A stretch of DNA of 34,862 bases from a virus: IMG/VR virus record IMGVR_UViG_3300020183_000249, positions 1-34,862 of that record; one strand, 5' to 3'. Positions 1-34,862 of this stretch are shown here, in pieces. A program made the translations under genes and the position numbers. The stretch's first letter is position 1. Each line of letters starts with the position of its first letter. Under the pieces are notes generated by a model. It saw nothing but the letters and a program-made list of their open reading frames with translations. It made no database searches and was not told the DNA's origin.

Positions 1-1266
1 TATTGTGTACCAACCTCCACCTCTACTAAATACATCATATCCAAGTCTTGCACTCATCGCTTCTATTTCACTTCTGCTATACATTTTATCTGTTGTTACA
101 AAGTATTTGCAGAACTCCCTTGATGTAACTAAATCTGAATCATTAAACCCCTGCCTCCACTCGTATGAATACCTGATCAGAAATTCAGTTGTTTTCGGCT
201 TCATTGATTCAACGATCTCTGAAATTGGTGCAGTCAATTTACGTTCAATGATTATTGATTTATCATCTCCTTTACCAATAGATGTTTCAGTTGACTTCAA
301 ATATCCTTTTTCTTCAAGTATTCCGATCACACGTTTAACCGCACCCACATCTTCCTTTAAAACCTCTGCAATAACTTCAGGTGTAATCCTTTTATCTTTA
401 GTAATCAGATCAAGTATATTTGACTGCAACTGTGTTACATCTTCAAACAGTTGTGTTTCCTGAAAGTATGCACGTTTTTTAAACACGTTAAAGTTATTTC
501 TACTTTCCCCAAATTCATCTAATGATTTAAAATCAAAGTGTGCAGACAATGCAACCTTTTCACATTCAGGTACAGGCTGCTGATATTTATTTATATCAAT
601 ACCTGCTTTTTCAAGTAACCATTCTTTAGGTGCTATTTGCAGAAGTGCTGCTTCTGTTAATTCCATTCCGATTGGTTCGGTAGGAATAATCTTTAAATCT
701 TCCGCATAACCTGCATATCCTGCCAACATATTGAATGTTGATTCAAGGAACATTTGTTTTGCGTTTACATAAGTATTCTTGAAAATCTCATACCCATCAC
801 GCATCTCTGTTCTGCTTCCAAGTTTACCTGCTTCAGCAATACCGAATATGCTCGGTGTTGTGATCATGTGTCCGCTGAAAATATTGGTCTGTATTAAACT
901 GTCAACCCTTCCAAAGTCCTCTTTTGTCAAATCAGATTGACCAAGATCATCAATGATTGGCTTACGTGAAGCATCATTAACGAATGCCAACATATATTTT
1001 ATGCCATCAGCACCTGTATATGTATTTTTAAATTTACGATGAATTACACTTTGCTCATCAGGTGAAGGTTCACCATTAGGAAGTGTGATAAGTTTACTTG
1101 CAGAAAACCCTGTTTTGGCATTACCAAGAACGTGCTTTGAAACCTCGATATCAGATTCAATATAGTTTAATGCACCAAAATACGAAGGCAAAGCATATAC
1201 CTGCGACAAAGGTCTGTACTCCTTCATGTAAAGTATTTGTTTTCCCTGTGGGTTTTTAGGGTTAAA
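1..1266. repeat. Left terminal homology (matches 33460-34862)
   Basis: Bases 1-1266 align to the right end of the window with only scattered substitutions, except for one replaced block: 545-665 here against about 34005-34262 there, a net 138-base difference. The ends therefore carry two alleles of the same portal segment. It probably marks contig closure of a circular or permuted genome, not a true long terminal repeat, because the copies differ. Confidence 0.8.
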
Positions 1267-1713
1267 AACAGGATAAACTTTATATTTCTCTTTATTATCT
1301 TTCCAATCTTCTTTATACCAAAACTGAGTATTATCCTTATTGGTTCTGAATTTGGTATAATCACAATGCCATATTTCTGCGATTCGCCCTATTCCCCAAA
1401 TAACTTCCAAATAAGCACCTCCAAACAGTTCGATGTCCAATGATACCTTTCGGGTAACATCATCCAAATTTTCGGTTCTATTTGGCTTCTTAATGAATCC
1501 TTCGCTACCTGTCCAACCATTCCCACAGATGTAATGTACCTTTGACTTTACAATCGAATTGTGTTTAGCACTTTTGTTAAAAAGTTCCATAAGATAGTTA
1601 GGATAATCATTACGATGACCATAACCGATCCATCCTTCACCTTTCTTTTCGATATATTCAGGCTGCTTTGCTTCTGCAAATTGAACAAGTACAAATTGAT
1701 TTTCTAAACTCAT
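1..1713 (-). CDS. Portal protein with C-terminal winged-helix and F-like extension (left copy, 3' end cut by window)
   Basis: This protein forms the dodecameric ring at the capsid vertex through which DNA enters. The reading frame opens at the ATG at 1713 (MSLENQFVLVQFAEAK) and stays open to the window edge, so about the last 22 residues are missing. The middle has the look of phage portals (IFSGHMITTPSIFGIAEAG, then a long helix with YVNAKQMFLESTFN). After about residue 390 come a winged-helix-like stretch (KRITPEVIAEVLKEDVGAVK) and a segment with TSREFCKYF and RGGGWYTI, which I read as an SPP1 gp7/Mu F-like minor head domain; that fusion is inferred. The start overlaps the previous stop by ATGA. 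Compared with the right-end copy, a segment at about 545-665 is different and 46 codons shorter. Confidence 0.85.
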   Translation of the reverse strand, partial: MSLENQFVLVQFAEAKQPEYIEKKGEGWIGYGHRNDYPNYLMELFNKSAKHNSIVKSKVHYICGNGWTGSEGFIKKPNRTENLDDVTRKVSLDIELFGGAYLEVIWGIGRIAEIWHCDYTKFRTNKDNTQFWYKEDWKDNKEKYKVYPVFNPKNPQGKQILYMKEYRPLSQVYALPSYFGALNYIESDIEVSKHVLGNAKTGFSASKLITLPNGEPSPDEQSVIHRKFKNTYTGADGIKYMLAFVNDASRKPIIDDLGQSDLTKEDFGRVDSLIQTNIFSGHMITTPSIFGIAEAGKLGSRTEMRDGYEIFKNTYVNAKQMFLESTFNMLAGYAGYAEDLKIIPTEPIGMELTEAALLQIAPKEWLLEKAGIDINKYQQPVPECEKVALSAHFDFKSLDEFGESRNNFNVFKKRAYFQETQLFEDVTQLQSNILDLITKDKRITPEVIAEVLKEDVGAVKRVIGILEEKGYLKSTETSIGKGDDKSIIIERKLTAPISEIVESMKPKTTEFLIRYSYEWRQGFNDSDLVTSREFCKYFVTTDKMYSRSEIEAMSARLGYDVFSRGGGWYTI

Positions 1714-2084
1714 TGTCTTATTTTATATGTGTCAGTTGTAGAATATTCTGTATATACTTCCTCTGATTCCTTTAGCATCATAATACCGCTTTCCAAAAGG
1801 GTTAAACCTGTGGTTGTGGTATTAGTTGCACTCGTTTGCTGATATATGGAATACGTGTACTGACCATTAAGTTTACTTAAAAAATATTGATTAACATTCA
1901 ACAGGAATTTATTGTACCTATCCTTATATGAAGATAAATCTTTTGCGTTAGTTAGCACAAATTTTACTTCAGTATTTGTTGACCTCTGTTCAAACACAAA
2001 TAGGTAATTCGGTGAAGATATAGTTTGCTTCTCCGTTAAAGTAAAATATACATTCTGAATTTGTCCTTTTGTTAGTACTATCAC
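1710..2084 (-). CDS. Unknown structural protein upstream of portal
   Basis: This 124-residue protein has no motif I recognise. It starts at a GTG (MIVLTKGQIQNVYFTL) and its stop overlaps the portal start by ATGA, so the two are translationally coupled. The middle is rich in Thr and Ser (TNTTTTGLTLLES) and the pattern of alternating polar and apolar residues suggests beta structure. Lying between tail tube and portal, it may be a head or neck component, but this is position-based inference. A terminator separates it from the tail tube gene, so it may need its own promoter; a near-match to the -7 box (TACATTTA) lies just upstream. Confidence 0.75.
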   Translation of the reverse strand: MIVLTKGQIQNVYFTLTEKQTISSPNYLFVFEQRSTNTEVKFVLTNAKDLSSYKDRYNKFLLNVNQYFLSKLNGQYTYSIYQQTSATNTTTTGLTLLESGIMMLKESEEVYTEYSTTDTYKIRQ

Positions 2085-2115
2085 AACAATAAATGTAAAA
2101 AACGTTGGATATTAA

Positions 2116-2146
2116 CAAAAATGCCCCACCATATCGGAAGGGCATT
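2116..2146 (-). terminator. Rho-independent terminator after tail tube gene
   Basis: On the minus strand AATGCCC (2146-2140) pairs with GGGCATT (2126-2120), enclosing 13 bases, followed directly by TTTT at 2119-2116. It sits 20 bases after the tail tube stop and would limit read-through into the 124-residue gene and portal. Confidence 0.75.
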
Positions 2147-2168
2147 CTTAACCATCAAACTTCACTAC

Positions 2169-2690
2169 TTATGCACCTGCGGTTTCCAATTGTCCTGCGA
2201 CAGTTGAATTAACTTCGGGTGCAAGTTCTGATTCCTGACCTGTGAAAGTCAAAGAATAACCTGAACGATCACCAAGTGCAGCACCGCTTTGAGCAGAACC
2301 GCCTGTAATATCTATTCCTTTTGTCAGTCCAAGATACCACCATTTACCATTATTGTCTTTTGCTACTGAGACTAAAAGATTCTTTGCCAATAACAGGATT
2401 TCGTTTCTTGTATTTGCCTGAAGTTTATTCAGGATGATTGTCAATTCTTGCTGATAGAAAATTGTTCCATTCTCAACAGAAGCATTAACATTCTCAACAA
2501 AACTTGATGTGCCTTTAACCAACTCATACTTGTAAAATCTCTTTCCAGACTTTTTAGTTAGAGCAGTCATAACACCACCTGAAACTGTGTAAGAACTTAC
2601 ATCTGATGATGCCATGAAGTAAACTTCAGTTATACCACCAAGTGAATCTTTACAGTCTAATGTGTAGCCTTGCGTTAGTGCACAGGGCAT
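2169..2690 (-). CDS. Major tail tube protein
   Basis: This 173-residue protein probably polymerises into the tail tube. The N terminus MPCALTQGYTLDCKDSLGGI is, from memory, typical of tail-tube proteins in Bacteroidota phages: a short Cys-containing start and a Gly-rich turn followed by beta-rich sequence (ITEVYFMASSDVSSYTVSGG). Its size, beta-rich composition and flanking terminators, which fit high expression, agree. It lies directly after the major capsid gene, not beside the tail assembly chaperone, an unusual placement. A second capsid or decoration protein is a less likely alternative. Confidence 0.7.
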   Translation of the reverse strand: MPCALTQGYTLDCKDSLGGITEVYFMASSDVSSYTVSGGVMTALTKKSGKRFYKYELVKGTSSFVENVNASVENGTIFYQQELTIILNKLQANTRNEILLLAKNLLVSVAKDNNGKWWYLGLTKGIDITGGSAQSGAALGDRSGYSLTFTGQESELAPEVNSTVAGQLETAGA

Positions 2691-2714
2691 ATTATTTAAT
2701 TTTAATTGTTATAT

Positions 2715-2737
2715 AAAAAGGGCAGTTTTACCTGCCC
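2715..2737 (-). terminator. Rho-independent terminator after major capsid gene
   Basis: On the minus strand GGGCAG (2737-2732) and CTGCCC (2725-2720) form a 6-bp G+C-rich stem with a 6-base loop, followed by TTTTT at 2719-2715. It begins 5 bases after the capsid stop codon. Confidence 0.85.
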
Positions 2738-2742
2738 ATTTA

Positions 2743-3696
2743 TTATGCAAGGATGAACTTAACAATCTCATCAGGGAATGCGATGTTAACACCCATCTTA
2801 AATTCAGATACGAAACGTACTTGATCAGCTTCTTTTGCATAGAAGATTTCAAATTTTTCTTCTTCATTCAAAAGGTCTGTACCCAAAAAAAGATTGCTCA
2901 ATCTCAAAGCGTATGCTTTATTTGTTCCGTTCAAACCTTGTACTGCAATAACTTTTATTGGTGTACCTGGCAAAATAAATTCGCTATCAGCTTTTACATC
3001 AATTGAATAATGAAACTGATTTGCATTTTTAAGTGCAACAGTATATGTTCTAAACAAATCCTGACCACAGAAAATTGCCATATCATCAGCAGCTACTACC
3101 TGTGCAGGAATTGCTTTATATATTCCATCAAAAATTGAAATTACATTACCTGCTGTTATTGAAGAAAGAGGAGCACCTGAAATAAAAGCTGATACGTTTG
3201 AATCTACAACACCTGCCGCAGCACCAATCAACTTAACCAAACCATCAAATTTGTTAAGGTTTACGTTAGCTGATGCAGTATCACCCTGCCAAATAGCAGT
3301 TTCAAGTTGTGATGCAATTCTCTTTGCTTTCTTGTCAGCAAACTCTTGTTCGAATGGAATGCTATCATACATTGAACCAGTTGGCAAAGCCTTCTGCAAG
3401 TATTTAGCTTCCAAGTCTTTCGGACAAAGTGCTTCATTAACTTTAATTTTACCAACAGTTACAGTTCTTTGTGTGAAAGAAGTTGAACCTGATGCGTTAA
3501 AACCGCATGATCCACCTGCTTGAAAAACTGCGTCTGTGTCCATGATGTTAATGGTTTCTGCGGATTTTACTCCGACCATTACGTTACCTGCACTCTTAAT
3601 CAAAGATGCAGTTTTAGCACCCAATACAGATGATGTAACCAAAAGAGCTTCATTCTGCTCTGTATAGGCTGCAAGGGTTGATACGTCAAATGCCAT
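2743..3696 (-). CDS. Major capsid protein
   Basis: This 317-residue protein is the probable HK97-fold shell subunit. It starts MAFDVSTLAAYTEQNEALLV, and its middle has capsid-like features: an E-loop-like stretch with GSTSFTQRTVTVGKIKVNEA, a spine-helix-like segment (EQEFADKKAKRIASQLETAI) and a P-domain-like DDMAIFCGQDLFRTY. The C terminus (VRFVSEFKMGVNIAFPDEIV) resembles the closing strand of Bacteroidota phage capsids. It follows a protease-like and a scaffold-like gene, the usual head order, and has its own terminator. There is no long cleavable delta domain at its N terminus; scaffold function is in the separate upstream gene. Confidence 0.85.
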   Translation of the reverse strand: MAFDVSTLAAYTEQNEALLVTSSVLGAKTASLIKSAGNVMVGVKSAETINIMDTDAVFQAGGSCGFNASGSTSFTQRTVTVGKIKVNEALCPKDLEAKYLQKALPTGSMYDSIPFEQEFADKKAKRIASQLETAIWQGDTASANVNLNKFDGLVKLIGAAAGVVDSNVSAFISGAPLSSITAGNVISIFDGIYKAIPAQVVAADDMAIFCGQDLFRTYTVALKNANQFHYSIDVKADSEFILPGTPIKVIAVQGLNGTNKAYALRLSNLFLGTDLLNEEEKFEIFYAKEADQVRFVSEFKMGVNIAFPDEIVKFILA

Positions 3697-3701
3697 TTTT
3701 T

Positions 3702-4286
3702 TTAATTTTTATTGTTTAAAATTGCGTTACGATATTTATTAAGTCTTTCAAACTTAATGTCTTTTGTTGCTTCGAACTTGAAAGTCTGTGGCATCTCAAT
3801 CGGATCAGCCTGTGGAACTTTACTCATTTCTTCGATCAGTTCAACCACTTGTGCAAATCCTGTTTTAGATTTACTTTCAAGTGCCTCAATCTTCGCCATC
3901 AAAGCAGCGTTAATAATTTCCATGTTAGAAATTTTTGACTGAAATTCAGCAGCCATTTCTTCTATTTTCTTGTCCATTTTCTTTGACTCAACCTCAACAT
4001 TTTCTTGACTTGGTTCTTCAGCTTTCTCAATCTCAACGATCTTACCTTCAAGGGTTGAAATCTGTGTACCATCTGCCAATTGATGCTCACCATCAGGTGC
4101 GTTTGAGCCATCTTCCAATTTTACTTCACCACCTACTTCAAGGGATGAAATCATAACCTTCGTGCCATCTGCAAGGGTATATTCTGCGAAATCAGCAGCT
4201 TTAACTTCCTCAACAGGTGCTTCTTCGGGTTTAGGCATATCTTCGAAAAGTGCCTTGATTTTTAGTATTGCTTCTTTAGGATTCAT
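3702..4286 (-). CDS. Head scaffold-like protein
   Basis: This 194-residue acidic protein probably assists capsid assembly. Residues 35-90 hold two related beta-like motifs (YTLADGTKVMISSLEVGGEV and HQLADGTQISTLEGKIVEIE). Residues 95-145 are a predicted coiled coil (KKMDKKIEEMAAEFQSKISN, then MAKIEALESKSK). The C terminus is basic (FERLNKYRNAILNNKN), as expected for a scaffold that touches the shell. It lies 5 bases upstream of the capsid gene and after a protease-like gene. The scaffold role is inferred from position, charge and coiled coil. Confidence 0.6.
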   Translation of the reverse strand: MNPKEAILKIKALFEDMPKPEEAPVEEVKAADFAEYTLADGTKVMISSLEVGGEVKLEDGSNAPDGEHQLADGTQISTLEGKIVEIEKAEEPSQENVEVESKKMDKKIEEMAAEFQSKISNMEIINAALMAKIEALESKSKTGFAQVVELIEEMSKVPQADPIEMPQTFKFEATKDIKFERLNKYRNAILNNKN

Positions 4287-4319
4287 ACTTTTATTTTAAA
4301 TGTGAATAAACAAATTATA

Positions 4320-4907
4320 TTACCACTTAACAGAAGATAAAATTCGCTTTATATCTTCTATCATCTTCTGATCCTTTGATTGTTCTTTCTTATATTCAAA
4401 GATACCTTCAACAGAAAAACCCTTCACTTCACCATTCTTGACCTTCTGCCAAACCTCATCATTGTAAACTTTAAAAGAGCCAAACCATGATCCTTCAGGT
4501 GCATCTTCAAAACCCTTCATTGGTGGAATGCCACGTTCTTTGTCAGATATAAAGGACTCGAACATAACAATATCTTCAACCTTAAAATCAGGATTATGCT
4601 CCAAGTTAACATTAGCTTGATAGCCTTTCTTAAAAAACTTCTGTGCAATTTTGAGAATAGTATCTTTGCTGAAAGTAACATAGTAATCGCCATGAGTATT
4701 GTCGCTGCGAAAAATAGGTGTATCAGCCAACATAAGAGCACCGCTGATAATACGCTGATCTTCCGAAACAATTTGAAATACGTGTTTATCTTTAAAAGCA
4801 TTCCAATTCCTTTGAATCGCAGGTCTGTCAACTAATGCCACGAAGTTCACTTCTGCATCATCTTCGACATCCTCATTTATCATTAATTCGTACAATGGTA
4901 ATTCCAT
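4320..4907 (-). CDS. XkdF-like prohead protease
   Basis: This 195-residue protein matches what I know of the XkdF family, thought to be head-maturation proteases. Marks are FVALVDRPAIQRNWNAFKD near the N terminus, ISGALMLADTPIFRSD, a NVNLEHN motif with a candidate catalytic His, FESFISD with a candidate Ser, and GSWFGSFKVYNDEVWQKVKN followed by GEVKGFSVEG. It directly precedes the scaffold-like and capsid genes, the standard place for a prohead protease. The catalytic assignment is inferred from pattern only. Confidence 0.75.
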   Translation of the reverse strand: MELPLYELMINEDVEDDAEVNFVALVDRPAIQRNWNAFKDKHVFQIVSEDQRIISGALMLADTPIFRSDNTHGDYYVTFSKDTILKIAQKFFKKGYQANVNLEHNPDFKVEDIVMFESFISDKERGIPPMKGFEDAPEGSWFGSFKVYNDEVWQKVKNGEVKGFSVEGIFEYKKEQSKDQKMIEDIKRILSSVKW

Positions 4908-4942
4908 AAAAATAAATGTTTTGATTTTTAGTAATTATCTAC

Positions 4943-6439
4943 TTAACCAAATTTAGCTTTTTGTTTAATTGCTTCAATTCTTTTCTGACTTGCACTTATA
5001 TCTGTTTCAACAACGTATGCCCTGATTGCCTGATTTCCGATTGCGTTAATTGATGCCTGATCAATTCTTGTTGTTGCAATATTTGATGTTGGACTTATTG
5101 GTGAAGTCGTACTTATTCCTGAAGGTATAGAAGCAGATGCACCACTTCTACTTGGAATAGGTGTTTTAGCAATATTTTTTACTGCACTTAATCCCGATGC
5201 AAGTATCGTTGCAACTGATGCAACTTTCTGTATTGTTCCGAAGGGTTCAGGTATTGTTGTTTTATTTGCAAGTACCTCCGTAACACCTGTATATGTATTG
5301 ATAATTGCCTGTGCTAAACTTAATGCTTTACCTGCTGCCGTATTTTTACCAACTAATTCAGACAACTCACCAAGTGCTATGCCTGTCATATAATAGGCAT
5401 TCTGTTTTGCCTGTTCACGTGCAATAGTATCTTCAGCTAATTTTTTTTGATCATCATTTTGTTTGATAATATTTGCACTTCTTGTTTTTTGTAATTGATC
5501 TTGTCTTTGTTCTTCTTGCTGAAATAAACCTTCGACAGTTTCATCTTCTTCTTTTGCTATACGTTTAGCTTCCTGACTTCTGTTTTCAAGTGATTGCATT
5601 TCAAGCCTGAATGCTGCTCTTTGTGCTCCAAGTTCATCTTCACGATATTTTTGTAATCTTGCAGCTTCCTCTTTCTTTTCCTGATCTATTTTTCTTTTTC
5701 TTTCTTCTGCTGCTCTTTGTCTTTCTGCTTCAAGTTTTTTATTCTTTTCTACTTCATCATCAACTACTTTTTTATTTGTTTTTTCTACCTTTTTAACTTC
5801 CTCATCTTTGAACCCAAGAAACTTTGCTGCTTTGTCTATAATGTTACCAAGAAAATCACCAACAGGTTTCAATGCAGGTATCAGTCTATAAAGTGCTTCC
5901 TTTAATTTATCAAAGTTTTGTATAATCAAAGGAATTGCAATAGCCAATAAACCTATTCCTGTTGCAGCAATAGCACCACGAAGTGTACTAAATGCAGTAA
6001 CAACCTGTGTCTTAATAACTGCTGCAAGTCTTTGAAAATCTTTGACAGAATCTGTTATTGTTGATAACCCTTGTGATAATGCGAGTGCTGATTGTACACG
6101 TAACAATTGTTTTTCTACTTCCTTCGATTCAACACCAAATAAACCTATTGCACCTTGCACCGCAGTAAATCCACCTGCAACTGCGGTTAATGCACCACTT
6201 AATGCTTGAAACTTTTTACCGGGATCAAATAAATTTGCAGTTTCACTTGCTTCTTGTATAGCATCTTTGAATAACGCTACCTTTTTAGCTGCTGCAACTG
6301 CTTCCTTACTATATTCTCCAAATGTAGTTTGTGCTGCAATTAATTCTGCATTTGCTTCTTTTAAGGCTTTCTTTACTTCACCTAAATTTTTAAATGCATT
6401 ACCGCCAATATTTATCTGTAAATTTAATGTTTCTGCCAT
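4943..6439 (-). CDS. Tail tape measure protein
   Basis: At 498 residues this protein should set tail length and is ejected with DNA. It has the expected layout: an Ala-rich helical N terminus (KALKEANAELIAAQTTFGEY), hydrophobic helices near residues 85-100 and 155-175 (GIGLLAIAIPLIIQNF), a long charged coiled coil at about 230-345 (ERQRAAEERKRKIDQEKKEE), another hydrophobic Ala-rich stretch, and a low-complexity Ser/Ile/Pro-rich tail. The length implies a short siphovirus tail, very roughly 70-75 nm at 0.15 nm per residue. Its start overlaps the stop of the preceding 674-residue tail gene by one base. Confidence 0.85.
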   Translation of the reverse strand: MAETLNLQINIGGNAFKNLGEVKKALKEANAELIAAQTTFGEYSKEAVAAAKKVALFKDAIQEASETANLFDPGKKFQALSGALTAVAGGFTAVQGAIGLFGVESKEVEKQLLRVQSALALSQGLSTITDSVKDFQRLAAVIKTQVVTAFSTLRGAIAATGIGLLAIAIPLIIQNFDKLKEALYRLIPALKPVGDFLGNIIDKAAKFLGFKDEEVKKVEKTNKKVVDDEVEKNKKLEAERQRAAEERKRKIDQEKKEEAARLQKYREDELGAQRAAFRLEMQSLENRSQEAKRIAKEEDETVEGLFQQEEQRQDQLQKTRSANIIKQNDDQKKLAEDTIAREQAKQNAYYMTGIALGELSELVGKNTAAGKALSLAQAIINTYTGVTEVLANKTTIPEPFGTIQKVASVATILASGLSAVKNIAKTPIPSRSGASASIPSGISTTSPISPTSNIATTRIDQASINAIGNQAIRAYVVETDISASQKRIEAIKQKAKFG

Positions 6440-8463
6440 TAGAATACTTTTGTTATTACTTTCAATAATTCAATCTTACTTGTCTTATAATCAATACTGT
6501 TGTAACCTTCTATTTTGTTTATTCTGAATAGTTGGTTATCAATCATCACTAATTTCCCGAAATTCAAATTCAATACATCAACTGCATTTAATAGTATGTT
6601 GCAAGTTAGTAACTTCGAATCCTTATCTGTTATTTCAGCCATATAGTCCGAATAATACGCATTGAATAGATTTGTTGTTGGGTATGTATCAGTAACGAAA
6701 TATACTTCACGTGGTGCACCGAAATTTATATCATCTGTTGGATCATCAGGATCATTAACATGACCTGCATATCCGTATGATGTTAACGTTGCCTTATCTG
6801 TTGCACCATCTTGTATCTTGTATGATGTTTTATTTGTTAATTTCTTTGCTTGTAATACCCTAATCACAAAGTCCATTGGATCAGTCTTTGTATTCTCATT
6901 TGATTTTTTGTAAATAGCAGGGTATATTTTATCTTTATTTTCTGCCTGAAATAAAACTGTTGGTGCAAATATTATTTCAGTCGAATCAGTATCTTTAACA
7001 AAATCAAATTCAGTATCGTATATGCGATCAGCATAACCTTCGTTGTATTTCTTTCTGTAATTTTCATTGTAATAATCGTTGTCATCTTTATATTTAAAGT
7101 GATAGTATCTTGCATTGATTTCACTCATTGGTTTAATACTCATCGGTTGCGATCTGTCAACTTTGTTTGTCCAATCTACAAATGATTCATCATAAAAGTC
7201 AATGTATGGTTTAATGTGTATTTTGTTTGTTTCGTATTGATCATCGTAAACATACAGGTTAAACATTTTGCAAATTGATAAAAAGAAATCCCTTTGAAAT
7301 ATGCCTTTAGGTATTGAATTATTTAAAACAATACCTTCTCCATAATTTACAGGTACATCAACACCACCTGCTGCTTCTATTTTTAAGAACCCTGAATCTA
7401 TACTATATTCAGTTGCAGCACTATAAACATAAACATCAACTGTGTCATTTGTATTTAGTGTTGTTGTGTATTGCAAAGTTGTTGTAAATGTTAATGGTAA
7501 ATAACTAATTGGGAATATTTGTGTTGCAACATCGCTACTGTTTACACGCAAAGCAACTGTTACATCATAGTAATTACTTCCATCAGATTGCACATTAATA
7601 AAATCACCACGCAAATCAAGTGTTATTGTACAACTCAAGGGTGGTGTTCCGTTATATCTGTAAGCATTACCTACCAATGTAAAATCACCTGCGGTTGTAA
7701 CTGTAAAATCAGGGTAACTATCTGTGTTATATGTTGCAGCATTTGCATCTGCATTAAATGCGTTTGTGCTTGAATTACTCAAAACTGCCTTGTTAGATGG
7801 AATGACCATTCTTTTTAACAGGTTCGTATCAAGCAATGGAAAGTTCCATGTATATCCTGAATTTTCGACAATTTTATTAAGATATTCTTTCACATACAAA
7901 GCAGGTTTGAATGCCTTAAATTGAAAGTCAGTATTGTTGCTTGTTACGTTTCCGTAATCTATCAAAGGATAAAAAACACCTGATGCGTTTATATTGTCCC
8001 ATGATGCGGTTATGTTTGCGACTGTCCAATCTTCATCGTATTCTGAAAAGTCCAAATCTTCTAATCGTTTGTTTCCAAGTGCAGACATAAACCCACCAAG
8101 ATCACCATACACATTGCATTGATATTCGATTGCCTGTCCTGTAATGACCACCTCAAGCAACCTCAATACCCCTTTAAATATCTGAATGCCATCAACAAAT
8201 ATTCTGCAAGGTGCTACCTGCGATGCGTTAAAATTATAATTAACATTCGGCAGGGATATATTTGTGAAATTGCTATTTGCTAAATCGAAAATGTAACCGA
8301 ATACTTTGTTATTCTGTGCCGATCCTGCAATGTTTATTGTCTTGGAATAGGTAGTGTTTTTACTACCAAAATCTGCTATGTCATCAATAGCGAATGTAAA
8401 TTCGGTATCAATGTCATTCATCAAATCAAGTTCCTCGTTATTTATGAATATCTGTGTCCTCAT
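6439..8463 (-). CDS. Large tail protein, probably distal tail or baseplate hub-like
   Basis: This 674-residue protein starts MRTQIFINNEELDLMNDIDT, a pattern I associate with tail-tip proteins of Bacteroidota phages. It is beta-rich, with SKTINIAGSAQNNKVFGYIF near residue 40, a structured middle (KPALYVKEYLNKIVENSGYT) and a C terminus with LLNAVDVLNLNFGKLVMIDN. It is coupled to the 395-residue gene before it by ATGA and abuts the tape measure. The hub or tail-associated role rests on position and composition; no enzymatic motif is visible. Confidence 0.6.
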   Translation of the reverse strand: MRTQIFINNEELDLMNDIDTEFTFAIDDIADFGSKNTTYSKTINIAGSAQNNKVFGYIFDLANSNFTNISLPNVNYNFNASQVAPCRIFVDGIQIFKGVLRLLEVVITGQAIEYQCNVYGDLGGFMSALGNKRLEDLDFSEYDEDWTVANITASWDNINASGVFYPLIDYGNVTSNNTDFQFKAFKPALYVKEYLNKIVENSGYTWNFPLLDTNLLKRMVIPSNKAVLSNSSTNAFNADANAATYNTDSYPDFTVTTAGDFTLVGNAYRYNGTPPLSCTITLDLRGDFINVQSDGSNYYDVTVALRVNSSDVATQIFPISYLPLTFTTTLQYTTTLNTNDTVDVYVYSAATEYSIDSGFLKIEAAGGVDVPVNYGEGIVLNNSIPKGIFQRDFFLSICKMFNLYVYDDQYETNKIHIKPYIDFYDESFVDWTNKVDRSQPMSIKPMSEINARYYHFKYKDDNDYYNENYRKKYNEGYADRIYDTEFDFVKDTDSTEIIFAPTVLFQAENKDKIYPAIYKKSNENTKTDPMDFVIRVLQAKKLTNKTSYKIQDGATDKATLTSYGYAGHVNDPDDPTDDINFGAPREVYFVTDTYPTTNLFNAYYSDYMAEITDKDSKLLTCNILLNAVDVLNLNFGKLVMIDNQLFRINKIEGYNSIDYKTSKIELLKVITKVF

Positions 8464-9647
8464 CTGAATTGGCTATTTATTACCCTTCCGATTGTTGCAG
8501 TTAATTGAATATTGAATGTCTTATTGATGTTATCGTATTTAAACTCATATCCTGTGTCATCAATGGTTGCAGGAAAGTATCCACCATTCTGCTCAATGTA
8601 AACCTGTGGACTCGCAATCAGTTGTTGTGCCCAATTAGAATCTTGTTCGCTAATCCAATCACTTATCAAAGTAAGTTTATTGTTATGGCTTATATTAAAG
8701 TTTACATTGGTTTCAGAAATCCTATTGTAACTGTCTGCAATCTTTTTGCTTTCACCTATTGTTTGCCATTGCGGTTTCTGATATGTTTGTTTTTCAAAAC
8801 TTGATGTCCGTTTATTTGCAAGTGCAAACATCATTGTATCTATTCCACCCAAGCGATTGATGAAGTGAACGTTAATTGGTTTAAACTTTGGGTAACATTT
8901 AATTCGAACAGTAATCTTACGTGAACTATGTCCTGCCCTGTTAATGTAGAACTTATAACCGTATGAACTGGAACTGATAAGACTTGATCCTGCCCATGTG
9001 TTGATTGCTGTTGCTCCAATGTTTATTAAGTTATTTTCGTTTAAAGTTATTGTTGCTGAATGTGAACTTACTGTTGATCCTGCTTCATTTATAACATCGC
9101 AATATGCGGTGTAAGTTCCTGTATTCTTTCTAAAGAACGAAACGAATAGTTTGTCATCAAATGTTCCGTTGATTACTGTATCCCTTTCAGTAAGGAAATC
9201 ATCTTCATATTGACCAAGCGGTGCACCATAATACGTGCTGAATGTCTGCGATCCTGATGCGTAGTAATCAGAAAATAAAGGAAGATAATAGTTTGCTGCC
9301 TTGTATGTTCCTGATGCCTGATTGGTTGTAATCACTCCGCTTACTTCCTCACCTGCCTCTATCACATAACTGACCTTGTATTTGTCATTAGATGCGACCA
9401 AGATTGAATTACCTGAAGGCTCAAAGTAATTCTGTGCGAATGTCCTGATTACGGGTGCTGCATTATAGAATCCATAACCTGAAACATCAGGGAATAGTTT
9501 TACTGTTGTAGCGGTTGATCCGTTTACTATTACTTCAACAACGAATTTAAAGTTAGTTGACCCGCTATTGTTAGAAGTTAACTTAAACCATAAATCATCG
9601 TGCATTGGAGTATAATCCAATGGTGCTTCACTTATTACTGCTGCCAT
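8460..9647 (-). CDS. Tail protein, beta-rich
   Basis: This 395-residue protein begins MAAVISEAPLDYTPMHDDLW and is rich in beta-strand-like sequence with many Tyr, Asn, Ser and Thr, as in distal tail or baseplate proteins. It overlaps the preceding neck-like gene by 20 bases and the next tail gene by ATGA, forming a compact tail operon. KKIADSYNRISETNVNFNIS and YIEQNGGYFPATIDDTGYEF near the C terminus could be carbohydrate-contact surfaces, but this is a guess. No precise family is assigned. Confidence 0.6.
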   Translation of the reverse strand: MAAVISEAPLDYTPMHDDLWFKLTSNNSGSTNFKFVVEVIVNGSTATTVKLFPDVSGYGFYNAAPVIRTFAQNYFEPSGNSILVASNDKYKVSYVIEAGEEVSGVITTNQASGTYKAANYYLPLFSDYYASGSQTFSTYYGAPLGQYEDDFLTERDTVINGTFDDKLFVSFFRKNTGTYTAYCDVINEAGSTVSSHSATITLNENNLINIGATAINTWAGSSLISSSSYGYKFYINRAGHSSRKITVRIKCYPKFKPINVHFINRLGGIDTMMFALANKRTSSFEKQTYQKPQWQTIGESKKIADSYNRISETNVNFNISHNNKLTLISDWISEQDSNWAQQLIASPQVYIEQNGGYFPATIDDTGYEFKYDNINKTFNIQLTATIGRVINSQFR

Positions 9648-10305
9648 TTATTGCTCTTATTTGAATTGTTATTTCTGTATCTAATGCTTCACCGATTGCA
9701 TCCCTGAAATCCTTATTGAAAACTGTCTTTAATGCTTTATCAATATAGTACGTTGCACGTAATCCATCCCTCTTTATTTTACTTGATATTGCATAAGCCA
9801 ATCTGCGTTTATTATCCGCATCGGTTAACATTTTCTTTAATCCTTTTCTTTTCTTTTCAAGTGGTGTTGTTGCCTGTGGTACATTAGCCACTTGTTTACG
9901 TGCAGTATTTAACCAAGCAAAAATAGATGCTGCCATCTTTCTGTTTGGATATTTATTTTTAAACTTATATACACCTGCATTGGCTTTCTTATTGTTTACA
10001 CCTTGCACCCCTTTGTTTACGAAGTCATAATACTTCGCTGCCTTCGAACTGATTGGGTAACCAAACTCAATCGTGTACCCATCAGCATCCTGTTTAACAA
10101 TAGGTGTTGCAATGTCTGCTAATTGTCCTGATGCTATTGCCTTTGCCTTTTGTAGGTTAGCTTTAGCTGCTTTGTTAAATTCAAGGGCATATTGAAACAA
10201 CAGGTATTCGATTGCATTACCTATTTCAGGATCAGTTTTATACTGACTGCCTAATGATTGTAGGTAACCATTCAATAAAAATTTAGCCTGTTCTTTGTTT
10301 ATGCT
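9628..10305 (-). CDS. HK97 gp10-like neck or tail-completion protein
   Basis: The frame is open from a GTG at 10353, but that codon lies inside a terminator hairpin. The GTG at 10305 (SINKEQAKFLLNGYLQSLGS) gives a more credible 225-residue product. The protein is basic and helical, with FGYPISSKAAKYYDFVNKGV near the middle and GLRATYYIDKALKTVFNK towards the end. That pattern resembles tail-completion/neck proteins of the HK97 gp10 type, which join head and tail. It overlaps the next tail gene by 20 bases. The family assignment is tentative. Confidence 0.6.
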   Translation of the reverse strand, partial: SINKEQAKFLLNGYLQSLGSQYKTDPEIGNAIEYLLFQYALEFNKAAKANLQKAKAIASGQLADIATPIVKQDADGYTIEFGYPISSKAAKYYDFVNKGVQGVNNKKANAGVYKFKNKYPNRKMAASIFAWLNTARKQVANVPQATTPLEKKRKGLKKMLTDADNKRRLAYAISSKIKRDGLRATYYIDKALKTVFNKDFRDAIGEALDTEITIQIRAINGSSNK

Positions 10306-10341
10306 CACACTTATAAATGACTGATTTCGGGTAAAATAACT

Positions 10342-10369
10342 GAAAACCCCCACGTGGAAACGTAGGGGG
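10342..10369 (-). terminator. Strong hairpin terminator after tail assembly chaperone
   Basis: On the minus strand CCCCC-T-ACGT and ACGT-GGGGG pair around a TTCC loop (10369-10347) with one bulged T, followed by TTTT (10346-10343). It lies 25 bases after the frameshift-product stop and argues that the next gene starts at 10305, not at 10353. Confidence 0.75.
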
Positions 10370-10393
10370 AAACGATTGCTATGCTATAAAAAC

Positions 10394-11112
10394 TTATTTC
10401 TGATAATCTCTGTATGCCTTCAGGTATGCAAGTGTATTAAGGTATTCGATTGTTGTCATATTCCATGCTTCATCAGCTTTGATATTGTGGAGTCGGGCAG
10501 TTTCATATATGGTATAGTGCCATCCATATACTTCAAGAAATCTTGAACCGCTTCGATTTCCTCCGAAGGGATTTTCTTCGACTTCAGTTCCTGTATCAAA
10601 TAACCCTGCGAAACTTTTATCCAATTCAGATATACACTTAAAAAAAAAACTGCGGAATGGTACACATCAACGAACCTTGCTTCTAACATATCCTGTGCGT
10701 ATTCCTCGTGTTTGGAAGCATCGTATTTATCACGCTTCCATCCGAAAATTGTTTTCTTCATTGGCAGTACCATTGTGGCTGCGATCTTATGTATGTTGTT
10801 TACAAGATCATTCCCGAACACCTTTGATTCAATGTAACGTGCAGCAGGTATATTCCGCACATCGTAGATGCACTCGTATTTCCTGCCATTGACTTGAATG
10901 TGCTGAACAGGTTTGCCTTTAATGTCCTCTGATAAAAAGTTTAACTTTGCCTTTTCCTTATTAAAGTCAGCTATTGATAAAGACAGTACTTCATTCTCTG
11001 TTAATCCTGTAACAATTGAAACAAGTTTAACTGATTTGTCAATTTCATCTTCAATGCTCAATGCTTTTACAAGCTGCTGATATTGAAAAAGGTTTAAATC
11101 CTTCCACTCCAT
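10394..11112 (-). CDS. Tail assembly chaperone, -1 frameshift product (G-T type)
   Basis: The second product of the chaperone gene. Ribosomes reading from 11112 meet GTTTTTTTTTTAAG (ten T, 10649-10640). A -1 slip there continues in a frame that runs to 10394, giving about 239 residues: 157 shared with the zero-frame product plus about 82 new ones ending GWHYTIYETARLHNIKADEA ... AYLKAYRDYQK. The new tail reads like genuine protein. Lambda G/GT is the precedent; here the frameshift is inferred. A homopolymer sequencing error would give the same picture. Confidence 0.6.
10456..11112 (-). CDS. Tail assembly chaperone, zero-frame product (G type)
   Basis: This 218-residue protein starts MEWKDLNLFQYQQLVKALSI and is acidic and helical. 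It lies upstream of the neck and tape-measure genes, where tail assembly chaperones sit. After the T-run at codons 155-158 it goes on for about 60 residues (ELKSKKIPSEEIEAVQDFLK) that also look protein-like, so 10456-10640 would be coding in two frames. It would bind the tape measure during tail assembly. No sequence signature beyond position, start motif and slippery run supports the name. Confidence 0.6.
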   Translation of the reverse strand: MEWKDLNLFQYQQLVKALSIEDEIDKSVKLVSIVTGLTENEVLSLSIADFNKEKAKLNFLSEDIKGKPVQHIQVNGRKYECIYDVRNIPAARYIESKVFGNDLVNNIHKIAATMVLPMKKTIFGWKRDKYDASKHEEYAQDMLEARFVDVYHSAVFFLSVYLNWIKVSQGYLIQELKSKKIPSEEIEAVQDFLKYMDGTIPYMKLPDSTISKLMKHGI

Positions 11113-11186
11113 TTACGTTCTATTAGTGAATAAATTGCTACTGCTACAATTGGAAAACAAATGATGATGCTAATTGGAAACCACAT
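11094..11186 (-). CDS. Small membrane peptide, 30 residues
   Basis: An ATG at 11186 opens MWFPISIIICFPIVAVAIYS followed by LIERKWSGRI. It is a single hydrophobic segment with a basic end, overlapping the XRE gene's 3' end and the chaperone start. The longer frame up to 11333 is a shadow of the XRE gene. A real membrane peptide is possible, but its short length keeps this weak. Confidence 0.35.
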   Translation of the reverse strand: MWFPISIIICFPIVAVAIYSLIERKWSGRI

Positions 11187-11391
11187 CAGATACAACATCC
11201 GTTGTATTCTCAATCTGATATATAACCGCTTTGTCCATCGCACCAAATAGCTTTTGGATGACCGATAAACGTGGGTTCTTTCCGTTTTCGATTCTGTTGA
11301 TTGATACATAACTAATACCTGATTTTTGTGCAAGTTGCTTTTGCGTTAGGTTAAGTTTGATTCTTTCTTCTTTCAATAATTGTCCGATCAT
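11170..11391 (-). CDS. XRE-family helix-turn-helix regulator
   Basis: This 73-residue protein is a small Cro/C1-type DNA-binding protein. Residues 1-55 carry the five-helix domain: MIGQLLKEERIKLNLTQKQL, then AQKSGISYVSINRIENGKNP with the recognition helix SYVSINRIENG. The C terminus (QIENTTDVVSDVVSN) is short and lacks a dimerisation or peptidase domain. Its start overlaps the preceding gene by ATGA. With no integrase in view it may regulate lytic transcription or act against a competing phage, not maintain lysogeny. A palindrome at 12441-12453 is a possible operator. Confidence 0.85.
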   Translation of the reverse strand: MIGQLLKEERIKLNLTQKQLAQKSGISYVSINRIENGKNPRLSVIQKLFGAMDKAVIYQIENTTDVVSDVVSN

Positions 11392-11573
11392 ATTTCTGAT
11401 TGTTTAATGACTTCTTTTGTCTTATTGGCTTTGTGTTCCTTTATGAACTCATACCATTGGATTGCTTGATCTTCTTTGCTTGTTCCTGATCCTGTTACAT
11501 ACTGCTCATCAAGTTTTACATAATACCAATGTTCGCCAATGAAGTTTGTTTCTTTAATTAGTTCGATTTTCAT
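11388..11573 (-). CDS. Unknown 61-residue protein
   Basis: MKIELIKETNFIGEHWYYVK opens a small mixed-charge protein with KEDQAIQWYEFIKEHKANKT at its centre. I do not recognise the family. It has a promoter-like -7 box (TATATTTG, 11596-11589) 15 bases upstream and is coupled to the XRE gene by ATGA, so it is probably co-expressed with the regulator. Confidence 0.65.
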   Translation of the reverse strand: MKIELIKETNFIGEHWYYVKLDEQYVTGSGTSKEDQAIQWYEFIKEHKANKTKEVIKQSEI

Positions 11574-11588
11574 AATAGTTGGTTTTTA

Positions 11589-11596
11589 CAAATATA
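11589..11596 (-). promoter_or_regulatory. Bacteroidota -7 promoter box upstream of the XRE operon
   Basis: The minus strand reads TATATTTG, an exact TAnnTTTG match, 15 bases before the ATG at 11573. No TTTG is found at the -33 position, so the promoter may be weak or need an activator. Confidence 0.45.
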
Positions 11597-11605
11597 ACAA
11601 ATAAT

Positions 11606-11902
11606 TTAATTGATTTCTTCCTGTCTGAATCTTTTTTCTTCCTTATGTCTTGCATAATAACTATCACCACGTAATTCAGGTTGTTCTTCCTGTATCTTCT
11701 GCCTTGACCTTCGGATTGATTCAGGGTTGGATAATTTGCCTTCAGAAAATATTTTCAGGAATTCGAATGCGTTTGCCTTGTCTTTACCCATCGTGGTTAA
11801 TTCCCTCCACCAAATGTTTGCTATCAATGCCTGATCATTGTCCCTTAAATGATCTTTGTGGATTAGTAAATCAATAATAACTTCTTTGTTATGTAGTTTC
11901 AT
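11606..11902 (-). CDS. Conserved-looking small phage protein
   Basis: I place the start at the ATG at 11902 (MKLHNKEVIIDLLIHKDHLR), two codons inside the longest frame, because it then overlaps the preceding micro-gene by ATGA. The product has 98 residues. The centre, ALIANIWWRELTTMGKDKAN, and SNPESIRRSRQKIQEEQPEL followed by LRGDSYYARHKEEKRFRQEE are reminiscent of small hypothetical proteins in Bacteroidota phages. The end is helical and basic, so nucleic-acid binding is possible. Function unknown. Confidence 0.7.
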   Translation of the reverse strand: MKLHNKEVIIDLLIHKDHLRDNDQALIANIWWRELTTMGKDKANAFEFLKIFSEGKLSNPESIRRSRQKIQEEQPELRGDSYYARHKEEKRFRQEEIN

Positions 11903-11985
11903 AAGCAATAATTATCTTGAAGTAATCCAATAATGAATGATCCGATAATCAATGCTAAAATTAAGTTTAATATTTCTTTTTTCAT
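11899..11985 (-). CDS. Membrane micropeptide, 28 residues
   Basis: The ATG at 11985 gives MKKEILNLILALIIGSFIIG LLQDNYCL: one hydrophobic segment behind a basic start. Its stop overlaps the ATG of the next gene (11902) by ATGA, the coupling used throughout this genome. That supports translation, though the length alone does not. Confidence 0.45.
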   Translation of the reverse strand: MKKEILNLILALIIGSFIIGLLQDNYCL

Positions 11986-11989
11986 AAAA

Positions 11990-12205
11990 TTATATTGGTT
12001 TTAAAGGTTCTCCTGTTGTTGGGTTTCCATAGATGCGGATATCATTCTGGTCTATTGTCCTTATTATTCCACTATTATAAATTCTGACAATAAACTGTGG
12101 ATTTGAATGAATAGAACCTGAAATAATAAATAAAGCAACTCCATATCCTAAAGGAGTTTCTACATCAAATGGGTTTAGAATTTCATGTATAGATTGAATT
12201 ATCAC
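11990..12205 (-). CDS. Unknown 71-residue protein
   Basis: MIIQSIHEILNPFDVETPLG opens a short beta-rich protein; residues 20-60 (GYGVALFIISGSIHSNPQFI, VRIYNSGIIRTIDQNDIRIY) suggest a small barrel or sandwich. I recognise no family. It lies between the 67-residue gene and a membrane micropeptide in a run of small genes after the terminase, apparently under the promoter at 12457-12487. Confidence 0.6.
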   Translation of the reverse strand: MIIQSIHEILNPFDVETPLGYGVALFIISGSIHSNPQFIVRIYNSGIIRTIDQNDIRIYGNPTTGEPLKPI

Positions 12206-12217
12206 TTTATTAAATTT

Positions 12218-12421
12218 TTATTTAGGTAATACTAAATTTAAATTTAATTCTTTTGCAGCATAATTAATATGCTTTTGTGTTGTTTTACTCCAATAACCAA
12301 GCTGCTTTAAATCTTGATCTTGAATTTTAGCAACATGAGTTTGATAACTTTTAATAAATGTTTCTCCGTCTACTTCAACGATTGATAGATTTTGTTTGTA
12401 CTTTCTAAATTGGTTTTTCAT
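12218..12421 (-). CDS. Unknown 67-residue protein, first gene after a strong promoter
   Basis: MKNQFRKYKQNLSIVEVDGE opens a small basic protein that ends LGYWSKTTQKHINYAAKELN LNLVLPK. The end could form helices, but I see no recognised motif. It is the first gene behind the best promoter match in the window and behind a palindrome, so it may be tightly controlled. A small host-takeover or regulatory protein is possible but unproven. Confidence 0.65.
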   Translation of the reverse strand: MKNQFRKYKQNLSIVEVDGETFIKSYQTHVAKIQDQDLKQLGYWSKTTQKHINYAAKELNLNLVLPK

Positions 12422-12440
12422 AACTTGTTGTTTTTTGTTT

Positions 12441-12453
12441 TGTCATATTGACA
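12441..12453. promoter_or_regulatory. Palindromic operator candidate
   Basis: TGTCATATTGACA is a 5-bp inverted repeat around three bases. It lies 4-16 bases downstream of the -7 box of the promoter at 12457-12487, near the likely transcription start, where a repressor would block initiation. The XRE protein encoded 1 kb downstream is an obvious candidate ligand. Confidence 0.5.
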
Positions 12454-12456
12454 TAA

Positions 12457-12487
12457 CAAATATAAACCTTATTTTAATACCACCAAA
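12457..12487 (-). promoter_or_regulatory. Bacteroidota-type promoter (TTTG-N19-TATATTTG)
   Basis: Read on the minus strand, TTTG at 12487-12484 is followed after exactly 19 bases by TATATTTG at 12464-12457. Both boxes match the Bacteroidota primary-sigma consensus. It lies between the terminase stop and the ATG at 12421 and should drive the small genes and XRE regulator. Confidence 0.75.
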
Positions 12488-12505
12488 TATTTTTTAAACT
12501 TTTTT

Positions 12506-13651
12506 TTAAAGAAAATTGTACCTGCCTGATCCTGCTTTGAAAGTCATGTTGTGATAGGCAAGGGCAAGTGCCATTACGCAGTCATCGTGAAAGCCTGAAG
12601 GTGCAGAATATTTAACCCCTGATGCGGAATATTGGTACTGAAATATCTCTAACTCATTGACAATCAAACCATTAGGATAACCAATTCTACCTGTTTGTAT
12701 GGCAGTCTGCAACCCTGTCATCAGTTGCTGCTTTGAATTTTGGGTAAATTTTAATCCCTGAATCATCATCCCTGCCCTTTGCAAGTCCTCAAAGATCGGA
12801 TCACCAACCCCTGTAGAATCGATTATAATAGGCTTTTTAGGCAATTTAAGCACCTCCTGCTTCGTACTGTGCCAATCCCTTTGAAACCTATCGAAGTACG
12901 AAACAACCCCATCAGAATCAATTCCTATTATAACTGTCCAATCGTATGACTTCGCCAAGTCAATGCCAAAATACATTGGCTCTTTTGTGCTCATTGGTCG
13001 GATGCACTTTCTGATATGTTCTGTTCCGAATGGATTGGCTGCATTTTCCATAGGGTTTGCCATGTACTCCTGCTCGAATACTGCTGCTGGTAATTGGCTT
13101 TTGGCATCCTCTATTTCCGCAGGATCAATGTAGGGATTATCGTATGTTGTATATTTGAAACTTTGCCAGTCCTTTTCGCCTGACTTCATGTACAAGCTAT
13201 AAAAGTAATTCTTACCACGTGGTGTTGATAAGAACATCGCCCATCCTTTGTAATCAGTTAGGGTAGGTCTGATTGAATTTAACCACCCCTGTTCAAGGTT
13301 CGGAATGAAAGATGCTTCATCAATAATTACTCCGTTAAACTTTCTGCCTCGCAGGTTGTCTAATCGTTCCCCTGTAAAAAACTCAACCATTCCCCCATTC
13401 GGGAAATATATCTTTAAATCTTTTTTCGGATAAGGTAATGCTGATCCTAATTTTTCGTAAAACTGTTTTGCTAATTTGTAGGTAGGTGTTATGTATGCAA
13501 TCTGTTGACCTTGAATTGCGGACTTTACTAACTTAATCTGACATAACTCTGACTTGCCAAATCTTCGCCCACACATAACAACGATAAACCTTGATTCAGA
13601 ATTAAGGATAGGCTTTTGGTTGATATGTGCAGCACTAAACTCAATTCTCAT
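12506..13651 (-). CDS. terL: Terminase large subunit
   Basis: This 381-residue enzyme pumps DNA into the prohead and cuts it. The ATPase has a Walker A-like CGRRFGKSE (residues 27-35) and Walker B VIIDEAS with D111 and E112; LSTPRGKNYFYSL follows as the coupling motif. The nuclease has acidic residues at D231 (YFGIDLAKSYDW), D278 (IIIDSTGVGD) and D355-D356 (GFHDDCVMALALA). It is a little short for the family but all motifs are present. It overlaps the small subunit by ATGA. Confidence 0.95.
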   Translation of the reverse strand: MRIEFSAAHINQKPILNSESRFIVVMCGRRFGKSELCQIKLVKSAIQGQQIAYITPTYKLAKQFYEKLGSALPYPKKDLKIYFPNGGMVEFFTGERLDNLRGRKFNGVIIDEASFIPNLEQGWLNSIRPTLTDYKGWAMFLSTPRGKNYFYSLYMKSGEKDWQSFKYTTYDNPYIDPAEIEDAKSQLPAAVFEQEYMANPMENAANPFGTEHIRKCIRPMSTKEPMYFGIDLAKSYDWTVIIGIDSDGVVSYFDRFQRDWHSTKQEVLKLPKKPIIIDSTGVGDPIFEDLQRAGMMIQGLKFTQNSKQQLMTGLQTAIQTGRIGYPNGLIVNELEIFQYQYSASGVKYSAPSGFHDDCVMALALAYHNMTFKAGSGRYNFL

Positions 13652-14025
13652 AGTATTGTCTTGCCTTCAATGAATACCACTTCGACTTTGTTATCTGTGT
13701 TAATATCCATTTGTTCTTTAGGCTTACCATATACCCTTGTCAATAATGTTTCAAGTGAATACAGGCTGCCCTTTTCAAGGCTCTTTCTCATGGCATTGGC
13801 TATTGTTTTTTCAAGCACAGTTGCCTTCGGGTTATCCCATACCTGTTTCAGTTCTTCTAAGTCCATAGCCATCATTGCCTGTATGCTATCGTTTATTTCA
13901 GATAATTTATATCCTTGCTCCTTTAATAAACTGACATACTTTCTTGGTCTGCCTTCTCTGTTTATTCTTTCAGGATGTGTGTCAAACCCATCCCCCTTTT
14001 TTAAATTATCTAACTTGTTTGCCAT
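13648..14025 (-). CDS. terS: Terminase small subunit
   Basis: At 125 residues this probably recognises phage DNA and recruits the large subunit. MANKLDNLKKGDGFDTHPER INREGRPRKY is a basic start; GYKLSEINDSIQAMMAMDLE suggests a helix-turn-helix-like stretch, and ANAMRKSLEKGSLYSLETLL TRVYGKPKEQ is a pattern familiar from Bacteroidota phage small subunits. The direct ATGA overlap with terL strongly supports the call. Confidence 0.8.
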   Translation of the reverse strand: MANKLDNLKKGDGFDTHPERINREGRPRKYVSLLKEQGYKLSEINDSIQAMMAMDLEELKQVWDNPKATVLEKTIANAMRKSLEKGSLYSLETLLTRVYGKPKEQMDINTDNKVEVVFIEGKTIL

Positions 14026-14031
14026 CGGTTG

Positions 14032-15228
14032 CTATTCGGTTGTTTTAACATAAGGTTTACCATTCCTTTTGATCTGTAAACTCGGATCAAGTTTGATCAT
14101 TCTATCTACTATCACTTGACAATACTTTGGATCAAATTCCACTAAATACCCTCTTCTCCCAAGTTGATGTGCTGCAATCATTGTTGTACCTGAACCACCA
14201 AACGCATCTGCAACAATATCTCCTTGTTTACTGCTATTACCAATTTGATAAGCAATTAATGGAATTGGTTTCATTGTTGGATGTTCTGTATTTCTGATCG
14301 GTCTATCAAATTCAAGAATAGTTGTTTGCTTTCTATCTGAATACCAAGCATGTGCAGCACCTTCTTTCCAACCATATAAACATGGTTCATGTCTCCATTG
14401 GTAATCCTGCCTTCCCATTACCATGCTATTTTTCACCCATATAAGACATTGTTTGACCATAATACCTGAATCAGACATAGCCTTTCTGAAATTAGCACCT
14501 TCGGAATCGGCATGCCAAACATACCATGATCCTCCTGATTTAGTATAAGATCCAAGTGCAGTATAAAAATCATATAGAAACTGATAAAAATCTCCATCTT
14601 TCATACTGTCATTTTGTATCGTCAATTTATCTTTCGTTTTACCCTCGTATGCTACGTTATAAGGTGGATCTGTTACAACAAGATCAGCCAATTCACCATT
14701 AAATAATTTTTCAAATGTATCAGTTTGTGTGCTATCTCCACAAATCAATCTGTGTTGCCCGATTTCAAATATATCTCCTAAAACTATATCTGTATTTAAT
14801 TGATCTGGTATTTCATAATCATCCTCTACTGCTTCATTTTCATCTATTTTAAAATCAGGTATATCCATACCCCATTCCGTTAACTGTATAGCATCCCATT
14901 CATTTGCAATCATATCCCAATCCCATTCACCGAACCCAACATTATCTTTAATGATAAATTCTCTTTGTTGTTCTTTTGTTAATTCACTTGCCTTGATAAT
15001 TGGTATCTCTTTTATTCCTGCTTCTTTACAGGCTTTTAATCTCATATTCCCACCTAATACGATCATATCATCATTAACTACAATCGGTCTTATATTCAGC
15101 ATCTGTGGGAACTCCTGAATGGATTTAACAAGTTTCTTGAACTTGTCATCTTTAATTACTCGTGGGTTATTCGGGTTAGGTTTTATATCACCTACCTTGA
15201 CCAAGATAATTTCTTTCTTTCCTATCAT
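14032..15228 (-). CDS. ParB-domain / DNA methyltransferase fusion
   Basis: I prefer the ATG at 15228 (MIGKKEIILVKVGDIKPNPN) over 15273, giving 398 residues. Residues 1-95 form a ParB/Srx-like domain (NPNNPRVIKDDKFKKLVKSI, then LGGNMRLKACKEAG). Residues 150-390 are an N4-cytosine or N6-adenine methyltransferase with catalytic DPPY (187-190) and the SAM-binding FGGSGTT (343-349) near the end. The DPPY-before-FGGSGTT order is typical of the beta class. It would modify phage DNA against host restriction. No restriction partner is nearby apart from an HNH protein. Confidence 0.9.
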   Translation of the reverse strand: MIGKKEIILVKVGDIKPNPNNPRVIKDDKFKKLVKSIQEFPQMLNIRPIVVNDDMIVLGGNMRLKACKEAGIKEIPIIKASELTKEQQREFIIKDNVGFGEWDWDMIANEWDAIQLTEWGMDIPDFKIDENEAVEDDYEIPDQLNTDIVLGDIFEIGQHRLICGDSTQTDTFEKLFNGELADLVVTDPPYNVAYEGKTKDKLTIQNDSMKDGDFYQFLYDFYTALGSYTKSGGSWYVWHADSEGANFRKAMSDSGIMVKQCLIWVKNSMVMGRQDYQWRHEPCLYGWKEGAAHAWYSDRKQTTILEFDRPIRNTEHPTMKPIPLIAYQIGNSSKQGDIVADAFGGSGTTMIAAHQLGRRGYLVEFDPKYCQVIVDRMIKLDPSLQIKRNGKPYVKTTE

Positions 15229-15310
15229 GTTTGTTAAATGATTTTTTAGCTTTACCCTTTTTTCTTTCACCAAAGGTAACTTTTATTTTATCACTACTTC
15301 CTTTTTTCAT
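15188..15310 (-). CDS. Small basic protein, 40 residues
   Basis: The ATG at 15310 overlaps the methyltransferase stop by ATGA and encodes MKKGSSDKIKVTFGERKKGK AKKSFNKHDR KERNYLGQGR. It is very rich in Lys and Arg, and its KGKAKKSFNKHD and YLGQGR patterns recall small proteins I associate with Bacteroidota phages. DNA or RNA binding is plausible. It overlaps the start of the ParB-methyltransferase gene by 41 bases. Confidence 0.55.
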   Translation of the reverse strand: MKKGSSDKIKVTFGERKKGKAKKSFNKHDRKERNYLGQGR

Positions 15311-15837
15311 ATCCTTTGATACATTTTTGCCCATTCAGTTGGGATTGCTAAATCTTTATGTTTACGATAACCTAATGCTAAAAAGAATTCATCCCATTCA
15401 TTTGGTTGCTTCATGTTGATATGTCCCCATTCTTTATCGTTTGCAGCTTTATGTGGTGTGCTGCTAAATAAAATCCACTTAGGTTGTCCTTGCTCGAATA
15501 GTGCTGCGATCTCGTTGTCTGTCATGTGCTCTGCTACTTCTATAAATAGCATAATATCAACATCCTTTAATTTCTTTATTATCTTCAGTTCGGGTATATT
15601 TATTTTTAAATAGTCCCTGTGTACTTTAAACTTTTCAATGGCTTCAACTTTCAAACCATAATCCATTGCTGCCTTTGCGTATGCACCTACTCCGCATCCG
15701 TAGTCAATAACAGATGATCCGTAGCCATTTAATTGGCTGATTGTATGCTTTGCCAAATCCATAAACTGCGGATTGTCAAGTTTGATTCCATGATCTAACT
15801 CGTATTGCAGAAATTCTTTATCAGTAAATTTTTTCAT
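15307..15837 (-). CDS. Class I SAM-dependent methyltransferase
   Basis: The start is either 15846 or, more likely, 15837 (MKKFTDKEFLQYELDHGIKL), giving 176 residues. The SAM-binding motif I is VIDYGCGVGAYA at about 43-54, with an acidic motif II residue near VEAIEKF and DIMLFIEVAEHM as the motif before the active site. The substrate cannot be told from sequence; glycan, small molecule or DNA base are all possible. It overlaps the HNH gene upstream. Confidence 0.8.
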   Translation of the reverse strand: MKKFTDKEFLQYELDHGIKLDNPQFMDLAKHTISQLNGYGSSVIDYGCGVGAYAKAAMDYGLKVEAIEKFKVHRDYLKINIPELKIIKKLKDVDIMLFIEVAEHMTDNEIAALFEQGQPKWILFSSTPHKAANDKEWGHINMKQPNEWDEFFLALGYRKHKDLAIPTEWAKMYQRI

Positions 15838-16087
15838 AAATATCAATAAATCTTTTGTGTGTTTGTTTTAACAGTTCAAGGTACTCTTTCTTGTCCCCAT
15901 ACTTTTCATGGCACATCCTGCACACCGCCATTAGGTTTTCGATCTTGTCTTGATCATGTGTGCCACCCATGCCCCTGCTATTAATATGATGAATGTCAAC
16001 AGCTTTATTACCGCATACTTCACATCCAATAAATTCTTCGATTCCATATCCAAAAAATTTCATGTATATCTTTGTATGCTTTTTCAT
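15821..16087 (-). CDS. HNH endonuclease-like protein
   Basis: This 88-residue protein has a zinc-bound HNH fold: C22-x2-C25, the catalytic-type DIHHINSRG with H33-H34, N51 in IENLMAV, and C56-x2-C59 followed by H60. In HK97-like phages a small HNH protein assists terminase cleavage; here it lies 2 kb upstream of terS, which fits that role. A homing or host-directed nuclease is the alternative. It overlaps the preceding gene by ATGA. Confidence 0.85.
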   Translation of the reverse strand: MKKHTKIYMKFFGYGIEEFIGCEVCGNKAVDIHHINSRGMGGTHDQDKIENLMAVCRMCHEKYGDKKEYLELLKQTHKRFIDIYEKIY

Positions 16088-16380
16088 TTGCTGCCATCCT
16101 GTAAAGGCTGACTTACTTCAGGTTCAACCCTTCTGTAATGTTCTGCCCACAATATTTTGGTTAAAGTTATTGATTTATTTATTATCTCTTGTTCACTTGC
16201 TTCAGTAAATAGTATGTGCAATACTTCATGTATCACTATCTCTAAATGTTTTTTAGATTTAACCGAAGGATCAATTTCGATCAACCCATCAGAATGTGCA
16301 ATACCCCATGCTTTCTCTTTACCAAGTTTGCGGTATTTAATTCTAATCTTCGGTTTACTATTTCTAAGCAGCAGCTTCAT
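16084..16380 (-). CDS. Zincin-like metallopeptidase
   Basis: This 98-residue protein carries HEVLH (H51-E52-H55), a zincin HExxH motif, inside KKHLEIVIHEVLHILFTE. The N terminus is basic beta-like sequence (KIRIKYRKLGKEKAWGIAHS). It is a common small type in phages, perhaps related to SprT/ImmA-like peptidases, but the substrate is unknown. It overlaps the 64-residue gene upstream by 17 bases and the HNH gene by ATGA. Confidence 0.75.
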   Translation of the reverse strand: MKLLLRNSKPKIRIKYRKLGKEKAWGIAHSDGLIEIDPSVKSKKHLEIVIHEVLHILFTEASEQEIINKSITLTKILWAEHYRRVEPEVSQPLQDGSK

Positions 16381-16558
16381 CTTTCATTTGAAGTAAATCA
16401 GGTCTTTCCAATTCAGATACTTCTATTTTATGATTGCCTCGAACCTTTGCAAGTGCCCTTCTGTAAATAGTTTCTTTCACATGAATTTCTTGCAGCTTCT
16501 TTACCAAGTACACTTCCTGTTCTTCGATGCTCATTTTGTTTATTTTTTTTGGTATCAT
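16364..16558 (-). CDS. Unknown 64-residue helical protein
   Basis: MIPKKINKMSIEEQEVYLVK opens a charged helical protein (KKLQEIHVKETIYRRALAKV). The ATG at 16558 overlaps the exonuclease stop by ATGA, which supports this start over the internal Met. Function unknown. Confidence 0.6.
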   Translation of the reverse strand: MIPKKINKMSIEEQEVYLVKKLQEIHVKETIYRRALAKVRGNHKIEVSELERPDLLQMKDEAAA

Positions 16559-17283
16559 TTTTCGGTTTTAGTGTGATATTTATTACAAGTTTTACATTGA
16601 TACATAACCTTCACAATTCCTGTTGCGGTTGTTCTAACTGTACTCCTTATCAAATCATCGCTACCACATTCAGGACAAGTACCACGATACGCACCAAACA
16701 AAACACCATAATGGCTCTTTGCTTCTATGTGCGTATTCAGATGCTTAAAAACCTTTTCCAAAAGTACAACATCATGTTTACAATACTTTACCATTTTTTC
16801 CATTGCCACCTTATCATTATCCATCAAGATGCTTTTCCACAAATCAAACTCTGTCTTTATTTTACTTCCGATCCCCAAATAACCTGCAATGTAATTCAGT
16901 CTGTTTGAATTAAACTTAAATTTACTTCGTGCTACTTTCAGAGTATCAATCGTTGTGTACTTTGGAAACATTTCTATTCCATGAAACAGGCATCGTGTTC
17001 TTATCCATGCCAAATCGAACTTGTCCCCATTGTGCCCCACCATTTCCGTTGCCTGATTTGCTACCTGAATAAATTCTTGCAGCATTTTTTTGTCAGATTG
17101 CTTTCTGTCCCAAGTCAATCCATAAACTTCCTTTTCATCTTCCCACTTGTAACAAATACAAATAATTGATCTTTCCTTTATTATGTTGGAATAATCAATG
17201 TTCTTTTTATATCCTGCTTCCCAAAACAATCCGATATTCGGACTTGTTTCGATGTCGAAAAATAACCGCCTTCTTTTTGTCAT
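16555..17283 (-). CDS. DnaQ/RNase H-fold 3'-5' exonuclease with C-terminal zinc ribbon
   Basis: This 242-residue protein has the exonuclease motifs: FFDIETSPN (D10, E12), GHNGDKFDLAWIRTR (D90) and YCKHDVVLL (Y167, D171). A C-terminal zinc ribbon follows, with C203-x2-C206 (CPECGSDDLI) and C230-x2-C233 (CKTCNKYH). It may serve proofreading, recombination or DNA degradation; no phage polymerase is encoded here, so it acts with host enzymes or alone. It overlaps the M15 peptidase stop by ATGA. Confidence 0.85.
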   Translation of the reverse strand: MTKRRRLFFDIETSPNIGLFWEAGYKKNIDYSNIIKERSIICICYKWEDEKEVYGLTWDRKQSDKKMLQEFIQVANQATEMVGHNGDKFDLAWIRTRCLFHGIEMFPKYTTIDTLKVARSKFKFNSNRLNYIAGYLGIGSKIKTEFDLWKSILMDNDKVAMEKMVKYCKHDVVLLEKVFKHLNTHIEAKSHYGVLFGAYRGTCPECGSDDLIRSTVRTTATGIVKVMYQCKTCNKYHTKTEK

Positions 17284-17741
17284 TTATAAGGACTGTATTT
17301 TGTCTTGCCATTCTCTTTTATGGCTCTCAAAACTTGTTTCCTCTGATTACTGTCTGCTCTGTAACTTACATGAACCCAATCAGGATTATGTTCGTTGCCA
17401 AATTCCCAAATCAATTGATCGAATGGTAATCTTTCTTTTATAAAGTTGAAGATTTCTTTGTTTGAAAGTGCAGTCCCATCCATGTCAATATCCAATGCTT
17501 CACCTGTACTGTGTTGTGAACGTGTTGCACCACCGATTGCTGCGTTTAATGTTTGTGATCTGTAACCACTACTTATACGTATAGGCTGCCTGAAATTTGC
17601 ACGTATTGGCTCGAATACCTTTTCAGCTATCAGCTTCAGGTTTTTAATGTGTTCTTCTGTTGGCATATTGGAAATGCCCCTGCGTTTGGCAGATTCAGAA
17701 CGAATCACTTCCGACAATTCAAGATGTTCAGACAGTTTCAT
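17280..17741 (-). CDS. Endolysin, M15-family peptidase
   Basis: This 153-residue enzyme should cleave peptidoglycan cross-links or stem peptides. It has the M15 zinc ligands H77 and D84 in SQHSTGEALDIDMDG and H124 in DWVHVSY, with the typical SSGYRSQTLNAAIGGA before them. There is no signal peptide, so export depends on a holin. It overlaps a small membrane protein upstream by 14 bases, forming a lysis cassette. Confidence 0.9.
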   Translation of the reverse strand: MKLSEHLELSEVIRSESAKRRGISNMPTEEHIKNLKLIAEKVFEPIRANFRQPIRISSGYRSQTLNAAIGGATRSQHSTGEALDIDMDGTALSNKEIFNFIKERLPFDQLIWEFGNEHNPDWVHVSYRADSNQRKQVLRAIKENGKTKYSPYK

Positions 17742-17925
17742 TTTTCTTAAATATCTTTTCAGCAGTTGTAAATCCTAAAGCAGCAGCAGCAATTCCACCC
17801 AATGTATAAACAAGTGCATCAGTTGGATTATGAATAACCTTTATACAAAGGGCAATTGTACAGGCAAAACCGCACAGTCTTTTCATACTTAACCTATCAT
17901 TGTTCTCTGTAAAAAATTGCTTCAT
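17728..17925 (-). CDS. Holin-like membrane protein
   Basis: This 65-residue protein has two hydrophobic segments: about residues 17-30 (LCGFACTIALCIKVI) and 39-52 (VYTLGGIAAAALGFTTAEKI). Its end is basic (KIFKKNETV). The size, topology and 14-base overlap with the endolysin make a class II-type holin the best guess. Confidence 0.7.
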   Translation of the reverse strand: MKQFFTENNDRLSMKRLCGFACTIALCIKVIHNPTDALVYTLGGIAAAALGFTTAEKIFKKNETV

Positions 17926-18080
17926 TTCTTTTTTCCCTCTTTTATTTTATATAAGTTGTAAACTATTGTAGTAAGTCCCACTCCTATTGTTACTAAATTA
18001 CCAATATCACTAACTGTTATATCTGCAAATATTTTTGCAATAATTGTAGCAAAGCACATTGCCAAACTGTTCTTGTCCAT
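17922..18080 (-). CDS. Second small membrane protein of the lysis cassette
   Basis: The ATG at 18080 opens a 52-residue product: MDKNSLAMCFATIIAKIFAD followed by ITVSDIGNLVTIGVGLTTIV and a Lys-rich tail (KIKEGKKK). It has hydrophobic segments near residues 6-20 and 27-43. It overlaps the 65-residue holin candidate by ATGA. It could be a holin, an antiholin or a pinholin-like partner. Confidence 0.65.
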   Translation of the reverse strand: MDKNSLAMCFATIIAKIFADITVSDIGNLVTIGVGLTTIVYNLYKIKEGKKK

Positions 18081-18082
18081 TT

Positions 18083-18919
18083 TTAACTATTTTGAAATTT
18101 TGGATGATCTTTAGGCAGTAAATCATAATCTGATGTATATTTAGGATTGTCAGGTCTGCCATTTTTTAATAAATATAAAAAAGCATTTACCCTTGCAAAT
18201 GCCCATTGTTCTGCTGATCTAACTTTTGGAGAATGCGATGTATTATATGCACCTAATCCTCTTTGGAATACAGATTTTAATGCACCTAATGTAGCTTTTC
18301 CATATTTAGTATTACTTTCCTTTTCATTAAAGTCATTTACTTTATTTTGTAATGTTTTTTCTTGTTCCTCTGAAACCTTTGCCCCTCTTTTGCCTGATGC
18401 ATCTCCTTTGGCTGAACCTTCACCTTGCGGATTTTTATTTGGTGTATCGGATTTAGGTGCTTTAGGTGAACTCTTTATGCCTCCCCTTTCTCCAACCTCT
18501 GCAAATTTTTCATTATCTATTTGCTCAAGTTTTCTTTGTGCCCATGCTATACCTTCATCACCACCCCATGCCAACCACATTAATGCTCCACAATCCTTTT
18601 TTGGATCACCTTTTGAATTTTGTCTGTGTCTTTCGAATGCAGACATTCTTGCAATGGTTTCCCTTGTAATATTTTCACCATTTGCAAGTTGATTTGCCCT
18701 TGCCCACCCCACAGGTGTTCCGCAACTGCTTCCGTATTGATCTCTGATGTTTATTGCTCTTTGTGCATTTACCCTTGCTGCCTGTGGGTAATCATTGTAA
18801 CTGTCTGCCATTGCAACCCTAATGGCTGCCCATGCCTTTTGTGCCTTTTCTTCTGTATCGTATATGCACGATCCGTTGCCTATTCTGTATTTTCCGTTAC
18901 TGCATTTGATGACTGGCAT
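18083..18919 (-). CDS. DUF5824-type phage protein with Cys-containing N-terminal module
   Basis: This 278-residue protein has three parts. The start MPVIKCSNGKYRIGNGSCIY is a short Cys-containing beta module. Residues 40-135 are helical (NAQRAINIRDQYGSSCGTPV, GALMWLAWGGDEGIAWAQRK). A low-complexity linker rich in Lys, Gly, Ser and Pro follows. The C terminus (SAEQWAFARVNAFLYLLKNG, NPKYTSDYDLLPKDHP) resembles DUF5824. Such modules are found in phage head-maturation polyproteins and as separate genes; the role is unclear. It directly precedes the lysis cassette. Confidence 0.6.
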   Translation of the reverse strand: MPVIKCSNGKYRIGNGSCIYDTEEKAQKAWAAIRVAMADSYNDYPQAARVNAQRAINIRDQYGSSCGTPVGWARANQLANGENITRETIARMSAFERHRQNSKGDPKKDCGALMWLAWGGDEGIAWAQRKLEQIDNEKFAEVGERGGIKSSPKAPKSDTPNKNPQGEGSAKGDASGKRGAKVSEEQEKTLQNKVNDFNEKESNTKYGKATLGALKSVFQRGLGAYNTSHSPKVRSAEQWAFARVNAFLYLLKNGRPDNPKYTSDYDLLPKDHPKFQNS

Positions 18920-19911
18920 TGAATCAATTTATTATAAATGTCAAATCTTTTATTATTTATCTCTTTAAAATTGTAATGTGTTTGACAATATTCAAATAGC
19001 TTCTGTCCTGACTCAATCCGCATCTGTGGATCGTTTACTAAATCCTTTATGTGCTTATACCAATCAGATTGTTTTTTAACATAATGTACAGGTAAGTTTA
19101 AATAAGGATCAACATTTGATACCACCGCAGGATTTTTTTTGGCAGCGGTTTCCAACACCTTTAAATTTGATTTCATTGCATTGAACTTTGAATCAACCAA
19201 TGGGATCAAACTTATATCAGAATCTGCATAAGCTGCCATGTATTTTGTTGTGTCCGTATATCTGTAAATTTTGTAGTTAGTTTTTAATCCGTTAGTAAAC
19301 CAATGGCACATGTGATTCCAAATATGTCCTTCCCCATCATTGTAACCTGCAATGACTGTTTGCACAGGAAGTTGAGATATTCGCTTCATAGGGTTTTCAA
19401 GTATCTTCATGTCAGGTACGTGTGTTCCGCTACCTGCCCAAAACAATCTGATCTTATCGGATTGGACTTTATTGTCCAAAAATTGTTCTTGCCCATAAGG
19501 CAAAGCATTCGGCAGAATCTCCACGTTCTTATTGTACTTGTAAATTTCATCAGCCAACCTTTCATGTGTGCAAGTATTTAGATCAGCTTCCCTGATGTAA
19601 TCAATAATTTTATCTGTGATTCCGTTTTGTTTGTATCGTTCAAATAATACATGACTTGGATCAAGTTGCCAATAGTCATCATTGTCAACCACTAATTTGA
19701 ATCCATGTTGCTTTTTCCAATCTTTTACATTCTGCAAAGACACACCTACCAAAAATCTGTTCATTAGAAATATGTCATACTTTTTCTCGAATGTTTCAGG
19801 TGATAACATATCTGTGATCATGGCATAATCTTTCTTCATGTGTGCAATAGGCATTATAATCCTGTGATAGCCTACACCTGATTGCGGTGATGTGATTGCA
19901 AGTATGTTCAT
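18880..19911 (-). CDS. GT-B-fold glycosyltransferase-like protein
   Basis: This 343-residue protein looks like a GT4-type glycosyltransferase. It starts MNILAITSPQSGVGYHRIIM, with a Rossmann-like strand and the GVGYHR pattern. It has LFWAGSGTHVPDMKILENPM in the middle, YADSDISLIPLVDSKFNAMK at the acceptor/donor cleft, then SNLKVLETAAKKNPAVVSNV with the conserved E. It may decorate phage DNA, virions or the cell surface. It overlaps DUF5824 by 40 bases. Confidence 0.8.
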   Translation of the reverse strand: MNILAITSPQSGVGYHRIIMPIAHMKKDYAMITDMLSPETFEKKYDIFLMNRFLVGVSLQNVKDWKKQHGFKLVVDNDDYWQLDPSHVLFERYKQNGITDKIIDYIREADLNTCTHERLADEIYKYNKNVEILPNALPYGQEQFLDNKVQSDKIRLFWAGSGTHVPDMKILENPMKRISQLPVQTVIAGYNDGEGHIWNHMCHWFTNGLKTNYKIYRYTDTTKYMAAYADSDISLIPLVDSKFNAMKSNLKVLETAAKKNPAVVSNVDPYLNLPVHYVKKQSDWYKHIKDLVNDPQMRIESGQKLFEYCQTHYNFKEINNKRFDIYNKLIQCQSSNAVTENTE

Positions 19912-20189
19912 TTTTTAGGTCTGCCTCTTTTTTTAATTGTTAATTGATGTGTCAGCTGCTGCACTTCTTCCTGTGGTAAACTGAAATAATATTTGTACAA
20001 TCTGTAAATCATATCCATTACGCAACTACTACACCACGCAGTTAATTGAAATTGAGCATCGACATTTTCTCTGTAAATGTGCTGATACATATTCAGAATG
20101 TTCATGTCTATGTTTCTGACATATCCATTCTCAACTGTATGCCAATTGCCGATATGTTCTTCAAGATAATCTTTGTGTTCTGTTTTCAT
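19908..20189 (-). CDS. Unknown 93-residue protein with basic tail
   Basis: MKTEHKDYLEEHIGNWHTVE opens a protein with a helical centre (NILNMYQHIYRENVDAQFQL) and a CSSCVMDMIYRLYKYY motif. The end IKKRGRPKK is an AT-hook-like GRP core, suggesting contact with A+T-rich DNA, although this is a guess. It overlaps the glycosyltransferase by ATGA. Function not recognised. Confidence 0.65.
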   Translation of the reverse strand: MKTEHKDYLEEHIGNWHTVENGYVRNIDMNILNMYQHIYRENVDAQFQLTAWCSSCVMDMIYRLYKYYFSLPQEEVQQLTHQLTIKKRGRPKK

Positions 20190-20337
20190 ACATTTCTTTT
20201 TCTTTTAATATTTCAATCTTAACCAATTCAACACAGTTATGTAAAAACTTTTCATAAGCATCATCCTTGATGTCTTTTGTGTTTTCATAAGCAGCTAAAA
20301 TGAATGAAAACATTTCTTTTACTTCTGATTTTTTCAT
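20161..20337 (-). CDS. Small helical protein, 58 residues
   Basis: The ATG at 20337 overlaps the sigma-like gene's stop by ATGA and encodes MKKSEVKEMFSFILAAYENT KDIKDDAYEK, then FLHNCVELVKIEILKEKEMY and ENRTQRLS. It is charged and helical throughout. It also overlaps the 93-residue gene by 29 bases. I recognise no family; coupling and composition support a real gene. Confidence 0.55.
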   Translation of the reverse strand: MKKSEVKEMFSFILAAYENTKDIKDDAYEKFLHNCVELVKIEILKEKEMYENRTQRLS

Positions 20338-20810
20338 TGCCTAATCTTTTTCTTTAGTTCTTTTTTAGTTTGCTTTAATGTTCTAATCAGGCTCATGTAT
20401 GGTATGCCTGTTTGTCTGCTTAATTCTTTTGCGTTCTTGTTAAAGTCAAAGGTGTAGAGAAGAAGTATTTCCTTTTGATACCAATACAATCCTTCGATGT
20501 ATTCCATTACTTCGATCTGCTCATACTGTTCATCAGGCTTTTCTGTTATGTTATATTCCTCGAAGTTTCGGTAGTTTTTATAAAACTTATTTTTCGATGA
20601 TTGCACTAAGTTTAACATGATCCGTACAATGTAAAATTTCAGCTGCTTTTTATCATATAAATCAATAAGTTTACTTTCATCAATCTCGCATATTATCAGG
20701 AACAGTTCACTCTTTAAATCTTCCTGCATTTCAACAGGCTTCATGTTTGAAAGTGCTTGGTTTAAATCAGGTGATGACCACAGTTCGGCTATTATCCCAT
20801 TTCTGTCCAT
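20334..20810 (-). CDS. Sigma-70-like factor
   Basis: This 158-residue protein resembles compact phage sigma factors. The N-terminal half (DLKSELFLIICEIDESKLID, FYIVRIMLNLVQSSKNKFYK) looks like sigma region 2. The C terminus NAKELSRQTGIPYMSLIRTL KQTKKELKKKIRQ reads as a region 4 helix-turn-helix. It may direct host RNA polymerase to late promoters. Its start overlaps the nuclease by 19 bases. Confidence 0.65.
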   Translation of the reverse strand: MDRNGIIAELWSSPDLNQALSNMKPVEMQEDLKSELFLIICEIDESKLIDLYDKKQLKFYIVRIMLNLVQSSKNKFYKNYRNFEEYNITEKPDEQYEQIEVMEYIEGLYWYQKEILLLYTFDFNKNAKELSRQTGIPYMSLIRTLKQTKKELKKKIRQ

Positions 20811-21160
20811 GCTATCAGTTTTGGGTTTTTACCTTCCTGTGTGCAGATGTATGCTTCACCTCCGCATTTTGTTACATCATCTAATCTTTTAATTTGTTCA
20901 TCACTAAGTTTATCACCTATCTTTTTAACTTCAACCGCAACGTAAATTCCCTTTGAATTATAACCTTGTAAATCTGCCCACCCTTTTTCTACTGTTCCTT
21001 TTCTTCTACGAACAGGAATATTGTTCACTCTGTTCAGCCTTATTTTTTTTGTGGCAAGATATTCCTTTGCCCATCTTGTCAGTTCGTTTGCTGACAATTC
21101 CCTTGAAAATTTCAGGTTTGAACCTGCAATGTGGGCATTCTGTTTGACCTCTTTTGCCAT
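20792..21160 (-). CDS. VRR-NUC family nuclease
   Basis: This 122-residue protein has the VRR-NUC core: GWADLQGY (catalytic D63), then AVEVKK (E77, K79) followed by LSDEQIKRLDDVTKCGGEAY. These proteins belong to the PD-(D/E)xK superfamily and often act as structure-specific (Holliday-junction type) nucleases in replication or packaging. It lies in the replication operon. The start MAKEVKQNAHIAGSNLKFSR overlaps a small zinc-ribbon frame. Confidence 0.85.
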   Translation of the reverse strand: MAKEVKQNAHIAGSNLKFSRELSANELTRWAKEYLATKKIRLNRVNNIPVRRRKGTVEKGWADLQGYNSKGIYVAVEVKKIGDKLSDEQIKRLDDVTKCGGEAYICTQEGKNPKLIAWTEMG

Positions 21161-21206
21161 TATGTTCCGTTACTGTGTAGTGCCTTGCACAAAGTTTACA
21201 TTTCAT
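21006..21206 (-). CDS. Possible zinc-ribbon micro-gene overlapping the nuclease
   Basis: MKCKLCARHYTVTEHNGKRG QTECPHCRFK has two CxxC pairs (CKLC and CPHC) suited to one zinc. The start lies 4 bases after the helicase-loader-like stop, as expected in this compact operon. After residue 30 the frame overlaps the VRR-NUC gene and may be just a shadow. Only the first half looks like protein. Confidence 0.4.
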   Translation of the reverse strand: MKCKLCARHYTVTEHNGKRGQTECPHCRFKPEIFKGIVSKRTDKMGKGISCHKKNKAEQSEQYSCS

Positions 21207-21210
21207 AAAA

Positions 21211-21882
21211 TTACATTAAAGTTTTGAAATATTCAGCAACTGCCATTCTGCGACAATTTAATTCCATCTGTTCATCATCTTCAAGAATCTCTTTCATTTG
21301 CTTTTTCTCCTGATGATCCGCATATCTGAACTTTTGTTTTATAGCTTCTTCTGTTCTTTGCAGAGTGCCTTCGAAGTCATAAACCAATCCACGTTTATGA
21401 ATAATTTTAAAGCACCGCAATCCCATAAAAATATGTTCCCAATCTTTATTTCGTTTGTAGATTTCAAATGAATCTTTCAGAATTTCATCTTCATCAACTT
21501 CGGTGGGTGCGATCTGTTTAGTTTCAGGTATGTATTCAGGTTGATAGTTTGCACGTGCCCATCTTGCATACGATCCAAGCATCCTTGTCAGATAAAGGAC
21601 TGAAAAGTTTTGAAATGTTTCTGATACTTCATCCAATTTGTTTTTAGCACATAGTTCAAATGCAAGATTAAATTCACCGATTGGTAGATTAGGATAATCA
21701 GCTTTCATCATCGTTGACATATAACTTAATTCAAAATCAGATGGAATACGATCACCCTTCACACCAAGTAAAACCAATCCTTTACCTATTATTTTCAATA
21801 TATCCTGTGAATCCGAATCCATCATTTTTGGACTGTTCTTCGCTTTTAAGAGCAGCTGCGACTCTGCTGAATGTTTCTTCAT
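21211..21882 (-). CDS. Possible helicase loader or replication protein
   Basis: This 223-residue frame overlaps the initiator gene by 101 bases; an alternative start is the Met pair at about 21825-21822. No clear ATPase motif is present. The sequence is helical (FNLAFELCAKNKLDEVSETF, NFSVLYLTRMLGSYARWARA) and charged at the end. By analogy with lambda O-P, a gene after the initiator often loads DnaB; the role is position-based inference. Confidence 0.6.
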   Translation of the reverse strand: MKKHSAESQLLLKAKNSPKMMDSDSQDILKIIGKGLVLLGVKGDRIPSDFELSYMSTMMKADYPNLPIGEFNLAFELCAKNKLDEVSETFQNFSVLYLTRMLGSYARWARANYQPEYIPETKQIAPTEVDEDEILKDSFEIYKRNKDWEHIFMGLRCFKIIHKRGLVYDFEGTLQRTEEAIKQKFRYADHQEKKQMKEILEDDEQMELNCRRMAVAEYFKTLM

Positions 21883-22528
21883 ACATTTCTATTTTAGTTG
21901 GTTTTTTAAAGTTATTGTTAAAGTTCGAATTATTTATCCAAACCGCTAACATTTTTTGTTTCCAATTTTTTACAGGTTTACCTTTTGAATCATGCCAATC
22001 GGCAACCTCGTAATAATCAAATGCCTGTTTGGCTTTCTGTATTGTACTGCCTTTCTCTAAAAAATAATCTTCAACTTCTGAAAGTGTTGGCTTTTGTATT
22101 CTATTAGTCTTTTGTATAATATTAGTCTTTTGTAATACATTAGTCTTTAGTATAGGATCACTTTCACCGAACTCGGTAAAACCCGAACTCGGTAAATCCC
22201 GAACTCGGTTATTTTCCATTTCGGCAGGTATATCATAAACAACATGATTCCAACCTATAAACCTACCTGTTTTCGGATCGTGTACCTTTACACTCAAAAT
22301 GTAACCATTCTTTTGCAGGTTTCTGAATGCCTTATCTATTGAGCCTTTTTTGTCGGGTAAACTATTGTATAAATTCTGCTTATAAATAACCCAATCAGAA
22401 GGTAAACTTAAAAGAAAAGTTAACAATCCTTTCTCATCCAAACTTAATTCCCTGCACTTGATCACATCGTTTGGCAGGGTAGTAAACCTTTCTGTTGTCC
22501 TGCTTTTAATTATCTGTCCTGTATTCAT
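21782..22528 (-). CDS. Winged-helix replication initiator (lambda O / DnaD-like) carrying a candidate origin
   Basis: This 248-residue protein has a helix-turn-helix start (RFTTLPNDVIKCRELSLDEK GLLTFLLSLP SDWVIYKQNL) like phage replication proteins. Residues 105-140 are the linker, containing KTN-IIQ repeats encoded by tandem 18-bp repeats. The C terminus contains EDYFLEKGSTIQKAKQAFDY YEVADWHDSK GKPVKNWKQK, a DnaD-like ending. Like lambda O, its own gene appears to hold the origin. It follows a hairpin leader. Confidence 0.75.
   Translation of the reverse strand: MNTGQIIKSRTTERFTTLPNDVIKCRELSLDEKGLLTFLLSLPSDWVIYKQNLYNSLPDKKGSIDKAFRNLQKNGYILSVKVHDPKTGRFIGWNHVVYDIPAEMENNRVRDLPSSGFTEFGESDPILKTNVLQKTNIIQKTNRIQKPTLSEVEDYFLEKGSTIQKAKQAFDYYEVADWHDSKGKPVKNWKQKMLAVWINNSNFNNNFKKPTKIEMYEETFSRVAAALKSEEQSKNDGFGFTGYIENNR
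22086..22157. repeat. Four tandem 18-bp repeats (candidate origin)
   Basis: Units begin at 22086, 22104, 22122 and 22140, with TTAGTCTTTTGTATAATA as the clearest; the first and last are diverged. The period is a multiple of three, so they encode the six-residue repeat KTN(V/I/R)(L/I)Q. The A+T-rich content makes them candidates for duplex unwinding or initiator binding. Confidence 0.75.
22167..22211. repeat. Three 16-bp iterons with palindromic core (candidate origin)
   Basis: CCGAACTCGGTAAA starts at 22167 and 22183, and CCGAACTCGGTTA at 22199, an exact 16-bp period. Each core CCGA-AC-TCGG is an inverted repeat. Sixteen is not a multiple of three, so the three copies encode different residues; selection must act on the DNA itself. 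Confidence 0.8.
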
Positions 22529-22532
22529 AAAT

Positions 22533-22578
22533 AAAAAACCCTAACGGGATTGGAAGTGGCTTTTCCGCACCCATTAGG
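22533..22578 (-). terminator. Hairpin terminator or attenuator before the initiator gene
   Basis: On the minus strand CCTAATGGG (22578-22570) pairs with CCCGTTAGG (22548-22540), with an inner GGAA/TTCC stem, and TTTTTT follows at 22538-22533. It sits only a few bases before the ATG at 22528. It can end the transcript of the DnaA-like gene, or act as attenuator of the initiator transcript. Confidence 0.75.
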
Positions 22579-22622
22579 ATCATTAATGTTTTTAATAAAT
22601 GATGAAGCCACCACCATTTTCA

Positions 22623-22630
22623 CAAAGATA
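22623..22630 (-). promoter_or_regulatory. -7 promoter box before the leader hairpin
   Basis: The minus strand reads TATCTTTG, matching TAnnTTTG, next to the stop of the DnaA-like gene. A start here would make a leader of about 90 bases ending in the hairpin at 22533-22578. No good -33 TTTG is found. Confidence 0.4.
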
Positions 22631-23065
22631 CTAAATAACCTGCAATTTTGATTCGATTAATATTTTAGCCTGATTGTATTTTTCAGCAAAATCCTCATCT
22701 GTATCAATTAAATTTTTACAGGTTCTGATCGAATGTAGGATTGTTGTATGATGACCATTTGATGCCATCGTTTCGCCTATCTCTTTCAGAGTTAAATCTG
22801 TGTACTGCCTAAGCATATAAATCGCACAATGCCTTGCATCTACTACCCTTCGCCTTCGTGTATATTCCATGCAGTCAGTATTAAATACTTCATTAACTGC
22901 AAAGATTATTTCTTCAGCAGGTCTGCGTTTGTGCCTTGATACTCTTTCAATAACAGGAAACTGATCCAATAGCTTTTCAAGTTTACCAATCATTTCGTAG
23001 TGATCCTTGATGATAGATTGGATAAAATTTCTCGTAAGTGCTTTAGTTGGTTCGGTCTGTTTCAA
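22631..23065 (-). CDS. DnaA domain IV-like DNA-binding protein
   Basis: This 144-residue protein matches the DnaA C-terminal DNA-binding domain: RRRVVDARHCAIYMLRQYTD LTLKEIGETM (residues 70-100) and the signature GHHTTILHSIRTCKNL (104-119), equivalent to the DnaA box-contacting loop. There is no AAA+ ATPase. It may bind DnaA boxes to recruit or displace host DnaA, or act as a regulator. It lies just before the initiator gene. Confidence 0.85.
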   Translation of the reverse strand: MKQTEPTKALTRNFIQSIIKDHYEMIGKLEKLLDQFPVIERVSRHKRRPAEEIIFAVNEVFNTDCMEYTRRRRVVDARHCAIYMLRQYTDLTLKEIGETMASNGHHTTILHSIRTCKNLIDTDEDFAEKYNQAKILIESKLQVI

Positions 23066-23268
23066 AATGGTAAATCGTTTTTAGCTTTTTCATAAATAGT
23101 GAATTGTTCGTTCCCGAACTTGTCTTTCTTCTGACTTAAAAAGCAAACGAACTTTTTATATTCTTCGCCTTCTTTGATTGCAAGTTCTAAAAATTCGCCT
23201 TTCTTTCCTTGTTTTTTTGTCAGGTAAATTCCCTTAGCGAAGTTCGGTTTCTGTGAGTTCTGTTCCAT
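23062..23268 (-). CDS. Small protein, possibly ssDNA-binding
   Basis: This 68-residue protein begins MEQNSQKPNFAKGIYLTKKQ GKKGEFLELA and ends with EQFTIYEKAKNDLPF. Strand-like stretches with conserved-looking Lys and Phe residues recall small OB-fold-like proteins of phage replication operons, but no diagnostic motif is visible. ATGA overlap couples it to the DnaA-like gene. Confidence 0.55.
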   Translation of the reverse strand: MEQNSQKPNFAKGIYLTKKQGKKGEFLELAIKEGEEYKKFVCFLSQKKDKFGNEQFTIYEKAKNDLPF

Positions 23269-23434
23269 CTGTTATTTGATTTAAAAATTTAGCTTCCTTT
23301 GTTGGGTTCTCATCCCATTGATTTAATATACTTAACATTTCTGAATATCTATCGTTTGAATACCAAATGTGATGATAAATTTTCGCCATAATAAGCATTC
23401 GTTCTTGTGGTGGTAATAGTTGATAATCGTTCAT
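23234..23434 (-). CDS. Unknown 66-residue protein
   Basis: MNDYQLLPPQERMLIMAKIY HHIWYSNDRY opens an aromatic, helical protein that overlaps the next gene by 35 bases and the previous gene by ATGA. I recognise no family. Its place among replication genes suggests an accessory role. Confidence 0.55.
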   Translation of the reverse strand: MNDYQLLPPQERMLIMAKIYHHIWYSNDRYSEMLSILNQWDENPTKEAKFLNQITDGTELTETELR

Positions 23435-23796
23435 AAGATTGACATTTTCGCTTTTTCAAATGAAATTAATGTACGGATCGCATCTATCTGATGCACAGAT
23501 GCAGCACAAGCCTTTTCAAATCCTGTTTTTAGCCTGTTCCAATCCTTTGCCTTTGCCTTGATCATCATGTTGAATGTTGATGCAGAAAACTTATCTAACA
23601 GTTCCAAGTTCACCTTGCATTCTATATCCACAACTTCATCAATCTTGTATTGGCATTCAGTCATGTATAATCCTGCACGTGTCATCAGAACAGATAAGTT
23701 GTTTAATCTTTCAATCAAATCTTCAGGTTCTTTTGGCAATGGCTGCTCAAGGTATTTTAGCATCCGTTGGTAATGATCATTGTACTTCTCTAACAT
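23431..23796 (-). CDS. Unknown helical 121-residue protein
   Basis: MLEKYNDHYQRMLKYLEQPL starts a mostly helical protein with KPEDLIERL-like amphipathic stretches (LIERLNNLSVLMTRAGLYMT, AKDWNRLKTGFEKACAASVH). It overlaps the annealing-like protein upstream by 20 bases. Function unknown; it may partner that protein. Confidence 0.6.
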   Translation of the reverse strand: MLEKYNDHYQRMLKYLEQPLPKEPEDLIERLNNLSVLMTRAGLYMTECQYKIDEVVDIECKVNLELLDKFSASTFNMMIKAKAKDWNRLKTGFEKACAASVHQIDAIRTLISFEKAKMSIL

Positions 23797-24376
23797 TCTT
23801 CATTCTTTTTTTGATGTCTGTTTGTGAATAGTTTAAACCCATTGCAATCCTGTCTTTATCTTCTATCTGATTAGCTTGTAAGTTCAACAATGCCTTTTCA
23901 TAATCAGCCTGTTTTACAAGTGCACCGATCCTGATTGCAAGTTGCTCTTTCTGTCTTTCTTCGTAGGTTGTATTTTCTAACAGGGTTAGCAAGTACAATC
24001 TGTTTTCTTCACCTACTTCATCAATAGCAGTTCTGTTGATAGCTTTTTCAACTTCATCTGCCGATGCAATTCCCCCATCAATACCGATGTTTGCCATTGC
24101 ACAGGCTCTGCCAACTGCTGATGTTTCTGCATTCTCCAATGCGGATGTGTGGTTTACTTCCTTGTAATTGTCTGATTCGATTTCCTGTGCGTGTCCTGTG
24201 TAAATGTAATCCCGATCTGCTCCGCTAATTGTTAGCTTTGCTTTGACTACCCACATTCGCCTTTCAGCGAAATATTGATAGTCTGTTTCGATACAATACT
24301 CGTAGTGTTCATTGAGCCATTTGATTCTTTCGTGGACAGGTACGTAATCCTTTCCTTTGATTTTTACTGTGTTCAT
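23777..24376 (-). CDS. Possible Rad52/ERF-like single-strand annealing protein
   Basis: This 199-residue protein begins MNTVKIKGKDYVPVHERIKW and contains YTGHAQEIESDNYKEVNHTS ALENAETSAVGRACAMANIG, then GGIASADEVEKA. The TSALENAETSAVGRA pattern is, from memory, shared by phage proteins near recombination genes. A single-strand annealing role is plausible and fits the nearby nucleases. The C terminus is helical and charged. The assignment needs a profile search; it could instead be a different replication accessory. Confidence 0.5.
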   Translation of the reverse strand: MNTVKIKGKDYVPVHERIKWLNEHYEYCIETDYQYFAERRMWVVKAKLTISGADRDYIYTGHAQEIESDNYKEVNHTSALENAETSAVGRACAMANIGIDGGIASADEVEKAINRTAIDEVGEENRLYLLTLLENTTYEERQKEQLAIRIGALVKQADYEKALLNLQANQIEDKDRIAMGLNYSQTDIKKRMKNVREVQ

Positions 24377-24385
24377 AATAGTGGT

Positions 24386-24589
24386 TTATTTGTTTAAGTT
24401 ATAATTAATTGCCCATTTTGCACCTGTAAAAAATATATCTGATAAATCTATTTCAGTTAATTCTCTATTAAATTTGATTCTGATAGTATCTTCTGAATGA
24501 TCTAATTTAATTATTTGAAATTGATCTCTAAATTGATTTTCAAAGTATTCAAGTGTTGATATTGGTATTAATAAACTATTCATGTTCAT
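24386..24589 (-). CDS. Unknown 67-residue protein
   Basis: I choose the ATG at 24589 (MNMNSLLIPISTLEYFENQF) or the next Met at 24583; the longer frame to 24631 lies in the preceding gene. The protein has FQIIKLDHSEDTIRIKFNRE as a beta-like stretch and ends AKWAINYNLNK. Function unknown; it overlaps the previous gene by up to 14 bases. Confidence 0.55.
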   Translation of the reverse strand: MNMNSLLIPISTLEYFENQFRDQFQIIKLDHSEDTIRIKFNRELTEIDLSDIFFTGAKWAINYNLNK

Positions 24590-24833
24590 AGATTTCGTTT
24601 TGTAAAATAATTGCAAGTGAATCCAATGCACCTTCAGACATTACCTTCAGGTAATGATGAAAGGGTAACTGCCCTTTGTCATGGTTCACAAACCACCCGA
24701 TTGGAGTTTTGTAAACATCTGCGATGTCATTTTTGTAAATAAAATTTCGAAGTTCTTTTTCTGTCAGGAATACATTCAAGTAATCCCCTGCGATAAACTG
24801 ATAAACATCGCTTTTGATGTGTTGTAAAGTCAT
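24576..24833 (-). CDS. Unknown 85-residue protein, first gene of the early block
   Basis: The frame opens at a TTG at 24854, but that codon overlaps a -7 promoter box; the ATG at 24833 (MTLQHIKSDVYQFIAGDYLN) is the likely start. The protein is mixed helical and beta, with YKTPIGWFVNHDKGQLPFHH near the middle. I recognise no family. It leads the replication transcript and may be expressed very early. Confidence 0.6.
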   Translation of the reverse strand: MTLQHIKSDVYQFIAGDYLNVFLTEKELRNFIYKNDIADVYKTPIGWFVNHDKGQLPFHHYLKVMSEGALDSLAIILQNEIYEHE

Positions 24834-24851
24834 AATAATTGGTTTAAGACT

Positions 24852-24882
24852 CAAATATATAACTTTATTTTAAATCAGAAAA
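24852..24882 (-). promoter_or_regulatory. Early promoter candidate
   Basis: TATATTTG on the minus strand (24859-24852) matches TAnnTTTG. A TTTT lies 19 bases upstream (24882-24879), a partial -33 match. It is 18 bases before the ATG at 24833 and faces the replication block. Confidence 0.55.
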
Positions 24883-24973
24883 ATATTTTTGGCATGAAAC
24901 ATTCAGAAAAATTCATGCAATTGTCATGTTTATTGTGCAAAAAACTGGACATTAATTCGGAATTATGCCGATT

Positions 24974-25005
24974 TTGTAACAAATTTCTATCATTATTTGT
25001 TACAA
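24974..25005. repeat. 11-bp perfect inverted repeat
   Basis: TTGTAACAAAT at 24974-24984 is repeated in inverse as ATTTGTTACAA at 24995-25005, with a 10-base A+T-rich spacer. There is no T-run typical of a terminator, so an operator or replication-related site is more likely. Confidence 0.75.
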
Positions 25006-25008
25006 GAT

Positions 25009-25037
25009 TGAGCCGATTAGGATATTTATTCGGCTCA
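25009..25037. repeat. 8-bp perfect inverted repeat
   Basis: TGAGCCGA (25009-25016) and TCGGCTCA (25030-25037) are exact inverse copies around 13 bases. The repeat begins 3 bases after the preceding inverted repeat. A third half-site, GGCTCA, occurs at 25052-25057. Confidence 0.7.
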
Positions 25038-25146
25038 TTACAGATATTTATGGCTCAATAACGTGTTATTTATCGCCCATTTTGGTGCATTTTTGGTCGA
25101 TATAAGTCACAATTCTTCTAAAAAGTGTGACATATTGCACAAAGTT

Positions 25147-25223
25147 GGCGGTGTGGGACTCGAACCCACATCCCACAAAACGTGAATGCTACCCTTAGAT
25201 CATTTTGATTTGCACTAACCGCC
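25147..25223 (-). tRNA. tRNA-like element, non-canonical
   Basis: Read on the minus strand, GGCGGT at the 5' end pairs with ACCGCC at the 3' end, and a perfect T arm GTGGG-TTCGAGT-CCCAC precedes the acceptor strand. A short hairpin TTCAC-GTTTT-GTGGG lies before it. I cannot build a normal D arm and 7-base anticodon loop in the remaining sequence, and CCA is not encoded. It may be a degenerate tRNA, an unusual tRNA, or a relic of an attachment site. Amino-acid identity is not assigned. Confidence 0.5.
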
Positions 25224-25226
25224 TAC

Positions 25227-25258
25227 AAAAAAAATTCCCCCTGCACTTACAAGGGGAA
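25227..25258 (-). terminator. Terminator at end of the late operon
   Basis: TTCCCC (25258-25253) and GGGGAA (25240-25235) on the minus strand form a stem, then TTTTTTTT (25234-25227) follows. The stem overlaps the last codons of the spanin gene and lies directly before the tRNA-like element. Confidence 0.85.
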
Positions 25259-25735
25259 CTTTAACCAACTATTACGAATTGCAAAGATAACTCCTAATCC
25301 TGATACAAGTAACCAAAACCACAGTTTAAACTTTTTGACATTTTGAAATTTTGTTTCAACATTATTTAACTTTTTCTTTAATTTATCCATCTCTTTCAGA
25401 TGTGCTGCTTCATGGTTTTGATAGTCATTACGTAGTGTTTCTATCTCCTTTTGATGACTCATCCGCATAGATTCAATTTTAGCGGTATTCTCCTGCGTTT
25501 TAATGACCTCTTTTGTAAAAGTAATGGTCTTGCTTGGTGGACATGGAACTGCCAAAATAGTGTCCTTAAAATACATCAGGATCGTGTCAGGTTTTAATTC
25601 GATTGTATCAACAATCAATACCTCTTTAACACTTTCTTTAATCGGGTATTTTTCAGCACAGGTTTCTGCAAGTTTTCTTTCAGAAAGACATCCTGTCAGA
25701 AATAAACTAAAGATCAATAGCTTCTTCATTCTCAA
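25247..25735 (-). CDS. Unimolecular spanin candidate
   Basis: The protein has 162 residues (start 25735, or the Met at 25729). Its N terminus MKKLLIFSLFLTGCLSERKL has a lipobox (LTGC). The middle is a long charged coiled coil (HQKEIETLRNDYQNHEAAHL). The C terminus is a transmembrane helix (KLWFWLLVSGLGVIFAIRNS). Outer-membrane lipid anchor, periplasmic coiled coil and inner-membrane anchor in one chain are the features of u-spanins such as T1 gp11. It would disrupt the outer membrane in lysis. It is far from the endolysin. Confidence 0.65.
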   Translation of the reverse strand: MRMKKLLIFSLFLTGCLSERKLAETCAEKYPIKESVKEVLIVDTIELKPDTILMYFKDTILAVPCPPSKTITFTKEVIKTQENTAKIESMRMSHQKEIETLRNDYQNHEAAHLKEMDKLKKKLNNVETKFQNVKKFKLWFWLLVSGLGVIFAIRNSWLKFPL

Positions 25736-26096
25736 TAAAGTTTACTCCGTTAAGCCATCCCTTCAAATACGTGTGAAATTCTAACCCTTCAGGATTCATT
25801 ACCTCAATAGGTTTAAATTCAAATTCTTGGTTAATCAGTTCATTTGCTGCTTCATTCAGCTTTTTTAACCCTTCCTTATTAAACTTGTATTCACCTTTTT
25901 CATCCAAGATAAGGTTGTTATCTTTATCAACTGAAGCATGATCAAGTCGAATTTCTTGCAGTTTTTCAGCATAAACATCATAATGCTTCTTTAACTGTTC
26001 GTGAATCTTTAAAAGTTTCTTTTGTGTTTTAGTCTTTTGATCGCCAATATTGGCAACAAGTAAAGACATTGTCAGGATTAAATCTTTGTATTGCAT
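25707..26096 (-). CDS. Unknown 129-residue helical protein
   Basis: MQYKDLILTMSLLVANIGDQ opens a charged helical protein (KTKTQKKLLKIHEQLKKHYD VYAEKLQEI) with EFEFKPIEVMNPEGLEFHTY near the end. No family recognised. A promoter-like box is 11 bases upstream, and its end overlaps the spanin gene by 29 bases. Confidence 0.65.
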   Translation of the reverse strand: MQYKDLILTMSLLVANIGDQKTKTQKKLLKIHEQLKKHYDVYAEKLQEIRLDHASVDKDNNLILDEKGEYKFNKEGLKKLNEAANELINQEFEFKPIEVMNPEGLEFHTYLKGWLNGVNFIENEEAIDL

Positions 26097-26107
26097 AAAG
26101 TTTTTTT

Positions 26108-26115
26108 CAAATATA
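26108..26115 (-). promoter_or_regulatory. -7 promoter box before the spanin operon
   Basis: TATATTTG on the minus strand lies 11 bases before the ATG at 26096. At the -33 position only a partial match (CCTG, spacing 19) is seen. Confidence 0.4.
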
Positions 26116-26331
26116 CTACCATTTTTTGATTGGACAGGCAGGAACTCTTGGTGAAAATATCTTTTTCTTTAATATGCACCCACAAAGATTGCAGGTTTCA
26201 CCATAGAAATTATCCTGTATGTATTCACAACTCTTGCAAATTTCATACCGAATTTTGGCACGTTCAAGTTGTCCTTCTGTTGGGTTCATTGATATTGCCC
26301 AAGCAGAAACGATTTCTTTTATTTTATTCAT
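26116..26331 (-). CDS. Small zinc-ribbon protein
   Basis: This 71-residue protein contains CKSCEYIQ (two Cys), CNLCGC and VPACPIKKW, a pattern of Cys pairs that should bind zinc. Such small proteins, similar to the DUF6171 type, are frequent in phages next to tail genes. Its function is unknown; protein or nucleic-acid contact is plausible. It follows the Cys-rich tail protein by 2 bases. Confidence 0.65.
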   Translation of the reverse strand: MNKIKEIVSAWAISMNPTEGQLERAKIRYEICKSCEYIQDNFYGETCNLCGCILKKKIFSPRVPACPIKKW

Positions 26332-26333
26332 AA

Positions 26334-26822
26334 TTAATAAGGATCACCACCGCAAGGATCACCGCATTCAACACAACCTGAACAATCATCTTCACTATTA
26401 CAACGTAAAGCAGTTCCACCTGATCCGCAAATATCTATCTGTGCAAATGCAGTATTAATTGTTGGTATTACATTTGAACAAACTCTGATAAAATCACCAT
26501 TACCAAATACAGATGTTGTTACAGGTGTATCTGAATTGCATGGTGTAAAGGTAACTGTTCTTGTAACAGTATCATCATTCTGAACTCTCCAACACCAACA
26601 ACCTTTCTGAAGGTTTGATTTAACAATAAGTTGATTATTTGATTTGTTAGCAAAGGCAGGATATAATGTATTAACCCATACGTGTGTATCTACATCAGAT
26701 TTTGTTACCTGTTCTGCACTTGTTGTTATTGCTGATTTAAGCAAAAACACACCTGTATCAACCGCATCTTTTAAATCTGTAAATGAAACTGTTTGATTTG
26801 ATGATCTACCTGACCAACTCAT
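26334..26822 (-). CDS. Cysteine-rich tail-associated protein
   Basis: This 162-residue protein follows the fibre gene with 17 bases of overlap. It starts MSWSGRSSNQTVSFTDLKDA, then is beta-rich. It contains ten Cys, six within the last 31 residues (LRCNSEDDCSGCVECGDPCG GDPY). A fibre tip, a cap or a metal- or disulphide-stabilised tail component is likely but not proven. Confidence 0.65.
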   Translation of the reverse strand: MSWSGRSSNQTVSFTDLKDAVDTGVFLLKSAITTSAEQVTKSDVDTHVWVNTLYPAFANKSNNQLIVKSNLQKGCWCWRVQNDDTVTRTVTFTPCNSDTPVTTSVFGNGDFIRVCSNVIPTINTAFAQIDICGSGGTALRCNSEDDCSGCVECGDPCGGDPY

Positions 26823-29800
26823 TTAATTTATTTTTAAGTTGTTTAATTTCAGTTTCAAGTGCTGCGATTTTTGCAGTATGCACTTGCCTATATGACAAAT
26901 CTAAATATCCATCTTCTCTTAAAGTTACTGCACTTGGTATAATTCCTTGTATTTCTTGTGCTATATATCCAACCTCTATTTGTCCAAATTTTTCATAAAT
27001 TTTTGCTGATACATTTAAAATATCAGAAGAATTAAAATTCTCAATATTTGTTTTTAACCTTCTATCAGAAGATTCAAAATATCCTCCTGCAACAACTGCA
27101 TTACCTGCTACTGTTAAAACAAATACGTCATTACCATAAGTTGATGAATAAATATGATAAGACGATGTAGCTCCTAATCCTGCCGAAGTCCTAATGCCTG
27201 TGTACCAATTCCCTGCAGTTGGATTGTAATATCTCGTCATTGCTTCAGCATAACCACTACTTATATACAAATATTGATTACTACTGCCATTCAATATTAA
27301 TGGGGTTTGACTACTACTTGTTATTGTAGTTTGACCACTCAATTGTGTACTTCCATTGACTTGCAATCTATCACCTGAATCTGCAGTTCCATTTATTATT
27401 ACATTTGCTCCATCACGTTGTAAATATAATGGTCTTGTTGTTCCTGCATTATTTCTTGCTTGTATAACTGCACCACTTCCTGCTTGACCTCCAATCCTTA
27501 ATTCACCACTTGCTCCACCTATAATTGTATGCCATACATCACTATTGTTATAAACATGGAGATTTGCCTGTGGGTCAATTCCATTAATACCTACAAATCC
27601 ATTAGATTTTTTTATAAAAATAGAAGCACCTGTTGAACCAACTTGAATATTACTATTTATATAAAGGCTTCCTTTATTTGTCACAGCACCTTCACATCCA
27701 ATTTCTATTTTGGTAGTACCTGCTTGAGCAAAATTTAAATACGCATAAGCAGATGCTGCATTAATTGTTAGGGCAGCATTACCTGCTGCTCCGTCTATTA
27801 ATAAAGACTGTGTTGTTCCTCCATAACTGGCTGCTTCTAAAGATATAGTCTTTCTGCTTGCAATAGTCTGCGTTGTGTCTGTTGTTACATATGTATTTGA
27901 ATCAACACTACCATCAGCCTTTAAAAATTGAGATGATGTACCATTATATTTAACAAATGATTTTGCTAATATTTCTCCATCTGCTAAACATATATATGCT
28001 TGTAAACTATTTGCACCAACAAAACCTATGCTATTTGCTTTCAATGTAGGTTGTCCTGCAACAACTAAATTACTATCGATATTTCTATGATAAATACCCC
28101 ATTCTGTACTCGCACTATCTAAATATATCCAATTATCTTCTGCATTTGTTAATGAACGTATTGGAGCATCTGTTGCAGGATTTCCTATATTACCACGATA
28201 TGTTGTTTTTGCAGTTCTTGCTCTTAATGTACCTGTTGTATCAAAATTAGTTGTTAAAGCACTAATATCACTTAATACTTGTGCAGCAGTTCTTGATTTT
28301 ATAGTTCCACTATCAGAAACTAAAAATGCAGTTGCAGCAGTACTAAGTGCTGATATACTTGCTTTAATGCTACCTGCTACAATTGCATTACCTGCAGTCG
28401 TTAAAGCAAAAACATCATCTCCAAGTGTAGTTGAAAAAATATGATATGATGCAGTATCGGCAATACCTGCAGAAGTCCTGATACCTGTATACCAACTACC
28501 TGCGGTAGGATTTTGGTATCGTGTCATAGCTTCAAAAGCACCACTATTTATATGTAAATATTGATTGCTACTACCATTTAACAATAATGGATGGCTATCA
28601 CTTGTAGTAATTGTTGTTTTACCATTTATTTGTAATGTAGAGCTAAATGTGGCTGCTTGTGATGAATTAATTGTTAATGCAGTTACATTATTTGTTGCTA
28701 AATACATTGAATTAGCACCTTCAGCATGAAGTGTTAATCCACCACTTTGATTACTAAATACATACATTCCGTTTGCTCTGTATTGACCTGTTGATGTAAA
28801 ATTACCTCCAAATAAACCAATACCTGCACCCAAATCAGTTGCATTATTTGCTAAAGTAAATGTACTTACAGCACCTGTTCCTGTACTTGTATTTCTATTT
28901 CTGATGCCTGTATGTGCATTAACAGATTGTGATACATCCAAAGGATATGTGGGGTCTATATTTAAAATACCAACATACCCATTCGACTTCTTTATGTATA
29001 TAGAAGCACCTGTTTCTCCTGTTTGTATATTACTATTTATATATAAACTACCATTACCAGATGTTCCGACTATACCAATCTCAAACTTACCAACACCATT
29101 TTGTGAAAATGTTTGATAAGCATATCCTGTTGTTACTGAATTTATTGTCAATGCACCATCACCTGCTGCTCCATCTATTAATAAAGACTGTGTTGTTCCG
29201 CCATAGGAAGCAGCTTGATAAGATATTGTTTTTCTTGATGTAATAGTTTGTGTTGTATCTGTAGTTACATAATTTCCTGATGCTTGTTTTCCATTTATCT
29301 GCGTCTGTATCGCACTTGTAACACCTTTCACATAGCTTAACTCGGTTAATGAAGGATATGTTGCTAATGCCAATGATGCAATACTTGTCGCACTATTCCA
29401 ATAGGCTATTGTGTTAATTGTTCCGCTAAGTGCATTTTGTTTGTCATTAAACGTTGTCCAATCCGCACTACTTAAAGCACCCCTATTTGTTGCACTTGCA
29501 GTTGGTATGTTAAAAGTATGTGTGCTTCCTGATGAACTTATATTAAAATCTGTTCCACTTGTTCCTGTTGCAAAAGTTTGTGTTGCATTTGTAATGCCAT
29601 TTAAACTGTTTAAGAATGTCGGTGTCCAATTATACCATTTTGAAGTTGTACCATTAAAACGAAGTAATTGTGTATCTGTCGGTGAAGCAGCAGAAACATC
29701 AGCCAAATCATCAAGGACAAGGCTAACAATTCCTGTGTAACCATTTACAGAAACAACCGCATCTGTATTATCTACCTTTCTCCAAACTGTTCCATCAAAT

Positions 29801-31977
29801 ATAGCCCAATCACCCATCTGCCAATCAGTAATCCCATCAAGATTTGTAGTTCCTGCGGTTGATACGATATAGTAATAACCTTTTATTCCTACACTTGAAG
29901 TTAAAGTTGGTGTATTTGTAGAAGCATTCCAAGTTGATTGAAATATTGATCCACCGATTAATCCATTGATCTGATTCTGTACCTTTCCAAATGCGTTTAA
30001 TATATTATCAGAAGCAGTAATTGCACCTCCTGTAATATTCATTCCACTCAATACTGTTGCACGAACACGTGGTTCAGTAAAGTAAATAGCACCATTTTCA
30101 GGAACTACCGATGTGTCAAGTGTTTGGAAAGATTTATCACCTCTAAAATATTGCAAAGAAGTTCCTGCGGTAATTGCAGGTTCACCACCAAGTCCTGCAA
30201 GTGTATAAGTTGGAACATTTAAAACATTGCTTGTCAATGTTGCTGATCCTGAACTTCCTGTAACTGTTAAGCTATCTAACCTTTTTGTGTATGCGGTGTC
30301 CCATTGTGTTTGCTTTGCATTCGTAGGTAAAGAATACCCTGATGCAAATTTTATGTCAACTGTTCCTGATGATGTGATAGGAACTCCACTAACCTCGAAT
30401 CCTGTTGGCACAGTTGCATTTACACTCGTAACTGTTCCTACATATTGATCATTTGATGTAATTGTAAAGTTTGGATATGTACCTGAAGTTGTTGTAGTTC
30501 CTGCACCTGTTAAACTTACAACCTGATCGGGTGCGGTATTTGTTATTGTAATCGTTCCTGATCCTGTTACAGGACTGCCACCGATGCTTATTCCTGTACC
30601 GCCTGAAGCAGCTACGTTTGTAACTGTTCCGACATTATATGTACGATCTGCACTTAAATCTTGTGCAGTTCCGTTGATTGTTATTATTCTTGATTGTGGT
30701 ACAGGTGTGTAACCTAAATTTTCTTCAATGGTTTTAGCTTCCCACAATCCTGTTGTTGAATTGTAGAAAATACCATCTTTATTTGTTTTGTTGGTTGCTG
30801 ATACATCATGTATCTCATCAAGTTCATAGCCATTCTGTATCTTAACCTCAATTTCTCCCTGTGTTGGATGTGCTCTGTTTACAATACCAACATAAACTAA
30901 ATGGTTTGGTGCGTATTGTTTAGTTGTTGTATATCCACCTGCAACAGTTGGACTTAAATATAATTGTGTTCCTTCCGCTATTCCTTGTGTATCAAGTCCT
31001 GTTAATTTACCTGCAATTACAATATAACCATTGTTGTTATTTGTAATATCACTCTGTACAAATCCAAATGTTTGAGCAGAAGTTGGATCACTTGTTGCAA
31101 TTGCCTTTGTTACTGTTGGCAAATTACCATGTGCCCCATTTATATAAACGATTGTGCCTTTTGTAAGTGTTGCACCTGTTTGATTATAAACCTCTGAAAT
31201 TAAACGAAGTGCTTCCTGACTTATACTTGGGAAAGTTGCCAATGATCCATCACCACGAACATACTGTGCAGTTGTTCCTGAACCTGTAACTGTGATTGTT
31301 CCGTTACTTGTCAAAGGTGATCCGCTAACTGTAAAAGCTGAAGGCATTGCAAGTCCGACAGAAGTCAAACCTGAAGCATCAGCAGCATTAACCCATGCAG
31401 TTCCATTGTATTTTAAAACCTGACCATTTGATGCGGATGTAATTGTAACATCACCCATCTGTCCAATATTATAATCCCCTTCAGTTGCAACTATATCACC
31501 TGTTCTTCCAAATACACTTGTTACAGGTGCAGTATCAAAGTCTGACCAAGATGCGGTTATTGTTCCACCATCTTGCTGATTAAGGGTTAAAGTTTTTGTT
31601 GTAGTTCCTGAAACTTCTGCACTTGTAATTTTGTCATTGTATGCAGAATCCCACTCTGTTTGCTTTGTAGAAGTAACATAATTAGGTATGTTCAATGTCG
31701 CACCAACCAATGTTGCAACACCTGTTGTTCCTGTTGTGGTTAAAGTAATGTTATTCTGCTTTGCATTTAAAGCATTCTGAAGATCAGTTTGATTTGATAG
31801 TGTGCCTGTAATTGAACCCCATGCAGCAGGAATAGTTCCTGCGTTTACATCTATTGTTACAACTTGCTCACCTGAAACAACCTGCGTGGTGGACTGACTA
31901 ACTAAATTAATATTTGTAATCTGATCACCTGCATTTATTTCGACTATCTGTTCTGTTGAATTAATGTTTGTACTCAT
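26806..31977 (-). CDS. Tail fibre with C-terminal intramolecular chaperone (S74)
   Basis: This 1723-residue protein is the likely receptor-binding fibre. The N terminus (VEINAGDQITNINLVSQSTT) is probably the tail-attachment part. Most of the rest is Thr/Ser/Gly-rich beta sequence. Residues from about 880 on contain two related blocks of about 300 residues, each starting VTTDTTQTI(T/A)SRKTIS and ending near TAGNAIVAG or VAGNAVVAG. The C terminus has the peptidase S74 signs SSDRRLKTNIENF and VGYIAQEIQG with a final coiled coil; it trimerises the fibre and then cleaves itself off. It overlaps the previous gene by one base. Confidence 0.9.
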   Translation of the reverse strand: MSTNINSTEQIVEINAGDQITNINLVSQSTTQVVSGEQVVTIDVNAGTIPAAWGSITGTLSNQTDLQNALNAKQNNITLTTTGTTGVATLVGATLNIPNYVTSTKQTEWDSAYNDKITSAEVSGTTTKTLTLNQQDGGTITASWSDFDTAPVTSVFGRTGDIVATEGDYNIGQMGDVTITSASNGQVLKYNGTAWVNAADASGLTSVGLAMPSAFTVSGSPLTSNGTITVTGSGTTAQYVRGDGSLATFPSISQEALRLISEVYNQTGATLTKGTIVYINGAHGNLPTVTKAIATSDPTSAQTFGFVQSDITNNNNGYIVIAGKLTGLDTQGIAEGTQLYLSPTVAGGYTTTKQYAPNHLVYVGIVNRAHPTQGEIEVKIQNGYELDEIHDVSATNKTNKDGIFYNSTTGLWEAKTIEENLGYTPVPQSRIITINGTAQDLSADRTYNVGTVTNVAASGGTGISIGGSPVTGSGTITITNTAPDQVVSLTGAGTTTTSGTYPNFTITSNDQYVGTVTSVNATVPTGFEVSGVPITSSGTVDIKFASGYSLPTNAKQTQWDTAYTKRLDSLTVTGSSGSATLTSNVLNVPTYTLAGLGGEPAITAGTSLQYFRGDKSFQTLDTSVVPENGAIYFTEPRVRATVLSGMNITGGAITASDNILNAFGKVQNQINGLIGGSIFQSTWNASTNTPTLTSSVGIKGYYYIVSTAGTTNLDGITDWQMGDWAIFDGTVWRKVDNTDAVVSVNGYTGIVSLVLDDLADVSAASPTDTQLLRFNGTTSKWYNWTPTFLNSLNGITNATQTFATGTSGTDFNISSSGSTHTFNIPTASATNRGALSSADWTTFNDKQNALSGTINTIAYWNSATSIASLALATYPSLTELSYVKGVTSAIQTQINGKQASGNYVTTDTTQTITSRKTISYQAASYGGTTQSLLIDGAAGDGALTINSVTTGYAYQTFSQNGVGKFEIGIVGTSGNGSLYINSNIQTGETGASIYIKKSNGYVGILNIDPTYPLDVSQSVNAHTGIRNRNTSTGTGAVSTFTLANNATDLGAGIGLFGGNFTSTGQYRANGMYVFSNQSGGLTLHAEGANSMYLATNNVTALTINSSQAATFSSTLQINGKTTITTSDSHPLLLNGSSNQYLHINSGAFEAMTRYQNPTAGSWYTGIRTSAGIADTASYHIFSTTLGDDVFALTTAGNAIVAGSIKASISALSTAATAFLVSDSGTIKSRTAAQVLSDISALTTNFDTTGTLRARTAKTTYRGNIGNPATDAPIRSLTNAEDNWIYLDSASTEWGIYHRNIDSNLVVAGQPTLKANSIGFVGANSLQAYICLADGEILAKSFVKYNGTSSQFLKADGSVDSNTYVTTDTTQTIASRKTISLEAASYGGTTQSLLIDGAAGNAALTINAASAYAYLNFAQAGTTKIEIGCEGAVTNKGSLYINSNIQVGSTGASIFIKKSNGFVGINGIDPQANLHVYNNSDVWHTIIGGASGELRIGGQAGSGAVIQARNNAGTTRPLYLQRDGANVIINGTADSGDRLQVNGSTQLSGQTTITSSSQTPLILNGSSNQYLYISSGYAEAMTRYYNPTAGNWYTGIRTSAGLGATSSYHIYSSTYGNDVFVLTVAGNAVVAGGYFESSDRRLKTNIENFNSSDILNVSAKIYEKFGQIEVGYIAQEIQGIIPSAVTLREDGYLDLSYRQVHTAKIAALETEIKQLKNKLNELVR

Positions 31978-32318
31978 TATGTGGTAATGTCATCTGTTAC
32001 ATAAAATTCACCCCAAAGGTATGTCTTAACTACTCCACTACTAAATGTTACTTGCAAGTCATATTTATAATCGCCCTGATCTAAACTAATGACTTTATTT
32101 ATGATGATACTGTTGTTACTTGCACCGCCAACAGTTATGCCATCGCCTTCTGTAAGTGTTGCAACTACTGTTCCGTTGCATCCGCTTACGATCTGTATTT
32201 TTACATCAGCAGTTGATAGGTTAATAGGTGTACTGTCAAGCGTTAATGTGAACGTTTGCTGCCATGAATCACCTTTCCAAATCTGAATATCTAATTGTGC
32301 AGGTCTAAAATCACTCAT
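31977..32318 (-). CDS. BppU-like baseplate or tail protein
   Basis: This 113-residue protein is beta-rich: IQIWKGDSWQQTFTLTLDST, INLSTADVKIQIVSGCNGTV, then DYKYDLQVTFSSGVVKTYLW GEFYVTDDIT. The pattern of a WKGD/SW-type start and a GEFYV end resembles the N-terminal domain of baseplate upper proteins. It could attach the large fibre encoded immediately after it. It overlaps the fibre start by one base. Confidence 0.65.
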   Translation of the reverse strand: MSDFRPAQLDIQIWKGDSWQQTFTLTLDSTPINLSTADVKIQIVSGCNGTVVATLTEGDGITVGGASNNSIIINKVISLDQGDYKYDLQVTFSSGVVKTYLWGEFYVTDDITT

Positions 32319-32321
32319 AAT

Positions 32322-32747
32322 TTATGGAATTTGACATCTGTTATTTAATGAATCTAAAGTAAGTGAAACATCAGCACGAACACCTGCAAGGTAATCGGGA
32401 TCAGCTTCACGAAAATAAGTTATTGGTATGTTGATACCTGTTTCCCAATCATTTGAATTATTGCGTATTTCAGCAATTATATCTTGCATGATTAAGTTAG
32501 TATCAGATAAAACTTCAAGTGCATCTGTTTCTACCAAATGCCTATCCATTATATATATGTTTAAATTATATTGAATTTGCTTTTCTGAAATAGCTGCATC
32601 TCCTAAATCAAAAAACATTGCAGGATAAATAATATCCTGATCATCAAGTTTTTCTACGAACTCCCCGAACAGAACTGTGTTTAGTTGCGGATGACTCGTT
32701 CCGAATCCCTTGATTTGTGTTATTATTTGATTTAGTGTTAAACTCAT
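32322..32747 (-). CDS. Tail-completion-like protein
   Basis: This 141-residue protein begins MSLTLNQIITQIKGFGTSHP and has FFDLGDAAISEKQIQYNLNI YIMDRHLVET, a pattern like tail-terminator/completion proteins (gpU-like). The position after the head-tail connector and before tail attachment proteins fits the neck. No diagnostic residues are visible. Confidence 0.6.
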   Translation of the reverse strand: MSLTLNQIITQIKGFGTSHPQLNTVLFGEFVEKLDDQDIIYPAMFFDLGDAAISEKQIQYNLNIYIMDRHLVETDALEVLSDTNLIMQDIIAEIRNNSNDWETGINIPITYFREADPDYLAGVRADVSLTLDSLNNRCQIP

Positions 32748-32801
32748 TTTTTTTCAGATATAGTTTTAGCTTTTCTTGATTTTTTAAGTTAGCTTGTTTA
32801 C

Positions 32802-33389
32802 TCATTCAGGGCAGCATTTTGGGTTATTACCTTGATATAATTCCTTAAATGTTCTTTCACCTTTGCAACAGTAATCATCACCAAGCCAAATGGATGCCCT
32901 GTAAGCATCGTTGTCAGGTTGGATCGCATCAATACCTGCACCGAAGTTCAAGTACAATGGATATAATGTCTGATTCTGTTTCAAATATTTAATCAATCTC
33001 TGCTTATAAAACTCTGCACGTGCCCTGTAACGATTCGCAATATCAATCAAATCTTGCATTGATGGCATATCTGTATTATCAGATGATTTACGCACCAAGC
33101 CTTTATTGTAAAATTGAAAACTCAATCCCTGTGGAAGTTCACTTAAAACATAGTTTACAAGTGTATCAGCAATGTAATCATCAAGCAAACTCTTTTCATC
33201 GCAGGTTAGATTATTGCATGAAATTCCATCTTGTAAACGATTATACAAAGCTGAACCAAGTGCAGGGAGTATGTACATATCCTGCGAAGTTTTGATTTCA
33301 GGCTTTATCAACTTCTCATCTACGTTATAATGTAAACCTGATCTTTCCTTGATAGTATCAGATGATATGAATAATATGTTTAAACTCAT
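32802..33389 (-). CDS. Head-tail connector, DUF6712-like
   Basis: This 195-residue protein resembles connectors of Bacteroidota phages: the marks are SQDMYILPALGSALYNRLQD, then a helical middle (LLDDYIADTLVNYVLSELPQ) and NRYRARAEFYKQRLIKYLKQ. It ends with a Cys-containing tail (CCKGERTFKELYQGNNPKCC). It starts one base after the portal stop, so the ring protein that docks under the portal is a good role guess. Confidence 0.75.
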   Translation of the reverse strand: MSLNILFISSDTIKERSGLHYNVDEKLIKPEIKTSQDMYILPALGSALYNRLQDGISCNNLTCDEKSLLDDYIADTLVNYVLSELPQGLSFQFYNKGLVRKSSDNTDMPSMQDLIDIANRYRARAEFYKQRLIKYLKQNQTLYPLYLNFGAGIDAIQPDNDAYRASIWLGDDYCCKGERTFKELYQGNNPKCCPE

Positions 33390-33390
33390 T

Positions 33391-34862
33391 TTATTTTCTT
33401 GTTACTACGTTAGCTTTCCATTGATGTCTGCAAAAATGTCTGTGCTTATTTGTATTTGGTATTGTGTACCAACCTCCACCTCTACTAAATACATCATATC
33501 CAAGTCTTGCACTCATCGCTTCTATTTCACTTCTGCTATACATTTTATCTGTTGTTACAAAGTATTTGCAGAACTCCCTTGATGTACCTAAATCTGAAAC
33601 ATCAAACCCCTGCCTCCACTCGTATGAATACCTTATCAGAAATTCAGTTGTTTTCGGCTTCATTGATTCAACGATTTCTGAAATTGGTGCAGTCAATTTA
33701 CGTTCAATGATTATTGATTTATCATCTCCTTTACCAATAGATGTTTCAGTTGATTTTAAATATCCTTTTTCTTCAAGTATTCCGATGACACGCTTTACCG
33801 CACCCACATCTTCCTTTAATACTTCTGCAATAACTTCAGGTGTAATCCTTTTATCTTTAGTAATCAGATCAAGTATATTTGATTGCAACTGTGTTACATC
33901 TTCGAACAATTGTGTTTCCTGAAAGTATGCACGTTGTTTATATACGTTAAAGTTATTTCTACTTTCCCCGAATTCATCCAATAATTTAAAATCAAAGTGT
34001 GCAGAAAATCCTTGTCTCTGTTCAACTGTTGGCTCTAAATCTTCACCACCTTCTTTTGGTTGTAAGCTGATCAATGACCTCAATTCATTAGGTGTCAATT
34101 GTTCAAGCACCTTATTTGCAACCAATGGACTCAAAGAATTGATCGCATCAATTACATCTTGATTTGTTGTTGTCTGTCTTACTTCAATAGGTTTCAAACC
34201 GATTTTTTCACGCATCTCATCCTTATCCATAATCTGCAACAATGCAGTTTCTGTAAATTCCATACCGATTGGTTCGGTAGGTATGATCTGTAAATCTTCC
34301 GCATAACCTGCAAATCCTGCCAACATATTGAATGTTGATTCAAGGAACATTTGTTTTGCGTTTACATAAGTATTCTTGAAAATCTCATACCCATCACGCA
34401 TCTCTGTTCTGCTTCCAAGTTCACCTGCTTCAGCAATACCGAATATGCTCGGTGTTGTGATCATGTGTCCGCTAAAAATATTGGTCTGTATCAAACTGTC
34501 AACCCTTCCAAAATCTTCTTTTGTAAGATCAGATTGACCAAGATCATCAATGATTGGCTTACGTGAAGCATCATTAACGAATGCCAACATATATTTGATT
34601 CCGTCAGCACCTGTATATGTATTTTTAAACTTACGATGAATTACACTTTGCTCATCAGGTGAAGGCTCACCATTAGGAAGCGTGATAAGTTTACTTGCAG
34701 AAAAACCTGTTTTAGCATTACCAAGAACGTGTTTTGAAACCTCAATATCAGATTCAATATAGTTTAATGCACCGAAATATGAAGGCAAAGCATACACCTG
34801 CGACAAAGGTCTGTACTCCTTCATGTAAAGTATTTGTTTTCCCTGTGGGTTTTAGGATTAAA
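33391..34862 (-). CDS. Portal protein, right copy (5' end cut by window)
   Basis: This is the second allele of the portal gene and contains its true end. From MKEYRPLSQVYALPSYFGAL (34824) it has 477 residues. It differs from the left copy by an additional helical segment ending LTPNELRSLISLQPKEGG, followed by the winged-helix and F-like parts. It ends PNTNKHRHFCRHQWKANVVT RK, with the CRHxW motif I associate with Mu F/SPP1 gp7-like head proteins. Upstream of 34824, one T fewer than in the left copy in a T-run near 34850-34853 shifts the frame and makes a stop; an end-of-contig error is likely. Confidence 0.85.
33460..34862. repeat. Right terminal homology (matches 1-1266)
   Basis: The sequence starting TATTGTGTACC is the same as at base 1. 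Scattered substitutions, the replaced block at about 34005-34262 and one indel near 34850 separate the copies. The adjoining sequence 33391-33459 would complete the 3' end of the left portal copy if the genome is circular. Confidence 0.8.

Follow-up and report, generated by a model that had tools for sequence, protein, structure and literature searches.

Does the gene of a phage replication initiator also hold, within its own coding sequence, the origin at which its product acts? The question is raised by the window, the whole 34,862-bp stretch of an IMG/VR virus record analysed here, in which two arrays of tandem repeats both lie inside a minus-strand gene for a replication initiator, or replisome organiser (21782-22528, 248 codons).

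Repeat arrays and the initiator that encloses them

The two arrays have the highest Tandem Repeats Finder scores of the whole window, 91 for the 18-bp period (22091-22153) and 79 for the 16-bp period (22167-22209), the third-ranked score being 52. The 16-bp array contains three CCGAACTCGG dyads, kept as CCGANNTCGG among homologues (iteron 1, 22199-22208; iteron 2, 22183-22192; iteron 3, 22167-22176), together with a degenerate fourth repeat in the same 16-bp register (22215-22224), which retains the CCGA half-site, invariant in close relatives (columns 17-20 of alignment A5), and in which the other half has decayed. Exact CCGANNTCGG occurs three times in the 34,862 bp, always within the linker DNA of the initiator gene, where 0.04 copies would be expected, and none of 100 shuffles reached three copies. 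The neighbouring A+T-rich block (22091-22162) is built of 3.5-4 copies of an 18-bp tandem repeat, TACAAAAGACTAAT... on the minus strand; with 79% A+T it belongs to the top 2% of 63-bp windows and is a probable DNA unwinding element. Read along the minus strand of the gene, the order is degenerate repeat (22224-22215), three CCGAGTTCGG dyads with a period of 16 bp (22208-22167) and A+T-rich 18-mers (22162-22091).

The first-pass annotation had described four tandem A+T-rich 18-bp repeats beside three 16-bp repeats with CCGA-AC-TCGG cores, and had argued that the broken codon frame excludes a protein explanation. The A+T-rich array is real, but it comprises three good copies and one decayed (22145-22162); the three cores are present in the window, whereas the core of the relatives is CCGA-NN-TCGG and a degenerate fourth copy stands in register. 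The argument from the frame is sound for the 16-bp array only, since 18 bp is a multiple of three: the 18-mers lie in frame and encode QKTNxI, so that a protein constraint on them is possible, and the case for a DNA-level constraint there rests on codon bias.

The product of the gene is divided into a winged-helix N-domain (residues 1-104), a disordered linker (105-141) and a helical C-domain (147-200), and matches the profiles phrog_4707 (replication initiation, 2e-14) and phrog_186 (DnaD-like loader, 3e-7). The sole match in a Pfam scan was a weak one to HTH_36 (PF13730), with 17.2 bits against a curated cut-off of 25, a cut-off that the relatives L169 and L216, in which the N-domain is swapped, exceed with 49 bits; neither the lambda O family model nor the RepA_N model was matched, and the C-domain was without any Pfam match. 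In the AlphaFold2 model, calculated with 24 homologues (mean pLDDT 67), residues 105-141 fall below a pLDDT of 50, and the DNA for this predicted disordered stretch contains the dyads along with the greater part of the A+T-rich array. The primosomal protein DnaB, the N-domain of the pSK41-type Rep, RctB domain 1 and the DnaD N-domain rank high when a structural aligner is applied to the N-domain model, with Z scores of 6.6-9.5, which are moderate and do not by themselves prove function. By VIA-align the same model (mean pLDDT 67) gave a Z of 8.4 over 87 residues to 4pql and of 7.8 to 4pt7, both presumably pSK41-type Rep proteins, judging by the entry titles. A Foldseek search with the initiator model was less informative than the aligner and returned nothing below an E value of 0.001, a sequence search of solved structures returned no meaningful relative, and a scan of genome contigs recovered only six distant relatives, in Anaerococcus, Cytophagaceae and Campylobacter records. 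TACTAAT-like A+T-rich runs are present in the two Cytophagaceae relatives and in that from Anaerococcus, all three with indistinct dyads.

Conservation and exchange of the array

Comparison with homologous genes shows that selection acts on the 16-bp dyad array at the level of its DNA. Across 60 distinct homologues that share the N-domain of the window, exact CCGANNTCGG was counted 131 times, against a mean of 3.6 and a maximum of 10 after synonymous shuffling, in which codons were permuted within each gene; the set holds some close kin, and these counts are therefore non-independent events. The sites are distributed over the codon phases as 20, 54 and 57, and the presence of CCGANNTCGG in all three excludes a single protein motif as the explanation: the array specifies different peptides in the three frames, and its bases are nonetheless retained. 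The CCGA and TCGG halves are kept among the 60 homologues in every codon phase, the central NN takes 12 dinucleotide forms, and the spacing of the dyads is almost always 16 bp, the exceptions being a single 15-bp step and some intervals of double length (32-33 bp). When the relatives were aligned, a check proposed in the first-pass annotation, exact CCGANNTCGG was found in 57 of the 60 linkers amid varying neighbouring codons, so that retention of the protein with loss of the repeats was not the pattern observed. The A+T-rich 18-mers also carry a signature at the level of DNA, with 28 occurrences of TACAAAAGACTAAT in the 60 genes as opposed to 1.1 after synonymous shuffling, and with AAT making up 96% of the Asn codons within the A+T-rich repeat stretch and 57% elsewhere.

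The dyads follow the N-domain. The 57 carriers of exact CCGANNTCGG among the 60 genes with the N-domain of the window compare with none among 49 genes with other N-domains, and the diverged homologues L056 and L057 are among those without it. Conversely, the dyads are retained where this N-domain is joined to another C-domain (L023, L030 and, with a single mismatch in each site, L058). The same dependence emerged when protein sequence was left aside: when 2.9 million viral contigs were searched for the spaced triple dyad as DNA alone, 32 stretches were recovered, and all 32 lie directly behind DNA encoding an N-domain of the window type, at identities as low as 32%. In L057, the array is CCGT..ACGG-like, not CCGA..TCGG, a difference that may help to locate the residues with which the N-domain reads bases.

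The C-domain family, for its part, is joined to many N-domains, including DUF1376, Lin1244_N, DUF6291 and full HTH_36, and close relatives reveal where the exchanges take place. In L003 and L039, an identity of about 96% extends as far as the start codon at base 5004, is lost altogether in the stretch that follows, and resumes at base 5434 (codon 145), where the C-domain begins; near-identical borders, at 85-94% identity, are found in the pairs L012/L068, L003/L048, L003/L046 and L008/L064, and in L046 the exchanged segment also brings extra DNA upstream of the swapped gene. Such borders among close relatives indicate that N-domain, iterons and A+T-rich block move as one cassette, and the comparison shows that the unit of inheritance, reaching from the start codon to the end of the linker, comprises the winged-helix N-domain together with the CCGANNTCGG array and the A+T-rich repeats. 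Near-identical phages that differ only in this cassette of reader and site, bounded by the start codon on one side and the linker end on the other, amount to an almost experiment-like natural test of the coevolution of initiator and origin.

Other cassettes on this C-domain family appear to carry other sites. Three or more copies of CATATG are present in 10 of 11 genes with a DUF1376-like N-domain, while none of the 60 genes with the N-domain of the window has two or more, and the comparison predicts that CATATG is the iteron of the DUF1376-like initiators. Linker arrays of this hexamer, on the same C-domain family and with DUF1376-like N-domains, occur in L171-L176, L182, L183, L207, L211, L212 and L232; the steps are 12 bp in the L171 type and 11 bp in the L207 type, and one or two further CATATG are located near codon 50. 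In genes with other N-domains in general, the best periodic DNA repeat beats synonymous shuffles in 40 of 50 cases (p <= 0.05), the repeats of these 40 lying mostly in the linker and many being of low complexity. Iteron predictions that can be tested by binding assay are thereby provided for domain families without a known role, such as DUF1376, and it is suggested that the origins of many uncultured phages may be readable from the linker DNA of their initiators.

A probable origin nested in the linker-coding DNA

An array kept as DNA and inherited with the N-domain supports a lambda-like origin, and on sequence comparison and analogy the region is very probably the replication origin of the phage, placed within the linker-coding part of the initiator gene. 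Two traits of the nested-origin layout are present, tandem dyad iterons inside the initiator coding sequence and an adjoining A+T-rich segment as candidate site of unwinding. GC skew has no turning point at the repeat region, although all genes of the window are on one strand, and is uninformative as to where replication starts. An origin driven by DnaA boxes was considered and rejected, as the window contains three TTWTNCACA sequences where 8.6 are expected, none of them at the repeat region.

The best surviving alternative, though an improbable one, is that the dyads are operators through which the initiator would autoregulate by blocking transcription within its own gene, the origin lying elsewhere. 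The shape of the CCGANNTCGG dyad is equally typical of operators and many initiators autoregulate, but the dyads are situated about 300-370 nt past the start codon in every relative, never near a promoter, and there are no copies of CCGANNTCGG in 182 kb of DNA flanking the homologous genes; moreover, operators would leave no role for the A+T-rich tandem repeats that are swapped along with the dyads, and a separate leader already resembles expression control. Even less likely is a function of the array in plasmid-like partition or incompatibility, or in DNA packaging, instead of initiation: iteron-like arrays are known at such sites as well, but the one described here tracks a DNA-binding domain that belongs to a replication-initiator-like protein and does not accompany terminase or Par genes, and the large terminase gene, called from its translation alone, is about 9 kb away (12506-13651). 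Least credible is that the repeats merely reflect a repetitive protein linker or arose by neutral slippage, a reading in keeping with the in-frame 18-mers and the predicted disorder of the linker. It is contradicted for the 16-bp array, retained base for base in spite of the different peptides in three frames; the 18-mers, too, exceed synonymous shuffles.

For the nested origin, the anatomy of repeats and gene, together with the origins of lambda, SPP1 and pSK41, suggests a mechanism of which every step is extrapolated, from dimerisation and binding through opening to helicase loading and origin activity itself. N-domain dimers would occupy the 10-bp dyads, which follow one another every 16 bp, and the nucleoprotein complex so formed would strain and open the A+T-rich 18-mers next to them. 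Swaps of the N-domain leave the C-domain in place, and this second domain may then recruit or load the replicative helicase, possibly aided by the protein from the overlapping downstream gene; helicase loading by this domain is a guess, as the C-domain has no Pfam match. Nesting the site in the gene of its own reader would keep the specificity pair together during module exchange. The downstream gene (21211-21882, minus strand, 223 aa) matches phrog_26016, of unknown function, and is kept in relatives; by its position, its product is a candidate helicase-loading partner.

The first-pass annotation had noted that the iterons and the A+T-rich segment of lambda lie within gene O, in agreement with published accounts in which the initiator gene contains four dyad iterons and an A+T-rich block of 39 bp (PMC6022878, PMC7466680), and had proposed that this phage initiates in the same way. 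In lambda, a dimer of O occupies each iteron, its N-domain binding DNA and its C-domain the loader P (PMC6022878, PMC7466680). The proposal holds for the layout, with N-domain, dyad iterons, A+T-rich block and C-domain in one gene, but not for homology, as the lambda O family is not matched in Pfam; the lambda dyad measures 18-19 bp compared with a dyad of 10 bp and a period of 16 bp in the window. A comparable arrangement occurs in SPP1, where oriL in gene 38 combines direct repeats with an A+T-rich unwinding element inside the initiator gene (PMC6316719), the likeness being one of layout, not of sequence alignment; SPP1 also has a second origin, oriR, and none was seen in the window. The rep gene of the RepA_N plasmid pSK41 has Rep boxes in its middle, a winged-helix N-domain and a dispensable linker (PMC5703833). 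The window differs in belonging to a phage and not a plasmid, in the sequence of its boxes and in the absence of a RepA_N sequence match. In the pPR9 chimera, the N-domain and origin were exchanged in one block for a pfam13730 domain and its origin (PMC5703833), a published exchange of the same kind, so that the principle was already known; as far as checked, novelty lies in the class of iteron, in a period that runs out of frame and in the clean succession of swaps.

On sequence evidence, the nearest characterised relative found is Rep of the Lactococcus phage TP901-1, annotated as an experimentally studied replication protein, the N-domain of which is homologous to that of the window (32% identity, E 7e-12). 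Its linker DNA contains 15-bp direct repeats (TTTTCCAGATGTGGC) and then the A+T-rich TACTAAATACTAATATACAAAACACT, the same order of iterons and A+T-rich DNA as in the window, and the A+T-rich block itself is similar, with a run of TACTAAATACTAAT...ACAAAA.ACT. However, the iteron sequence differs, the period of 15 is in frame, and the C-domain is not alignable, the tblastn match spanning query residues 6-163 only; a literature search on the TP901-1 repeats found nothing usable. HTH-type initiators with differing iterons repeatedly have TACTAAT-like A+T-rich units in their linkers (L246-L250, L057 and TP901-1, listed as L244), and the occurrence of such runs in both Bacillota and Bacteroidota, among phages as well as prophages, hints at a widespread unwinding-element motif.

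The leader RNA and neighbouring features

The initiator gene is preceded by a leader (22529-22630, minus strand) with a putative promoter element, a hairpin H1, a terminator-like hairpin H2 and a T-run that stops immediately short of the start codon. The promoter-like TATCTTTG (22623-22630, minus strand) fits the Bacteroidota -7 element, the consensus of which is TAnnTTTG, and is positioned at about -96 to -128 from the ATG in most relatives. In the RNA fold, H1 (22597-22619, minus strand) exposes the loop GTGGCTT (22605-22611), exactly complementary over 7 nt to the apical loop AAGCCAC (22556-22562) of H2, whose stem and T-run cover 22533-22581 on the same strand. An H2 was detectable in 60 distinct leaders, and in 77% of these its loop is matched over 6 nt or more by sequence further upstream in the same leader, compared with 8% in controls that combined the loop of one locus with the leader of another, and 25 distinct matched loop pairs across lineages were compiled by hand. 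In an alignable subgroup of 12 leaders, all 300 of 300 cells are standard pairs, and of the seven pairs between the loops three vary on both sides, these two-sided changes tracking two main sequence groups. Within the window, H2 is the only terminator-like hairpin with such an upstream match, the others reaching at most 5 nt.

On these sequence patterns, the leader is read as an attenuator-like control of initiator expression, in which the contact could be formed within one RNA or between two. Rfam gave no family at the gathering score, only three meaningless sub-threshold matches near the leader, and the literature on kissing-loop attenuators in phages yielded nothing usable; the kissing-loop leader may be a further undescribed control RNA. 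More tentatively, and with the balance tilted against it, the locus could combine two self-specific layers, a set of exchangeable cassettes in which many unrelated N-domains, carried on one C-domain family, each come with an origin in their linker DNA, and a lineage-matched H1/H2 leader of an undescribed RNA family, the terminated form of which could act in trans in copy-number control or superinfection immunity. Phage P4 immunity RNA and ColE1 RNA I are comparable in idea to such a trans-acting leader.

The next gene upstream (22631-23065, minus strand) encodes a DNA-binding protein of 144 aa resembling DnaA domain IV (Pfam Bac_DnaA_C, 2e-12); this stand-alone gene is kept beside the initiator in close relatives, and the window is nonetheless poor in DnaA boxes. 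The two ends of the window (1-1266 and 33460-34862) are diverged copies of one gene region, with 95-96% identity and an internal difference of about 140 bp, which may represent an imperfect end redundancy, perhaps created when two strains were assembled together, or a duplication of the gene.
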